Assembly: GCF_000384335.2 (NCBI RefSeq)
Contig: NZ_KQ031382.1
Location: forward strand, 3,545,545-3,609,544
Length of the DNA stretch: 64,000 bases
Direction of reading: 5' to 3'
From: Hyphomicrobium sp. 99
GTDB taxonomy: Bacteria > Pseudomonadota > Alphaproteobacteria > Rhizobiales > Hyphomicrobiaceae
Numbering within the stretch: position 1 is the first letter of the stretch; each line of letters begins with the position of its first letter. The notes under the pieces were generated by a model that saw nothing but the letters and a program-made list of their open reading frames with translations, searched no databases and was not told the DNA's origin. This document shows positions 1-64,000 of this stretch, piece by piece. Made by a program: the position numbers and the translations under genes.

Positions 1-170
<170 letters not shown>

Positions 171-678
171 CGAAACCATTCAAACGCTCACGTACGGATT
201 CAAATGAAACGATCTTTCCGGTTTGAATTTCGGGCGCCGACCTGCGCGCAGCACTTGGCAAAACCTCCCGCCAATCCCAATCATCCGGCGGCAGCGCGAT
301 GAAGATTTGGCCTTCCGCATGCGCGGCGACGTCGGCCAGATAGAGAATGCATTTGCCTTTGTCCGCCCTGAGCTGCCCATGCGAGAGCAAGCGGCAGAGC
401 CGCCCATAGGCCGCGCGATCCGTCGGATAGACGAGCAGGCTCGGCGCATCTTCGAGATCGAGGCGCGCGCCGATCACGAGACGAATTCCAGGTTTCTCTT
501 CTTCCGCTTTCGCCGCCACGTGCGCACGCACGACACCCGCGAGCGAATTGCGATCCGTCACCGCTATCGCCGAAAGGCCAAGCGCTTTCGCCTGCTCGAC
601 GAGATCATCGGCATGCGAAGCGCCGCGAAGAAATGAGAAGTTCGTCGTCACCTGAAGCTCGGCGTAGCGGACTGTCAT
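171..678 (-). CDS. dnaE2: Error-prone DNA polymerase DnaE2, N-terminal part (disrupted, 3' partial)
   Basis: This is the amino-terminal PHP region of the C-family polymerase DnaE2 (ImuC), the catalytic member of the SOS mutasome. The start gives [20 protein letters not shown], followed by the PHP-type segment with [17 protein letters not shown], as in family members. About 165 residues are recognisable. The frame then reads into the GC palindrome as Pro/Gly-rich nonsense and stops near position 43, so the rest of this roughly 1,000-residue protein is missing from view. An ATG two codons upstream, at 684, is an alternative start. It lies 10 bp downstream of imuB in the same direction. Either the gene is interrupted by the repeat or the break is an assembly error; the sequence alone cannot decide. 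Confidence 0.75.
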
Positions 679-688
679 GGACATCCCC

Positions 689-2287
689 TCACGCAAAGAG
701 CCCATGCAGAAACCACGAGGGCCGCTCAGATGTCTCTTCGCCCTCATAGAGGCCATGCCGGAAAACCCAGTACATCGCGCCTTGCTGATCCTCGATCCGG
801 TAATAGTCGCGCGTGCGCGGCCGCTTCTGATCTTCATCGAGATAGAGCGTCCGCCACCATTCAGGCGCGATGCGCTCCGGTCCCTCGGCGCGCGCCACGC
901 GACGCTCGACACGCCGCCAGATGAAGCTCGCCGGCGGTCCATCCGGCACGCCGGCCGTGACTTCGATCGGCTCGGGCCGCGAAAGCATGAAGGCCGGGCG
1001 AAGCAATCTCTTCGGATAGGGCCAAGGCGGTGCGTAGTGAGCGACGCGCGAGGACGTTTCAGCCGCCAAAGCATCGATCGCAGAAAGCCGAATTTCCGCA
1101 CGTTCCGGGATGTGGCTTCCCTGCGGACGCAAAACCGTGATCGCCTCGCGCCCGAAGCGATTGGCAAGACGATCGACAAGCTCCGACGGATCGCGAAAGG
1201 CCGCGCCCTCAGGTCCCGCAAAACCCTTCTGGCTGGCGGCGCGCCTTCCCGCACGCACCGCATCGAGCCGGAGAATATCGATCCCGAAGCCTGCTTCGAT
1301 GCTCGAAAACTTCTCGCTGAGCAGCGCCATCATGTGGGCCGCCTCATGACACGGCGTGCTCATGGCAGCCGATATGGTCCCGCTCGTGCCGTCGGCGCGA
1401 TAGAACGTCAGACGAAGAACCCGCACGCCGAGATCCTTGGCCGTGAGCGCCGCAGCGAGTTCCCCCGCAAGTTCATTCGTGAATGCTTCCAGCGCTTCCG
1501 AAGAAATCAGCGGCTCCGCAAAAGCCCGCGCGACTGACAGCACGGGCGGCGGCTGCATCGGCCGACGCGGCTCCTCCAGCATCCCAAGCGCCTGATCGAG
1601 CCGCACGAGAACGGCAGCCGCGACATCGGACGAACGAAACCGGCGCGCCAGGCTATCGCGCGGAATATCGTAGAGCTGGCCGATGTGACGAAGGCCCAAG
1701 CGCTTCAGCAGCAGAATACGCGGAGCATCGAGCCGCAGCGCCTCGACGGGAAGAAAGTGGATCGCCGCGCGCGTCTCACCGGCCGGTGCCATCGCCCATG
1801 CCGCATCGGGCGGACAGCCGAACCGGGCAAGAGCATGCGCCGCGCCAAGCGTATCGGCCAGCCCCGCCTGCACGGCGACGCCGAACGACAAAAGATGCTG
1901 CATCATGTCATCGAGCAAGTTCTCTTCGCCGCCGAACAGATGAGCAACGCCCGTAATATCGATCCACAAGCCATCGCTGCCGTCGACGTGACGGTTGGGA
2001 CCAAAGCGGCCCGCCCAGCGCGCAAGCTTCAAAAGCGCGATACGGTCCTTCTCGGGCTCGGCGGGACGTGACAAGAGAGAGGGATGCGCCGCCCTGGCAT
2101 CGGTCAGCGATGTGCCCGTTTCGATCCCGAGACGCGCGGCAGCTCCGTTGACGGCCACGATCGTCAGACCGTGTGCGCCGCTCTCAATAAGCGCGAACGG
2201 CTGCTGAGACGGGACTGTCGCCGGTTCCGCGCGTTTGAGCCGGAAGATCGGCCACGACGGAAGCCAAATCGAAACGACGCGTTTCAT
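689..2287 (-). CDS. imuB: Inactive Y-family polymerase ImuB
   Basis: This is ImuB, the Y-family polymerase-like hub of the ImuA-ImuB-DnaE2 mutasome, which in studied relatives has lost polymerase activity and bridges DnaE2 to the beta clamp. The start [19 protein letters not shown] is typical of the family, and about 532 residues fit its usual length. The palm/finger region includes [18 protein letters not shown] where true Y polymerases carry the DE catalytic pair; here the residues are not the catalytic set. The gene overlaps the 3' end of imuA by 104 bp, and dnaE2 follows after 10 bp, so the three are surely cotranscribed and LexA-controlled. The reading frame is open a further 42 codons upstream, but those codons lie in imuA and do not resemble ImuB. 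Confidence 0.9.
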
Positions 2288-3131
2288 CGTTCCACTCCAG
2301 AAACATAGGGGGACGCGCGGCGCTTTCAGGCCGCGCCCGGCAGCGCTCGAGCGCGATCGAAAAGCGTGAAGCTCCCGGCGCTCGCGGCTCGAAAGATTGG
2401 GGCGCACTCGCAATCTGCTTCACGCGCCATCGCGTAGCAGTTGCCCCGGCGGGCTCGGAAGCGGGATGCGTAACGAGAAGGCAAGGCGTTGCCGTTTCCC
2501 CGGCCGCAAGGCTCAAGCGGCGCGCCGGCGTTAACTCCGCCTCTTCGACAATGCCGATGACGACGGCGAGACTCTGAGCCCGAAGGCTCTCTTCGATCGC
2601 GTTCAACGCGTCGCCCGCACGCGCCGTCTCGACGATAATGAGACGCGACGGATCGAGACCGAGGCTCGCAAGGCCAGCCGCCGATGGAGACCCGAATTCG
2701 CTCGCAAGCTGCCGTGGCCAGCACCAGAGCACCCACGGCCTCCCCATCGAAGCGGAAGCATGTGCTCCTTGGGTCGCCGCGAACGTATCGAGCCGGCGGA
2801 CCGCCAGGCGCGCCGCGAAACCGACCCCCGCCATCCAATCCGCCGCCGACGCGCCGCGAACGGCGGAAGGCCGACCCTTGATCTCATGGAGGGAATTCGT
2901 CTCGAGCCCTCTCGGCAGAAGATCGTCACAGACCGGACAGCCAAGCCCCCAAAGGGACCGCCGTCCCCCCGAGCGGGGCAACGACGCAATTTCGGGGGCA
3001 GCTGCGCCCCGGCGCGGAGCATGCCGCTCGATATGGAGAATCCGCGAACGCAGATTCTCGATAACCGCATCTTTCCCAGTGGGTAAAACCGGGGCAGATG
3101 TGGAATCTCTCGGATCCAAGAGGAACCTCAT
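2184..3131 (-). CDS. imuA: ImuA (RecA-like/SulA-related mutasome protein)
   Basis: This is ImuA, the first gene of the SOS mutagenesis cassette, a RecA/SulA-related protein needed for damage-induced mutagenesis. About 315 residues include LHEIKGRPSAVRGASAADWM and RPWVLWCWPRQLASEFGSPS, matching the RecA-like core seen in alphaproteobacterial ImuA (about 230-280 residues). The C-terminal part, around [20 protein letters not shown], overlaps imuB. The ATG at 3131 lies 48 bp from the LexA box. No strong ribosome binding site precedes it, so an internal start a few codons later is possible. Confidence 0.85.
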   Translation of the reverse strand: MRFLLDPRDSTSAPVLPTGKDAVIENLRSRILHIERHAPRRGAAAPEIASLPRSGGRRSLWGLGCPVCDDLLPRGLETNSLHEIKGRPSAVRGASAADWMAGVGFAARLAVRRLDTFAATQGAHASASMGRPWVLWCWPRQLASEFGSPSAAGLASLGLDPSRLIIVETARAGDALNAIEESLRAQSLAVVIGIVEEAELTPARRLSLAAGETATPCLLVTHPASEPAGATATRWRVKQIASAPQSFEPRAPGASRFSIALERCRARPESAARPPMFLEWNDETRRFDLASVVADLPAQTRGTGDSPVSAAVRAY

Positions 3132-3178
3132 GGTAAAGAAGTCCGTTTAGGGAACGCCTTCAGCGAAATCCCAATAAT

Positions 3179-3193
3179 GTTCTACATTTGTTC
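3179..3193 (-). promoter_or_regulatory. LexA (SOS) box of imuA-imuB-dnaE2
   Basis: The sequence GTTCTACATTTGTTC is an exact match to the alphaproteobacterial LexA operator GTTC-N7-GTTC. It lies 48 bp upstream of the imuA start, where it would overlap the promoter. The remaining 3194-3466 up to the transpeptidase start shows only AT-rich promoter-like sequence with no other gene. Confidence 0.85.
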
Positions 3194-3466
3194 TAGTTTC
3201 AATGCTGGAATCCGTCAAGGCTGCGCAGACAAAGAACGAACTCAGATTTTACAGTCATCAAACCGCAACACATGCTTCGAAAATTCGTAAAACCCTAGGA
3301 AAGTCAGTGGGGCAGAATGCAATCCCCGCGGAACTGTGACTTCCCTGCTCTGCCGATGAAAACGAGACTGAATTATACCGGCTCTTCACTATTAGAAGCA
3401 CAGGATGACCCCCTCATTCTGCGTTTAGGGTATATTGTTGTTCACCAAACCCGGAGCATCCCCCCG

Positions 3467-4726
3467 ATGAGCCTGCCGCGTATCATTAGCGGATTAACCG
3501 TTGCCGCCATCGTCATGGCAGGCGGGTTGATGTCCGCATCATCGGCAAAAGCCGAAGACCTCGTGGACTTCCTCTGGGGCGGCAGCCCCGAGTACGGCGG
3601 TGGCCGCAGCATCGTGTCGTTCGATCCGAAGTATAATCCCGGTCAGATCATCGTCTCGTTCTCTGATCGCCGGCTCTATTGGATCACAAAGCCGGGCGAA
3701 GCGATGACCTATCCCGTCGCGATCCCGACCGGCGAAGCCCGCTGGCAGGGTGTGACGTCGGTAACGAACAAGCGCGTCAACCCGCCGTGGACCCCGACGC
3801 CGGAAATGGTCAGCAAGAACCCGCGCCTGCCGCGTTGGGTCCCGGGCGGCCATCCCATGAATCCGCTCGGAATTCGCGCGATGTACCTCGGCAGCAGCGC
3901 CTACCGCATCCACGGCACCGACGCGCCCTGGACGATCGGCCAAGCCGTTTCGCACGGCTGCATCCGCATGACCAACGAGGACGTGCTCGATCTCTATCCG
4001 CGCGTGCCGGTTGGAACGCGCGTGACGGTCACGTGGCAGCAGTTCTCGACCAAGACCATTTCTTCCGGCGATAAATACCCGCGCTACGGCGATGCTGACT
4101 CGAACCCACGGGCAGCTTCGGCAGCGCCCGCTTCGGCAGGTGCAGCTTCGGCGTCGGCATCCGCATCGTCGGACTCGTCGTCCTATGAATACGGCGCGTA
4201 CTCTCGCAAAACGTCGAGCGCACGCACCGCCAGCAATCAATCGAATGGCGGCGAAAACTTCTTCTTCTGGGAAGAAAAGCCGAAGCAGACGGCGTCTGCG
4301 TCGCAAGACGACACGCAGAATCAGGCATCCCGCGACGCCACGAGGGACGATGACGATCAGGCCCTAGCGCCGAAGCCCTTCGACAAAAAGGCAACGTCGG
4401 AGCAGGCACCTCAGCAGAAGGACGCTGAAAAGGCGCCGAAGCACAAATCTGCCGAGGCGAAATCCGAGACCGAACAGTCAGCTTCGATTGAGAAAAAGAA
4501 GGTGGCGAGCACTTCGAGCGCAAAGAAGAAAGCAACCGCTTCCACGTCCGAGCCGCTTGCCGACCCGGTCGTAAGCCCGGCCATGGCAGTTCCGGATCCG
4601 GTCAAGCCGAGTGAAGTTTCGGCCCACGGCAAGGAATCGGATGCAGGCGCCCCGGCAACGAAGGCCTCGACTTCGGAATCGGATGCGCTTCCCGTCCATA
4701 AGGCCGCAGCCGTTCAGGTTCAGTGA
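3467..4726 (+). CDS. L,D-transpeptidase (YkuD) with low-complexity tail
   Basis: This is a periplasmic L,D-transpeptidase of the YkuD family, which makes 3-3 peptidoglycan cross-links or anchors lipoproteins. A signal peptide (residues 1-28, ending SSAKAED) is followed by a YkuD domain (about 45-200) with the catalytic signature HGTDAPW...SHGCIRM. From about residue 215 to the end (419 aa) the protein is a Ser/Ala/Lys/Glu-rich low-complexity tail, unusual in length, that could bind the cell wall or other proteins. The ATG at 3467 was chosen because it gives the signal peptide; the frame is open further upstream but without signal character. A rho-independent terminator follows. Confidence 0.88.
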   Translation: MSLPRIISGLTVAAIVMAGGLMSASSAKAEDLVDFLWGGSPEYGGGRSIVSFDPKYNPGQIIVSFSDRRLYWITKPGEAMTYPVAIPTGEARWQGVTSVTNKRVNPPWTPTPEMVSKNPRLPRWVPGGHPMNPLGIRAMYLGSSAYRIHGTDAPWTIGQAVSHGCIRMTNEDVLDLYPRVPVGTRVTVTWQQFSTKTISSGDKYPRYGDADSNPRAASAAPASAGAASASASASSDSSSYEYGAYSRKTSSARTASNQSNGGENFFFWEEKPKQTASASQDDTQNQASRDATRDDDDQALAPKPFDKKATSEQAPQQKDAEKAPKHKSAEAKSETEQSASIEKKKVASTSSAKKKATASTSEPLADPVVSPAMAVPDPVKPSEVSAHGKESDAGAPATKASTSESDALPVHKAAAVQVQ

Positions 4727-4758
4727 CCGAACGTCTGATCTAATCATCATGAGTTTGA

Positions 4759-4787
4759 GGGCGGCCTCTGAGCCGCCCTTTTCTTTT
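4759..4787 (+). terminator. Rho-independent terminator after the L,D-transpeptidase
   Basis: A perfect 7-bp stem GGGCGGC/GCCGCCC with a 6-nt loop is followed by TTTTCTTTT, 32 bp after the transpeptidase stop codon. Confidence 0.85.
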
Positions 4788-4886
4788 GGGTAACCGCATG
4801 GGAGCCGCAACCGGCCCGCATGAAGGTGTGTCTGTTACATTCCCGCAGCAGCAGTTAGTATGGTGGGATTAGTTGTCTCCTGCCTG

Positions 4887-5855
4887 ATGGCGCCCTTGGT
4901 CACTTTGCTTGACATCACCGGCACGACGCCGCGCCCGCGCCACCCTGAAAAAGTCGCGCACTCCGAAACGCCGTCGTTGCCGAAACCGAATTGGTTGCGT
5001 GTCCGCGCGCCTGGATCGCCAGGCTACGACCACACGCGGGCCATCGTTCGCGAACACAAGCTCCACACGGTATGCGAGGAAGCAGCCTGCCCCAATATCG
5101 GCGATTGCTGGCAAAAGCGGCACGCCACGATGATGATCATGGGCGGCGTATGCACCCGCGCCTGCGCATTCTGCAACGTCGCGACCGGCCTGCCTTCAGC
5201 ACTTGATTCAGGCGAGCCCCAACGCGTCGGCGAAGCCGTCGCACGTCTCGCACTTGAGCACGTAGTCGTAACCTCCGTCGATCGCGATGATCTCGCCGAT
5301 GGAGGAGCACGCCACTTCGCCGAAACCATCCGCGCCATTCGAGTTGCCTCTCCCTCTACGACGATCGAGGTTCTGACGCCGGATTTCCTGCGTAAGGACG
5401 GCGCGCTCGAAACTGTGATTGCCGCGAGACCCGACGTCTTCAACCACAACCTTGAAACTGTGCCGGCTCTCTATCTGCGCATTCGCCCCGGCGCCCGTTA
5501 CTTCCATTCGTTGCGGCTTCTTCAGCGGGCCAAGGAAATCGACTCTCAGACTTTCACGAAGTCGGGAATCATGGTCGGCCTTGGCGAAAAGCGCGAAGAA
5601 GTTCTGCAAGTCATGGACGATCTCCGGTCGGCAGGCGTCGACTTCCTGACGATCGGCCAATATTTGCAGCCGACGCGAAAACACGCAGCCGTCGATCGCT
5701 ACGTTTCGCCGGACGAGTTCGAAGGTCTCGCACAAGCCGCACGCGCTAAGGGATTTCTGCTCGTGGCAGCGTCTCCTTTGACGCGATCATCGTATCATGC
5801 AGGCGACGATTTCCGACGCCTTCAGGCCGCCCACCGCGAACGCGTTTCGTCTTAA
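4887..5855 (+). CDS. lipA: Lipoyl synthase
   Basis: LipA is a radical SAM enzyme that inserts two sulfurs into protein-bound octanoyl groups to form lipoate on pyruvate and 2-oxoglutarate dehydrogenases and the glycine cleavage system. The auxiliary cluster motif C-x4-C-x5-C (in [14 protein letters not shown]), the radical SAM motif CTRACAFC and the late RSSYHA serine motif are all present. The length of about 322 residues is normal. The start is uncertain: ATG at 4860 gives nine extra residues, while 4887 places the start just before the usual TPRPRHPEK region. No lipB is adjacent. Confidence 0.93.
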
Positions 5856-5882
5856 TCGGTTACATCGGCAAGCAGGGCGATC

Positions 5883-6677
5883 ATGCCAAAATTCGCGGCC
5901 AATCTATCGCTCTTGTTCAACGAGATGCCGTTTCTCGATCGCTTCGAAGCGGCCAGCGCGGCAGGCTTCGAAGGCGCCGAGTTTCTTTTTCCCTACGAGT
6001 TCGACGCCGACGACATCGCTGCACGTCTGAAAGCAAATGGACTACGCCAAGTGCTCTTCAATTTGCCCGCCGGCAATTGGGATGCGGGCGAACGCGGCAT
6101 TGCGATCTATCCAGACCGCGTCGGCGAATTTCGCGATAGCGTCGGGCGCGCTGTCAAATACGCCAAGGTGCTCGGTTGCCCCCAGCTCCATTGCCTTGCA
6201 GGCATCGCCCCGCTCGGCGCGGATCACCGGGCGATGCGCAAAACCTATGTCGAGAACCTACGCTTCGCGGCCAAAGCTCTGGCCGACGAAGGCATGACGC
6301 TGCTGATCGAACCGATCAATACCCGCGATATACCCGGCTACTTTCTCGATTCCACGGCCAAAGCCGCGGACATCATCGAAACCGTCGAAGCGCCGAACCT
6401 ACGCCTGCAGTACGACGTCTATCATATGCAGATCATGGAAGGCGATCTGACGCCGACCATCGACAAATACCTGAACATCATCGCCCACATCCAGATCGCG
6501 GATACGCCCGGCCGCCACCAGCCGGGCACGGGCGAGATCAACTATCCCTTCATATTCCGGCATCTCGACCGGATCGGATACAAAGGATGGATCGGCTGCG
6601 AATACCGGCCGCTCGCCTCGACCTACGACAGCCTCGAGTGGTTCAGAAGCCTGAAGTCGAAGGCTCAGACGGCCTAG
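5883..6677 (+). CDS. hyi: Hydroxypyruvate isomerase family protein (Hyi/OtnI)
   Basis: This is a TIM-barrel sugar isomerase of the Hyi family, interconverting hydroxypyruvate and tartronate semialdehyde, or a related 2-oxo-tetronate isomerase. Family marks include PKFAANLSLLFNEMPFLDRF at the start, LLIEPINTRDIPGYFLD with the metal-binding Glu, LQYDVYHMQIMEGDL, HIQIADTPGRHQPGTGEINY and the terminal GCEYRPL. It is 264 residues, full length. It follows lipA by 27 bp and converges on the CysB-like gene. In a methylotroph-like organism it could serve the serine or glyoxylate pathways, but this is inference. Confidence 0.88.
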   Translation: MPKFAANLSLLFNEMPFLDRFEAASAAGFEGAEFLFPYEFDADDIAARLKANGLRQVLFNLPAGNWDAGERGIAIYPDRVGEFRDSVGRAVKYAKVLGCPQLHCLAGIAPLGADHRAMRKTYVENLRFAAKALADEGMTLLIEPINTRDIPGYFLDSTAKAADIIETVEAPNLRLQYDVYHMQIMEGDLTPTIDKYLNIIAHIQIADTPGRHQPGTGEINYPFIFRHLDRIGYKGWIGCEYRPLASTYDSLEWFRSLKSKAQTA

Positions 6678-6701
6678 TCGTCGGCCCGGGCTCGAGGCGC
6701 T

Positions 6702-7631
6702 TCACTCCGTCGGCGCAGCTATGCCGTCCTTGATGACCTTCTCCGTCAGCGCGGGCGAGCAAAGCGAGAGGAACCGGTAGGCGAAGCCGCGCAAGAAGCG
6801 GCCGCGGCGAAGCGCGATGCGCGACGTCGATTTCGGGAAAAGATGAGAGCTGTCGAGCAGCGTCAAACCGGTATCGCGGTTCGCATCATAAGCCATGGAG
6901 CCGACGAGGCCGATTCCAAGCCCGACTTCGACGTAGGTTTTGATGACGTCGGCGTCGAGCGCGACCATCACGATATCGGGCGTAAGATTAGCCGAGGCAA
7001 AAGCCGCATCGATCGCGGGCCGGCCGGTGAAGCCTTCGTGATACGTGATGATCGGCCATTCGGCGATCTTTTCCAAGGTGACAGGCTTCTCGCTTTCGAG
7101 CGGATGTCCCTTTGGCACGATGACGCCGTGATGCCAGGAATAGAACGGGAAAGTCACATGCTCGGGCGTGTCTTCCAACGCTTCGGTAGCAATGCCGATG
7201 TCCGCCGTACCGTCGTTCAGCATCGCCGCGATGTCTCTCGGCGTCCCCTGATGCAAAACAAGATGAACGTTGGGAAATTCCTTCCGGAAAGCCGCGATCG
7301 GCCCCGGCAGCGCATAGCGCGCCTGCGTATGCGTCGTTGCGATGACGATCTCGCCGCGATCCGATCCAGCGAACTGATCGGCAAGGCGTTTGATATTGGC
7401 GGTATCGAGCAGAATGCGATCGACGATCAGCGCCAATTCCTTGCCGGGCTCGGTGAGACCCAGCAGCCGCTTGCCACGGCGTACGAAGAGTTCGACTCCC
7501 AGTTCGTCTTCGAGATCTTTGATATGTTTCGAAACACCTGATTGCGAGGTGTAGAGCGCGTTGGCAACTTCTGTGAGATTGAAATTGCGCCGCAGTGTTT
7601 CACGGATGATGCGGAGTTGCTGAAAGTTCAC
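6702..7631 (-). CDS. cysB: CysB-type LysR transcription regulator
   Basis: This LysR-family regulator of the CysB/Cbl subgroup has an N-terminal winged helix ([37 protein letters not shown]) and a C-terminal effector domain containing [13 protein letters not shown], a segment typical of CysB proteins that sense O-acetylserine or sulfate-related ligands. It begins with GTG, overlapping the cysA stop by 4 bp (GTGA), so it is the last gene of the sulfate transporter operon cysTWA and probably controls it. It is 309 residues, slightly shorter than E. coli CysB. Confidence 0.88.
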
Positions 7632-8725
7632 GAAGTTGCCTGTGCTGTGTTCTGCGTTGGAAAGACGCTCAAGCGGCGTCCCCTGAGTTTAACGTGTTGC
7701 CCCGTCGATAATCCGAGCGTCTGAATTTCAGACCCTGGGATCTCGACCTCGAAGAAGTCTTTCCGCCCCTCGCGCGCGTCGCCATTGGCGACAAGTTCTA
7801 CACGCGCAACCGAGCCTGTGCCAAGAATTCGATTGATGCTTGCCGATACCCCATCATCGGACTGCGGGTTCGCAATGATTTCGGTATCGTGCGGGCGGCT
7901 GAAGGCAATGACCTCCTGACCGTCTTTGAAGTTGCCGGTCTCAAAGCGCAATCGCTCATCGCCCACGCGTACATAGCCGCCCTCGACGCGGCCGCGGAAC
8001 TCGTTAACCGCGCCGATAAAGCCATATGCAAAAGCTGTCGCAGGCTGCTCGTAGATCTCTCTCGGCGAGCCGATCTGTTCGACGCTTCCCTTGTTGACGA
8101 GAACGATCCGGTCGGAAACCTCAAGCGCCTCTTCCTGATCGTGCGTCACGAAGATCGACGAGATGTGCAGCTCGTCGTGCAACGTCCGAAGCCACCGCCG
8201 AAGCTCCTTGCGAACTTTGGCGTCGAGCGCGCCGAAAGGCTCGTCGAGAAGCAGAACGCGCGGTTCGACGGCAAGCGCCCTGGCAAGCGCAATGCGCTGC
8301 CGCTGGCCGCCCGAAAGCTGCGTCGGAAAGCGGTTTGCAACCCAGCCGAGCTGCACCAGATCGAGCAGACGCGTGACTTTGGCGCGAATTTCTTTTTCGC
8401 TCGGGCGCTCATTGCGAGGACGCACGCGAAGACCGAACGCGATGTTTTCGAACACCGTCATATGCCGGAAGAGCGCATAGTGCTGAAACACGAAGCCAAC
8501 CCGGCGCTGACGAACATCCTTGTCCGTCGCGTCGATGCCGTCGAGCACGATCCGACCCGTATCGGCATGCTCGAGACCAGCAATGACGCGCAACAGCGTC
8601 GTCTTTCCGCAGCCCGATGGGCCGAGAAGTGCCACGAGTTCGCCGTCTGGAAAATTCAGGGAGACGTTATTCAGCGCCTTGAACGTGCCGAACGTCTTGC
8701 TGACGCCAATGACCTCGATGCTCAT
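7628..8725 (-). CDS. cysA: Sulfate/thiosulfate ABC transporter ATPase CysA
   Basis: This is the ATP-binding subunit of the sulfate importer. Walker [11 protein letters not shown]-loop, signature LSGGQRQR and Walker [12 protein letters not shown] are intact in the first 240 residues, followed by a TOBE-type C-terminal domain. The ATG at 8725 gives the canonical MSIEV start; 13 more codons are open upstream inside cysW. It overlaps cysW by 4 bp and cysB by 4 bp. About 365 residues, normal for CysA. Confidence 0.93.
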
Positions 8726-9618
8726 GAAACCTCTTCCACAGTTATCGGACGATGGGCGCGCCATTCGACGTAAGTCTTCAAGACCAGCGTTACCAGCGCC
8801 AGCAGCGCCAGCAGCGACGCCACAGCAAAGGCGGCGGCGAACTGATATTCATTATAGAGAATTTCGACGTGCAGCGGCATCGTGTTGGTCTCGCCGCGGA
8901 TGTGACCGGAGACGACCGACACCGCGCCGAACTCGCCCATCGCACGCGCGTTGCAAAGGATAACGCCGTAGAGCAGCGCCCATTTGACGTTCGGAATCGT
9001 CACGCGCCAGAATGTCTGAAAGCCCGAAGCCCCGAGCGAGATCGCGGCCTCCTCTTCATCCTTGCCCTGCGCCTGCATCAACGGGATGAGTTCGCGCGCA
9101 ATGAAGGGGAACGTGACGAACGTCGTCGCCAGGATGATGCCCGGCACGGCGAAGATGATTTTTATATCATGATCGCGCAACCAAGGCCCGAACCAGCCCT
9201 GCAAACCAAACACCAGAACGTAGATCAAGCCCGCGACCACCGGCGAAACCGAGAACGGCAGATCGATGAGGGTGATCAGAAAATTCTTGCCCGGGAACTG
9301 GAACTTCGCGATTGCCCAGGCCGCCGACAACCCGAAAAGCAGATTGAGCGGAACGGACAGCACCGCCGCCAACAGCGTCAGGCGAATGGCCGACAGCGCA
9401 TCGGGCTCGACGAGTGCCGTGAAATATGTGGCCGCGCCCTTGCGGAAAGCTTCCACGAAGACCGCGATAAGGGGCAGCAAGAGAAAGACGGCGAAATAGG
9501 TGAGGCCCAAGCCGATCACCAAGTACTTCACCCAAGCCGCATCCCGCGTCGCAGGATTGGCTTCGAACTTGCCGGCCGTATCTGGCCGCGCATCGAACGC
9601 TGCAGCAACGCCAGCCAT
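8722..9618 (-). CDS. cysW: Sulfate ABC transporter permease CysW
   Basis: This is the second membrane permease of the sulfate importer, with about six membrane helices and the ABC coupling loop region ([24 protein letters not shown]). The sequence [27 protein letters not shown] is characteristic of CysW. The start at 9618 overlaps the cysT stop (ATGA), indicating translational coupling. 298 residues. Confidence 0.92.
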
Positions 9619-10451
9619 CAGATCGTCCTCCCCGTGCGCCGCGCCGTCCAAGCCTGCAACCCGTTGATCAAAAGCAGAAGCAGGAATGAGATGACCAGCA
9701 TGACGGAGGCAATGGCCGTCGCGCCTTTGTAATCGAATTGCTCGAGCTTCGTGATGATGATCAGCGGCGTAATTTCGGAAACCATCGGAATATTGCCCGC
9801 GATGAAGATCACCGAACCGTATTCCCCGACGGCACGCGCAAACGCCAGAGCGAAGCCCGTGAGCAAGGCCGGAAAGAGCGTCGGAAACACCACGCGCTGA
9901 AACGCTTGCAAGCGCGTCGCGCCGAGGCTCGCCGCAGCTTCCTCATACTCAGTTTCGAGATCTTCGAGCACCGGCTGGACCGTTCTGACGACGAACGGCA
10001 GGCCAATGAACGTGAGCGCAACAAGCACGCCGGGAGGACCGAACGCGATCTTGATGCCGAGCGGGTCGAGAAGGCTGCCAATCCAACCGTTCTTCGCGTA
10101 GATCGCCGTAAGCGCGATGCCCGCGACGGCCGTCGGCAAAGCGAAGGGAAGATCGATCAACGCATCGACGATTTTCCGGCCCGGAAACGTATAGCGCGTC
10201 AAACCCCAGGCGAGCATCAAACCGAAAACGGCGTTGATCACAGCCGCCAGAAACGACGCCCCGAACGTCAGCTTATAAGAAGCGATGACACGCGGCGAAG
10301 CGACCGCATCGAGAAACTCCTGCCAGCTCATCGTCGAAGTTTTGATGAAAACGGCGGAGAGCGGAATGAGAACGATCAGCGACAGGTAGACCAGCGTGAA
10401 CCCGAGCGATAGCCCGAAGCCCGGAAGGACCCTTTTATTCACCCCAGACAT
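9618..10451 (-). CDS. cysT: Sulfate ABC transporter permease CysT (CysU)
   Basis: This is the first permease of the sulfate importer, with six predicted membrane helices, the coupling loop [23 protein letters not shown] and [18 protein letters not shown], which distinguish CysT from CysW. 277 residues, full length. A 31-codon membrane ORF ends 13 bp upstream and probably shares its transcript. Confidence 0.92.
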
Positions 10452-10464
10452 TTCCCCTCGCCCA

Positions 10465-10560
10465 TTAAACTAGCAAAGCCACCACGATCACGAACCCCGC
10501 GGCGGCCAAAACGCCGGCCCAAGACAGTGCCGTGCTGAATATGATTTGGTTCGCAGTCAT
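10465..10560 (-). CDS. Predicted 31-residue single-span membrane peptide upstream of cysT
   Basis: I read a short ORF from ATG (10560) to TAA (10465): MTANQIIFSTALSWAGVLAA and then AGFVIVVALLV, which is almost entirely one hydrophobic helix. A GAGAG ribosome binding site lies 8 nt before the ATG. It is followed 13 bp later by cysT in the same direction, and the distance from its ATG to an upstream shared element (10625-10648) is the same as that of the sulfate-binding protein gene to its copy. This suggests it is the true first gene of the cysTWA operon. I recognise no family; a transporter-associated micropeptide is one possibility. Confidence 0.55.
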   Translation of the reverse strand: MTANQIIFSTALSWAGVLAAAGFVIVVALLV

Positions 10561-10624
10561 CCGCTTATCTCTCTGCTAAAGCAAACGACATGCACACTAT
10601 TTGAGAGCCAACCCCCGGCTAACA

Positions 10625-10648
10625 AATAAGAGATGCTAAGCATATTCG
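10625..10648 (-). promoter_or_regulatory. Putative sulfate-regulon operator upstream of the cysTWA unit
   Basis: This segment contains the perfect 11-bp palindrome ATGCTAAGCAT (10632-10642) and matches the segment at 15338-15361 upstream of the sulfate-binding protein at about 19 of 23 positions. It lies 65-88 bp before the start of the 31-codon ORF; the other copy lies 66-89 bp before its gene. LysR-type regulators bind interrupted T-A dyads of this kind, so a CysB site is likely. Confidence 0.5.
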
Positions 10649-10678
10649 ATTATCGGGATTACCCACGAAGAGACAGCA

Positions 10679-11314
10679 TTAACCCTGTCGCACGCGCGCG
10701 TTCGAACCATCGAGGCCGGTGACGACCAGAAATGCTTTTGCTTCACCGTCCCCAGGATTGCGAAAATGATGCGGCGTATCCGCATTGAAGAGGATCGCAT
10801 CGCCTTCGGCGAGCCGAGCTGGAGAATCCTCACCGACGATGATCTCGATGCTTCCTGAGATGACGGTGAGGTTTTTTTTCGCACCCGCCGCCTGAGCAGC
10901 AAACGTCTCGCGGTGATGCGGGCTGACCGTAACCTCGTAAATTTCGATGCTCTGCGGATCGCCCCACGGAAAAAGCGCGCGGCTGACGTAGCCGCCTTCG
11001 CTCGACGAAACGACCGTCGCCCGATCGCGCGGCACGATGATCGTCCCACCCACGCCCGGACTGGAAATGAGACTTGGGACCGATACTTTCAAAGCTTCCG
11101 CTATGCGGCCCAACAGATTGATTGTAGGAGCACTTTTGCCAGTTTCGATCTGCCCGAGCATCGCCCGGCTGACGCCTGACAACGCACCCAGTTGTTCGAG
11201 CGACAAGCCATTCTTGCGCCTGAGCTGACGCAAATTTTCGCCCACGATGATTGAAAGCTTCGTCGGGCCGTTATCCGCGCCTTGGAAATTCTCAAAGTCT
11301 TCTTTTCTGGCCAT
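10679..11314 (-). CDS. XRE-cupin transcription regulator
   Basis: This is an Xre-family helix-turn-helix protein fused to a C-terminal cupin, a common design for regulators that sense small metabolites. The HTH is LRQLRRKNGLSLEQLGALSG...MLGQIETGKSAPT (about residues 25-75), and the cupin is at about 105-205 (SPHHRETFAAQAAGAKKNLT, LAEGDAILFNADTPHHFRNP). The start is ambiguous: ATGs at 11341, 11338, 11320 and 11314 are all in frame. I prefer 11314 (or 11320) because a perfect palindrome at 11341-11358 then lies just upstream as a likely autoregulatory operator. It sits between the sulfate operon and the porin and is transcribed in the same direction; a role in sulfur control is possible but not shown. 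Confidence 0.8.
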   Translation of the reverse strand: MARKEDFENFQGADNGPTKLSIIVGENLRQLRRKNGLSLEQLGALSGVSRAMLGQIETGKSAPTINLLGRIAEALKVSVPSLISSPGVGGTIIVPRDRATVVSSSEGGYVSRALFPWGDPQSIEIYEVTVSPHHRETFAAQAAGAKKNLTVISGSIEIIVGEDSPARLAEGDAILFNADTPHHFRNPGDGEAKAFLVVTGLDGSNARVRQG

Positions 11315-11340
11315 CACCATCGCCGCGACTTTCGCCATCA

Positions 11341-11358
11341 TATTTGCATCTGCAAATA
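11341..11358. promoter_or_regulatory. Palindromic operator candidate of the XRE-cupin gene
   Basis: TATTTGCATCTGCAAATA is a perfect 8-2-8 inverted repeat 27 bp upstream of the preferred start of the XRE-cupin gene. Xre regulators bind dyads of this size as dimers. Confidence 0.5.
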
Positions 11359-11459
11359 CGGATACCCGAGCGGCGATACCGGCAGAACGAAGAAGAAGTG
11401 ATGAGCTTATGAGGGAACTTTGCTGCTCGGAGCATTTCTCAACGCGGTGCAGCATTTGC

Positions 11460-11500
11460 AAAAAAAACGAGAAGGACGACCGGTTGGGTCGCCCTTCTCG
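11460..11500 (-). terminator. Rho-independent terminator of the porin gene
   Basis: On the minus strand a 14-bp stem (11487-11500 with 11468-11481, one G-U pair) with a 5-nt loop is followed by a run of T. It lies 56 bp after the porin stop codon. Confidence 0.85.
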
Positions 11501-11555
11501 CAAAGATCTGACGGGGATCAGATGTCCGTCATGGCCGCCGGTGAGCGGCGCAAGA

Positions 11556-12887
11556 TCAGAAGTTGATCTTCATACCGCCGATGACCTGCTGCATCGCCGA
11601 CAGGTCGGTTGCATCTGTCGTATTGCCAACCTTCACATCGCCATCAGCATGTTGATAGACGAGGTAGAGGGTCGAGTCGGCCGCTTCGATGTTCTGCGCT
11701 GCACCGACTGCCCAGAAATTGATGTTGGCACCCGTTGTTCTGATGGTACCCGAGCTGGTTACGTTCGAACCAGCGTCATCCTGGCGATACATACCGAAAA
11801 CGTTGGTCTTACCCAGCGGGATCCACTTCTTCTCGATGCCGCCCTGGACGAACCAAGTTGTGCTGTCCTTCTCGAGAATTTTCGCGTCGATGGCGGGATC
11901 GTTCGAGCCATCATGCTGCTTGCCATAACCGCCGTAAACGAACAGGCCGGTCGGGGCATGCTGAATGAAGCCAGATACGCCCCACCACTCGCAATTGAGT
12001 GCGTTATCAGGCGACGAGCCCGAGCCGTGGCAAGGCGTGGAGAAGCCATCCGTCGACTGGCCGTAACCGGCCCGTGCGTTGTAATTGAAATCGCCGGCTT
12101 CGCCCTTGTAGATCAAGGCCGCATCCCAGATATCGTCTTCGCCCCAGGCCGTCGCAACGTTGAAACCAGCAAACACCGGCGACTCGTAGCGCACAACGTT
12201 CCGGCGTCCGTCATCACCCGGCGTCGAGTTGTTGAAGCCGCGAAGCGCGTCACCCCACTTCAGATTACCTCCGCTATTGATCTTGCTCCCGTCTTTACCG
12301 CGGAGGTAGAAGCTCTGGAGATAATCCGGAGGACCTTCCGCGTCGTAGAAGTTACGCGTTAGAGTCGTGTCGGCGTCGTCGAGCAAATGGTAGGTCGCCG
12401 TGCTGTCCTGACCGACAGAGAGCTTACCGAAAGTCTTGCTCTTTAAGAACCAGCTGCTCTTGCGAACCGAAAGGATATTGGAGGTGCCGCTCGTGCCGTC
12501 CGGGTTATCCTGATCGGTTTTGCTGCTGTTGCCGCCATATACCCCGATTTCAAGCAAGTAGCCCGCAGACCAATCGGCGTTGATCTTAGCTTCGCCGAGG
12601 AAGCGGAAACGAGATTGTTCAACCGGGTTCGTGCCGACGTAAGCATTTCTCTCGCTGCCGTCGTCCCACCAGATCACGTTCTCGTTTACCCAGCCCGACA
12701 CGGTCAGGCTGACTTTGCGGTTGCCCTTGCGAGCCGTCGTGGCTTCAAGCTCGGCAACGCGCTCTTCGAGATCGGCGCAGCAATTGCCGCCGAGATCCGC
12801 TGCAGCCGCAGGCATCGCCCACCCGCTGATCATCAAAGCGGCAACCCAAAGACCCCAATGGCCCCGCGTACCCTGTGAAAATTTCAT
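11556..12887 (-). CDS. Outer membrane porin
   Basis: This is a beta-barrel porin of alphaproteobacterial type. A signal peptide (to about residue 29, AMPAAAADLGGN) is followed by a short coiled-coil with a CCADLEERVAELE segment, then VSLTVSGWVNENVIWWDDGS, which opens the barrel. Strand-like alternating residues run to a terminal Phe (GGMKINF), the usual outer membrane insertion signal. 443 residues. It stands alone with its own terminator. Its position between sulfate genes hints at anion uptake, but the sequence does not prove specificity. Confidence 0.85.
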   Translation of the reverse strand: MKFSQGTRGHWGLWVAALMISGWAMPAAAADLGGNCCADLEERVAELEATTARKGNRKVSLTVSGWVNENVIWWDDGSERNAYVGTNPVEQSRFRFLGEAKINADWSAGYLLEIGVYGGNSSKTDQDNPDGTSGTSNILSVRKSSWFLKSKTFGKLSVGQDSTATYHLLDDADTTLTRNFYDAEGPPDYLQSFYLRGKDGSKINSGGNLKWGDALRGFNNSTPGDDGRRNVVRYESPVFAGFNVATAWGEDDIWDAALIYKGEAGDFNYNARAGYGQSTDGFSTPCHGSGSSPDNALNCEWWGVSGFIQHAPTGLFVYGGYGKQHDGSNDPAIDAKILEKDSTTWFVQGGIEKKWIPLGKTNVFGMYRQDDAGSNVTSSGTIRTTGANINFWAVGAAQNIEAADSTLYLVYQHADGDVKVGNTTDATDLSAMQQVIGGMKINF

Positions 12888-13223
12888 GTAAGTTCAGACC
12901 CCCGTCTGTTAGCTACTTTTGGTGCATTACTTTCTCCTTTTGTTTTTAATGATCTGATTACAGTGTTCAACAGCGCACGCGTCCACGCTGGTATTTCTGC
13001 AATAGCGGAGTGACTATCTTGTACCACACGACGGTACAGCTGTTGCACCGACAGGTCCCCCGGCTGGTCTGGGCAGCGCAGCAGCACCTACAATATTCGC
13101 GATAATTGAGAGGTGACCCGGGGAGCGCTCGGGGTCGCCGAGCCAGCCGATGCCGTCACAATGGCCGGGATCAAAAGAGTTCCAATGCAGCAAGCTCTTC
13201 CGCGGGGTGGTACAGCGGAGTGG
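12888..13223. other. Porin upstream region with a decayed tandem repeat unit
   Basis: This stretch of 336 bp has no convincing gene. It must contain the porin promoter near 12900-12960 and, from about 13000, the first copy of a 210-bp imperfect tandem repeat whose second copy lies in the 3' part of the neighbouring hydrolase gene. Confidence 0.6.
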
Positions 13224-13418
13224 CTATCGTGTACCACAACCGGGTACAACTGGCGCGCCAACGGTCCAGCCGGCTGCTCTGAGCAGCGCCGCTGCGCCCA
13301 CGATGTCGCGATGATCGAGAGGTTGCGATCCGCGAAGCGCTTGCCGCCTCCGAGCCAGCCAGTGCCTTTGCAACGGCCGCGACTGAGAGAGGTCCAATGC
13401 GGCGAGCCGTTCAGCGGC
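13000..13418. repeat. Two diverged tandem copies of a 210-bp unit
   Basis: Unit 1 (about 13000-13205) and unit 2 (about 13210-13418) align along their length with an offset of 210 bp. Shared blocks include GCGGAGTG-CTATC, TGTACCACA, TCGCGAT, GAGAGGT, CGAGCCAGCC and TCCAATGC. Identity is roughly two thirds by eye. Unit 2 encodes the C-terminal 60 or so residues of the hydrolase on the minus strand; unit 1 has no matching open frame. Confidence 0.6.
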
Positions 13419-13952
13419 CGACCGGAACTCGGCAGCGCGACGCAGTCTCTCAAGCAACGCAAGACCTTCGGGCCACGGCCCAAAACCGGCTTCGGCATTG
13501 ATGTGCCCCGCTTCGCCCAGATCGACGAAATCGGCCCGCCAGAGATCCGCCCAGCGACGCGCTTTATCGATTGCCATCCAAGGATCGTTACGGCTCGCGA
13601 CCACCACGACCGGGAATGCCAACGGCTTCACCGGCAGAAATTCAGCCACTCCGAACGTCTCGGGATCGGCCGGCGCGACCAGGAGTGCGCCAGCGATTCG
13701 CTCTGCGTGGTCGCTCGCGGCTTGGACGGCGGCCAAGGCGCCGAAGGAGTGGGCGGCGATGAAAATGGGGCCGGTTGCGTGTGCAATTTCGCGACGAACG
13801 CGAGCCGACCATTCGGGTAGGTGAGGATCGTTCCAGTCGCGCTGCGTAACTCGGATGCTGCCGCTAACGCGTCTCTCGAGCCAAGTTTGCCAATGTGTGG
13901 GTCCGCTCGAACGAAGTCCCGGAGCGATGAGAGTTGTCGACATTGAATTCAC
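13224..13952 (-). CDS. RBBP9/YdeN-type serine hydrolase with extra C-terminus
   Basis: This is a small alpha/beta hydrolase of the RBBP9/YdeN family. The nucleophile elbow AHSFG, the Asp in ASRNDPW and the His in AGHINAEAGFGPW form the usual triad. The family normally ends near residue 180, soon after GFGPWPEGLALLERL. Here the frame continues for about 63 further residues (from about AAERLAALDLSQSRP) that are encoded by repeat unit 2 and resemble nothing I know. ATG at 13952 or 13943 can serve as start. Substrate unknown. Confidence 0.72.
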   Translation of the reverse strand: MNSMSTTLIAPGLRSSGPTHWQTWLERRVSGSIRVTQRDWNDPHLPEWSARVRREIAHATGPIFIAAHSFGALAAVQAASDHAERIAGALLVAPADPETFGVAEFLPVKPLAFPVVVVASRNDPWMAIDKARRWADLWRADFVDLGEAGHINAEAGFGPWPEGLALLERLRRAAEFRSAAERLAALDLSQSRPLQRHWLARRRQALRGSQPLDHRDIVGAAALLRAAGWTVGAPVVPGCGTR

Positions 13953-14237
13953 CCTTGATGCTGAGCCCTAGGGATGGGGCTGGCTATGGTCTGCAAAGTC
14001 CTGAGGCGTAGGATTGAGTACTCGCACTCACAGGCGGTGCTCCGGATCTGGATCCGGCTAGCGGAGAAACGACCCGCAACACCTCTCGCAACCTTGTCCT
14101 GACATCAGCATTGTTTCGAATTCCGCGACGAAGTGATCGATCAACCTGCTTCGTGCGCCGCCCTGCTCATCGGAAATGGTCTGGAGGAGCTTCCGGGCGA
14201 GAGGAACGGCGCACGAATTCAGTTTCTAGCGAGCATT

Positions 14238-15272
14238 TCAGCTCTTGTTGCCAGGCGTGTAGATCTGATCGAATACACCACCGTCCTTGAAGTGCTCAGC
14301 CTGCGCCTTGGTCCAGCCGCCGAAGACGTCATCGATGGTGAACGTCTGCACCTTGCCAAACTGGCTTGCGTACTTCTGAGCGACCTTTGCATCGCGCGGA
14401 CGATAGAAATTCTGCGCTGCGATCTCCTGGCCTTCTTCGCTGTAGAGATGCTTCAGATATTCCTCGGCAACTGCTCGCGTACCGCGCTTGTCGACGACCT
14501 TATCAACGACGGCAACGTTCGGCTCGGCAAGAATTGAAATCGACGGCGTGACGATCTCGAACTTGTCGGGACCGAGCTCTTTGACCGAGAGATAGGCTTC
14601 ATTTTCCCATGCGATCAACACGTCGCCGATGCCACGCTCGACGAAAGTCGTCGTCGAACCACGAGCGCCGGAATCCAGAACCTTGGTGTTCTTGTAGATC
14701 TTGGCGACGAAATCTTTCGCCGTAGCATCGCTACCGCCGGGCTGCTTCAGCGCGTAACCCCAGGCAGCGAGATAGTTCCAGCGTGCACCACCCGACGTCT
14801 TCGGGTTCGGCGTCACGACCTCGACGCCGTCCTTAGCCAGATCAGACCAATCCTTGATGCCCTTCGGGTTGCCCTTACGAACGAGGAAAACGATCGTGGA
14901 CGTATAAGGCGCCGAGTTGTCGGGAAGGCGCTTGATCCAGTCTGCCTTGATCAGATCGCCGTTCTTATGAAGCGCATCCACGTCGGCCGCGAGCGCCAGC
15001 GTCACGACGTCGGCGTCGATGCCGTCGATCACCGAACGAGCCTGCTTGCCCGAGCCGCCGTGCGACTGCTTGATCGTTACGTCATCGCCCGTCTTGGCCT
15101 TCCAATACTTGGTGAAGGCTGCGTTGTAGGCCTGATAGAGTTCGCGGGTCGGATCGTACGAAACGTTGAGCAACGAGATTTCTGCGGCTGAGGCGTAGCC
15201 GGAAAGTCCAGCAAGGCCGAGGCCCAGGGCGGCACCGATGGCCGATCTGCGCGTCAGGGGTAGAAACGACAT
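14238..15272 (-). CDS. sbp: Sulfate ABC transporter substrate-binding protein
   Basis: This is the periplasmic sulfate-binding protein feeding CysTWA. A twin-arginine-like leader ([20 protein letters not shown], cut near YASAAE) is followed by the family opening [20 protein letters not shown]. Binding-site segments [29 protein letters not shown] and [20 protein letters not shown] are intact. 344 residues, full length. It is separated from cysTWA by the XRE regulator, porin and hydrolase, but shares with them an upstream element, so it is probably coregulated. Confidence 0.93.
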
Positions 15273-15337
15273 GAGAACCTCTCAGGTTGGAATTGACCTA
15301 AGAGCAACCCTATCGACGGGTGCTTTCTCCATGAACG

Positions 15338-15361
15338 AAGAAGAAATGCTGAGCTTATTAG
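15338..15361 (-). promoter_or_regulatory. Putative sulfate-regulon operator upstream of sbp
   Basis: This is the second copy of the element at 10625-10648, with core AGAAATGCTGAGCTTATTAG. It lies 66-89 bp upstream of the sbp start codon. Conservation of both sequence and spacing supports a shared CysB-type control. Confidence 0.5.
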
Positions 15362-15514
15362 ACGTTTCGGCGGTCGAAATCCCCTAACTGCGGGGGCTCA
15401 ATCTGTTAAAATGGAAATCCTAGCCAGCCCGACGAAACGAAATTTTTCGCTCGCCGCTAGCCGAAATCCGAGGACGGACGCCGCTGGGGATCGTCAGAGG
15501 CCACCCTGCCAATC

Positions 15515-16090
15515 CTACTGTTTTCGCGGTTCCACGGTGTCTGCCGTGATCGTGTAACCGGCATCCGCGAGCCCGGTAAAAGCCTCGCTCGTGTTGATTT
15601 TGCCCGTGACCGTGACCGGATCGAAGGCCCCCCCGATCTCGAAGCCCTTGTCCGTCTTCACATAGATGATCTGATTGGCGGGAGGCGGGGGCACGTGGAT
15701 GCAGGCCCCCACAAACGGAACGAGAAGAAATTCCTTCACCGTCGTCGCGTCGAAATCGAGCGGCACCACGTAGCCTCCGATGGCGACGCTTTTCCCATCG
15801 AGCTCCTGCACGATGGCCGGAGGACGATCGCTCCCAGGCTGCCGCCGCTTCACCGACATGAAGTTGCCCTCAGGCAGCGGAGGCGGAGGAGGACCGGCAT
15901 CCGTAGCCGGCGGCACCGAACCACCGAAAAACGTCTTCGACTGCATCGGCGATGGGCCAGGCACGTTCTTTGGTATGAGATCAGCCCACTTGAGTTGCAG
16001 AGGCGCATCGGCAACGACGTTCGAAGACGCCACAACGGAAAACGCGAGGGGGAGCAAGACGCCCAGAGCCAGAAGATGTTTCGATGCCAT
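15515..16090 (-). CDS. DUF3299 periplasmic protein (ZrgD-like)
   Basis: This is a secreted protein of the DUF3299 family. The signal peptide (MASKHLLALGVLLPLAFSVV) is followed by a Pro-rich stretch (about 50-70) and the conserved core VAIGGYVVPLDFDATTVKEF and LLVPFVGACIHVPPPPANQI. In Vibrio the zinc-linked Zrg operon includes a member of this family with an ABC transporter and a DUF2796 protein, and the same set lies here. About 191 residues. The start at 16090 was preferred because it gives a clean signal peptide; 11 extra codons are open upstream and reach into the permease gene. Confidence 0.78.
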   Translation of the reverse strand: MASKHLLALGVLLPLAFSVVASSNVVADAPLQLKWADLIPKNVPGPSPMQSKTFFGGSVPPATDAGPPPPPLPEGNFMSVKRRQPGSDRPPAIVQELDGKSVAIGGYVVPLDFDATTVKEFLLVPFVGACIHVPPPPANQIIYVKTDKGFEIGGAFDPVTVTGKINTSEAFTGLADAGYTITADTVEPRKQ

Positions 16091-16119
16091 AGCTGCATCC
16101 TTCCAAAAAATGAAACCGA

Positions 16120-17379
16120 TCACACTCTGACCATCATGCCGTCAGCCAGCGACAGCCGATACGCTCGGATCGCCGGCAACAAGCCAGCAATGAACCCCGC
16201 GGCGACGATCAACCCGAGCTTCAACCATTCATCGGGTCGCGGCGGATCGATCGCGAGGCTCAGCCCATACGTGTGATCGATATAGGGCCGCATCAGATAG
16301 AGCCCCACGTAAAGACCAAGCGTTCCGGCAATAACGCCCGCGAGCGTCAACAGTCCGCCTTCAGCCGCAAGCAGTCCAAGCACCGTTGCCGGTGTCGCGC
16401 CGACCGAGCGCAAGATCGCCATCTCGCGACGCCGCTCGTTGAGCGTGGTCAGGATCATCGTCACCATGCCGAGCAGCGCCGTCGCAACGACCATCGCCGA
16501 AACAACAGATAGAGCCGTCTCGGCTGTTCCGATAAGTCCCCAAAGCTCCTGCAGAGCAACGCCCGGCATGATCGCCGATAACGGCTCCTCCGGATAATCG
16601 TTGATCCGTCGTTGCACTTTGAATGTTGCAAGCTTCGAGTTGAGACCGACCATCGCCGCCGTTATGGCGCGCGGCGTGAGATCCATCTTGCGCACCGCAT
16701 CCGCCGAGATATTTTCGCCGGGAACAGGCGCGCCATTCTGCCAATCGATGTGAATAGCTTCGATGGCTTCGAGGCTGACGTGCACCGTCCGGTCTATCGG
16801 CGTGCCCGTTTTTGCGAGGATGCCAGAAACGCGGAACGGCTTGTCCTCATGCTCGACGAACGAGATCGAGCCGACACCGTGCGCGACGACGATCCTGTCT
16901 CCAACCTTGTATCCCAGCGCGTCCGCGACATCCGATCCGATGACCGCATCGAACAAATCCGTGAATGGACCGCCCGATGCAAACGTCATGCTCTGGCCGT
17001 GACGGAATTTGTAGTGCGTAAAGTAATCGGCATTCGTGCCGAGCACGCGAAAGCCGTGGTGGCTGTCGCCAAGCGACATCGGAACGATCCAGGAAACCTC
17101 AGGCATCTTTGCGATGTCCTGATAGCTCTTCCAGGTCACGTTGTTGGTCGCGTTTCCGATGCGAAAAACAGAGTAGAGCAGCAGATTGAGGCTGCCACTG
17201 CGCGCCCCGACGATCAAATCCGTTCCCGAAATCGTGTCGGCGAAGCTCTGCCGCGCACCGGTGCGAACTTTCTCGACCCCGAGCAGCAGCATGACGCTCA
17301 CGGCAATGGCCAGAACCGTCAGGCACGCCGTCACCCAGCGGTTGAGCAATGACTGAAACGCGAGACGAAAAATCATCAT
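16120..17379 (-). CDS. ABC transporter permease, FtsX/MacB type (ZrgB-like)
   Basis: This is an FtsX-like permease with one N-terminal membrane helix (about 15-35), a large periplasmic domain (about 40-280) and three C-terminal helices (about 285-405). The segment TTLNERRREMAILRSVGATP is the family's cytoplasmic signature. It overlaps the ATPase gene by 4 bp. The periplasmic MacB-like domain suggests it moves or remodels periplasmic or lipidated substrates rather than importing ions directly. 419 residues. Confidence 0.85.
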   Translation of the reverse strand: MMIFRLAFQSLLNRWVTACLTVLAIAVSVMLLLGVEKVRTGARQSFADTISGTDLIVGARSGSLNLLLYSVFRIGNATNNVTWKSYQDIAKMPEVSWIVPMSLGDSHHGFRVLGTNADYFTHYKFRHGQSMTFASGGPFTDLFDAVIGSDVADALGYKVGDRIVVAHGVGSISFVEHEDKPFRVSGILAKTGTPIDRTVHVSLEAIEAIHIDWQNGAPVPGENISADAVRKMDLTPRAITAAMVGLNSKLATFKVQRRINDYPEEPLSAIMPGVALQELWGLIGTAETALSVVSAMVVATALLGMVTMILTTLNERRREMAILRSVGATPATVLGLLAAEGGLLTLAGVIAGTLGLYVGLYLMRPYIDHTYGLSLAIDPPRPDEWLKLGLIVAAGFIAGLLPAIRAYRLSLADGMMVRV

Positions 17380-18134
17380 TTCACGGCACCTCGCGACGAG
17401 ACGGCGATTTCGTCGAGACGCACGACGCGATCGAAATGCGGCGCCAATCCCTCATCGTGACTGACCATGATGACGCTCGTACCTGCCTTCTCGCTTTGCG
17501 CAAACAAGAGCTTTAGAAACGCCTCTTCCGTATTTCGATCGAGCGCCGACGTCGGCTCATCCGCCACCAGAATTTGCGGCGCACCGATCAATGCCCGCGC
17601 CGCGGCGACGCGCTGCTGCTGCCCGACGCTCAAGCTCGCAGCCTTCACTGTCGCAATCACCGTCTCGTCGAGACCGAGCGCCACGAGCAACCCTCGCGCA
17701 ACGTCATCGATCGATCCCTCTCGAAGCGCATTTTCGCGCCGCGTGCGAGAGAACCTGAGCGGCAGCAACACGTTGTCGATGAGCGACGCGTAAGGCAGCA
17801 GATTGAACATCTGGAAGATGATGCCGAAGTTGTCGACGCGAAACCGGTCGCGCCGCGCTCCGCTGAGCTTCGCCATCTCGGTGCCGGCCACATCGATCCG
17901 CCCTTCGTTCGGAGATACGATTCCCGCAAGCAGACTGAGGAACGTGCTCTTCCCGCTTCCCGACGGACCAAGAAGCAAAAGCTTCTCCTCGCGGCCAAGC
18001 GAAAACTTTTTGATCGTAAGGGAGAACGGCGAGGTCCCGGGCCAGGAGTAATGCACGTTCTCGAACGAAACCGCGTCAAGAGGGCTTTCGCCCTCTATCC
18101 GCGTGTCTCGTGAAGCCACGATATATTCACTCAT
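17376..18134 (-). CDS. ABC transporter ATPase, LolD/MacB type (ZrgC-like)
   Basis: This is the ATPase partner of the FtsX-type permease. Walker A GPSGSGKST, signature LSVGQQQR (the usual LSGGQ reads LSVGQ), Walker B LVADEPTSALD and the H-loop SHD are visible. 252 residues. It starts 2 bp after the DUF2796 stop codon, so the genes form one operon. Confidence 0.87.
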   Translation of the reverse strand: MSEYIVASRDTRIEGESPLDAVSFENVHYSWPGTSPFSLTIKKFSLGREEKLLLLGPSGSGKSTFLSLLAGIVSPNEGRIDVAGTEMAKLSGARRDRFRVDNFGIIFQMFNLLPYASLIDNVLLPLRFSRTRRENALREGSIDDVARGLLVALGLDETVIATVKAASLSVGQQQRVAAARALIGAPQILVADEPTSALDRNTEEAFLKLLFAQSEKAGTSVIMVSHDEGLAPHFDRVVRLDEIAVSSRGAVK

Positions 18135-18136
18135 GG

Positions 18137-18712
18137 CTACATCACGCCCGTCAGATCGAGCGCCGGCTTATCGCGCGTCATCTGCGCCTGCGTTTGTCCC
18201 TTCGGCGATGTGATGTTGACGTTGAGAAGCTGCGCACCCGCAAAGCTATTGAAATAGATCGTTTCGAGCCCGGTCACGTTTTCCGGAGCCTCGCAACTGA
18301 TTGTGTACGTCGCATGGAACTCGGAGTGCTGCGGCGCGCCCGGCTTGTCGTCATCATCATCGTCCTTTTCCCCAGGCTTGTGCGTCTCTTTTCGATTCTC
18401 GACGCTGACCGCCTCCGCCTTGCAGTTCGCCGAAGCGGGTAGTTTGAAAACGGCTAGAACATCAGCGAGCTTCGCCTTTGCTTTCTCGACTGCCGCTTTC
18501 TGTTCCTCGGTCGAGGCGACATGCTCGAAGCCGACGATATCCATTCCCGGCGACAGCAGTTCCATCTCGATTTTCTTGCCCTCGATGGCAATATCGAGTG
18601 TGCCTTGCCCGTGCACGTGCGGGCCGAGTTGCCTGTGTGTTGCCTCCTCGGCGAATGCAGGTCCCGCAACGAAAATGGCCACCGAGGCCAATCCTGAAAG
18701 AACTTTCGACAT
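18137..18712 (-). CDS. zrgA: DUF2796 zinc-related periplasmic protein (ZrgA-like)
   Basis: This is a secreted DUF2796 protein, the family of Vibrio ZrgA, a periplasmic protein linked to zinc uptake. A signal peptide (residues 1-22, ending GPAFAEE) leads into a His-rich start (HRQLGPHVHGQGTLDIAIEG) and the family core PGMDIVGFEHV. An acidic and His-containing stretch (EKDDDDDDKPGAPQH, about residue 115) is a plausible metal-binding loop. A strong GGAGAGA ribosome binding site supports the ATG at 18712. 191 residues. Confidence 0.82.
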   Translation of the reverse strand: MSKVLSGLASVAIFVAGPAFAEEATHRQLGPHVHGQGTLDIAIEGKKIEMELLSPGMDIVGFEHVASTEEQKAAVEKAKAKLADVLAVFKLPASANCKAEAVSVENRKETHKPGEKDDDDDDKPGAPQHSEFHATYTISCEAPENVTGLETIYFNSFAGAQLLNVNITSPKGQTQAQMTRDKPALDLTGVM

Positions 18713-18866
18713 GGGTCTCTCCAATTGGATGAATGCGCTGCCACGCGCCATGGCACGGCGTTTGGCTTGGCGGCGTCGAAGCACGATCGCGGATCGCGAA
18801 AAACGCAGCCGATGACGGGAAGGCGGATTGCTAGCTGAACGAAGACGCAAAAGCGGTCTTCGTGGC

Positions 18867-19238
18867 TCAGGCGAATTGCGCCTGCGGAGGACCACGCGCA
18901 CGAAGTTCATAGCAGCGAACTATGCTGCTCTGAGCGTTGAGAGGCGCCTGAAGGTGAACGAAAGCAACTTCAGTAGGTGCGGGAAAATCAAAAAGCGAAG
19001 GAACGAGCGATGTCGCAGCAACCGCTGTTGCCCAGCAGAGCACGCAGCCGTGGTGGTCATCGCCGGATGGCGCACAGGGCTTCGTTGGCGTTTGCGTGCA
19101 ATGACCGGCAAAGGCGACGATGGACCGGGCGCCGACTTCACGGCTGGCATGATGATGGAAGGAAGCGACGCAAAATTGCACGCTGAAGGCAAACAGCGTG
19201 AGCCAAACGAACCTGATGCGGAGTCGCGATGCGGTCAT
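18867..19238 (-). CDS. DUF2946-like small membrane-associated protein
   Basis: This is a 123-residue protein with one N-terminal hydrophobic helix (VWLTLFAFSVQFCVA), a HHH cluster immediately after it and the motif HHGCVLCWATA, as in DUF2946 proteins often found beside metal transport genes. It lies 154 bp upstream of the DUF2796 gene in the same direction and may lead the operon. The ATG at 19238 was chosen because it gives the hydrophobic leader; the upstream extension is not hydrophobic. Metal binding by the His/Cys groups is inference. Confidence 0.6.
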   Translation of the reverse strand: MTASRLRIRFVWLTLFAFSVQFCVASFHHHASREVGARSIVAFAGHCTQTPTKPCAPSGDDHHGCVLCWATAVAATSLVPSLFDFPAPTEVAFVHLQAPLNAQSSIVRCYELRARGPPQAQFA

Positions 19239-19449
19239 GATCTCCGGCCGTTTTTTCACCCAACCAGAATTTGCCCGGTCTTGTGTCAGTATCGTGGCGA
19301 GCAACCACCCTCTCACGATATACTCAGGAACGACACCGATAGGCTTGGCAAATGGTCCCGGCTCCGTAAAATTGGAACCATTGGGGCCCTCGTGCATTTT
19401 ATTTCGCGCGAGATTCTGTGCATTCCTTCCGGGACGATAAGAAGAAATT

Positions 19450-21408
19450 GTGAAGACGCAGCAACCAGGGAAGGCTGGCCAGCCTGGTCAAGCCAAATCC
19501 CTAGGCCGTTTCAAAATTCCCGCTCCCTCTGCGAGGGTCGCGACCTGCCTTCTTTGCCTGGGAATTCTCGTTCCGTCCCTGGGGTTTTCAGCATACGTGA
19601 TGAGCGCGGCGCATTCCCGTGGCCTTTCCGTGCTGCAGGAGGATGCCCGGACACGTGCGCGGCTCGCCGCATCCTTTGTCGACGAGCGAATGGACGGCCT
19701 TCTCCGCACATTGAAGGCTCTGTCGTCAACTTCGGGAAATAGTGAAGATAACCTTCGCTCGGAGCTCGATCAGAAAGGCATTCTGCTTTTCACGAGAAGC
19801 GAAAATCTCGACGTTTTGTCGCCCGGCGGCAGCCTTGATGCGAGCCTGATCGACCTCGACGGCCCCGCACGTTCCGCAGCGGAAACCGCCCTGTCGACAA
19901 TGGCGCCGCAAATCACAGCCTTTGACCACGCACCGGACAAAGGGATCGACGTTTGGATTGCGGCCCAATCGAGCGGTTCTGGACCCATTTTGCTCCAAGC
20001 GCGAATCCCGTCGACGTACATCGCCTCCGCACTCAAAAACTTTGCGACGGGGGGACCGTGGTCAATTTCCGTAGTAGGGCCGGACGGTCATATCCTCGCT
20101 AAAACGCGCGGCAAGTCGGCGATTGCAGAAAATTTGATTGATACAAATAACCCAGCACTCGTCGAAGCGGTGGCTGACACCGAGCAGTTCGGTTGGAAAG
20201 TTGCCGCACAAATTCCAGAAAATGCTGAAGAACAGCGCGCAGGACGAAACTGGATAACGTTTGCGACGCTTTCATCTTTGCTGGCAGTCGCATCGTTTGC
20301 CGGCGCAACGTGGTTGACCCGGATCATTTACGAAGATCCCAACGCGAGCCCAACAGCAGGCATGACATTGCCATTCAACAGCGAGGGCACAAAGCCCAGA
20401 TCGCGCGAACCGGCCGGAGCCCGCGAACAGCGACTTCGCCAGGCTCTGCGCGCGGGCAATGTTGGCGTTTGGGAATGGGACCTCGCAACCGGCGCCATTC
20501 ACTGGGACGCTGAAATTTCAGAAATTCTTAACGATCTTCAACCTGCGCACGATCATCCGGCGCGCATGCTGATCCGCCGCGTCGAGCGTTACGACCGCCG
20601 CCGATTGTTGAAGGCCATTGGCGCTGCGATCACCGGCGCAACGCCTTTGGCCGTAGAAGTTCGCGTTCGCCGACCCAATGGAGAGACGCGCTGGATCGCC
20701 GTGCGCGGTGCCCCGACCGAGGCAGATGAAGGTAAAGTCGCCACCCTTGCAGGCGTCGCCTATGACGTGACAGACCAAAAGCTCAGCCTTACGCGGACTG
20801 ACGCTCTTCTCCGCGAAGTCTCACATCGATCGAAAAACCTTCTGGCTTTGATTCTCGCGATGGCACGGCTAACGGCCCGCGACGCCGTCGATGTTACATC
20901 CCACCTCAAGGATTTCACCCTTCGCGTCGCAGGTTTGGCGGCCTCTCAAGACCTGATCGTCGCCTCCGATTGGCAAAGCGTCGATTTCGCGACCTTGGCA
21001 GCGGCGGAAATCGGCGCGGTTGCGCGAACCGACGCCGGCCGCGTGTCCATCATGGGACCGCCGGTCATGCTGACACCGGAAGCGGCCCAAACGCTGGGAA
21101 TGGTCTTAACGGAACTCGCGCTCAATGCGGTCGAACACGGCGCTTTGTCGGCAGCAACCGGCGAAGTGAAGCTCGAATGGTCCTTCCCCAGCCCAACGAC
21201 GATTGTGATCTCGTGGCGTGAAACGGGAGGACCGCCGTTCCTGCCACACGGCCCAAAAGGTTACGGTATGTCGGTCGTCGAGCGCTTTTCGACCCAAGGC
21301 CTGAAGCTTTCTGCTCACGCTGATGGCAACGCCCACGAATTCACTTGGACGCTGACCGGCCCTCTCGCGAACATCGGACAGGCCAGGAAAGGCGGCTCAA
21401 AAACTTGA
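19450..21408 (+). CDS. Membrane sensor histidine kinase, HWE type
   Basis: This is a 652-residue kinase with two membrane helices (about 30-50 and 272-292) enclosing a periplasmic sensor domain, then a PAS-like domain (about 330-450, VWEWDLATGAIHWDAEI) and an HWE-type catalytic half. The phospho-acceptor is His near residue 459 in EVSHRSKNLLALI. The N-box is LTELALNAVEHGAL and the WxE element is SWRETGG, the signature that names the family. It starts with GTG at 19450. The single-domain response regulator follows after 95 bp. Kinases of this type commonly phosphorylate PhyR or its partner regulators, and phyR lies 3 kb away. Confidence 0.85.
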   Translation: MKTQQPGKAGQPGQAKSLGRFKIPAPSARVATCLLCLGILVPSLGFSAYVMSAAHSRGLSVLQEDARTRARLAASFVDERMDGLLRTLKALSSTSGNSEDNLRSELDQKGILLFTRSENLDVLSPGGSLDASLIDLDGPARSAAETALSTMAPQITAFDHAPDKGIDVWIAAQSSGSGPILLQARIPSTYIASALKNFATGGPWSISVVGPDGHILAKTRGKSAIAENLIDTNNPALVEAVADTEQFGWKVAAQIPENAEEQRAGRNWITFATLSSLLAVASFAGATWLTRIIYEDPNASPTAGMTLPFNSEGTKPRSREPAGAREQRLRQALRAGNVGVWEWDLATGAIHWDAEISEILNDLQPAHDHPARMLIRRVERYDRRRLLKAIGAAITGATPLAVEVRVRRPNGETRWIAVRGAPTEADEGKVATLAGVAYDVTDQKLSLTRTDALLREVSHRSKNLLALILAMARLTARDAVDVTSHLKDFTLRVAGLAASQDLIVASDWQSVDFATLAAAEIGAVARTDAGRVSIMGPPVMLTPEAAQTLGMVLTELALNAVEHGALSAATGEVKLEWSFPSPTTIVISWRETGGPPFLPHGPKGYGMSVVERFSTQGLKLSAHADGNAHEFTWTLTGPLANIGQARKGGSKT

Positions 21409-21503
21409 GCCGCTGTTTTCAACAGCGGAATTCTCACACGAATGGAACCACCCCCCTGCCCATAGGTTCTTGCCGTTGGGGCAATATAGCGGGGGCGCTG
21501 GCC

Positions 21504-21935
21504 GTGAAAATTCTCATCACCGAAGATGAAGCGATAGTCGCCGACGAGCTCGAAGCGATCGTCACGGACCTGGGCCATCAAGTTGTCGGCATTGCTGGAT
21601 CGTCCCGACGCGCCTTTAAGCTCGCGGAAACCACCGATTGCGATCTGGCGCTCGTGGACATTCATCTCAGCGATGGCATAACCGGAACGACCGTCGCACG
21701 ACGCCTAAGTGAAGACACGCATGCGACCGTGATTTTCACGACCTCAAATCCGAAGCAGATACCCGAAGACTTCTCGTCTGCTTGCGGCGTCATCACCAAA
21801 CCATACACCGAGAGCGCGGTGAAATCGGCGATCACATTCGTCGTCGACTGCATGGAAACGGGAAGCTCGCTACGTCCTAAACCTCGCGCCCTGCTGCTGT
21901 CACCAGCCTACGCGGAGCGCTGGAAGGTCCGCTGA
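21504..21935 (+). CDS. Single-domain response regulator
   Basis: This is a stand-alone receiver domain of 143 residues. It has the acidic pair (ITEDEAI), the phosphorylated Asp in LALVDIHLSD (about residue 51), the Thr/Ser of VIFTTSNP and the Lys of ITKPYT. It has no output domain. Its last strand and KPYT resemble the receiver of PhyR and SdrG-like regulators, which shuttle phosphate in the general stress response. The start is GTG at 21504, preceded by a G-rich sequence; no ATG is available before it. Confidence 0.85.
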   Translation: MKILITEDEAIVADELEAIVTDLGHQVVGIAGSSRRAFKLAETTDCDLALVDIHLSDGITGTTVARRLSEDTHATVIFTTSNPKQIPEDFSSACGVITKPYTESAVKSAITFVVDCMETGSSLRPKPRALLLSPAYAERWKVR

Positions 21936-21977
21936 ACTGCCCAACTCCCGTTGAGTTGTGCCGACGGACTCTACCGA

Positions 21978-23471
21978 TCAAACAGCGGTCGTCTTCATTT
22001 CTTTTGCTGAGGCCGGAACTTCGTCTTCCGGCACAGACAACGTCAACTCCGGCAATTTGATCGATACGCGCGTGCCCGGTCGCGGCTGGCCCGGCCGCAC
22101 CGGCTCGTAGGATATGGCTCCCGAAAATTGGCGCGTTAGAAGTGCCGCGATTTTCGTACCCAATCCTTCGCCCGCATGGCTCGCGTTGGCGTGAAGCAAT
22201 TTATCGGTCTCGTTGCCGATTGCCGGATAAAGATTGGCATCGATCCCATTGCCGTCATCTTCGACGATCAGTTCCGCTCCAATGTCACCGGTGCGTCGCA
22301 GCCGAACATTCACATGGCCTGCGCCATCCTCGCCAAATGCATGCTTGTAGGAATTGACGACGAACTCTTGCGCCAAGACGCAAAGCGACGTCGCGACTTG
22401 CGCAGGCGCCAGAAGCGGGGGCACCTCTATCGTCAAATGAATTTTGCCTTCCTCGGCCGTTTCGATCACGTCGTCCAGCACGGCTTGAATGAGCGTGTCG
22501 ATGCGCACGAGTTCGAGATCATTGACGACATTCATTCGCCGCTGCGCGCTCGCGATTGCATGGATGCGATCGCGTGCACCTGTGAGCGTTTTCAAAGATC
22601 TTGGATCGGATGTGTGCCGGATATGCAAATTGATAAATCCGACGACGAGCGACAGCGTATTGCCGATGCGATGCGTAACATCCCTGAGAAGCGCTTCTGC
22701 ACGCTCCCGTTCCGCTTCCGCGCGATCCCGCTCGATCGCAAGCTCTTCGGTGCGCGCCTTGACACGAGCTTCCAACGATCGGTTTGCTGACGTCAACGTC
22801 AGAGCCGTGATCTCGAGCGCCTGCACGCGTTGTCGCTCGCGGATCAAAGCGACCATCGCCAAAGCGGCGCACGCCAGCAATATCGCGAGCATCGCAGCAA
22901 GAAGCCAAAAGCTCTGGTCGTGAAATTGAGCAACACGCCGTTCGAAAAGACGTTGTTGTTGCAGGCTTGCGGCGGCGATCTCGTCACGCAATCGGTTCGA
23001 CAGCGCGACGTCGAGACTATTCTGCGCAAGCGGACCCGCTTGAAATGTACTCTTGCCCGCCTCTGAAATGCTCTTGTCGATAGCCGAGAGATGTTCCTGC
23101 TGCGCTTTGTGAACCGCCTCAATCTCAGCCAGCAGATCATAGTTGTTCCGGCCGATCCGGGTGAAATCGGAATGGATGCCATTCACGGTCTTCTTCGCGG
23201 ACTCGTAGGAAGCGAGATAAGTTGGATCTCTGGTAAGCAGATATCCGCGCTGCGCGATTTCGAGATCCTGCGCGGCGCTCAGCCACTTCGTCAGCCCCTG
23301 TTGATAGAGCAACGTCTGCGCGACGCGATCCGCAGCCGTCACCGTCCATTGCCAAGCAACGATTGCTGCAAGACCAGAGAGAACGGCGATTGAAACCCAG
23401 ACCAACAGCGTTCTCGTCGCATTCGACGTTAGAAACGCTGCAAATCTCCGCGATATGTTGTGGCGGGCCAT
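21978..23471 (-). CDS. CHASE3-type sensor histidine kinase, HisKA_2 family (PhyK-like)
   Basis: This membrane kinase of 497 residues carries an N-terminal helix (about 22-42), a CHASE3-like periplasmic helical domain (about 45-185, with the AQRGYLLTRDPTYL motif), a second helix (about 190-210), a coiled coil (about 215-260) and a HisKA_2/HATPase region. His near residue 263 is in DVTHRIGNTLSLV; the ATP-binding part shows LAQEFVVNSYKHAF and VEDDGNGID. This layout matches PhyK-type kinases that activate PhyR. It converges with the response regulator gene and is 0.7 kb from phyR. Confidence 0.83.
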   Translation of the reverse strand: MARHNISRRFAAFLTSNATRTLLVWVSIAVLSGLAAIVAWQWTVTAADRVAQTLLYQQGLTKWLSAAQDLEIAQRGYLLTRDPTYLASYESAKKTVNGIHSDFTRIGRNNYDLLAEIEAVHKAQQEHLSAIDKSISEAGKSTFQAGPLAQNSLDVALSNRLRDEIAAASLQQQRLFERRVAQFHDQSFWLLAAMLAILLACAALAMVALIRERQRVQALEITALTLTSANRSLEARVKARTEELAIERDRAEAERERAEALLRDVTHRIGNTLSLVVGFINLHIRHTSDPRSLKTLTGARDRIHAIASAQRRMNVVNDLELVRIDTLIQAVLDDVIETAEEGKIHLTIEVPPLLAPAQVATSLCVLAQEFVVNSYKHAFGEDGAGHVNVRLRRTGDIGAELIVEDDGNGIDANLYPAIGNETDKLLHANASHAGEGLGTKIAALLTRQFSGAISYEPVRPGQPRPGTRVSIKLPELTLSVPEDEVPASAKEMKTTAV

Positions 23472-23797
23472 AACCTAGCTAAGCATGATCGAGAGAAGCG
23501 TATGCAATGCCACGACTTACCCTTCGTGCCAACCGCCTGTTGATACGAATTTTCCGATACTACGATTAGGCTGCTCGAACCTTTCCAACACGTAATGCAT
23601 TTGGCAGAGCGATGATCCGCCTGCGGCATCGTCGCATTTGAATCGAAAGCGAGCGATTTATGAGAAAGCTCACGGGATAGCGAAAAATGCGTCAGGAGAT
23701 CGTGGAACCCTGCCGCCATCCCTTCGTTGATTCAATGTGACCGTGCCCAATACTCCCTCCCCACTCCCCCGTGGCCCAGGGTACGGCACCACTTAAG

Positions 23798-23842
23798 AGA
23801 GTTCGCGACCGCTTCCCCCCGAGCGGCGCGAACTCTTCTCTT
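23798..23842 (+). terminator. Terminator-like hairpin without an upstream gene
   Basis: AGAGTTCGCG (23798-23807) pairs perfectly with CGCGAACTCT (23827-23836) and is followed by TCTCTTTTT. No gene on the plus strand ends nearby, so it could end a small RNA transcribed from the preceding 100-300 bp, or act from the other strand. Confidence 0.4.
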
Positions 23843-23892
23843 TTTGGGGCAGAACTCCGCATTCCAACCCGCCATCGGGTCGCCACGATATC

Positions 23893-23918
23893 GGAACCGC
23901 GCACGATTGGCGCACGTT
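23893..23918 (+). promoter_or_regulatory. EcfG-type general stress response promoter
   Basis: GGAAC (23893-23897), a 17-bp spacer and CGTT (23915-23918) match the alphaproteobacterial EcfG consensus exactly. It lies 35 bp upstream of the DUF1328 start codon, with ecfG itself 1.2 kb away. Confidence 0.75.
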
Positions 23919-23952
23919 CTCCTGTTGTGCATTTAGAAATGGATGGGAGCCA

Positions 23953-24126
23953 ATGGGAAACCTGCTTTATTACGCGATCGTCTTTTTGATCGTGGCGCTC
24001 GTCGCCGCCGCATTAGGTTTTGGCGGCGTCGCTGGCACAGCGATGGAAGGAGCCCGGCTCATCTTCTGGGTCGCAATCGTCCTCTTCATCGTCTCGATCG
24101 TGGCGAGCTTCATACGCCGAGCGTGA
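23953..24126 (+). CDS. DUF1328 small membrane protein
   Basis: This is a 57-residue protein with two membrane helices: [20 protein letters not shown], then a Gly-rich turn ([15 protein letters not shown]) and [20 protein letters not shown]. It matches the YtjA/DUF1328 family, often induced by stress in alphaproteobacteria. A GGGAG ribosome binding site lies just upstream. The EcfG promoter makes it a probable member of the general stress regulon. Function of the family is unknown. Confidence 0.88.
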
Positions 24127-24148
24127 TGCACGATTAAAAGTGGCCGTC

Positions 24149-24197
24149 TACTAAAAGAGGCGCGGCTCCATCGGAACCGCGCCTCTTCTTTAGTAGG
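24149..24197. terminator. Bidirectional terminator between DUF1328 and phyR
   Basis: A long hairpin pairs CTACTAAAAGAGGCGCGG with CCGCGCCTCTTCTTTAGTAG (a two-base bulge) between two convergent genes, with T-rich flanks on each side. Confidence 0.75.
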
Positions 24198-24209
24198 AAC
24201 TGGCATCCA

Positions 24210-25016
24210 TCACGCCGCGCGTTGACCGGACTTTTTCGATTTAAGGCCGAAGAACAGTGATTGGCTGATCATTGCTTTGACGACGGCGGGCTCGAAGGGT
24301 TTGGTGATTAGGAATACCGGCTCCGGCTTCGTGCCCGTAAGCAACCGTTCCGGGAACGCGGTGATGAAAATGACCGGAACGCTGATCGATTCGAGAATTT
24401 CATTCACAGCCTCAAGTCCCGAGCTTCCGTCAGCCAGATGAATATCTGCGAGCACGAGAGACGGCGCCTTCTTGGCGACTTCCGCGACGGCCTCCTGATG
24501 CGTCCGGGCGACGCCCTGCACACGGTGGCCGATGTCAACGACAAGCGCTTCGAGATCCATTGCAATGAGCGGTTCGTCCTCGATGATAAGAACGTCGGCC
24601 GACAGCTGCTCCGCGATCTCAGCACCCGCCAGCTGCAGAAGCTCAGTCACATGTGCCGGCGTAACATCCAGAACCTGCGCTGCTTCCGCAGTAGAGAAGC
24701 CTTCGACCGAAACAAGAAGAAAAGCCTGCCTCGGAAGCGGCGTGATCGCTTCCAGCCGGCGCTCGGGAAGAGGCTTATCGAGCTGCCGCGTATCATCGGA
24801 AACACGGTTTACCGCCAACGAATTCCATACCTTGGTGAAAGTGCGATAGAGCGCGACGCGCGGTGCGATCGATTTATCGAACGCGTCAGAATCGGCGATT
24901 AGCGCTTCCAGCACCGCCGCGACGTAGTTGTCGCCGGACTGCTGGCTTCCCGTCAGCGATCGCGCATAGCGGCGCAGATACGGCAGATGGGGAGCGATGG
25001 ATTCGGCTATCGACAT
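24210..25016 (-). CDS. phyR: General stress response regulator PhyR
   Basis: PhyR is the anti-anti-sigma switch of the general stress response: when phosphorylated its sigma-like domain captures NepR and frees EcfG. The sigma-like domain (residues 1-135, MSIAESIAPHLPYLRRYARS) precedes a receiver domain with DVLIIEDEPLIAMDLE, phosphorylated Asp in LVLADIHLADGS (about 190) and VIFITAFPERLL...FLITKPF. 268 residues. The ATG at 25016 follows a GAGGT ribosome binding site; a 20-codon upstream extension is not needed. It is 129 bp from ecfG on the same strand. Confidence 0.95.
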   Translation of the reverse strand: MSIAESIAPHLPYLRRYARSLTGSQQSGDNYVAAVLEALIADSDAFDKSIAPRVALYRTFTKVWNSLAVNRVSDDTRQLDKPLPERRLEAITPLPRQAFLLVSVEGFSTAEAAQVLDVTPAHVTELLQLAGAEIAEQLSADVLIIEDEPLIAMDLEALVVDIGHRVQGVARTHQEAVAEVAKKAPSLVLADIHLADGSSGLEAVNEILESISVPVIFITAFPERLLTGTKPEPVFLITKPFEPAVVKAMISQSLFFGLKSKKSGQRAA

Positions 25017-25145
25017 TTGACACCTCGTAATCTCGTTTAATGGCGAGAGGATCACTGTGCCGAAACACACGACCATCTCGAATAGGGGGTATTACGTTCG
25101 TGCATCCCCATGAACTTATCCGTCCCAGATCACGAAGCAACCGGG

Positions 25146-25700
25146 CTAACCTCGCCCGACCGCCCGAGTGATCCCGGCGAATTCGCCATTGGAATTGAAG
25201 TTTTCGCCGGCCTCGAAACCGAGGGCCTTGTTCAAGGCCACGCGGGCGCGATTGACGCGGCTCTTGACCGTTCCCACGGCGGCGTTGGTAATCTCCGCGG
25301 CCTCTTCGTACGAGAAGCCTTCTGCGCCGACGAGAAGCAAAACTTCCTTCTGGTCATCGCTCAAGACGCCGAAAGCCTTCTTGAAATCGACGAGATCCAT
25401 ATGGACGTGTTGCTCGGGAAGAACCGACATCCGCTCTGCCATAGCCCCATCGGCATCCTCGACCTCGCGGCGGCGTTTCCGAAGTTCGGAAAAATAGGTG
25501 TTGCGGAGGATCGTAAAGAGCCAGGCCTTCAGGTTGGAGCCTTTTTCAAAGCCCTCCAGATTGGACCAAGCCTTGACGAGCGTGTCCTGCACGAGATCGT
25601 CTGCACGCGTCGGATCTCCGCAAAGCGAATTCGCGAATGCGCGGAGATTGGGAACGGCCCCGATCAAAAGAGCTTGCAGGTCGTCGTCACTTTTCGTCAC
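25146..25700 (-). CDS. ecfG: RNA polymerase sigma factor EcfG
   Basis: This is the ECF sigma factor of the general stress response. Sigma-2 (LRAFANSLCGDPTRADDLVQDTLVKAWSNLEGF, about 17-50) and sigma-4 (VLSDDQKEVLLLVGAEGFSYEEAAEITNAAVGTVKSRVNRAR, about 113-155) are intact. 184 residues. The start overlaps the end of nepR by 14 bp, so NepR and its sigma are translationally coupled. Downstream promoters carry GGAAC-N17-CGTT; one lies at 23893. Confidence 0.95.
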   Translation of the reverse strand: MTKSDDDLQALLIGAVPNLRAFANSLCGDPTRADDLVQDTLVKAWSNLEGFEKGSNLKAWLFTILRNTYFSELRKRRREVEDADGAMAERMSVLPEQHVHMDLVDFKKAFGVLSDDQKEVLLLVGAEGFSYEEAAEITNAAVGTVKSRVNRARVALNKALGFEAGENFNSNGEFAGITRAVGRG

Positions 25701-25911
25701 GACTGTCCTCCTTACTCTCCTCCTCGCGACTCTGCTCCTCGCGCTGCTTTAACTTTTGAAGCAGCGCAACGAACCGATCCGGAACTGGCTCGTTAATGAG
25801 TTCTATATAGGCTTCCCTCAAACGCTGACCTATCTGACCCTGAAGCTCCACCGGTAACGGTGCCTGCATAGTCGCTGAATCCCCTCGTTTGGGATCACTG
25901 CCTGTGCCCAT
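25687..25911 (-). CDS. nepR: Anti-sigma factor NepR
   Basis: NepR binds EcfG until phosphorylated PhyR removes it. The 74-residue protein has the conserved helix core IGQRLREAYIELINEPVPDRFVALLQKL and a charged tail rich in Glu and Arg. It precedes ecfG with a 14-bp overlap. I found no EcfG consensus in the 180 bp upstream, so autoregulation is not evident here. Confidence 0.93.
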   Translation of the reverse strand: MGTGSDPKRGDSATMQAPLPVELQGQIGQRLREAYIELINEPVPDRFVALLQKLKQREEQSREEESKEDSRDEK

Positions 25912-26092
25912 CTTGCAAAGACCCTATTGACGGATTCCGTAAGTACTTGTGTGCACACCGGGTTCCGGGCGAACCTTCCCTGACGTAAATGCGCAGGGTT
26001 CGAAAAAGTTCCAGAACTTCCGGTTAACTTGTATTTCGGGCGGCGCGCGCCCTTGCCTGCAGCCTAGCCGGAAAGACCGACCAAGGCGCTGG

Positions 26093-27415
26093 TTATTTAT
26101 CGATAAAATGAAAAAACGACCCCGAAACGTGCCCTCGGCGGCTGCCGCCCCCCGAAAGCGTCTCGCCGTCCGAATTCTGCATTGTAAAGAGGGGTTCATC
26201 AGGCGAGGCGAGAATGCTCGCATAGTGGAATTCGTGCCCGGTCAAAAGCTCCCCGGCTCCCCCTAGCGGACAGGGTGCCAGGAGCTCTGCCCGCCGATAC
26301 CCGAGGTTCATCTTCCGCTTCGCGAACGATGTTTCGAGCCCCAGAAGCCCCGTCATCTGATGACGGTGGCCCCCCGCATCGACGAGGCCGGCCCCAAGTG
26401 CCATGTACCCGCCGCACTCCCCATGAACCGGCCGGGACCGGGCAAACGCGGTAATACCCGACTTGAAGCGATCGGCATTCGACAAGGCGCCCGCATGAAG
26501 CTCCGGATAGCCGCCAGGCAACCAAACGAGGTCGGCCCCGGGATCCGGCGCTTCATCCGCAAGCGGCGAGAACGGAATGATTTCGGCACCGGCCGCGCGC
26601 CAGCCTTCGAGAAGATGCGGATAGACGAACGAGAATGCGGCGTCCCTCGCGAGCGCTATCCGCTGCGCAGGGGGTTTGACTTTCGTACGCCCTCCCACCT
26701 CCACCGATCCAGGTGTCGCAAGCCGGAGCAGACGCGCGACGTCCACATGCGTTTCGATGAAGTCCGCCAACGCGTCGAGCCGCGCGTTGATCTCCACCGT
26801 CTCCTCGGCTTGCACCAGACCCAAATGCCGTTCCGGGAGCACGACGCTGTTTTCCCGCGGCAACGCGCCAATGACGGAAAGTCCGGCGGCCTCCAGCGCC
26901 TCCGATGCAAAGCGTACGTGGCGCGGACTTCCCACGCGATTGAGAACGACCCCAGCGATCGTCACGCCTTCGCGGAACCCCTGAAAACCCCGCGCGGCGG
27001 CAGCGGCTGTTTGCGATTGGCCGGAGACATCGAGCACGAGAATGATGGGCCAGCCCGTCTTCGCGGCGAGGTCGGCGCTCGCGCCGTTGCCCCATGCCCC
27101 CGCCTTGGAAACGCCGTCGAAGAGCCCCATCAACGCTTCGCAAATAACGACATCCGCTCCACGCGACGAATGCGTGAGGATATCGGCCGCGCGATCCCAG
27201 CGCATCGCCCAGCTATCGATGTTGTAGGACGGTCGAGCCGCCGCCACGGCATGAAACGCCGGATCGATGTAATCCGGCCCGCATTTGAATGGCTGCACCG
27301 CGAGCCCGCGTCTTACGAGCGCCCGAAGCAGACCGAGCGTCACAGTCGTCTTCCCTGAACCCGAACGCGGAGCTGCGATCATCAATCCTGGCGGCAACGT
27401 CACTGCTTCAGGCAT
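26093..27415 (-). CDS. cobB: Cobyrinic acid a,c-diamide synthase CobB
   Basis: CobB amidates the a and c side chains of hydrogenobyrinic acid using glutamine and ATP. The N-terminal dethiobiotin synthetase-like part has the P-loop APRSGSGKTT; the C-terminal glutamine amidotransferase part has the nucleophile Cys in GECGGYMALG and the preceding LPGGYPELHA. 440 residues, normal. It follows cobM by 15 bp and ends the cobL-E-M-B unit. Confidence 0.93.
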   Translation of the reverse strand: MPEAVTLPPGLMIAAPRSGSGKTTVTLGLLRALVRRGLAVQPFKCGPDYIDPAFHAVAAARPSYNIDSWAMRWDRAADILTHSSRGADVVICEALMGLFDGVSKAGAWGNGASADLAAKTGWPIILVLDVSGQSQTAAAAARGFQGFREGVTIAGVVLNRVGSPRHVRFASEALEAAGLSVIGALPRENSVVLPERHLGLVQAEETVEINARLDALADFIETHVDVARLLRLATPGSVEVGGRTKVKPPAQRIALARDAAFSFVYPHLLEGWRAAGAEIIPFSPLADEAPDPGADLVWLPGGYPELHAGALSNADRFKSGITAFARSRPVHGECGGYMALGAGLVDAGGHRHQMTGLLGLETSFAKRKMNLGYRRAELLAPCPLGGAGELLTGHEFHYASILASPDEPLFTMQNSDGETLSGGGSRRGHVSGSFFHFIDK

Positions 27416-27430
27416 GGTCAGCCGCCTATT

Positions 27431-28186
27431 TTAACCGCCGCGGAAACGGCGGCGATAATCGACGCTATAGAGAGCGCTTTCGCGGAAATCGTCACGTCCG
27501 AGCACCTCGCCCACCAAAATCAGCGCCGTGCGCTCCGGCCCCGCCTCAGCAGTTTGTGCAGCGATGGTTTGCAGCGTGCCGCGAATGATCTGCTCTTCCG
27601 GCCACGTCGCGCGATAGACCACGGCCGCCGGGCAATCCGGTCCATAGAAGGGCAAAAGACGCCTGACGACATCTGCAATCGCGTGGATCGAAAGATGCAC
27701 AGCGAGAGTCGCGCGGGTTGCGGCAAACGCTTCGAGTTGTTCGCTCTCAGGCATTGCCGAAGCACGACCCGATGTCCGTGTTAGCACCACGGATTGCGCA
27801 ACCTCGGGAAGCGTCAGTTCGCGCGCCAGCACTGCCGACGCGGCGGCAAAGGCCGGCACGCCGGGCGTGATCGTATATTCGATGTTGAGCTGATCGAGAC
27901 GGCGAAGCTGCTCGCCAAGGGCGCTCCAAATCGACAGGTCGCCGGAATGGAGCCGCGCCACATCCTTGCCCTCACCCGTCGCTTGCTCGATGCGTTGGAC
28001 GATCTCATCGAGCGTCATCGGCGCCGTATCGACGATTTCAGCACCCTCCGGACAATGCGCCAACAGGGCCTGCGGAACCAATGAACCGGCGTAAAGGCAA
28101 ACGGGACAACGCGCGATGAGATCGCGTCCGCGCACCGTGATGAGATCTGGGGCGCCAGGACCCGCACCGATGAAATGAACCGTCAT
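27431..28186 (-). CDS. cobM: Precorrin-4 C11-methyltransferase CobM
   Basis: CobM adds the C11 methyl group in aerobic cobalamin synthesis. The N-terminal [18 protein letters not shown] is the SAM-binding loop of this methylase family; [20 protein letters not shown] and [22 protein letters not shown] are CobM/CbiF marks. 251 residues. It overlaps cobE by 4 bp. Confidence 0.94.
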
Positions 28187-28569
28187 TTTGACCGTCCTGT
28201 TCGGGGGGCCGATTCCGCCGCCGCGACCGTGATATTGCCGATGACGCGTCTCGGCATGACAAGTCGTGAACCCGGCCCCGCGCTGACCAATGCGGCAGCC
28301 TCAGCAATCGAGGTGACGCCAAACATAGACAAAGATCGCTCTGAACGCGTAACGCAGTCCCCACTTCTCTCGCGCAGCGCGATCAACATCAAGGGCCGAT
28401 AGGAAACAGAGGCTTTCGATGCCGCTGCTTGGACGCGAGCCGCAAAGGTCGCGGTGGCGAGCGTCGCTACCTCATCGCACCCACCCGCATCGCGACGCGC
28501 CGCTTCGAGCGCCGCGAAAAAATCATCCGGATGGGCGGAGCTGTTCGCCCCCATGCCGATTGCAATCAT
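28183..28569 (-). CDS. cobE: Cobalamin biosynthesis protein CobE
   Basis: This is a 128-residue CbiG C-terminal-like protein called CobE in aerobic producers. It begins with [20 protein letters not shown], has the central [14 protein letters not shown] and ends [20 protein letters not shown], as in CobE/CbiG_C. The precise role in the aerobic route is unclear. It overlaps both cobL and cobM by 4 bp. Confidence 0.88.
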
Positions 28570-29789
28570 GCGTCACCATAAGCCTTTGCGGAAACCCACT
28601 GCAAAACGGGCATTGCCGGGCGCCAGGCAGTCAGCTTCCCAACGGGCTCCGCACGTTCGATGCTCAATCGCGTCAACGTTCCACCGTGGCTCTGATAAGC
28701 CGCAAGCAAGGCAACCTCGGATTCAAGCGTGACCGCGTTGGCAACGATGCGCCCACCCGGCTTCAACGCATTCCAGCAAACCTCGATGACTTTTCCGCCG
28801 GCCGAACCGCAACCGATGAAAACCGCATCCGGCTGAGCGAGACCGCTCAACGCCTCGGGCGCGGCACCGTGGCGAATGTCGAGATGCGGCACACCGAGAT
28901 TAACGGAATTTCGCACGGCCCTCGCAGCACGTTCTGCGTCACGCTCGATGCCAATCGCCGTGTTCGCCGGATGCGCCAGCAGCCATTCGATGCCGATCGA
29001 CCCGCTTCCCGCGCCGACGTCCCAGAGCAACTGTCCGGCTCCCGGCTGCAGCGACGACAACGTCACCGCACGGACCTCACGCTTGGTCAGCTGTCCGTCG
29101 TTCTCGAAGTAATCATCGGGCAGCCCGGCGGTGTACGGAACCGGCATCGCGCCGGAACGCGCAACGACATCGACAGCAATGATATTCAGCGGATCGACAG
29201 CCGCAAAATCAAAATCTTTCGCTCGTACGTCTCTGATGCGCTCACGCGGTCCGCCAAGCGCTTCCATCACGAAGACTGTGCTGTCTCCAAACCCGGCATC
29301 GCTCAAAAGCGTCGCGACCTCGCGCGGCGTTTCACCATTGAGCGCGAGAGCCAAAATCCGCCTGCCGTGATGCAAGTGACGGCGGATCAGCGGCGTCAGC
29401 CCCTTCATGTTGAGCCCGAGCGTCGTCACGTCCTGCAGCGACCAGCCGAGCCGCGAAGCAGCCAGCGAAAACGTCGAAGGCGCAGGCAGAACCTGCATGT
29501 CCTCGATCGGTATCGACCGCGCGAGCGTCGCCCCCGCCCCAAACCAGAACGGATCGCCGGACGCGAGCACAACCACGGGCGTTCCGCGTCGCGCCAGGAT
29601 CGTCGTAGCCGTTGCGTCGAGCGGCTTCGCCCACTCCATCTTCTCTCCCGGCGTATCGCCAGCGAGATCGAGATGACGCCTTCCGCCGACGACAAGCTCC
29701 GCCGCATCGAGCAACCTACAGGCTGCTGGAGACAACCCTGTTCGGCCGTCTTCGCCAATGCCGATGATGGACAACCAGCGTCCGCTCAT
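28566..29789 (-). CDS. cobL: Precorrin-6Y C5,15-methyltransferase (decarboxylating) CobL
   Basis: CobL methylates C5 and C15 and removes the acetate carboxyl at C12. An N-terminal CbiE-like methylase (LSIIGIGEDGRTGLSPAACR, 1-200) is joined to a C-terminal CbiT-like Rossmann methylase (about 215-400, LLWDVGAGSGSIGIEWL). 407 residues, normal for the fused form. The start at 29789 lies only 17 bp from the start of cobK on the other strand. Confidence 0.94.
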   Translation of the reverse strand: MSGRWLSIIGIGEDGRTGLSPAACRLLDAAELVVGGRRHLDLAGDTPGEKMEWAKPLDATATTILARRGTPVVVLASGDPFWFGAGATLARSIPIEDMQVLPAPSTFSLAASRLGWSLQDVTTLGLNMKGLTPLIRRHLHHGRRILALALNGETPREVATLLSDAGFGDSTVFVMEALGGPRERIRDVRAKDFDFAAVDPLNIIAVDVVARSGAMPVPYTAGLPDDYFENDGQLTKREVRAVTLSSLQPGAGQLLWDVGAGSGSIGIEWLLAHPANTAIGIERDAERAARAVRNSVNLGVPHLDIRHGAAPEALSGLAQPDAVFIGCGSAGGKVIEVCWNALKPGGRIVANAVTLESEVALLAAYQSHGGTLTRLSIERAEPVGKLTAWRPAMPVLQWVSAKAYGDA

Positions 29790-29806
29790 GGCATTGGGCT
29801 CCGAGC

Positions 29807-30592
29807 ATGATGGCAAAATCTGACAGACTGTTGCGTGTATTGCTCCTCGCTGGAACGACCGAGGCGGCGTCTCTCGCACGACGCTTGGCGGATGAGAAAA
29901 TCGTCGCCGCAACACTGTCGCTCGCGGGCCGCACGGCCAATCCGATTGCGAGTCCCCTGCCCGTTCGCGTCGGCGGCTTCGGAGGCGTCGCGGGATTGTC
30001 TGGCTATCTGACAGCCGAGAATATCGATCTCGTCATAGATGCGACGCATCCGTTCGCGGCTCAAATGAGCGGAAACGCAATCGCCGCTGCCGCCGCGGTC
30101 GGCATCCCTTTGCTCGCAATCGAGCGGCCGCCGTGGACGCGAGCAGAAGGCGATGACTGGACCGAGTACGACAGCATCGAAGCCGCCATTGCTGGCCTGC
30201 CCGCGACGCCACAAGACGTCTTCTCCGGTCTCGGCCGCCAGGCAATCACCGCGCTGAGTAAAGCGCCACAGCATCGTTACGTCATCCGCGTCGTCGATGC
30301 GAGCGAACCACCCGCGAACCTTCCCCACGCGACGATCATCGCGGCGCGCGGACCGTTCCGAACGAAAGACGACATCGACCTTTTCAGCCGATGCGGCATC
30401 AGCCACGTGCTCGCCAAGAACGCCGGTGGAGATGCCGCCTATTCCAAGATCGAAGCCGCGCGCAAGCTCGGCATCAAAGTTCACATGGTTCGACGACCCG
30501 CGATCGCCCCGCGATCGACCGTGACATCCGTGGATGACGCGCTTGCCTGGATCAAAGCCCATCATCAACGTCGCTCCGAACGCGGCGTATAA
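29807..30592 (+). CDS. cobK: Precorrin-6A reductase CobK
   Basis: CobK reduces precorrin-6A with NADPH. Visible family marks are the N-terminal VLLLAGTTEAASLARRLAD, LVIDATHPFAAQMSGNA and the late HVLAKNAGGDAAYSKIEAAR. 261 residues. It is transcribed against the flanking cob genes, starts 17 bp from cobL and overlaps the 3' end of cobJ by 28 bp. Confidence 0.94.
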   Translation: MMAKSDRLLRVLLLAGTTEAASLARRLADEKIVAATLSLAGRTANPIASPLPVRVGGFGGVAGLSGYLTAENIDLVIDATHPFAAQMSGNAIAAAAAVGIPLLAIERPPWTRAEGDDWTEYDSIEAAIAGLPATPQDVFSGLGRQAITALSKAPQHRYVIRVVDASEPPANLPHATIIAARGPFRTKDDIDLFSRCGISHVLAKNAGGDAAYSKIEAARKLGIKVHMVRRPAIAPRSTVTSVDDALAWIKAHHQRRSERGV

Positions 30593-31320
30593 ACCCAAGC
30601 GCGCCCATCGCCAGACTTCACCTTACGCGTCGCCCGCGATCCGATGATGACAAGCGTGCGCATATCGCACAGCATATCTGGCGCGCTTCCGAGCGTCGCT
30701 ACGTCGATCTCTTCGTCTGGCCTTCCGACAGCGCGCGCGAAGACGACAACCGTGTCGGCCGGAAGCACCCCACTCAAGATTTCAAACGCCTGCTTGATCT
30801 GCTGTGGACGCGCTTTCGATGCAGGGTTGTAGAGCGCGATGACGAAGTCCGCTTCGGCGGCGAGTCGCAATCGCTTCTCAATTGTCGTCCACGGCTTCAA
30901 ATTGTCGGAAAGCGAAATTGCGCAAAAGTCATGCCCCAATGGCGCACCGACGCGCGCCGCCGCCGCGAGCATCGCCGTCACGCCGGGCTCGACGCGAATG
31001 TCGACGCCATCAGCCGACGCCGGATTGTTCTCGACCGCCTCGTACACTGCCGCCGCCATCGCGAAGACGCCCGGATCTCCGCCAGAAACCATAACGACGC
31101 GTTGGCCGCTTGCCGCAAGCGTCAACGCGCGCTCGGCCCTCACAAGCTCTTCGCGATTGTCGGAAGCTTCAAGAATCTGCCCGGGCCGCGCGGTGATGCG
31201 ATTCACATAGGGCGTGTAGCCGAGAATGATATCCGCAGCCGCGACGGCCTCCGTCGCAGCAGGCGTGACCCAGCCTTCAGGACCGGGTCCAAGGCCGGCG
31301 ATGACAAGTTGCCCTTTCAT
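30565..31320 (-). CDS. cobJ: Precorrin-3B C17-methyltransferase CobJ
   Basis: CobJ methylates C17 and contracts the ring. LVIAGLGPGPEGWVTPAATE forms the SAM loop, VVMVSGGDPGVFAMAAAVYEA and LGHDFCAISLSDNLKPW are CobJ/CbiH signatures. 251 residues from ATG 31320, which overlaps the cobI stop by 4 bp; the 20 codons open upstream are inside cobI. Confidence 0.94.
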   Translation of the reverse strand: MKGQLVIAGLGPGPEGWVTPAATEAVAAADIILGYTPYVNRITARPGQILEASDNREELVRAERALTLAASGQRVVMVSGGDPGVFAMAAAVYEAVENNPASADGVDIRVEPGVTAMLAAAARVGAPLGHDFCAISLSDNLKPWTTIEKRLRLAAEADFVIALYNPASKARPQQIKQAFEILSGVLPADTVVVFARAVGRPDEEIDVATLGSAPDMLCDMRTLVIIGSRATRKVKSGDGRAWVYTPRSERR

Positions 31321-32060
31321 GCGATGCGCCGCCCACGGCCACCCGGCAGCAACACGATCGAAAAATAGGGAACCGCGCAATCGCCGAGGTCGGCTAGCGG
31401 AACGATCCGTTCGCCCGGCATCGTTCCGCGCTCGACATAAATCGCATCTTGAAAACGCCCCGCATCGGTCAGCGCTTCCTTGATCTTCTGCAAGTTGTGA
31501 CCAACCTTCATGATGACGGCCGCGTCTGCGCCCTCGAGATGTTTCGCAAGAACCGCGCGATCCAGCGTTCCTGGCAGCACCGTCAATATGTCATCACCGT
31601 ACGTGATCGGCGCCCGCGCCGCCGTCCAACAGCCAGACATGCCTGTGATGCCCGGTATCACAGTGACCGGATGCGCCGCCTTGATGCGATCGTACATATG
31701 CAGAAACGAGCCGTAGAAGAACGGATCGCCCTCGCAGAGAAGCGCCACGTCGCGCCCCTGACCGAGATGCCCCGCAATCGTCTCCGCGCATTGCGAATAA
31801 AATTCGCGGATAGCCGAGACATAACCGTCTTCACGAAAATCGATCTCGGTCGTCACCGGATAATCGAACGCCGTCTCAATAACGCTTTCGCAGATATGCG
31901 CGCTCGCAATCGTACGCGCGTGACCGGGTCTGCCACTCTTGCGGAAATGCGCGACCACTGGCGCTGCCCCGAGCACGCGCACCGCTTTCAGCGTCATGAG
32001 CTCGGGATCACCGGGCCCAAGACCGACACCAAATAGCGTTCCGGACTTGACCTCGTTCAT
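31317..32060 (-). CDS. cobI: Precorrin-2 C20-methyltransferase CobI
   Basis: CobI methylates C20 of precorrin-2. FGVGLGPGDPELMTLKAVRV is the SAM loop, and GRDVALLCEGDPFFYGSFLHMYDR and PGITGMSGCWTAARAPIT match CobI. 247 residues. It overlaps cobH and cobJ by 4 bp each. Confidence 0.94.
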   Translation of the reverse strand: MNEVKSGTLFGVGLGPGDPELMTLKAVRVLGAAPVVAHFRKSGRPGHARTIASAHICESVIETAFDYPVTTEIDFREDGYVSAIREFYSQCAETIAGHLGQGRDVALLCEGDPFFYGSFLHMYDRIKAAHPVTVIPGITGMSGCWTAARAPITYGDDILTVLPGTLDRAVLAKHLEGADAAVIMKVGHNLQKIKEALTDAGRFQDAIYVERGTMPGERIVPLADLGDCAVPYFSIVLLPGGRGRRIA

Positions 32061-32686
32061 TCGGCCTCACTCGCAAGCGCGTTGACGGCTGCTGCGGCCA
32101 TGGCGCTACCGCCCTTGCGGCCGCGCACGATAGCGAACGGAACGCGCCCATCGCTAGCAAGCGCCTCTTTAGATTCAATGGCACCCACGAAACCGACCGG
32201 CATGCCGATGACCGCCGCGGGCTTCGGTGCCCCTGCGTTCATCATCTCGAGAAGCCGGAACAGCGCTGTCGGAGCGTTGCCGACGACGACAACGGAACCA
32301 GCGAGCTGCGGCCGCCAAAGCTCCATCGCAGCCGCCGTCCGCGTATTGCCGATTTCGGCGGCGATCTCCGGAACGCGCGGATCGCGAAGCGTGCAGACGA
32401 CCGGATTTTTCGCCGGCAATCGTGCGCGCGTAATGCCGTCCGCGACCATCATTGAATCGCAGAGAATGGGCGCACCCTCTGCCAAGGCTGATGCAGCCCT
32501 TTGCGCAAAAGTGAGCGACATGATGATGTCGCGCGCGATTTCGACCATGCCGCAGGCATGAATGATCCGCACGGCGACACGCTCTTCCTCCGGCGAGAAA
32601 CGCGCGAGATCCGCCTCGGCACGAATGATCGCAAACGAATGCGCATAGATCGCCGCGCCGTCTCGAATGTAGTCCTGAACCGTCAT
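32057..32686 (-). CDS. cobH: Precorrin-8X methylmutase CobH
   Basis: CobH moves the C11 methyl to C12 to give hydrogenobyrinic acid. The proton-donating His is in RIIHACGMVEIARDI, and VVVGNAPTALFRLLEMM and PAAVIGMPVGFVGAIESKEAL are strongly conserved. 209 residues. It overlaps cobG and cobI by 4 bp. Confidence 0.95.
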   Translation of the reverse strand: MTVQDYIRDGAAIYAHSFAIIRAEADLARFSPEEERVAVRIIHACGMVEIARDIIMSLTFAQRAASALAEGAPILCDSMMVADGITRARLPAKNPVVCTLRDPRVPEIAAEIGNTRTAAAMELWRPQLAGSVVVVGNAPTALFRLLEMMNAGAPKPAAVIGMPVGFVGAIESKEALASDGRVPFAIVRGRKGGSAMAAAAVNALASEAE

Positions 32687-33951
32687 GATGCGGATTCCAA
32701 AATGAAGCGCGAAACAGCGTTGCCGATATCATCCGCCTCAACGTTTGCCAACGCGATCGGATCTCCCGGCCGGCCGCGGCGTATGAGATCATAGCGCCCC
32801 GCGTGAGCGACGAGCGTGAAATCCGCCGCCGACCGCCGCGCACACCCCTTCTCGCAACCGGAGACGTGAACCGAATAGCCGCTCAACGTACCGTTCAGCG
32901 CCTCGACCAATCGCCGCGCATCGGCACGCGTGTCCGTGGTCGCATTTCCGCATCCGGGGGATCCAGGACAAACGTCCATCTCCAAGCGAACGTCGTCGTT
33001 TGACGTGATCAATCCGGCATCATTGGCTGCTTGAAGAAGCCGTTTGGCGCTCGCGCACTCGCCGACTGCGAAAATGAGAATACGCTGCGAACCTGTGAAG
33101 ACGTCCTCGAGCTTCACTCCCGCTGCGGATTGGCAGAGCCGCTCGATTTGACCGGCGGCTATGCGTCCAAACGGAAGCCCGATGCCAACTCCAAATACCC
33201 GATCGCCCCGCGCAAGCATTCCAGCGGGGGCGGAAACGGCTTCCGCTTTTGGAGACCGAGAAGACGCTTTCAATCCGGCCATCTCGAAAATCTCCGCGGC
33301 GCCAAACCGCGCGACGGCATCCTTCATTCGCCTAAGGGTCGCGTGCTCGGCCGCAAGATCGAGAAACGCCAGCGCAAGCCCGCGCGTCGCTTTAATCACC
33401 TCGTTCTCCGGCACGACGGCACAAAAATCTGCGGCTTCATCGAGGCCGATGACAAAGCGATCGGCCTCCGATGCCACCATGATATCGGCCGTCCGGCCGC
33501 CGACACGTAGCTCCGAATTGCCCGAAAAGCTAAATCCGAATTTTCCCGGAAGCGCCAACAGCCTAGCATCTTCGGCGAGCGCATCCTCGAACCGCGAAGC
33601 AAGATCGCGAACATTCCCACGATCGGGATCAACGCTGCACAGCGGATCGACGACGACATTGCGTACCGCCTCGATCGCGGCCGAAGTGTCGATCAAGTCC
33701 ACGCTACGTAGCGCAGCAATCGCCGGTTCAAAGGTGTCCTCCGATACGCCGCGCAATTGCAAATTGCCGCGATTGGTAAGATCGATCTCACCCGACCCGA
33801 AACGCGCCGCCGTTTCCGCGATGGCCCTGAGTGTCGGAACCGAAAACGCCCCCGCACGCGGCCTGACGCGCACGAGCAGCCCGTCACCCGAGCACATCGG
33901 CCGAAGCGCGCCGGGACACCATCCTTTGATCAAATGAGCGGGCGCTGTCAT
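32683..33951 (-). CDS. cobG: Precorrin-3B synthase CobG
   Basis: CobG is the oxygen-dependent monooxygenase of the aerobic route, related to sulfite/nitrite reductases. IKGWCPGALRPMCSGDGLLV opens the protein. The iron-sulfur ligands are in MDVCPGSPGCGNA and VSGCEKGCARR. 422 residues from ATG 33951, which overlaps the cobN stop by 4 bp. Presence of CobG marks the pathway as aerobic. Confidence 0.93.
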   Translation of the reverse strand: MTAPAHLIKGWCPGALRPMCSGDGLLVRVRPRAGAFSVPTLRAIAETAARFGSGEIDLTNRGNLQLRGVSEDTFEPAIAALRSVDLIDTSAAIEAVRNVVVDPLCSVDPDRGNVRDLASRFEDALAEDARLLALPGKFGFSFSGNSELRVGGRTADIMVASEADRFVIGLDEAADFCAVVPENEVIKATRGLALAFLDLAAEHATLRRMKDAVARFGAAEIFEMAGLKASSRSPKAEAVSAPAGMLARGDRVFGVGIGLPFGRIAAGQIERLCQSAAGVKLEDVFTGSQRILIFAVGECASAKRLLQAANDAGLITSNDDVRLEMDVCPGSPGCGNATTDTRADARRLVEALNGTLSGYSVHVSGCEKGCARRSAADFTLVAHAGRYDLIRRGRPGDPIALANVEADDIGNAVSRFILESAS

Positions 33952-36900
33952 TCCGCAGCCTCGCGCGGTTTGCGTGTTCCAGCTCCCAAATCGTTGCGGC
34001 GCGGCTGCCAAAGCCCACGCGAAATCGCCTCCGCGAAACGCCGGCGCATCGCGTCCATCGCCGCCGGATTTTCCCGTTCGATGAAGGCCGCGACCGCAGG
34101 ATCGCCGAGGTACGCGTTGTAGAGCCGTTCGAAACCGCCATTATCGACAGCCGACGCAGTCGCGGCGAACGCGAACGCCGCATCGACACTTTGCGCCATC
34201 TCCGCTGCGCCACGAAAGCCGTGGCGCATCTGCCCTTCAATCCAGCGCGTATTGGCGGCGCGACCGTGAATGACGCGCGCGCATTCCTCTTGAAGCGTGC
34301 GGACGCGTGGCGTCTCCGGCGCAGCCGTATCGCCATGATAGAGCGCGACATCGCTGTTGCCGACCGCGGATGCAGCCGCAGCGAAGCCGCCTTCGTGGGC
34401 CGCGAAATCGCCGCCGGTCAGAAGATCGATCTCGCTATGGTCTTGGACGTGAACGAACGCATCAGCGGCCTTCACGCGATCCTTGAAATCTTCTCCCGCC
34501 TCGGCACCAGCCGCCTCATTGCGATAGCTGTGAGCCGAACTCTCGAGGTAAGCCCCGCCGAGGTCTTCGCGTTTCGACCAATCGCCGCGATCGATGTGCT
34601 GCATCACGCCTGAGCCGTAACTGCCATCGGCCGGGCCGAAAATGCGATCGATCCTCCCATTCTCGCCATGCGCCGAGCGCAACGGATTATCAGTCTCGTC
34701 TTCCGCTAAACCCGCAACAAGCGATACGGCGCTATCGAAAAGCGCGAGCTGTGCACCGAACATATCGCGAAAAAGCCCGGAAATGCGCAACGTCACGTCA
34801 ACGCGCGGCCGGCCGAGTTCAGCCAACGCTTCCGTCTCGATACCAGTGACACGGTAGGAGCGATGATCCCAAACCGGCCGGACGCCGAGCAAAGCCAGCG
34901 CCGTCGCAAGCTCTTCCCCGCCCGTGCGCAGCGTTGCACTTCCCCAAAGGTCGAGCACGATAGCGCGCGGCCAATCACCGTGGTCGCCGACATATCGGTC
35001 GAGAATGGCCTTTGCCGCGCGCCGCCCGTTGGCCCAGGCGGTCGGTGTCGGAACGCTGCGCGGATCAACGCTATAGAGATTGCGCCCGGTCGGCAGAACG
35101 TCGGAGCGCCCGCGGCTCGGCGCACCCGCAGGCCCGGGCTCGATGAACTTTCCGTCGAGCGCGCGAACAATCGCATCGAGTTCGGTATCGTCGAGCACAT
35201 GCAAACCGTCGCGGATCGCAAGCTCTTTCACATCGCAAAGAAACGCGTCGATGCGCATCAGCGCATCGGCGGGTGACATGCCGGCTTCGAGACCGCAGCG
35301 CTCCGCAATCCCGGCGCGAAAAGCGGCATCGACGATCTGTCCAGACAAAACCTTTCGCCGCCTCGGATCCAGTCCATCCGCAGACGAGAATTCATCGACG
35401 AGCTGTTCGAGATCGCTCAAATCTCCCGACAGTCCCGCCTCGATCATCGGCGGCGGACGGTGTCCGAGCGTCACGGCGGCAAGCCTGCGCTTTGCCTGCG
35501 CCGCTTCGCCCGGATCGTTGACGATGAACGGATAGATCATCGGCACCGGCCCGAGCAGTGCGCGTGGCGCGCAGGCTTCGCTTCCCGCAATGGCCTTGCC
35601 CGGCAGCCATTCGAGCGTGCCGTGCGCGCCGAGATGGATCAGCGCATCGATCTTCGCGACGTGTCTGAGCCAGAGATAGAACGCGACATAGCTATGCCGC
35701 GGCGGTGTGGAAGGATCGTGATACTGCGCCTTCCGGTCCTGAACCTGCCCACGCTCCGGCTGCAACCCGATCAGGAAATTTCCGAACTCCGCAGCTCGAA
35801 ACGAAAAGGCGCCGTCGGCAGCAAAGCTGTCAGCCTCCGGTTCACCCCACGCCTCCGTAACGCTATCGCGGAAGGCATCGGGAAGCTGAGCAAAGGCCGC
35901 GCGATAATCTTCGAGCGACCACCGAACCGCCGGCGCATCGTCACCAAGTTGCCGAACGAGATCCTGCGAGCCCGCCGGACGAGCGGAAATCGCGTAACCT
36001 TCGTCAATCAATCGCGCCGCGATTTTGCAGGCGCTTTCGAGCCCATCGAGCCCGACGGCGTGCGCGATTTGATCCGGCCGTCCCGGATAAGTCGATAGCA
36101 GCAACGCGACGCGGCGCGTCTGCCGCGGCGACGTTCTCAGTTTCGCCCAGGCGCTCGCAAGGTCCGCGACGTGTTCGACGCCCGTCTCGTACGATGCATG
36201 CCGGAAAAGCGACATCCCGAGATCGCGACCGAGATCGTCCTCCTGCTTGAACGACACGACGCCTGCAAAAAGCCGCCCATCGAGTTCGGGTAGAACGACA
36301 TGCATCGCGAGATCGGATGCGCCGAGCCCGCGCTGCGATTTCTCCCACGCAGCGCTCGATGAATTCGCGAGCGCGACTTGCAGAACCGCACAGTCGCATC
36401 GGTCGAGCGGAGAGCCCTCTGCGCCATCGCGAGCGGCAAACGCCGTTGCATTGATGACGACGCTCGGGCGCACCCGGGCGAGTTCGCTTACGAGCCACGC
36501 CGCCGCTTCCGGCGCCTTCAGGCTAGGCACGTACAAGGCAGTCGTCGAAAGGCCGCGATGATCGAGAGCATCAATCAGCGCGTCGATGGGTGCAACATCG
36601 CCCGCGAGCAAATGCGAGCGATAGAAAACGACAGCCGCTGCTCCACAATTGTCCGTCGAGGTCGCACTTTCGCGATAAATTCCATAAGTCGGTATGACGG
36701 ACGGCTCAGCAATGCGCGCATCCTGTCCTTCGGCCCGGGATAACAGCCCCTGCAGCGCCGCGCGCGTATTCTCGACGCCGCCCTGATCGAGCAACGCTCC
36801 GAGACGCGTGAGATCCTCCGCTTCAATCGTGGAGAGCGCGGCAAGCCGAATGTCGGGACGGCCGTCGCCCGGCACGATGGCCAACGCAATCCCAAGCTCG

Positions 36901-37217
36901 CGGCAGCGCTTGCCGATCTGCTCGCCGCCATAGCGCCAGTAATCGAGGCCACCGAGCAACCGGATCAGAACGGCCTTCGTGCCTTTGAGCGTCGTATCCG
37001 CAAAGAGATCGACCGACATCGGATGGCGCAGCGCATTGAGATTGGCGACGCGGAGGCTCGGCCGTTCACCGGCCGCAACCGAACGGAACGCCGCTGCCGT
37101 CATCGCCAAATCGGAATCGGAGAACGAAAGAAAAATGATATCGGCGGGCGCAAGTCCGAGATCCTGAGGCGCGGCGGCCTCATCGAGATCTCGGCTCTCG
37201 CGAACGACGATGTGCAT
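33948..37217 (-). CDS. cobN: Cobaltochelatase subunit CobN
   Basis: CobN is the large subunit of the aerobic ATP-dependent cobalt chelatase, inserting cobalt into hydrogenobyrinic acid diamide with CobS and CobT. 1,089 residues, somewhat shorter than the roughly 1,250-residue forms of other alphaproteobacteria. Family segments such as VAFYLWLRHVAKIDALIHLGAHGTLEWLPGK, DLWGSATLRTGGEELATALALLGVRP and HSYRNEAAGAE are intact. The ATG at 37217 shares its base with the cobW stop codon. cobS and cobT are not in the window. Confidence 0.94.
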   Translation of the reverse strand: MHIVVRESRDLDEAAAPQDLGLAPADIIFLSFSDSDLAMTAAAFRSVAAGERPSLRVANLNALRHPMSVDLFADTTLKGTKAVLIRLLGGLDYWRYGGEQIGKRCRELGIALAIVPGDGRPDIRLAALSTIEAEDLTRLGALLDQGGVENTRAALQGLLSRAEGQDARIAEPSVIPTYGIYRESATSTDNCGAAAVVFYRSHLLAGDVAPIDALIDALDHRGLSTTALYVPSLKAPEAAAWLVSELARVRPSVVINATAFAARDGAEGSPLDRCDCAVLQVALANSSSAAWEKSQRGLGASDLAMHVVLPELDGRLFAGVVSFKQEDDLGRDLGMSLFRHASYETGVEHVADLASAWAKLRTSPRQTRRVALLLSTYPGRPDQIAHAVGLDGLESACKIAARLIDEGYAISARPAGSQDLVRQLGDDAPAVRWSLEDYRAAFAQLPDAFRDSVTEAWGEPEADSFAADGAFSFRAAEFGNFLIGLQPERGQVQDRKAQYHDPSTPPRHSYVAFYLWLRHVAKIDALIHLGAHGTLEWLPGKAIAGSEACAPRALLGPVPMIYPFIVNDPGEAAQAKRRLAAVTLGHRPPPMIEAGLSGDLSDLEQLVDEFSSADGLDPRRRKVLSGQIVDAAFRAGIAERCGLEAGMSPADALMRIDAFLCDVKELAIRDGLHVLDDTELDAIVRALDGKFIEPGPAGAPSRGRSDVLPTGRNLYSVDPRSVPTPTAWANGRRAAKAILDRYVGDHGDWPRAIVLDLWGSATLRTGGEELATALALLGVRPVWDHRSYRVTGIETEALAELGRPRVDVTLRISGLFRDMFGAQLALFDSAVSLVAGLAEDETDNPLRSAHGENGRIDRIFGPADGSYGSGVMQHIDRGDWSKREDLGGAYLESSAHSYRNEAAGAEAGEDFKDRVKAADAFVHVQDHSEIDLLTGGDFAAHEGGFAAAASAVGNSDVALYHGDTAAPETPRVRTLQEECARVIHGRAANTRWIEGQMRHGFRGAAEMAQSVDAAFAFAATASAVDNGGFERLYNAYLGDPAVAAFIERENPAAMDAMRRRFAEAISRGLWQPRRNDLGAGTRKPREAAE

Positions 37218-38254
37218 TAGGCTGCGCCTGTCAGTGTCCTGGTGATGCTCTCGCGGTCGAGCCCCTTCTGACCGATGACGACGAGCTTTCCAACGCGCGC
37301 CTCGCCGTCTCGCCAAGCGCGCTCGTACCGCGTATCGACGCGTTCACCCACACCCTGCAACAAGAGCCGCATCGGCTTGCCATCGATCGCAGCGAAGCCC
37401 TTTATGCGTAGCACGTCGTGCGCATTCGCAATCGCCTTCGCGCGCGTCGCAAGATCGGCGGGCGACGCGACAGCTGGCACTTCGACAATGAACGTTTCGA
37501 AATCGTCGTGATCGTGATCCGGCTCGTTGTCGTGATGCGACGGACGGGCGGCGAGATCGTTCTCGGCGGCCGCCGAAAGCCCCAGCAGCACGCTCGCGGG
37601 CACACGGCCCTCGCGCGTCGCCACGATTTTGATGGCGCGGGGAACGCCGCTTCGGATCTCTTCAATGATCTGGTCCGCCTCTTCGGCCGACATGAGATCA
37701 GTCTTGTTCAACACAACGAGATCGGCGCAGAGAAGCTGATCCTCGTAGACCTCCTCCAGCGGATTTTCATGATCGACGGAGGGGTCGGCCTCGCGCTGCG
37801 CCGCGACCTTCACCGGATCATCGGCGAACCGGCCGGCCTTGACGGCCGGACCATCGACCACGGTCACGACGCCGTCGACCGTCACGCGATTGCGGATATC
37901 CGGCCATTCGAACGCTTTGACCAGCGGCTTCGGCAATGCGAGGCCCGACGTCTCGACGATGATGTGCTCGGGCGGCGGATTAAGCGATAACAAAGCTTCG
38001 AGCGTCGGCACGAAATCGTCTGCGACCGTGCAGCAAAGGCAACCGTTCGTCAGCTCGACGATGTTCTCTTCGGGGCAATTCTCGATACCGCACGAACGAA
38101 GAATGGCGCCATCGACACCGACATCGCCGAATTCATTGACAATCAATGCCAGACGGCGGCCTTCGGCATTCTCGATCGCGTGCCGCACGAGCGTCGTCTT
38201 ACCAGCGCCGAGAAAACCCGTGACGATGGTGACAGGCACCTTGCGCGCGCTCAT
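37217..38254 (-). CDS. cobW: CobW-type metal-chaperone GTPase
   Basis: This is a COG0523 GTPase associated with cobalt delivery to the chelatase. The P-loop is GFLGAGKTTLVRH, the metal-binding CxCC motif is NGCLCCTVADDF, and the G4 motif is NKTDL. A His/Asp-rich stretch (HHDNEPDHDHDDFETF, about residues 225-240) is a likely metal-binding loop. 345 residues. It lies after the B12 riboswitch and overlaps a 47-codon ORF by 4 bp. Confidence 0.94.
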   Translation of the reverse strand: MSARKVPVTIVTGFLGAGKTTLVRHAIENAEGRRLALIVNEFGDVGVDGAILRSCGIENCPEENIVELTNGCLCCTVADDFVPTLEALLSLNPPPEHIIVETSGLALPKPLVKAFEWPDIRNRVTVDGVVTVVDGPAVKAGRFADDPVKVAAQREADPSVDHENPLEEVYEDQLLCADLVVLNKTDLMSAEEADQIIEEIRSGVPRAIKIVATREGRVPASVLLGLSAAAENDLAARPSHHDNEPDHDHDDFETFIVEVPAVASPADLATRAKAIANAHDVLRIKGFAAIDGKPMRLLLQGVGERVDTRYERAWRDGEARVGKLVVIGQKGLDRESITRTLTGAA

Positions 38255-38394
38255 TGAAAGAACTCCGAGGACATGTGGACGCCGGCGCGCGGATACTGCC
38301 GGGACGCGAAAGCTTCCATGTGAGCCTCCGCAATGAATTCACGCGCATGTTGGGATGGCGCGCAATGGCGTGCGCGAAGCATTCTGAAGTGCAT
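38251..38394 (-). CDS. Predicted 47-residue peptide between B12 riboswitch and cobW
   Basis: A short frame runs from ATG 38394 to TGA 38251, overlapping the cobW ATG (ATGA). It reads MHFRMLRARHCAPSQHAREF, then IAEAHMEAFASRQYPRAGVH and MSSEFFQ. An AAAGG ribosome binding site lies 6 nt before the ATG, and 45 bp further upstream ends the riboswitch. The ATGA overlap suggests it couples riboswitch-controlled translation to cobW. It carries several His and one Cys, so metal binding is conceivable. I recognise no family; chance is not excluded. Confidence 0.5.
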   Translation of the reverse strand: MHFRMLRARHCAPSQHAREFIAEAHMEAFASRQYPRAGVHMSSEFFQ

Positions 38395-38438
38395 GTTAAC
38401 CTTTCTCGCCCCACCGGCGACGGTCTGAATAATTTTCT

Positions 38439-38605
38439 AAGACGGCAGGTCTCCTGGCTCGCGGGTCTCAGCGTCTGGCGACCTTCCCGGGTATTGCCCA
38501 GTGGTCATATCGCCAGCGCTCACCGCTTACAGTTGCGGGGGCAGCTGCGGAGTAAATACCGCATTCCCTTAGAACCCTCTTGCGAGGGACCGTCCTCACC
38601 ATCGA
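38439..38605 (-). promoter_or_regulatory. Cobalamin (B12) riboswitch
   Basis: Reading the minus strand, the 3' end at 38439-38459 is the B12 box AGCCAGGAGACCTGCCGTCT. Upstream the conserved core GCTGCCCCCGCAACTGTAA and the preceding stem GGTGAGGACGGTCCC and TAAGGGAATGCGG are all present, matching the cobalamin riboswitch. It leads the transcript of the 47-codon ORF and cobW-N-G-H-I-J, which it should repress when adenosylcobalamin is plentiful. Confidence 0.93.
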
Positions 38606-38667
38606 TAAGTGAGCGACTATGCTTCGTCAATCGCCATCGCGTACCCGAAACCGCCCGAAAGCTGCCC

Positions 38668-39192
38668 ATGCCGACGACATCCTTGCCGCAGCTGACATTG
38701 GTCCTCGGAGGGGCGCGCTCCGGCAAAAGCCTGTATGCCGAACGGCTTGTGACGAGCCTCCCCGGACCTTGGGCCTACATCGCCACGGCCGAAGCCTTTG
38801 ACGGGGAGATGACCGAGCGGATCAAAGGGCATCAAAGCCGCCGGAGCAGCGGCTGGGTTCAGCACGAAACGCCTCTCGACATCGCCGACACCCTGGCGAA
38901 CCGGACATCTGAGCTGCCGTCCCTCGTCGATTGCTTGACCTTGTGGGTTTCGAACTTGATGCACGCGGAACGTTCCATTCCCGATGCCACCGAGGAGTTG
39001 ATCTCAGCTCTCTCAAAGCGGATCGCGCCTTGCGTCATTGTTTCGAACGAGGTGGGTCTCGGCATCGTGCCGGAGAACGCGCTCGCCCGCGCGTTTCGCG
39101 ATGAGGCCGGACGCCTCAACCAGAAAATCGCAGCGGTCGCGGACAAAGTTGTTTTTGTCGCTGCTGGCCTGCCGCTGACTTTGAAAGGCTGA
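38668..39192 (+). CDS. cobP: Adenosylcobinamide kinase/guanylyltransferase CobP (CobU)
   Basis: This enzyme phosphorylates adenosylcobinamide and adds GMP in nucleotide loop assembly. P-loop GGARSGKS, the IATAEAFDGEMTERI motif and IVSNEVGLGIVPENALARAFRD are intact. 174 residues from ATG 38668. The frame is open back to 38254 through the riboswitch DNA, but that part is not protein-like. cobO follows after 6 bp. Confidence 0.93.
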   Translation: MPTTSLPQLTLVLGGARSGKSLYAERLVTSLPGPWAYIATAEAFDGEMTERIKGHQSRRSSGWVQHETPLDIADTLANRTSELPSLVDCLTLWVSNLMHAERSIPDATEELISALSKRIAPCVIVSNEVGLGIVPENALARAFRDEAGRLNQKIAAVADKVVFVAAGLPLTLKG

Positions 39193-39198
39193 CGAAAG

Positions 39199-39816
39199 GT
39201 GACCAGCGATCCGACGATCGACGAGGCCGAACGCCATAAGGCCAAGATGGCAAAGCGCAAAGCCGTGCAAGATGCCGAGGTCGCCTCGAAGGCGATCGAG
39301 AAAGGCGTCCTCCTCGTCCACACCGGCCCCGGAAAGGGCAAGTCGACGGCCGCGTTCGGATTGGTCTTGCGCGCACTCGGACACGGCTGGCGCGTCGGCG
39401 TCGTGCAATTCATCAAGGGCGCGTGGGCAACAGGCGAACGCGACGCACTTCGCATGTTTGGGGACCAGGTCTCCTGGCACACGATGGGCGAAGGCTTCAC
39501 GTGGGAAACCCAGGATAAAGCGCGCGATATCGCGGCGGCAGAGCGCGCCTGGGCGAAGGCGAAAGAGCTGATGGCCGATCCGTCCATCCGCCTTCTCATC
39601 CTCGACGAACTCAACATCGCGCTTCGTTACGACTACCTTCCGCTTGACGACGTCATCGAAACGCTCCGCGCGCGCCGGGCGGATCTCCACGTCGTCGTAA
39701 CGGGCCGCAACGCCAAACCGGAATTGATCGCGATCGCCGATGGCGTGACCGAAATGGCCGCCGTGAAACATCACTTCGCGGCTGGCATCAAAGCGCAGGA
39801 AGGCATCGAGTTCTAA
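39199..39816 (+). CDS. cobO: Cob(I)yrinic acid a,c-diamide adenosyltransferase CobO
   Basis: CobO adds the adenosyl group to reduced corrinoid. The P-loop is [14 protein letters not shown] and the family segment [21 protein letters not shown] follows; [16 protein letters not shown] is also typical. It starts with GTG at 39199 and has 205 residues. Its stop overlaps the cobQ start by 1 bp (TAATG). Confidence 0.94.
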
Positions 39817-41288
39817 TGCCAGCGCGCGCCCTGATGTTTTCAGGCACAGGCTCGGATGTCGGCAAATCGCTGATGGTGGCGGGCCTTTGTCGCCTCCTCG
39901 CAAACCGCGGCATCCGCGTCCTACCGTTCAAGCCGCAGAACATGTCGAACAACGCCGCCGTGACAGCCGATGGCGGTGAGATCGGCCGCGCGCAAGCACT
40001 TCAGGCACGCGCCGCCCGTGTCGCGCCGTCAGTGCACATGAACCCGGTCCTTCTCAAACCCGAAAGCGAAACGGGCGCCCAGATCGTCGTGCAAGGCAAG
40101 ATGATCGGCTCTGCGAGAGCCCGCGAGTTCCAAGCGAAAAAACCCGAGCTTCTACCGGCGGTTCTCGAAAGCTTCGGCCGTCTGAAAGCGGATGCCGATA
40201 TCGTTCTCGTCGAAGGCGCAGGCAGCGCCTCGGAGATCAATCTCCGGAAAAACGACATTGCGAACCTTGGTTTCTCACGCGCGGCGGGAGTGCCGGTGAT
40301 TCTGATCGGCGACATCGATCGCGGTGGCGTCATCGCCAGTATCGTTGGAACCGAGCGCGTTCTCGATCCGGACGATGCGGCAATGATCCGAGGATTCATT
40401 GTCAACAAGATGCGCGGAGACGCCACGCTCTTCGCCGACGGCATGGCGGCGATTGCGAAGATGACGGGATGGGCGCCTCTCGGCCTCGTGCCATTCTTCA
40501 ACGACGCGCGAAAGCTTCCCGCTGAGGACGCCCTCGCCCTGCGCGATCTCGCGAAAGCATCGAAATCGAACGCGGGCGTAAAGCTCCGCATCGCGGTGCC
40601 GGTACTGCCGCGCATTTCGAATTTCGACGACCTCGATCCGTTACGCGGCGAGCCGAGCATCGCCGTGAATATGATCGAACCCGGCCGCCCCATTCCGGCG
40701 GATGCGGACCTCATCCTCCTCCCCGGCTCGAAAGCGACAATCGATGATCTAGCGGCACTCCGCGCCGAAGGCTGGGATATCGATATCAAAGCTCACGTAC
40801 GTCGCGGCGGCCGCGTCCTCGGACTTTGCGGCGGCTATCAGATGCTAGGGAAGCGCATTTCCGATCCTGCCGGCATCGAGGGCCCGCGGCGGACCGTCGA
40901 AGGCCTAGGTCTGCTCGACGTCGAGACGGAATTCGGAACCGAGAAAACGCTCGCAGCCGTCACGGGAACGCTCAACGCAAAAGGGGCACCCTTTCAAGGC
41001 TATGAAATGCACGTCGGCCGAACCTCGGGGCCAGACACAGCGCGCCCGATCCTGACATTCGCCGATGGCCGGAGAGACGGAGCAACATCACCGGACGGCC
41101 GCGTCGCCGGATGCTATGTCCACGGAATTTTCGCCTCCGACGCGGCGCGCGCGGCTATTCTTGGAACCTTCGGCGTCGAAGCATCCAGCAACAGCTACGA
41201 AGCCGAAATCGATGATATTCTCGATAGCTTCGCCGAGCATCTCGCCCGGCATGTAGCGATCGACGATCTTCTCAGCCTCGCAAAATGA
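39816..41288 (+). CDS. cobQ: Cobyric acid synthase CobQ
   Basis: CobQ amidates the b, d, e and g side chains of adenosylcobyrinic acid diamide. The N-terminal ATPase domain has GTGSDVGKS and [14 protein letters not shown]. The C-terminal amidotransferase has the Cys of [12 protein letters not shown] and the His of GCYVHGIF. 490 residues. Its 3' end overlaps that of the convergent cobD by 17 bp. Confidence 0.94.
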
Positions 41289-42246
41289 AGGCGAAGAGCA
41301 GCAGCGTCGTAATCATGATGCCCCACGCAATCGTCGCCAACCGAAGCGCCGAGTAAATATCGTCCGCTGTCAGTTCGCGGCGGCCATTGCCCATATAGGC
41401 ATCCTCGACGCGCACATCGCCATAAACTTTCGGACCGTTGAGCTTGAACCCCAGCGCTCCCGCCATCGCGCTTTCCGCCCAACCGGCATTGGGTGACCGA
41501 TGTTTCGAAGCATCTCGAGACATCGCCTCGAGCGCGCTGGCCGGCGATGCGCCCGGGATGAAGAGAGCCGCAGCGGCGAACATCAATCCGGTCAGCCGCG
41601 ACGCCGGCAGATTGACGAGATCGTCGAGCCGCGCCGCCGCCCATCCGAACGCCTCATGCCGCTTCGTCCGATGACCAATCATGCTGTCGGCCGTGTTGAT
41701 CGCCTTGTAAACGGCGAGACCCGGCAGCCCGAAAAAGGCGAACCAGAACACCGGCGCGACGATGCCGTCGGACGCATTCTCGGCGAGGCTTTCAATCGCG
41801 GCGCGCGCGACTCCATGTTCGTCGAGCGTCTGCGGATTGCGCCCGACAATGCGACCGACCGCGAGCCGCGCCCCTGCGAGTCCGTCCTCGTCGAGCGCGC
41901 GAGCGACAGCGGCCACATGGTCGTAAAGACTTCGACTTGCAATCAACGTCGAAGCCAGTATCGCGATGAAAATAGCGCCGATCGCACTATGCGCAGCCAC
42001 ACGCTCGACCAACCAGGCGAGAGCGCCGACCGTCAAGACGATGATCGCCAAGGCCAGGACGCCCGACATGCGCCGCGCAGCTTCGCTCTCGCTTTCCCTG
42101 TTAAGCCAACGATCGAGCGCGGCAATGAGAGCGCCGATCCAGGACACGGGATGGCCGATGCGCTGATAAATCCAATCCGGATAGCCAACGGCCGCTTCGA
42201 GCGCTAGCGCAGCGACGACAACCAGGAGGGTGTGTGTCTCAGTCAC
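41272..42246 (-). CDS. cobD: Adenosylcobinamide-phosphate synthase CobD (CbiB)
   Basis: This membrane enzyme (CobD in this nomenclature, CbiB in the anaerobic one) attaches aminopropanol to adenosylcobyric acid. 324 residues with about five membrane helices include [47 protein letters not shown] and [27 protein letters not shown], all family marks. Start is GTG at 42246. The usual neighbour cobC (threonine-phosphate decarboxylase) is not here. Confidence 0.92.
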
Positions 42247-42294
42247 AGCAATTGCACGGAATGGGGGCGAGCGAGATGAGCACCGCAGTCGATA

Positions 42295-43791
42295 TCAAGA
42301 TTGCTCCGGCAAAACGCCGTGAGCTGCCGCGATCTGTTCTGCCCGCTCCGCCGCATCTCGCGCCGTTGCATAACGCAAAGCCTCCCCGAGCATCACAAGC
42401 ACCGGCCCATCCGGATGCGCCGCATCGAGTGCCGCGGCAATGGCTCCGATGGTCGAGACGAAAACGCGCTCGTCCGGGCGTGTTGCATTGGCGACCGCGA
42501 TGGCCGGTGTTTTCGGGTCGAGCCCGTGCACCAGCGCAATCTCAGTAAGTTCCGCGAGCGTCCGCTTCGGCATGTAGATAACGGTCGTCGCCGCGCTGTC
42601 GGCTACGGCGCTCCAATCGATATCCTTGGGCAGCATCCCGCGACGGTCATGGGCGGTAATGAACTGCAAACGGCGCGCATGATCGCGGTTGGTGAGCGAC
42701 ACCTTGAGATTGGCCGCTGCGCCTTGGGCGGAGGTCACCCCCGGCACGACGCTGATCGCAATGCCCGCCGCCTCACACGCTTCGATCTCCTCCCCGGCGC
42801 GCCCGAAGATCAACGGATCGCCCGACTTGAGACGAACGACTTTGAGACCCTCGCGCGCCAGCGATACCATTTGCGCATTGATGTCGGGTTGCTTGCACGA
42901 CTTGCGATAGCCGCGCTTGCCGACATCGATCAGCCGCGCCCCCGGACGGACGAGATCGAGGATCGGCTTGGCGACAAGATCGTCGAAGAGCACCGCGTCA
43001 GCGGATTGCAGCGCGAAAAGCGCCTTGATCGTCAAAAGCTCCGGATCACCCGGCCCGGAGCCGACGAGCGTAACTGAGCCCGGTCGTGTTGGCTTTGCAG
43101 GTCGCGCGTCTTTCGCTTCATTCGAAAGCGGCGCGTTACCGGCTGTAAAATACCGTGTCTCGAAAGGCGTCCGCTCCTGCCATCCATGCCGCTCGAGCTC
43201 GGGATCAAGATGTTCTTCTTCGGGCCAGCCGAGCAGGAGATAGCCGACGAGCTTCCAATCGGGGGGCGCTCCAAGGGTCTTGGAGACCTGAGCCGGATCG
43301 ACGATCGACACCCAACCAAGGCCTAGGCCTGCTTCCCGCGCGGCAAGCCAAAGCACCGTCACCATGCACGCGCAGGAATGGTCGAGCGTCTCCGGCATCG
43401 TATGCCGTCCGAGCCCATGCCCCTGCAGCACGCCCTGGTCGCAAAAAACCGCGAGATGCACGGGCGCGGCTTTCAAGCCCGCGAGCTTCAACCGATAATA
43501 GAGATCGGCCTGGTCGCCGCTATAGCCCTCGCCGGCATGGATCCGCGCCGCTTCGAAATTGCCTACGATCTCGGCCCGCAATTCGGAGGACGGCACGTTG
43601 ACGATCCGCCACGGCTGACTGTTGCCGACCGACGGCGCCAAATCGGCGAGCCGCAAAAGCCGCTCGACCAACGCATCAGGAACAGCATCCGTCTTGAAAC
43701 GACGTACATCGCGTCGCCAGCGGACGAGTTGCTCCAGCGTCGCCCGCCCTTCCGCGTTCGGATTGTCATCGTCGGTGTTGCGAAAAGTCAT
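42295..43791 (-). CDS. BluB-CobA fusion: DMB synthase joined to uroporphyrinogen-III methyltransferase
   Basis: One continuous frame of about 498 residues carries two enzymes. Residues about 15-225 are BluB, the flavin destructase that makes 5,6-dimethylbenzimidazole, with RRDVRRFKTDAV, RLADLAPSVGNSQPW, GLGWVSIVDP and PEEEHLDPELERHGW. After a short linker (NEAKDARPAKPTRPGS) residues about 243-485 are CobA/SUMT, which makes precorrin-2, with VTLVGSGPGDPELLT, VVRLKSGDPLIFGRAGEE and PGVTSAQGAAA. Both halves are full length with no frameshift. The start could also be at 43866, adding 25 residues. It ends the cob cluster, 48 bp from cobD. Confidence 0.92.
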   Translation of the reverse strand: MTFRNTDDDNPNAEGRATLEQLVRWRRDVRRFKTDAVPDALVERLLRLADLAPSVGNSQPWRIVNVPSSELRAEIVGNFEAARIHAGEGYSGDQADLYYRLKLAGLKAAPVHLAVFCDQGVLQGHGLGRHTMPETLDHSCACMVTVLWLAAREAGLGLGWVSIVDPAQVSKTLGAPPDWKLVGYLLLGWPEEEHLDPELERHGWQERTPFETRYFTAGNAPLSNEAKDARPAKPTRPGSVTLVGSGPGDPELLTIKALFALQSADAVLFDDLVAKPILDLVRPGARLIDVGKRGYRKSCKQPDINAQMVSLAREGLKVVRLKSGDPLIFGRAGEEIEACEAAGIAISVVPGVTSAQGAAANLKVSLTNRDHARRLQFITAHDRRGMLPKDIDWSAVADSAATTVIYMPKRTLAELTEIALVHGLDPKTPAIAVANATRPDERVFVSTIGAIAAALDAAHPDGPVLVMLGEALRYATARDAAERAEQIAAAHGVLPEQS

Positions 43792-43946
43792 TTGCGAAAA
43801 TGGTTCGGTCAGAATGGCGGAAGCACTACGATCTATATCATCATTTGGCGCCCGGCGAGCAAGCACCAGTTCTACTCCCGCCGAGGTACGGCCCAGGGGT
43901 TAAGAGATCCCGATTTTCCTGAAATCCGGCCTGTTTCTCCGGGCCT

Positions 43947-44765
43947 TCAGCCCGCGGTCGCCTTCGATTCGCGACACCCCTCACAAAGGGTGGTCACGCT
44001 CTCATCCGGTTTCCGGATTGGAAATCCACACTGCGAGCAGAGAGTGTGATGCCCCTGACGGACACCGTGCTCAAGCGCGACCCGCTCGTCAAAAACGAAG
44101 CACTCTCCGCGCCAGAGGCTTTCTTCCGGCGGCACCTTTTCCAGATACCGCAGGATGCCGCCGTTGAGCTGGTAGACGTTCGGAAAACCCTCGCGAAGCA
44201 GAAAGGCACTCGCCTTCTCGCAGCGGATGCCGCCTGTGCAGAACATTGCGATCCGACGTTTTGGATCGCTGGCGAGCGTGCGCTTCACATAATCCGGAAA
44301 CTCGTTGAAGGCGCGCGTCTCGGGATTGTGCGCACCCTCGAATGTCCCGACCTGAAATTCGTAATCGTTGCGCGTATCGATCACGAGAACATCGGGCTCT
44401 GAGATCAGCGCATTCCACGCATCGGGCTCAACGAACGTACCCGTCGCGACCGCTGGCTGGGCGTCGGGAACGCCGAAGGTGACGATCTCCCGCTTGATCT
44501 TTACCTTGAGGCGCTGAAACGGGTGGTCACCGGCTTCCGAGTACTTCACCTCGAGATCGGAAAACCGCGCATCGGATACAATTGTCGCGATGAGCGCATC
44601 GATGTCGCCACTCGCTCCCGAAACGGTGGCGTTGATACCCTCGCGGGCAATCAGAATCGTGCCCTTGATCGCATGCGCCAGACACACCTCACGGAGACTC
44701 GTCTGAAGCTCCGCGGGATCGTCTATCGGGACGAATTTGTAGAAGGCAGCGACTTTTACCGTCAC
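43947..44765 (-). CDS. trhO: tRNA uridine(34) hydroxylase TrhO (rhodanese family)
   Basis: This is a rhodanese-like protein of the TrhO/YceA family that makes 5-hydroxyuridine at position 34 of some tRNAs. An N-terminal acylphosphatase-like domain (1-95) precedes the rhodanese domain with DVLVIDTRNDYEFQVGTF and the active-site Cys of FCTGGIRCEKASAFL. The C-terminal Cys pairs (CSQCGF, CEGC) may bind zinc. 272 residues. Confidence 0.92.
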   Translation of the reverse strand: MTVKVAAFYKFVPIDDPAELQTSLREVCLAHAIKGTILIAREGINATVSGASGDIDALIATIVSDARFSDLEVKYSEAGDHPFQRLKVKIKREIVTFGVPDAQPAVATGTFVEPDAWNALISEPDVLVIDTRNDYEFQVGTFEGAHNPETRAFNEFPDYVKRTLASDPKRRIAMFCTGGIRCEKASAFLLREGFPNVYQLNGGILRYLEKVPPEESLWRGECFVFDERVALEHGVRQGHHTLCSQCGFPIRKPDESVTTLCEGCRESKATAG

Positions 44766-44959
44766 GCGCGTTTGGCTTTCATGAAGTGACCAGGGATGAA
44801 CAAATCAGCGGCCGTCGGCCGCACTCAAGTCCACGCTGGTTCCAATACGGCCCCGGCACCTGAAGAGCAAGACGCGGCAATTTGGCTATGCTCTCCGGCG
44901 CACGAAAAACGCGGGCGGTCCTTCGAAAGCCGGGAATGCCCGACCTCGACAACGGCTAG

Positions 44960-45292
44960 CTAGCACCTAACCTGCACCGCATAGGCGCGAGACTGATCTC
45001 CGAGCAGAAACGTTCCGCTCGTAATGACAGTCTCGCCGACCACTTGCGGGGCTTCACACTGGTCTTTCAAAGCCGATAACGCTGTTCTGTCTCGGGTCTC
45101 TTTGTCGTTCGGGTCGTATCCCGAACTCTGCGCGGCCGGAATGGAGACGACAAAATCATAGTCCGGAGACTGCGCGCGCGTCACGCTGATGGCGTTTGAA
45201 TTCTGTAGCCCCGGCTTCTCGGTTGCCGCGCACGCCGTCAATGCCATCGAGGCGAAAAGGGCAACGAAAACGGCAGTATTGCTTCCAAACAT
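44960..45292 (-). CDS. Small hypothetical lipoprotein
   Basis: The 110-residue product starts with a lipoprotein signal peptide (SNTAVFVALFASMALTAC), the Cys being at residue 21. The mature part ends in QVRC and contains two further Cys (DQCEAP, QVRC) that could form a disulfide. I do not recognise a family. It lies alone between trhO and the rhamnose genes. Confidence 0.65.
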   Translation of the reverse strand: MFGSNTAVFVALFASMALTACAATEKPGLQNSNAISVTRAQSPDYDFVVSIPAAQSSGYDPNDKETRDRTALSALKDQCEAPQVVGETVITSGTFLLGDQSRAYAVQVRC

Positions 45293-45389
45293 AGAACGCT
45301 CAACTTCTCGCAGGCGGCACTCCTACAGTGACCTTCGTTACGAAATTCATATTATAAGCTTGTATCCATCCTGAAATGAGGACTAGCCC

Positions 45390-46268
45390 TCAAATGTTGG
45401 CGATGACGTGCCGGACGTACGCCGCATAAGCGCTCTTCCCCAAGCGGCTAAGCCATGGCTCCAGAGCCGAGGGCGAAATGAACCCCATGCGCACCGCAAT
45501 TTCTTCGGGGCATGAAATTTTAAGTCCCTGACGCCGCTCGATCGTCGCGATGTAGTCGCTCGCATCCTTCAGACTGTCGAAAGTACCGGTATCGAGCCAC
45601 GCAAAGCCTCGCCCCATTTTCTCGATGTGGAGCGAACCAAGGTTGAGGTACATTTCATTCAGCGTCGTGATCTCGAGTTCGCCTCGCGCCGAAGGTTTGA
45701 CTTGTGACGCCAATTCGACGACGCGCTCGTCGTAAAAATAAAGGCCCGTGACCGCCCAATTCGATTTTGGGCTTTGCGGCTTTTCATCGATCGCTTTCGC
45801 ACGGCCGCTTTGGTCAAAAGTCACGACGCCGTAGCGTTCGGGATCAGCGACTTCGTAGGCAAAAACCGTCGCGCCGTCCGCGCGGTTGGCCGCGCTTCGA
45901 AGCAGCTCGCCGAAACCGTGACCGTAAAAGATGTTGTCGCCCAGCACGAGCGCACACCGATCGCTGCCAATGAAATCGCGTCCGATGACGAAGGCCTGCG
46001 CGAGACCTTCCGGTTCCGGCTGCACGGCATAGCTCAATCGCAACCCGAATTGCTCGCCGGTTCCGAGAAGATTTTCGAAAAGCGCTTGATCGTGCGGCGT
46101 CGTGATGATCAGAATGTCTCGAATTCCCGCGAGCATCAGCGTCGACAGCGGATAATAGATCATCGGCTTATCGTAGACGGGAAGCAGCTGCTTCGAGATG
46201 GTGAGCGTAAGCGGATAAAGCCGCGTCCCGCTTCCACCTGCAAGAATGATCCCCTTTAGCGTGCTCAT
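45390..46268 (-). CDS. rfbA: Glucose-1-phosphate thymidylyltransferase RfbA
   Basis: RfbA makes dTDP-glucose, the first step of dTDP-L-rhamnose synthesis. [36 protein letters not shown] is the nucleotide-binding opening; [11 protein letters not shown] and [10 protein letters not shown] are further marks. 292 residues. It overlaps rfbD by 4 bp and ends the operon rfbC-B-D-A. dTDP-rhamnose goes to surface polysaccharide. Confidence 0.94.
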
Positions 46269-47215
46269 GCGAATTTCCCGCCAATCTGTTGCGAACGCTC
46301 GGCAGCCACACGATGGGGAGAACCCGCGAGCCGGTCGAGACAATCGGAAAGTGCTTCCCTCCAGGGCCGAAGCTGAAAGCCCGTGACGTCGCGGAGCTTG
46401 TCCGTAGAGAGCACCGAATAGGCCGGCCGCTCAGCCTTCGTCGGATAATCCTTGGTGCCGATCGGTAGCACAGCGACCTCGCTTCCGCCCCTCTGAGCCG
46501 CACCTTCGAGAATGGCTTTGGCAAAGCCGAACCACGTCGTCTCACCGTGGTTCACGGTATGAAAGGTCCCGAAAATCCGCGGATCCGGCGACTGTGCGCT
46601 TGCAAGCGGAAGAACCTTGCGGACCAGCTCTGCCAGATCCAACGCATGCGTTGGATTTCCGCACTGATCGTCAACGACTTTGATTTCTCGGCGCTCCTTG
46701 CTCAACCGCAACATGGTCTTCGCAAAGTTGCCTCCAAACGGACTGAAAATCCAAGCCGTACGGAGAATGATATGCTTCGGATTGGCGGCGGCAACGCGAA
46801 CCTCGCCCTCTTGTTTGCTACGCCCGTAGACCCCGATGGGCGACACGGGATCTGTCTCGACGTAGGGCGTACGTTTGCTCCCGTCGAAGACATAATCAGT
46901 CGAGAAATGAATGATCGCGGCATCGATCTCGGCCGCAGCTTTGGCGGCCGCCTCCGCACCGGCGGCGTTGACAGCGTAAGCAATCTCGGGTTCGTCCTCG
47001 GCCCTGTCGACGGCCGTGTAGGCAGCGGCGTTCACAACGACCTTGGGCCGGGCTGCCAGAATGGCGCGCCTCACGGATTCGGGATCCAAGAGATCGATCT
47101 CCGGCCGCCCGCAGGCAAAAACGCGATTGTCTTCGGCGCGCAACGCCTCAAGGAGAGAGCTGCTGACCTGACCACTTTTACCGATGATGAACGTGCTGCA
47201 AGGGACGTCGGTCAC
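46265..47215 (-). CDS. rfbD: dTDP-4-dehydrorhamnose reductase RfbD
   Basis: RfbD performs the last step to dTDP-L-rhamnose. It is a short-chain dehydrogenase with [42 protein letters not shown] and YGRSKQEGE (the YxxxK pair). 316 residues. It overlaps rfbB and rfbA by 4 bp each. Confidence 0.93.
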
Positions 47216-48303
47216 ACGACCCGCTCCGCCAATGCGCCGTCTTCCGGTGGCGGAGTTTGAAGCAACCCCAGCCGCGTTCCAGAATAAACTTTATCGCGAA
47301 GCGGCCGCCACCACCACTCATTGAGCAAATACCATTCGACGGTCGCCGCAATGCCGGTATCGAAGGTGTTCTCAGGTCGCCACCCAAGCTCGGTCTCGAT
47401 TTTGGAAGGATCGATCGCATAGCGCCTGTCGTGTCCCGGACGATCGGGTACAAACGTAATGAGGCTCCGACGCGAGTCACCATTCGGCCGAAGGGTATCG
47501 AGAACGTCGCAGATCCTCTCGACCACCGAAATGTTCTCCATCGGCGCTCTTCCGCCGATATTGTACGTTTCACCCACGCGGCCTCTTTCCAGAACCATCG
47601 TAAGGGCTTTCACGTGGTCCTCGACGTAAAGCCAGTCCCGGACATTCCGACCGTCGCCGTAAACCGGCAAAGGCCGCTTCTCCAGCGCATTCAATAGGAC
47701 AAGAGGAATGAGCTTCTCGGGGAAATGATACGGACCATAATTGTTCGAGCAATTCGTTATCAGCGCCGGCAGTCCGTACGTTTCGCGCCACGCGCTCACG
47801 AGATGGTCGGAAGAAGCCTTGCTCGCCGAATACGGTGATCGCGGATCGTAGGCCGTACTCTCGACAAAGAAGCCGCCGTCGTCGAGACTGCCGTAAACCT
47901 CGTCAGTCGAGACGTGCAGAAACCTGAAGCTCTTCCGCTGCTCCCCGGTCAGGCCATCCCAGTAATGCCGGCTCGCCTCGAGGAGAACGTGAGTTCCAAG
48001 AACGTTTGTTTTGATAAACTCTGCGGAAGACGTGATGGATCGATCAACATGGCTCTCTGCAGCGAGGTGCATCACCGCATCAGGTTGAAAGTCTGCGAAA
48101 GTGCGAGCCATCGCATCCGGCTCGCAAATGTCGGCAAGGACAAACCGGTAATTCTTCTTGTCGGTTACCGAAGCAAGGGACTGCAGATTTGCGGCATACG
48201 TGAGCTTATCGACATTGAGCACGTCCCAGCCACGATCCAGCACGAGGTGGCGTACGAGTGCCGATCCTATAAAACCGGCGCCCCCCGTGACGACGACTCT
48301 CAT
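47212..48303 (-). CDS. rfbB: dTDP-glucose 4,6-dehydratase RfbB
   Basis: RfbB converts dTDP-glucose to the 4-keto-6-deoxy sugar. [14 protein letters not shown] is the NAD-binding loop, [12 protein letters not shown] and STDEVYGSL are dehydratase marks and [11 protein letters not shown] contains YxxxK. 363 residues. It is separated from rfbC by 27 bp. Confidence 0.94.
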
Positions 48304-48330
48304 CCTTCCGCCCCCGCGTTTAAATGACGA

Positions 48331-48945
48331 TCAGCCCATCCCCGCGATGTCTTTCAGCAAAGGAAGATTCGCATCCTTCTCCGATAAAATCACATCCCGC
48401 TCGCTAATCGGCCAGTCAATCCCCAGCTCCGGATCAGACCACAGTATGCCGCCTTCTGCCGCCGGAGCATAATGACTGGATACTTTGTAGACGAGCTCCG
48501 TCTCGGGTTCCAGAGTGCAGAATCCGTGCGCAAAACCGTTGGGTATATATATTTGGACGCCGTTCTCTGCCGATAATTCCACCGAAACGTGCCGCTTGTA
48601 AGTGGGCGATGATGGCCGAAGATCGACAGCAACGTCCAATATGCGGCCGCGGCTCACCCGAACGAGCTTGACCTGCGAATACGGCGAGGCCTGAAAATGC
48701 AAACCTCGAACAGTGCCAACCCTTGATGAGAGCGAAAAGTTATCCTGAACGAACACGTCTCTGATGCCGGCTTCTTCGAGTTCTTTTGCGTTGTAAAGCT
48801 CGGCAAAGACCCCTCGGGCATCATGAAACCGCTTCGGCGTGACGAGAAGAATGCCGGGAATTTCGAGTTCGGTAATTTGCACCACGTGAGTTCCAAGTGA
48901 CGGCTGCGCCCATTTCGATGGGCCAAGACTGAGTGTCGTTCGCAT
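48331..48945 (-). CDS. rfbC: dTDP-4-dehydrorhamnose 3,5-epimerase RfbC
   Basis: RfbC epimerises C3 and C5. RGVFAELYNAKELEEAGI, VRGLHFQASPYSQVKLVRV with the catalytic His, IPNGFAHGFCTLEPETELVYK and WSDPELGIDWP are intact. About 204 residues from ATG 48945, which adds some 23 residues before the usual start at about VVQITELEIPG; a GTG there is an alternative. It is the first gene of the rhamnose operon. Confidence 0.92.
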   Translation of the reverse strand: MRTTLSLGPSKWAQPSLGTHVVQITELEIPGILLVTPKRFHDARGVFAELYNAKELEEAGIRDVFVQDNFSLSSRVGTVRGLHFQASPYSQVKLVRVSRGRILDVAVDLRPSSPTYKRHVSVELSAENGVQIYIPNGFAHGFCTLEPETELVYKVSSHYAPAAEGGILWSDPELGIDWPISERDVILSEKDANLPLLKDIAGMG

Positions 48946-49418
48946 GGCAGCTGCTACCGACACAACCCCTGAGGAGCCGAAGTACTCCACATCGCTCGCG
49001 ACCATCCTCCACATGTGGTCCTCGGGCAACGCCGCTGACGTAAGGCCAGACATTGAGAGCAGTCAGCAAAGTCAGCGCGCCACGCGCCTCGAAAGCACGC
49101 GTTGAATCGCCCAAACTCGAATACGAAATAGCCGACAATTAGAATTGCCGGAGTCGATCGCAGAAGACGCCTCGGGTAACGGAATCCGCAGCGACTCCGC
49201 TATCATTCGCCTCTCGATGCAGGGACATCGTGAAGCATAGGCTCCCGAAGCAAAGAGCTTCGCAACTGCACCAATTTTGAACATCGTACATTATTGCTTG
49301 ACTTCCCTTGCTCGCGTCGCAAACTTGCCGTGTTCGAGGCTGTACGCGCGGCTGGAACAGACAGAGGAGATGCACGGCGTTTCGTGCGACGAACTAACGG
49401 AAAGAATATCTCTACCAG
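48946..49418. other. 473-bp intergenic region between rfbC and a glycosyltransferase
   Basis: It must hold divergent promoters for rfbC and the glycosyltransferase at 49419. A TTGACT at about 49297 is a plausible -35 element for the latter. I see no gene or strong hairpin. Confidence 0.5.
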
Positions 49419-50354
49419 ATGTCCGTTAGCTATCTGATCAGCTCGTATAATAAGGCCGAATATCTCGCAGCAGTGCTGGAGAGCGTCGCTGCTGAACTCG
49501 CCGTAACTGGAGGCGAAGTCTTCATCATCGACGATGGATCGAAGGATGCGTCATGGTCCCTCATCCGGAAGTTCGCCGAAAGTGATCGTCGCATCAGCTG
49601 CCGCCGCCAAGAAAATCGCGGCATCTTCAATGTCACCAATCAGCTCATCGAATTTGCGACTAAGCCGTGGTTGCGGATCATCGATTGCGACGATCCTCTC
49701 ATCGGCGGGTCGACTTCATTGATGGTGAAATTGGCTGAGGAGAATGGCGCCGACTACATCTTCGGCAAAACCTTGATGTACGGCCCTCAGCCGCTGACCG
49801 ACGAGCAAGCCAAAAGCCACCAGCGCCATCCATCGAGCGTCACGATACTTTCCGATCCGCTCCGATATGCAATTAGAGACTATAACCACATACCAACTGC
49901 TGCCCTCATGCGGCGGCTGAGCATTCCATCTGCTCTTCGTCTCAACGAAAATCTGATTTCATGCCAGGATTTGGCCCTAGCGCTCCCCGTCTTCCAACAG
50001 GCACGCGTCGCCCGTATCGATGTAGCTGTCTGCCATCAGCTGGTTCGTAACTGCAAAAGATTATCTGCAAACGAAGCCCTCACCTACTTTCAAACGATCC
50101 AGATTCTCAAGGAGTTCGGCGCATCCAGGTTCGATGAGAACTACCGTTACTTGTCCGCGAGAAAGACAGTTTCGCGAGCTTTGAAGTGGATGCGGCACGA
50201 GAAACTCATCACCAGTGCTCCGCAATTGTACGCGCGGCTTCTGTTTCTCTACACGACGCTACTTGTATCCAACCCCACGAGATGGGAGTACTATCTCGAC
50301 AGTGCAGCCGAGCCTTATGCCGGCTTCATTCCTGCAGATCGGCGCGTGTATTAA
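49419..50354 (+). CDS. Glycosyltransferase family 2
   Basis: This is a GT-A fold glycosyltransferase. VSYLISSYNKAEYLAAVLES opens the domain, VFIIDDGSKDASW and LRIIDCDDPL carry the nucleotide-sugar and metal-binding acidic residues. 311 residues. It has no signal peptide or membrane helices, so it acts in the cytoplasm, probably in building the polysaccharide that receives the rhamnose made by the neighbouring operon. Donor and acceptor unknown. Confidence 0.85.
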   Translation: MSVSYLISSYNKAEYLAAVLESVAAELAVTGGEVFIIDDGSKDASWSLIRKFAESDRRISCRRQENRGIFNVTNQLIEFATKPWLRIIDCDDPLIGGSTSLMVKLAEENGADYIFGKTLMYGPQPLTDEQAKSHQRHPSSVTILSDPLRYAIRDYNHIPTAALMRRLSIPSALRLNENLISCQDLALALPVFQQARVARIDVAVCHQLVRNCKRLSANEALTYFQTIQILKEFGASRFDENYRYLSARKTVSRALKWMRHEKLITSAPQLYARLLFLYTTLLVSNPTRWEYYLDSAAEPYAGFIPADRRVY

Positions 50355-50431
50355 TGCGCTAAACGGTTGACGTCACTTTCAGACGAATGCCCATCCAATA
50401 GAACGCCCGTCTTCGGCTTGAGATCGATATT

Positions 50432-51583
50432 ATGCGCATATTGATGTTCTTGCCCCGGCACATGCGTTTCGGTCCAAGCAACGCATCGTCGATAGACCTG
50501 TGCGTTCGCGATCTCATCGCGGCGAGCCGCTACCGAGACACAACGACGGTTGTCTGCTGCGAGAACGAAACACTTTTCTCCGAAATCGACGTGATGACCT
50601 ACTCACGTGCCGTCGACGATTCCCGGCGGCGCAAGGTCGCGTTTGCCGTGGACCAGGTTGCACGCACCGCGCCCGATCTGATCGTTGTGCAACAACATCT
50701 GCCGACCGCTGCGGCACTTGCATTGCGCACTCCTGTGCCGGTGGTTCTTCACAAGCACAACATGATCAAGCCCATCCCGAGCCGCGGTTTATGGAGTGCG
50801 ATTAGGCGACGTCTCAAGCTCAATCAATATCGCTCGCTTGCCGGCATGATATTCGTGAGCGACATCTGCCGGAAGATGTTTGTGGAGGACTGGCCTGAGG
50901 TGCGCTTGCCATCTTCCATTGTCTATAACGGGCTGGACTTTTCACACTGGCAGCCATCGACGCCGAAGCTCGACGAAATCATTTGCGTTGGCCGCGCCGC
51001 TCCCGAAAAAGGTATCAAAGAAGCGGCGTTGGCGGTCGTAAGCGTTTTAAAGGAACAGCCCAGCTGGCGCGCGCGCTTCATTCTGAGCGAACCTGACCGT
51101 TTTCCAACCTATCTCGAGGAGGTTCTCGCGGTCATCCGGCCTATGGAAGACAGGGTAACCGTTTTGGTCGGCCAGCCCTTCGCCGTGGTGAAGGAACACT
51201 GTCAGAATGCGGCAATCGCGATCATTCCTTCCAAATGGAAAGAACCCTTCGGCCGCACAGCGCTTGAAGCCCACGCGGCAGGTTGTGCGGTCGTCAGCTC
51301 GGGCACCGGAGGATTATCCGAGATTGCCCCTGAGCAGACGCTACTGCTCCCTCCGAATTTCACAGCTGACCATATTGCAGAACTCTTGCGCAGGCTCGTC
51401 CTCGACCACGAGTTCCGAGTTCGATTAGCTTCGGCTGGACGGGACCACTGCGCCCAAAAATTTGCGCTCTCGGCAGTCGCCCGCGAGGCGGATGATTTCT
51501 ACGAATTGGCGGTAGCACAACGTACGAGCGGCCTCGGCGCTGCACACGCGTTGGCACCTCAAGAGTCGGCGAGCGCCGGCTGA
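50432..51583 (+). CDS. Glycosyltransferase family 4
   Basis: This is a GT-B fold enzyme of family 4. The donor-binding C-terminal half shows ICVGRAAPEKGIKEAALAV and the EPFGRTALEAHAAG motif with its conserved Glu pair. The N-terminal half contains VVLHKHNM. 383 residues. It follows the GT2 gene by 77 bp in the same direction. Confidence 0.87.
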   Translation: MRILMFLPRHMRFGPSNASSIDLCVRDLIAASRYRDTTTVVCCENETLFSEIDVMTYSRAVDDSRRRKVAFAVDQVARTAPDLIVVQQHLPTAAALALRTPVPVVLHKHNMIKPIPSRGLWSAIRRRLKLNQYRSLAGMIFVSDICRKMFVEDWPEVRLPSSIVYNGLDFSHWQPSTPKLDEIICVGRAAPEKGIKEAALAVVSVLKEQPSWRARFILSEPDRFPTYLEEVLAVIRPMEDRVTVLVGQPFAVVKEHCQNAAIAIIPSKWKEPFGRTALEAHAAGCAVVSSGTGGLSEIAPEQTLLLPPNFTADHIAELLRRLVLDHEFRVRLASAGRDHCAQKFALSAVAREADDFYELAVAQRTSGLGAAHALAPQESASAG

Positions 51584-51645
51584 TGCATCTAACTCGCGCT
51601 GTTCGCGCCGTGATGCTCCGATGCATGCCTCCGTCACGACCGGAC

Positions 51646-53442
51646 CTAGCGATATCCGAAGTTTTCAAAATCCTTCGTCAGGTTGACGGAATAATAGGGA
51701 TCTTCTTCGGCGGACCTCCATTTCGATCTCATGTACGCGGTCTCGCGCCGCGCACGCTCGACATTTTGGGGCAACGCATCTGAGCCGCGTGAGACGCTCT
51801 CCAAATGATAGAGTTCCGCATAGGGCGTCCAGACATTGAAATAACCCGCCGCACGAACCTTCAGACAGAAGTCCACGTCGTTGAAGCTGACAGGCAGGTT
51901 CTTGTCATCCAGGCCGCCAACCTCTTTGAAGATCTCTCTTCGAACGACGAGACAGGCTCCCGTAACCGCGGAAAGATTTTGCAAGATCCGCAGTCTGCAA
52001 AAATATCCGGCATGATCTCGGGGGAAGTGCTTGTGCGAGTGGCCCGACACACGGCCAATGCCCATGATCACGCCCCCATGCTGCAGCGTGCCGTCTGGAT
52101 AATATAGCTTGGCACCGACGCAGCCGATATCGGGCTGCATAGCCCACGAGGCCATCTCCGTAAGCCACTCTGGTGATATGACGTCGACGTCATTATTTAT
52201 GAGACCGATCAGCGGCGCGTCGGAATGCTCGACGGCAAAATTATTGATCGCCGAATAGTTGAACGGTCCATCGAACCGCAGCACGCGGCAGTGCGGCATC
52301 CCCTGGATCTCCGCCAAATACTGCAACGCTTTTAAATCCCTTGAACCATTATCGACGATAATGAGCTCATAATTTCCGTATGTCGTCTTATCGCGAATGG
52401 AGTTTACGCAAGCTCGCAAGAGATCGACTTTATCACGCGTAGGAATAATGAGACTGACCCGCGGATTTGGATTGGGCAGCTCGAGCCGCATACGGTAGAA
52501 AGGTGTGTTCGGGGCCGGCTCGACCTTTGCTGCAAGTCCGATCCTTTCCACATGTTCCTCCAGCGCTCTCAAACCCGCGGAATAGGCATAGTTTTTCGCA
52601 TCGACCGAGGATGCCGCGGACCCTTCCGCCGCACGCCAATGATAGAGAATTTTCGGGATGTGCCGAATGTTCTTCTGATCGACCCGCTCGAAAATCCGCA
52701 GAGAAAGATCGTAGTCCTGGCTCCCATCGTATCCAGAACGCCATCCGCCGACCGCACGTATGTTCCGCGCGCGATGAACCGTGAGGTGGTTCAAATAATT
52801 TTGTGAACGGAAAAGCTCTCTCGAAAAATCGGGCTTGAAGTAGGGATCGTAGCGCTGGTCGTCGGCATCCAGCTTGTCTTCATCGCTATAGATGAGTTCA
52901 GCTTCGGGATACCGAGAAATCTCGAACGCGACTTCGGCAAGCGCGTGCTCTCTAAGAACGTCGTCGTGGTCAACCAAAGCGATCCACTCGCCGTCCGCAA
53001 GCGCGAACGCAGAGTTGGTCGCGCTAGCAATATGTCCGCTTTCAGTTCTGAAGACGACCTTGATCCTGGGGTCGCCAGCTGCGTATGACTCCAGCAGCGC
53101 CCGGACGTGCGGAACCGTCGAACAATCATCCGCGATGCAAAGCTGCCAATTCTCGTAGAGCTGCCGTTTGACGCTCTCAATGGCCTCCCGCAAGTACTTT
53201 TCGGGCGTATTATAAACTGGCATTACGATCGATATGAGCGGCTGGTTCCTGAGCCGCGCTATCCGATCAAGAACCGCCTTCCGGTCCCGATAAAAATCAA
53301 AATCATGGCGGTTTATCCATGATGAGTAGCTGTGCGGAGCGTCGCCTATTTGTTTGATCTTCGCGATGAAGGCCCTTCGCTTCGATCTGTTGGCAGGATG
53401 TCGCCAAAATGCGCGAAGCCTCAGTTTCAGGCCGCTATGCAT
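51646..53442 (-). CDS. Bi-domain glycosyltransferase (two GT2 domains)
   Basis: Two GT2 domains lie in tandem in one 598-residue protein: domain 1 at about 68-300 (ISIVMPVYNTPEKYLREAIE, IALVDHDDVLREHALAEV, SDEDKLD) and domain 2 at about 328-560 (VSLIIPTRDKVDLLRACVNS, NNDVDVISPEWLTE). Such pairs add alternating sugars or synthesise repeat units. It converges on the GT4 gene. Confidence 0.87.
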   Translation of the reverse strand: MHSGLKLRLRAFWRHPANRSKRRAFIAKIKQIGDAPHSYSSWINRHDFDFYRDRKAVLDRIARLRNQPLISIVMPVYNTPEKYLREAIESVKRQLYENWQLCIADDCSTVPHVRALLESYAAGDPRIKVVFRTESGHIASATNSAFALADGEWIALVDHDDVLREHALAEVAFEISRYPEAELIYSDEDKLDADDQRYDPYFKPDFSRELFRSQNYLNHLTVHRARNIRAVGGWRSGYDGSQDYDLSLRIFERVDQKNIRHIPKILYHWRAAEGSAASSVDAKNYAYSAGLRALEEHVERIGLAAKVEPAPNTPFYRMRLELPNPNPRVSLIIPTRDKVDLLRACVNSIRDKTTYGNYELIIVDNGSRDLKALQYLAEIQGMPHCRVLRFDGPFNYSAINNFAVEHSDAPLIGLINNDVDVISPEWLTEMASWAMQPDIGCVGAKLYYPDGTLQHGGVIMGIGRVSGHSHKHFPRDHAGYFCRLRILQNLSAVTGACLVVRREIFKEVGGLDDKNLPVSFNDVDFCLKVRAAGYFNVWTPYAELYHLESVSRGSDALPQNVERARRETAYMRSKWRSAEEDPYYSVNLTKDFENFGYR

Positions 53443-53504
53443 AATTTTCCTGCACCCATTATTTGAAAAAAATGGACATATGACTTTCTCGGAAATCTAG
53501 CTAC

Positions 53505-54380
53505 TCAACTGGTCGAACTAATTCGCTCGACCACCGCCTTTGTTAGCGCAACGACCTCAGGGAGAGCACTCCCGTATTTCTCGCGCGCCGAGCGAAACAC
53601 GCCTAGCCCCGGATGGGTAGCCGCATTCTGCAAAGCGCTGGTATAGGGGACGGGCCGGGCAATCGCGTTGAGATGATGCAGACCCTGTTTGATGTGATGC
53701 AACATCTCACGCTGCACCGTGTTCGTTGCCTGATACTGCGTGATCAACGGATGAACCTTCACCTGCGACGCAAGATCGAGATCGTCGGCCAGAATGAATT
53801 TCAAGAAATCCGTAAGCGTCGAATACGCATTCGTCTCCAAGCTCGTGGGCGCTAAAATGTGTTCGGCGAGCCTCATCGCCGCAAGCCCGAGAACGCCTGG
53901 ACCCGCAGGACAATCGATCAAAATGGCGTCGTAGCTCGCATCGATTTTCGAAAGCTCGGATCGGAGCGCGCCGGAAAGCAGAACATCAAGCCGGTCCTTG
54001 CGCTTCTTTCGCCGGGCTACATGCTCGAACTCCGCCATCTCTTTGAGGAGCTCGTGGTTCGACGGCAAAATGTCGATGTATCCCGTCTGCCTGTCACGAA
54101 GCTCGATCAAATCGCCCGCTGCGACTCGATGCGAGGCCAGACGCATACTCCGCCCGCCGGCGAAAGCTTGCAGCATGGCGGCCAAGCCGATCTGGCGTTG
54201 CCGCAATTGCTGCTCGGCGTCGATGCTGAGAAGCGCCTTCGTAACTCCGGCTTGCGGATCGGCGTCGAGAACTAGCACCCGCGCGCCATAGGAAAGCGCC
54301 AAGCCGTCTGCGAGCATCATCGTGGTCAGTGATTTGCCCACGCCACCCTTTGGGTTGGCGATCGCGATCGTAACGCTCAT
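53505..54380 (-). CDS. Solitary ParA-family ATPase
   Basis: This is a ParA/MinD-type ATPase of 291 residues with the deviant Walker A ANPKGGVGKSLTT and LVLDADPQAGVT, then LIDCPAGPGVLGLAAM. No ParB-like gene or obvious parS cluster is adjacent, so it is an orphan that may position a protein complex or polysaccharide machinery rather than segregate DNA. Its position beside the glycosyltransferases may be chance. Confidence 0.87.
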   Translation of the reverse strand: MSVTIAIANPKGGVGKSLTTMMLADGLALSYGARVLVLDADPQAGVTKALLSIDAEQQLRQRQIGLAAMLQAFAGGRSMRLASHRVAAGDLIELRDRQTGYIDILPSNHELLKEMAEFEHVARRKKRKDRLDVLLSGALRSELSKIDASYDAILIDCPAGPGVLGLAAMRLAEHILAPTSLETNAYSTLTDFLKFILADDLDLASQVKVHPLITQYQATNTVQREMLHHIKQGLHHLNAIARPVPYTSALQNAATHPGLGVFRSAREKYGSALPEVVALTKAVVERISSTS

Positions 54381-54600
54381 CGACCCGCGTCCGCGGCTAC
54401 TATGGTTCGACCCATACGATGAAAATCATCGCCTCGCAGCGGTCTCAGCCGATCGGAGTGACGACACACGCTAAACGCAAAGACAGGCTCGTAAAGCCGA
54501 CATTCGAGCATGCAAACAACGTCCCACCCAGTTCCGCGGAACACTACGTGGAGGCTGGCCCAAATGCTAGCGTCCAAATTCCAGCGCCCATGCGACCAGC

Positions 54601-54786
54601 CTATTTCTTATTGTCGCTGGGAGGGCGCCGCGACGGACCGTCATCGAAACGCCATGGGCTGTTTTTGCGCGCGCGCTCCGCCGCTGCCTCTTTGTCGATC
54701 TTGGGCCGCTTGTTCGGTCGCTCTACTTCGGCCCCCTCGTTAACGGCCTGCGGTGCGCGCTTGCTCATCCAACCAAGAATACCCAT
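54601..54786 (-). CDS. Small basic hypothetical protein
   Basis: The 61-residue product starts MGILGWMSKRAPQAVNEGAE and is rich in Lys, Arg, Pro and Glu, probably unstructured. An AGAGG ribosome binding site lies 8 nt upstream, which supports translation. I do not recognise a family. Confidence 0.5.
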   Translation of the reverse strand: MGILGWMSKRAPQAVNEGAEVERPNKRPKIDKEAAAERARKNSPWRFDDGPSRRPPSDNKK

Positions 54787-55199
54787 CGATTTTTCCTCTG
54801 GGAGAATCGCAAAATCGTAAGGGCCGAGATTTGCGGGCCGATTGCGCTTATCCTGTGGCTACCCGTTTTCGGACTGGCCGAGCAGATCGCGTGAAATTTA
54901 TCTCGCACCGGATCGCAGGCTTCTTTGGTTCACCAATTTTGCAGCAAAATAAAAATATGCCGCGCGCGTCTCATGGCTGGACTATTCACGACCTCACGCC
55001 CACTATTAGAACGTGCTGCACGGCCGACCGGCCCGATGATGAGGCACCGCCACGTGAGTCATGAAAATTTAATCCCGCTCCGAAGAGACTGGCTTCGGAG
55101 TTGGTGCGAAACCGTCAGGCACACGGCGCAGTAGTATAGACGGCAATAAATATTCGGTCGCTATTCGTAGCTGACCCCAAGCGACAAGGCTCTCACGTA
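54787..55199. other. 413-bp intergenic region
   Basis: I see no gene, tRNA or clear hairpin here. It separates the 61-residue ORF from the TPR gene on the other strand and should contain both promoters. Confidence 0.5.
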
Positions 55200-55709
55200 G
55201 TGAAGCGCGTAATCCGAGTAGCAGCCGCCATTTTCATCCTCGCATCAGTAGACGCTCGCGCGGACGCCGCATCCGACTGTAACGATGGGTCCAATCTACC
55301 CCGACAGATAAAGGGATGCACCCAGGTCATCCAACGCACGATGCTGACCGATGCGCTTTCGACCGCCTATATGAATAGGGCCATCGCCTATGCGCAGCGT
55401 CGGGAAAACACCAAGGCCCTGGCAGACTTCACCGCGTCCATTCACGCCGACCAGGCCAACAACTTTGCGTATTACAATCGCGGCAACGTATACCTCGACT
55501 TGCGGAAACCGCGCCAAGCGATAGCCGATTTTACCAAGGCGCTTGAACTTGCCCCTGACATGTCGCCCGCGCTCCTCAACCGGGCGTTGGCCAACGAGAT
55601 GATTGGCGAACGCGACGCGAGCATCGCTGACTTCCGCGCCGCGTTGCAGCTCGAGCCGACGCTCACCGCAGCGTCCGAAGGCTTGAAGCGATTAGGCGCC
55701 TCGCCCTGA
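55200..55709 (+). CDS. Secreted TPR-repeat protein
   Basis: This is a periplasmic protein of 169 residues with a signal peptide (IRVAAAIFILASVDARADAA) and about three tetratricopeptide repeats (AYMNRAIAYAQRRENTKALADF, AYYNRGNVYLDLRKPRQAIADF, ALLNRALANEMIGERDASIADF). Such proteins mediate protein contacts. Start is GTG at 55200. No partner gene is evident. Confidence 0.8.
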   Translation: MKRVIRVAAAIFILASVDARADAASDCNDGSNLPRQIKGCTQVIQRTMLTDALSTAYMNRAIAYAQRRENTKALADFTASIHADQANNFAYYNRGNVYLDLRKPRQAIADFTKALELAPDMSPALLNRALANEMIGERDASIADFRAALQLEPTLTAASEGLKRLGASP

Positions 55710-55820
55710 CGACGGCAGACGCCGTGCCTTGATCGAAGTCCGCTCGCGCACTGGCGCGCGATAGCTGATCTTCAGTTCGATGGAATTTCTGCGATCTCGA
55801 TACGAGAGCTTTGAGGGCTA

Positions 55821-55896
55821 TGGTGCCCAGGGCCGGAATTGAACCAGCGACACTGCGATTTTCAGTCGCATGCTCTACCAACTGAGCTACCTGGGC
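55821..55896 (-). tRNA. tRNA-Phe (GAA)
   Basis: A 76-nt cloverleaf on the minus strand has the acceptor stem GCCCAGG/CCTGGGC, D-loop AGCTCAGTTGGTAGAGC, anticodon loop CTGAAAA (anticodon GAA), T-arm GCTGGTTCAATTCCGGC and an encoded CCA. Confidence 0.95.
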
Positions 55897-55985
55897 CTGC
55901 CTCCGCGGCGCTGAGCCCCGAGCGAAGTAGAGGGGTCTTATAGGGGCGTGATCCGCAGGATGCAAGCACCTCAACACTCAGAATT

Positions 55986-56210
55986 TCAGTCTTCTTCATC
56001 TTCGCCATTTGGTCGCTGGGACGGGCCTTTCGCCGACGGGTCATCGCCCTCGTCTTCTTCCCTGCCGCCAATCGCGTAGCTGCCGCTGAACCACTTCGCG
56101 AGGTCGATGTCCGCGCAGCGCTTCGAGCAGAACGGGCGATAGGCTTCGACCGCGTCCTTTCCGCAGATAGGACAACGCAAAGGCTTACTGGCGGAACGGG
56201 ACGCAGCCAT
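55986..56210 (-). CDS. yacG: DNA gyrase inhibitor YacG
   Basis: YacG is a small zinc protein that binds gyrase. The four Cys are in LRCPICGKD and [17 protein letters not shown]. 74 residues, with an acidic C-terminal tail. It starts 8 bp after maf, the usual arrangement. Confidence 0.92.
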
Positions 56211-56218
56211 TGGCGCGC

Positions 56219-56875
56219 TCAATCGCGATCGACTTCGGCGTATTTCAGCCAATTGTACTGGATCGGAAACTTTTCCGAGTTGAGGAGGCTGACGACCTCG
56301 GTCAGCGGCAGGCCGACAACGTTCGTATAGGAGCCGATGAGCCGCTGAACAAAGCAACCGGCGAGCCCTTGAATGGCATAGCCTCCGGCTTTGCCGCGCC
56401 ATTCACGCGACGCGATATAGGATTCAAGCTCTGACCGGTTGATGTAGCGAAAGCGCACTCGCGTATCGACGATCTTGGTGCGAACCCGATCGTCCGGCGT
56501 GATCAGACAGATACAGGTCTGAACCTTATGCGTGCGGCCCGACAGAAGTTGTAGAGACGCCATCGCTTCTTCGATGTGCGTCGGCTTCATCAGAACCTTC
56601 CGGCCCATCGCGACGACCGTATCGGCGGCGAGAATGTACGCCCCGGCGAGATCCCGATCGTTCGCGATCTGGTTCCGCGCAACCTCGGCCTTCGCCCGCG
56701 CGAGCCTCGAAACAAGCGCGCGCGGCATCTCTCCCCGCTTCGGCGTCTCGTCGATCGACGCCGGCCGCAAGGCATCAGGCGTGACCCCGACTTGCGCCAG
56801 GAGCGTCACGCGCCGCGGACTGGCGCTCGCCAGAACGAGTTGCGGCCGCTCGATTTCGGTCTTGGTCTGCGCCAT
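56219..56875 (-). CDS. maf: Maf-family nucleotide pyrophosphatase
   Basis: Maf/YceF proteins hydrolyse non-canonical nucleoside triphosphates to prevent their use in nucleic acids. [19 protein letters not shown] and [17 protein letters not shown] are the family marks. 218 residues from ATG 56875; another ATG at 56953 (MSSFLPSFAR) is possible. yacG follows in the same operon. Confidence 0.9.
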
Positions 56876-57110
56876 TTCCCGCGCCAGCGTTCGCCGCAGC
56901 GTTTCACGGCCGGGCGCCTCGGAGCGCGCGAAGGAAGGAAGAAAACTGCTCATAATTGTCGTTATCATAATCGTGACCAGGGGACCATAAACGTCAGGCG
57001 AACCAGCCGTTGGCGGACAATGACCGAAGGCTTGCGCCGTTAGCAAGAGCCGCCCGCGTTGCAGCGGGCAACAAAACAGGGCATGAATAGCGCATTCTTT
57101 AACAAAATTG

Positions 57111-57827
57111 ATGGCGGCAATGGCTCTGAGACCGGACCCGGCGGACATCCTTGCTCGAACGCCGCTTTTCGGCACCCTCGATGAGCCGAGCCGCAAGGCC
57201 GTCGCCATCGAAGTGCGGGAAGCCGCCTATGAGCCCGGCCAGATCATTTTTTCGCGCGGTCAGCCGGGGTCCGAACTGCATATCGTGACCAAGGGCCGCG
57301 TCCGGCTGTCGGTGCTGACGTCCGACGGGCGCGAACTCTCGTTCGCCCATGTCGAAGCGCCATCGATATTTGGAGAACTTGCCGTATTCGACGGAAGGCC
57401 CCGTTCGGCCGACGCGACGGCGGTCAACAAGGTCGAGACGCTGATGCTCTCGAAGGCCGCGTTTCTCCGTTTGCTCGGATCGCGCCCCGCCGTCGGCGAA
57501 GCAGCCGTGCGCTTTCTCGCCGGACGATTGCGCGACGCCGACGAGCAGCTCGAAGCCATCGCCCTGCATCCAATCGAGGCAAGGCTCGCGCGCTTCTTCC
57601 TCGCAGCGGTACGCCAGAAGGATCCCGCCGGCAAAGCCGAGAAGATTTCGCTCGCATTACCGATTTCGCAAAGCGAGCTCGCTCTACTCGTGGGGGCGAG
57701 CCGCCCCAAGGTCAACGCGGCTCTGGGCTTACTTGAATCGGAAGGCGCCATAGAGCGCCGGGGTCAGCAGGTCGTGTGCGATATCGCGGCGTTGAGCGGC
57801 ATCGGCCGCCTCGACGAAAAGGAATAG
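57111..57827 (+). CDS. Crp/Fnr-type transcription regulator
   Basis: This is a Crp-family protein with an N-terminal cyclic-nucleotide-binding domain (about 15-130, IIFSRGQPGSELHIVTKGRVRLSVL, SIFGELAVFDGRPRSADATA) and a C-terminal winged helix (about 165-225, ISQSELALLVGASRPKVNAALGLLE). The cAMP-binding loop FGELAVFDGRPRSA fits true ligand binding. The gene directly precedes a class III adenylate cyclase by 32 bp. ATG at 57111 or 57120 can start. Confidence 0.87.
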   Translation: MAAMALRPDPADILARTPLFGTLDEPSRKAVAIEVREAAYEPGQIIFSRGQPGSELHIVTKGRVRLSVLTSDGRELSFAHVEAPSIFGELAVFDGRPRSADATAVNKVETLMLSKAAFLRLLGSRPAVGEAAVRFLAGRLRDADEQLEAIALHPIEARLARFFLAAVRQKDPAGKAEKISLALPISQSELALLVGASRPKVNAALGLLESEGAIERRGQQVVCDIAALSGIGRLDEKE

Positions 57828-57859
57828 CCGCCTTTGCACGCATTCGCCGGGCGACACAA

Positions 57860-59191
57860 ATGACGATCATCGATCGGCAAAAACGGCAAACACGACCGGC
57901 AATTCTGCCGGCGCCGGTCGCGGGCGCATTGCGTGCGATCCGCTCTTTCATCCGCCGCGTTGCAAGTTTCGGCATCGAGGGCTATCCGCCGGAAATTCAG
58001 CGGCGGCTGAAGATTGTCAACGTCTTCTCGTCCCTCGTCGTTGTGACGACGTGCATTTACGCCATTCAACTTTGGGCATCGGGCAACAAGGAGATGATGC
58101 CCGTCGTCTACATCAACCTCGCGCTCGCGTTCCTCGTCGCGCTCGTACCCTTCATGCATCGGATCAACGAACTCGCGGGAGGACTTCTCCTCGTTTTCGC
58201 GGAATTCGTCGCGTTGATCGGCTTCACCTCATTCTTCGGACGTCTCGGAGGCGCGCCGTTGCAATACGTAGTAGCGGCGGCAGCCCCTTTCGTCATTTTT
58301 GAAGCGCGCCGTTTCTGGCTGATCCTTTCCATTGTCTTCGCCGCGTTGGTCTTGCATTTGATCGCGTGGTTTCAATTCCCAATGGAAGCCGTGCAGCTCA
58401 AGGATGACGACCCAATTATAAGCTCGCTCTACATCCAGGGCGCCGTCACCACCTTCGGCTTGATCGCAGCTTGCGTGTACTACGCCTTCGACCTTTTCGA
58501 GCGCGCCAAAGCCGAAACGGAATCCGTGCTCCGCAACGTGCTCCCCGACAGCGTCGTCGAACGGCTCAAGGCATCGCCGGGCGAAACCATCGCCGACGGC
58601 TTCTCCGAAGCCTCTGTCTTGTTTGCGGACATCACCGGTTTCGTCAGCATGGCGCGCGGCCTTGGGCCCGAGAAGACGGTGGCGCTCTTGAACAGGCTCG
58701 TCAGCGCATTCGATGAGCTTGCCGAACGCCACGGTGTCGAGAAGATAAAGACGATCGGCGACGCGTACATGGTGGCATCCGGCGTGCCGGTCCCGCGTAA
58801 GGACCACGCGCACGCACTCGCCGCAATGGCGCTCGACATTGTCCTCGCCGTCAAAGAGGTGAGCGCCGCCGAGAACGTTCCGCTGAATGTCCGCATCGGC
58901 ATGGCGAGTGGACCGATGATGGCGGGCATCATAGGCAAGAACAAATTCAGCTATGACGTGTGGGGAGACCCGGTCAATCTCGCGAGCCGTCTCGAGCAAT
59001 CGAGCGTTCCCGGCCGTATTGCGATTTGCCCGTCGTGCTACGCAGCCTTAAGCGACGCATTCGCAATCGAACCGCGCGGCGTCATCGAAATAAAGGGAGT
59101 GGGACCGCAGGAGTCCTGGTTCTTGCTTGGCCGCATAGCGACGAGCGGCGCTACCGTCAGCCCTTCCAGTGCAGCGAGCACACGAGCGTGA
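57860..59191 (+). CDS. Membrane class III adenylate cyclase
   Basis: This is a 443-residue protein with about six membrane helices (about 50-215) followed by a class III catalytic domain (about 250-420). The metal-binding Asp residues are in VLFADITGFVSMARG and IKTIGDAYMVASG; SYDVWGDPVNLASRLEQ is the transition-state motif. It follows the Crp-type gene in an apparent operon. The C-terminus overlaps the UPF0262 gene on the other strand by 35 bp. Confidence 0.9.
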   Translation: MTIIDRQKRQTRPAILPAPVAGALRAIRSFIRRVASFGIEGYPPEIQRRLKIVNVFSSLVVVTTCIYAIQLWASGNKEMMPVVYINLALAFLVALVPFMHRINELAGGLLLVFAEFVALIGFTSFFGRLGGAPLQYVVAAAAPFVIFEARRFWLILSIVFAALVLHLIAWFQFPMEAVQLKDDDPIISSLYIQGAVTTFGLIAACVYYAFDLFERAKAETESVLRNVLPDSVVERLKASPGETIADGFSEASVLFADITGFVSMARGLGPEKTVALLNRLVSAFDELAERHGVEKIKTIGDAYMVASGVPVPRKDHAHALAAMALDIVLAVKEVSAAENVPLNVRIGMASGPMMAGIIGKNKFSYDVWGDPVNLASRLEQSSVPGRIAICPSCYAALSDAFAIEPRGVIEIKGVGPQESWFLLGRIATSGATVSPSSAASTRA

Positions 59192-59654
59192 ACAGCCGCC
59201 GCGCCGTGTCGTCATCGACGATAATCTTCGGCAGCAGCTTTTCCTTGAGCAGCACGCTGCCCTCGTCGTGAAGCGCGCGACGGCTGACGTCGATCGCCTG
59301 AATACGAGCCGGAGGCGCCGTACGGACGGCCTCGTAATAGGATTCGCAGATCATGAAATAGTCTTTGACGATGCGCTTCAGCGGCGTGAGCGCAATCGTA
59401 TGCTCAACGACGTCTCCGTCGCTCGAAGGACTGATCGCGAACAAAAGCCGGTCGTCCGCCAGCGAGAGATTGAGCTTGTAGGGGCCTGCATCCGTACCAT
59501 CAACGCGGAAGGCATTGCCGTCCAGAATATCGAAAATCGCGACTTCACGCTCGTGCTCGATATTTGAATTGGCGCGCCCAAGCGATTTTGCGTCGAGCGT
59601 AATGTCGATGAGGCGATCCCGGCTTTTCTCTTGAGCGGCGACCGTTTGATCCAT
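59157..59654 (-). CDS. UPF0262 family protein
   Basis: This is a conserved alphaproteobacterial protein of 165 residues. Typical segments are RLIDITLDAKSLGRANSNIEHEREVAIFD, LALPLKRIVKDYFMICESYYEA-like TPLKRIVKDYFMICESYYEA, and RRALHDEGSVLLKEKL. Function unknown. It lies 6 bp downstream of hisD and is probably in the same operon. Confidence 0.9.
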   Translation of the reverse strand: MDQTVAAQEKSRDRLIDITLDAKSLGRANSNIEHEREVAIFDILDGNAFRVDGTDAGPYKLNLSLADDRLLFAISPSSDGDVVEHTIALTPLKRIVKDYFMICESYYEAVRTAPPARIQAIDVSRRALHDEGSVLLKEKLLPKIIVDDDTARRLFTLVCSLHWKG

Positions 59655-59660
59655 CGAAAA

Positions 59661-60968
59661 TCAACCTGCCTTTTCGAGACGGATTTCGACAGACCGGCGG
59701 TGGCCCTCCAAGCCTTCCGCCCTCGCGAGCGTCATGGCCGCAGGCCCGATCTTTTCGAGAGCGGCACGATCGAGCTTCAGGATCGATGTTCGCTTCATGA
59801 AGTCGAGAACTCCGAGACCCGATGAGAAGCGCGCGCTGCGCGCCGTGGGGAGAACGTGGTTGGAACCGGAAACATAATCCCCGATGACCTCAGGCGTTAC
59901 GCTACCGATGAAAATCGCCCCGGCATTTCGAATGCGCATCGCAAGATCTTCCGCATCCGCCGTCGCGATTTCGAGATGCTCGGCCGCAACGCGATCGGCC
60001 AAGTCAACGGCCTCTCCGAGCGAACCTAAAATGATTGTGGCGCCGAAGGTGTTCCAACTCTCGCCCGCGATATTTCCGCGCGGCAAAGTTTCGAGCTGGC
60101 GGCGTACGGCCTTTTCGACGGCGTCCGCGAACGCTTCATCGTCCGTCATCAAAATCGATTGCGCGGCTGTATCATGTTCGGCCTGCGCAAGAAGATCGGA
60201 CGCGATCCACTCGGGATCGTTGTTCTTGTCGGCAATGACCAGAACTTCGGACGGACCGGCGATTGAATCGATACCGACCTGACCGAACACTTGCCGCTTC
60301 GCCGCCGCGACCCACGCATTGCCCGGGCCGACGATTTTGACGACCGGCCGAACCGTTTCTGTGCCGTAGGCGAGTGCCGCAACAGCTTGCGCGCCACCGA
60401 TGCGATAGATCTCCGAGACGCCCGCGATTTTTGCAGCTGCCAGAACGAGCGGATTGAGTTCGCCGCTCGGGCACGGCACGACCATGACGATGCGCGGCAC
60501 GCCTGCGACCTGCGCGGGCACGGCATTCATCAGCACCGAACTCGGATAAGATGCGAGACCGCCCGGAACATAAAGCCCGACGGATTCGACCGCCGTCCAG
60601 CGATGACCGAGTTCGACGCCCGCCGCATCCGTATAGCGATCGTCACACGGCAGTTGCCGCTTGTGATGATCGGCAATGCGGTCACGCGCGAAGGTCAACG
60701 CATCGAGCGTTTCTTTCGAGCACGCGGCATAGGCTTCTTCGACTTCGGCGGCAGTCACCGCAAGTCCAGTCTTGCGAAGATCGACTCTGTCGAACTTGAG
60801 AGAAAGATCCACGAGCGCCGCGTCGCCGCGCGCCCGGACATCGTCGATGATGGCGCGAACCGCGTTGTCGACATCGGCCGAGACTTCGCGCTTCAGTCCG
60901 AGAAGCTCCACGAAGCCGGCTTCGAAATTTTTATCGTTGCTATTGAGCCGGACAGGCATCGGCATCAT
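59661..60968 (-). CDS. hisD: Histidinol dehydrogenase
   Basis: HisD oxidises histidinol to histidine in two NAD-dependent steps. GGAQAVAALAYGTETVRPVVKIVGPGNAWV, QVGIDSIAGPSEVLVIAD, LLAQAEHDTAAQSI with catalytic Glu/His and GSNHVLPTARSARFSSGL are all present. 435 residues. In alphaproteobacteria hisD commonly sits between murA-DUF2948 and UPF0262, as here. Confidence 0.95.
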   Translation of the reverse strand: MMPMPVRLNSNDKNFEAGFVELLGLKREVSADVDNAVRAIIDDVRARGDAALVDLSLKFDRVDLRKTGLAVTAAEVEEAYAACSKETLDALTFARDRIADHHKRQLPCDDRYTDAAGVELGHRWTAVESVGLYVPGGLASYPSSVLMNAVPAQVAGVPRIVMVVPCPSGELNPLVLAAAKIAGVSEIYRIGGAQAVAALAYGTETVRPVVKIVGPGNAWVAAAKRQVFGQVGIDSIAGPSEVLVIADKNNDPEWIASDLLAQAEHDTAAQSILMTDDEAFADAVEKAVRRQLETLPRGNIAGESWNTFGATIILGSLGEAVDLADRVAAEHLEIATADAEDLAMRIRNAGAIFIGSVTPEVIGDYVSGSNHVLPTARSARFSSGLGVLDFMKRTSILKLDRAALEKIGPAAMTLARAEGLEGHRRSVEIRLEKAG

Positions 60969-60994
60969 TCCTCAAGACAAGCGGTCGAGCGAAA

Positions 60995-61459
60995 TCAGTC
61001 TGCGTCTTCGGGGTGCTGCGGCGAGTGCTTGGTCGCCCACGCCGCCCCGAGGTCTTTCAATTCGATCTCGATACACTCGACGCCCAGCCGAATGGCCGCA
61101 CCGCCGGAAAATGTCAACGTGACATCGCCTTCGGGCGATTCTGCGCCGGCTGTGGGTTCATACGTCACGGCCAGCAGCGCCAGCGCGGCCCGCTGATCCT
61201 TGAGATCAAATCCGTGAACTTTGACGCTGTTGACCCGCTCGAAACGAACGCCGCAACGGCGCCGCTCGAAGTCGCCCGTCTGCGCAGTCTGTGGATTCTC
61301 CGCCAGTTTCTGCCAGTCAAACCGATTGGCGATACCGACGAAGCGCTTTTCCTTCGGCAGATATTTCATATCGCCGACGCGCAGAACGGCGTCCTGCAGT
61401 TGAGCCGAGATGACGCCCAGATCTTCCGCATCGAAGGCAATGAGCTTGAGGTCCGGCAT
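60995..61459 (-). CDS. DUF2948 family protein
   Basis: This is a 154-residue protein of unknown function conserved in alphaproteobacteria. LKLIAFDAEDLGVISAQLQDAVLRVGDM starts the domain, and YLPKEKRFVGIANRFDW follows. ATG 61459 was chosen by comparison with the family; 20 codons are open upstream. It lies between murA and hisD. Confidence 0.9.
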   Translation of the reverse strand: MPDLKLIAFDAEDLGVISAQLQDAVLRVGDMKYLPKEKRFVGIANRFDWQKLAENPQTAQTGDFERRRCGVRFERVNSVKVHGFDLKDQRAALALLAVTYEPTAGAESPEGDVTLTFSGGAAIRLGVECIEIELKDLGAAWATKHSPQHPEDAD

Positions 61460-61550
61460 CAGTTCGAAGGTCTCCGCTGAACGGCCTGAAAGGCTTATAT
61501 CGCAGAGTGTTACAAACACATCCTGAAAGCTGCAACTTGGGAGCCGGGCA

Positions 61551-62843
61551 TCAGCTGCTGGCGACGCGCTCTATCTCCGCACCGCAAGCGCTCAATTTCC
61601 GTTCGAGCTGCTCGAACCCTCTGTCGAGATGGTAAACCCTGTTGATGATCGTCTCGCCTTCGCCGGCTAAGCCAGCAATGACGAGCGAAACCGACGCCCT
61701 GAGATCGGTCGCCATGACGGGCGCGCCCTTCAGAGCTTTTACGCCCTTAATTGTCGCCGTATCGCCGTGCAGCTGAATATCGGCGCCGAGACGGGCCAAC
61801 TCTTGCACATGCATGAAACGGTTTTCGAAAATCGTCTCGCGGATGACACTTGTACCCGACGCGCGGGTGAGCAGCGCCATGAGTTGCGCCTGCAGGTCTG
61901 TCGGAAAACCGGGGAACGGTTCGGTCTCGACCGATACCGGAGCAATACCGCCGCCATTTCGTGAAACGCGCACGCCCGTTTCCGTTTCCTGGATCGACGT
62001 GCCGGTGTCCGCAAGAACCTCGAGTGCCACCTTGAGATCCCGCAGACGCGCGCCCTCGAGCGTCACGTCGCCACCCGTCGCGGCAACCGCCATCGCAAAT
62101 GTACCGGTTTCGATACGGTCCGGCAGCACCGTGTGCACCGTGCCCTCGAGACGATCGCGCCCCTGAATCCGGAGTGTAGATGTGCCGATTCCTTCAACCG
62201 TCGCGCCCATCTTACTGAGGCAAAGGGCGACGTCGCCAATTTCGGGCTCACGCGCCGCGTTTTCGATGACCGTTTCGCCCTTGGCCAGCGCCGCGGCCAA
62301 GAGAACGTTATGGGTCGCCCCGACCGACACTTTCGGGAACACGATGCGCGCGCCGTGAAGTCCTTTCGGGGCCCGCGCGATGACATAGCCCGCGTCGATA
62401 TCGATTTCCGCGCCCAGCGCCTTGAGGCCCATCAAATGCAGGTCGACCGGTCGCGTGCCGATCGCGCAACCGCCGGGCAATGACACGCGTGCCTCGCGCA
62501 TGCGCGCGACGAGAGGTCCGAGCACCCAGAAACTCGCCCGCATCCGCGAGACCATTTCATAAGGCGCCGTCGTATCGACGATATCGCGCGCCGTCAGATG
62601 GATGGTGTCGCCGAGATGGCTGGGAGGACCGGGCCGCTTGCCGTCCACCGCCAGATCGACGCCATGATTGCGCAGAATGCGCACCAGGAGATTGACGTCA
62701 GCCAGATTGGGCACGTTCTTCAGCGTCAGGCGGTCTTCGGTAAGAAGGCTCGCGATCAGAAGCGGCAATGCCGCGTTCTTGGCTCCTGAAATCGGAATTG
62801 TACCGCTTAGCGGCTTCCCGCCGACGATTTTGATCCGATCCAT
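61551..62843 (-). CDS. murA: UDP-N-acetylglucosamine 1-carboxyvinyltransferase
   Basis: MurA commits UDP-GlcNAc to peptidoglycan by transfer of enolpyruvate. [19 protein letters not shown], the catalytic Cys of [17 protein letters not shown] (about residue 119) and [20 protein letters not shown] are intact. 430 residues, full length. A Cys at the active site predicts fosfomycin sensitivity of the enzyme. Confidence 0.96.
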
Positions 62844-62957
62844 GTAAGCCTATTGTCTCCGTGATGAAAACGGGAACGAATCTCGATCCCGCGCCAAGCA
62901 AAGGGTGATTAAAGGTTGCCCGCCACCCTGAGCAAGCGGCTTTTACGACAGAGGAGC

Positions 62958-63140
62958 CTAGGACTCGTTCTTGTCCGGAGGAGGGTCGCCGCCCTCTACA
63001 CTCTGGCGCCGGGCCGCGGCCTTGCGCCGCTTCAAGTTGGCCCTGAGCTCTTCAGCGAGCCGATCCTGGCGCGTGAGCTTGCCGGCACCTTTCCCAATAC
63101 CTGCGTTTCCTGGCCGCTTTGGCTGGAAATTGCCCGTCAT
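62958..63140 (-). CDS. Small conserved basic protein
   Basis: The 60-residue product starts MTGNFQPKRPGNAGIGKGAG and contains LTRQDRLAEELRANLKRRKAAARRQ, a basic helix seen in many small Rhizobiales proteins encoded near murA. Function unknown. The ATG at 63140 is preferred over a TTG at 63179. Confidence 0.65.
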   Translation of the reverse strand: MTGNFQPKRPGNAGIGKGAGKLTRQDRLAEELRANLKRRKAAARRQSVEGGDPPPDKNES

Positions 63141-63325
63141 GATCGGTCTCTCGCCCTCCGCACGTGTCGCCGGCTTCAATTTTAATTTGCCGGCCCCGCC
63201 TGTTAGCAGCTTGGCTTTCGGTCTTGCTCGCCGTCAAGCCTTGTGGCAGTGTCCGCCCGCCCGAAGCAGGAGCGTACCAACGCGACGCCCCTGGGATGTC
63301 CGATTCTTTGAGGCATTCGCCTTCA

Positions 63326-63400
<75 letters not shown>

Positions 63401-63521
63401 GCCTAAATGCTCAAAAACCCTTGGAAATCAAGGTTTCTTGCTCCGTGTTGTACGCAGTCAACATATACGGCAACAAAACCCTCTGAGAGAACGACGATGA
63501 CATCACTCATCGGAGTCCCCT

Positions 63522-64000
63522 TTGGGCAACAAACCGCAGCTCCCCGACCCCATCAACCGTGACGGCTATTGGTGTCTTGTCCGGCGAGTCCCGTCGGACT
63601 ACGCCGCAATCGACAGGCGCAAGTTCGTCAAGATCAGCACGGGCATCCGAGTGGCGCAGGACCCACGTGGAATTGTCACCCGGCAAAAGGTGAAAGCGCT
63701 TAACGACCAGCTCCACACCTATTGGAAAAACATCACCGCCGGTCATGATCCCAAAGCCTCGCTGGCGGCCCTTGATGCCGTCAAAAAAGCGCCGAACCTC
63801 GAAGTTCCCGTCCTCTCATTGACCGAACTCTTCTCTCAAGGCCTCCCGAACCTCATCGAAAGACTCAAGACCGTCACCAACGGCAGACGGCTGGAAAACG
63901 TCATTTCCATTGACCCCGCGCAAATCCTTCCCGACATCATGTTGGCGGCCGGGCTGCCGGATGACCTCATGTCCAGGACACCTGAGGACGGTCTTCGGGT
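63522..64000 (+). CDS. Probable tyrosine integrase, N-terminal part (runs off window)
   Basis: A frame open to the window edge starts at TTG 63522, with a CGGAG ribosome binding site 6 nt before it and an in-frame TGA 24 bp upstream; no ATG is available. It reads LGNKPQLPDPINRDGYWCLV and RRVPSDYAAIDRRKFVKIST, resembling the N-terminal arm-binding region of phage-type integrases. The catalytic domain would lie outside the window. Position directly after tRNA-Thr supports a tRNA-targeting integrase. At least 159 residues are seen. Confidence in the frame is higher than in the function. Confidence 0.65.
   Translation, partial: MGNKPQLPDPINRDGYWCLVRRVPSDYAAIDRRKFVKISTGIRVAQDPRGIVTRQKVKALNDQLHTYWKNITAGHDPKASLAALDAVKKAPNLEVPVLSLTELFSQGLPNLIERLKTVTNGRRLENVISIDPAQILPDIMLAAGLPDDLMSRTPEDGLR

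Follow-up and report, generated by a model that had tools for sequence, protein, structure and literature searches.

Known fusions involving BluB and SUMT

It is known that BluB can be fused with CobT (PMC4657239). As far as SUMT is concerned, R260, R261 and D262 help to build the dehydrogenase/chelatase pocket in the CysG of Salmonella; a cysG deficiency was complemented by both the R260A and the R261A variant, by the latter well, and the authors did not regard D262 as strictly necessary (PMC7018833). They suggest that the residues lent by SUMT may make the CysG fusion worthwhile. Among the Methylobacterium genomes sequenced, CysG is the one conserved source of SUMT, and a single strain has a plasmid-borne CobA in addition (PMC3621897), so that the use of one SUMT for both siroheme and B12 has a precedent. 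One of the Hyphomicrobium methylotrophs considered here has been proposed for B12 production (PMC9925536). Neither a BluB-CobA fusion nor a CysG deprived of SUMT catalysis but still carrying the SUMT lobe was found to be reported in the open-licence literature searched.

BluB forms dimethylbenzimidazole from FMNH2 and O2, and SUMT methylates uroporphyrinogen III twice to yield precorrin-2, the precursor common to siroheme and B12. The two reactions have no intermediate in common; therefore, channelling between them is not expected.

Structure of the bluB-SUMT fusion gene

The window, i.e., the whole stretch of 64,000 nucleotides of Hyphomicrobium sp. 99 that was analysed, harbors the following features.

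42295..43791, minus strand: bluB-SUMT fusion gene, 498 aa
43153..43749, minus strand: BluB (5,6-dimethylbenzimidazole synthase) domain, residues 15-213 (TIGR02476; alignment to BluB 2isj over residues 13-215)
43081..43152, minus strand: linker, residues 214-237 (gap between the two domain matches)
42370..43080, minus strand: SUMT/CobA domain, assigned to the CysG type, residues 238-474 (TIGR01469; tree; active-site positions kept)
41272..42246, minus strand: cbiB (adenosylcobinamide-phosphate synthase), 48 bases downstream of the fusion (TIGR00380, 219.6 bits, cut-off 165.9)
38427..38609, minus strand: cobalamin riboswitch before cobW and the main cob operon (RF00174, 126.9 bits)

The frame of the fusion runs from the ATG at 43791 over 498 codons with no internal stop. 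The original prediction that two complete and normally separate enzymes are joined here in one intact gene was confirmed, since both domains exceed their curated cut-offs within this single 498-aa frame: the BluB half scored 250.7 bits against TIGR02476 (curated equivalog cut-off 150; profile positions 5-203 of 205), and the SUMT half 258 bits against TIGR01469 (curated cut-off 185; profile positions 1-236 of 238). Pfam places Nitroreductase at residues 23-189 and TP_methylase at 240-451; the CobT family is absent from the domain matches of the window protein, whose second domain is TP_methylase. Hence, one chain contains BluB and SUMT/CobA, both complete. The start is supported by the alignment of the ATG at 43791 with a methionine in 64 of 69 fusions (the others having four gaps and one T).

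In the BluB half, D28 and S162 are present in 69/69 fusions and align with the D and S at chain positions 35 and 170 of 2isj; they correspond to the functionally important D32 and S167 of Sinorhizobium meliloti BluB. In the SUMT half, P225, D248, K270, G302-D303-P304, R309 and M382 (E. coli CysG numbering), presumably the SUMT active-site positions of E. coli CysG, are each kept in 15/15 fusions. Judging from these residues, both halves look active. In addition, both are under purifying selection, dN/dS ranging over 12 chosen pairs, some of them with dS >1, from 0.03 to 0.15 in the BluB half and from 0.02 to 0.09 in the SUMT half. In the AF2 model of the fusion, the BluB half is good (TM-score 0.83 normalised by 2isj_A), and the SUMT lobes are misarranged (rmsd 12-13 A, pTM 0.42), so that the SUMT half of the model supports no claim.

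Distribution of the fusion

The same open frame with both domains is present in 15 of the 22 genomes of the genus Hyphomicrobium. Four genomes harbor only an unfused BluB (G006, G009, G011 and G015), and no BluB over the cut-off was found in the other three (G010, G017 and G021). Two fusion genomes, G002 and G005, also carry a second, unfused BluB. That of G002 (L226 6500-7375) falls into a remote clade of BluB (split 100/100), and the second locus of G005 (L225 5283-6983) consists of a separate cobA followed by bluB, of an ancestry other than that of the fusion. In a Hyphomicrobium MAG (JAIEMV010000003.1, L092 4890-5600), an in-frame stop splits bluB over two frames, which might represent either a pseudogene or a sequencing error.

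Outside the genus, no fusion was detected among 103 genomes of the family, whose three other sufficiently long BluB frames (G032, G054 and G035) lack SUMT; a check of 20 other loci in which BluB lies in a long frame likewise showed no SUMT. In the order sample (397 genomes), full-length matches occur only in four of the seven genus members sampled, which are the four fusion bearers, and in the class sample (385 genomes) only in the window's genome; in both searches three to four candidates per genome were scored, and the order-wide BluB table gives its stronger rows, so that a divergent fusion could be missed. The same applies to the search of protein databases that the original prediction had called for, in which 7,997 candidates were scored and 120 listed. 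It disclosed both Pfam domains in 99 of 120 proteins among the matches listed, with local-alignment identity to the fusion of at least 61%; where an organism name is visible for these two-domain proteins, it is Hyphomicrobium, with one exception, a MAG that carries the label Proteobacteria. In the samples taken, the fusion is restricted to one Hyphomicrobium clade. A different combination is found in another family of the same order (G224, L151 1984-4164, minus strand), where CbiA, GATase_3 (CobB/CobQ-like) and BluB share one 727-aa frame according to Pfam.

Where a name, in shortened form, is given for the matches listed, the fusion is named as SUMT, as a CysG-like trifunctional enzyme or as BluB, never as both enzymes. 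Together with the truncated CysG described below, which falls under the CysG cut-off, this naming could lead automatic reconstruction to misplace the entry step of siroheme and B12 in these methylotrophs.

Truncated CysG in the fusion genomes

The genome of the window (4.1 Mb, rated 100% complete) contains a truncated CysG ORF at G000:C3:3063875-3064933, 347 aa long from ATG and 353 from an upstream TTG. Its N-terminal domain is over the cut-off of TIGR01470 (173.8 bits, cut-off 62.3), its SUMT domain is below that of TIGR01469 (30.3 bits, cut-off 185), and the whole protein reaches 234.4 bits against the trifunctional CysG NF007922, under the cut-off of 400. Its structure model has a pTM of 0.43 and lies at 7-8 A rmsd from whole CysG.

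This arrangement is shared by all the fusion genomes examined: CysG lacks the SUMT site and the C-lobe in 15/15 (339-368 aa from ATG), and it is full-length in 6/6 assessable fusion-less congeners (frames of 482-533 aa), the CysG of G015 having been left out of the count because it is cut by a contig end (Fisher p = 2e-5 for 15/0 versus 0/6). Since the fusion genomes form one clade (support 96/87), the 15 and 6 genomes compared do not amount to 21 independent events, and a single linked history is the best reading of the association. R260/R261/E262 are retained by the CysG remnant of 15/15 fusion genomes; in the SUMT half of the fusion, R261 is lost in 15/15 and the acid at 262 in 14/15. The SUMT residue D248 is also still kept in 14/15 CysG remnants, so that the retention may reflect the folding of the lobe as much as the chemistry of the pocket.

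Origin of the two halves

The SUMT tree was constructed on 79 domains, two short rows (L162 and L166) having been left out of 81. The 15 fusion SUMT halves form a single clade with a support of 100/100; the supported group that contains it (96/91) comprises 22 CysG, the 15 fusions and one stand-alone enzyme; on the basis of this tree, the SUMT half is assigned to the CysG type. The BluB halves, in turn, also form one clade, which is sister to the unfused BluB of G006 and G011 (99/95). In a different genus of the family, CobA is encoded beside bluB; this CobA falls into a separate clade of eight (100/100), far from the fusion halves, and a read-through of such a neighbouring cobA-bluB pair was rejected as the source of the fusion because of the opposite gene order and the different SUMT clade.

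We consider it likely that the gene encodes a two-domain, probably bifunctional enzyme, which arose a single time, in the ancestor of a Hyphomicrobium clade, by the in-frame attachment of a SUMT domain of the CysG type after bluB, and that CysG was reduced thereafter. Most likely, SUMT was moved out of CysG and attached to BluB; once the moved copy was in place, the SUMT module remaining in CysG would have lost most of its catalytic residues and the whole C-lobe, and it would have kept the N-lobe with R260/R261/E262, lining the dehydrogenase/ferrochelatase pocket of an enzyme that may still be at work. In siroheme synthase, the SUMT module methylates and also lends residues to the adjacent dehydrogenase/ferrochelatase pocket. 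It is somewhat favoured, moreover, that these two tasks have undergone a complementary split, in which the BluB-linked copy retained catalysis without R261 and the acid at 262, and the copy in CysG retained R260/R261/E262 without catalysis or C-lobe, precorrin-2 being supplied in trans to siroheme and B12.

Within this relocation, there is about an even chance that the fusion itself was a neutral accident, locked in by the relocation and by the decay of the redundant SUMT of CysG. The lack of a common intermediate between the two reactions, which is established pathway knowledge, and the finding of the fusion in a single clade in the samples taken are consistent with this idea, and so is the linker, which is variable and loosely constrained, its length ranging from 9 to 40 residues across 69 fusions. 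The AF2 model is of low confidence in the linker (pLDDT <50 at residues 219-235). The linker between domains proposed in the original prediction stands; the linkers of the 69 fusions are Ala/Ser/Pro-rich, and Lys is outside their eight commonest residues, so that the Pro/Lys richness belongs to this copy. On the other hand, the two halves have been split again in 0/15 genomes of the clade, which argues against an accident, though shared ancestry could explain it.

It is also possible, with somewhat less than even probability, that the relocated SUMT half was acquired by lateral transfer, the donor being a CysG from a different alphaproteobacterial family and not the lineage's own. Among single-half matches, CysG from other families rank first, with up to 61% identity versus 51-57% for the congeners' own CysG (G006, G010 and G011), and in the tree a weak node (92/76) unites the SUMT half with such CysG and not with those of the genus. 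However, the stem of the fusion clade is long (0.58), which makes its position unsure, and a tree constrained to join the fusions with the genus's own CysG was not rejected (AU p 0.112).

Genomic context and predicted role

Downstream of the fusion lies cbiB, followed by cobU-cobO-cobQ and, beyond these, by the cob operon (CobW, CobN, CobG, CobI, CobJ and CobM) behind the riboswitch; trhO is located upstream, and CobF elsewhere in the genome of the window. CobG and CobN mark the aerobic route to B12. CobL and RsmI of this genome were identified from their position and size and by reading; NCBIfam gave no hit for CobL at the threshold used. The fusion, cbiB and cobQ occur together in 8/8 fused loci examined. 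As for the unfused genes, bluB of G009 and G015 is located within about 1 kb of cbiB and encodes a BluB of another clade, and no cob genes surround the sister BluB of G006 and G011 in the 14 kb read.

The element at 38427-38609 is the sole riboswitch match of the window at the RF00174 gathering score, and none precedes the fusion. A riboswitch stands at a like place before cobW in 8/9 relatives, the ninth stretch ending before it.

The genome of the window encodes the assimilatory sulfite reductase CysI (813.4 bits, cut-off 457) and the nitrite reductase NirB (733.7 bits, cut-off 578.35), and therefore siroheme is needed. In this genome, the fusion is the only BluB and the only SUMT over the cut-off. 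The same is true of SUMT in 10/15 fusion genomes, so that the SUMT half most likely feeds both the siroheme and the B12 pathways, as predicted from gene content. One or two further SUMTs are present in the other 5/15, where a stand-alone SUMT clade is found (L027, L031, L034, L039 and L049, from G005, G007, G014, G013 and G019). The extra CobA genes of G007 and G005 have a porin-like gene nearby, as read by eye, and no nitrite or sulfite reductase was seen near them in the stretches read.

According to the original prediction, the fusion would have evolved as a B12-specific device fixing a 1:1 ratio between the supply of the lower ligand and the commitment to the corrin ring. Both domains do serve B12 synthesis, both halves are strongly conserved, and cbiB comes next after the fusion in 8/8 fused loci examined; even so, this explanation appears improbable. 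Equal numbers of domains would not fix equal fluxes, and the idea of a coordinated commitment to B12 is not supported, the only SUMT over the cut-off being found in a genome with CysI, NirB and a CysG without SUMT site, which makes the SUMT half a shared branch-point enzyme rather than a B12-committed one. Furthermore, a cobalamin riboswitch precedes the main cob operon, and in 9/9 relatives none was found in the 5 kb before the fusion, so that this switch does not couple the fusion to the other ring enzymes; a fusion free of it would suit an enzyme that has to remain on when B12 is plentiful. Lastly, an assembly or frameshift artefact has a negligible probability and was rejected, given the same frame in 15 genomes, the many two-domain database entries (99/120 among those listed) and the low dN/dS across both halves.

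Comparison with known systems

The BluB/CobT2 protein of P. freudenreichii likewise unites BluB and another B12 enzyme in one chain (PMC4657239). There, the partner uses the BluB product directly and the authors report channelling, whereas the partner in Hyphomicrobium works at the opposite end of the pathway. In Salmonella and E. coli, CysG too is a fusion that contains SUMT, and the Hyphomicrobium SUMT half is of the same type; however, SUMT is carried there by the dehydrogenase/ferrochelatase, and in Hyphomicrobium by BluB, the resident CysG being without SUMT site (PMC7018833). In yeast, SUMT and the dehydrogenase/ferrochelatase Met8p are on different chains, as in Hyphomicrobium (PMC7018833, PMC7242693); unlike Met8p, which is without the SUMT-derived residues (PMC7018833), the truncated CysG keeps the SUMT N-lobe with R260/R261/E262.

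The stand-alone CobA enzymes, including 1s4d and the CobA whose gene adjoins bluB in a different genus of the family, have the same predicted reaction as the SUMT half of the fusion. The R-D/E pair at positions 261-262 is found in 0/22 stand-alone CobA and is likewise absent from the fusion. The CobA adjacent to bluB stands upstream of it, an order opposite to that of the fusion. With SUMT catalysis having apparently left CysG and the residue-bearing lobe having stayed in 15/15 genomes, nature seems to have put the idea of PMC7018833 to the test in this lineage.
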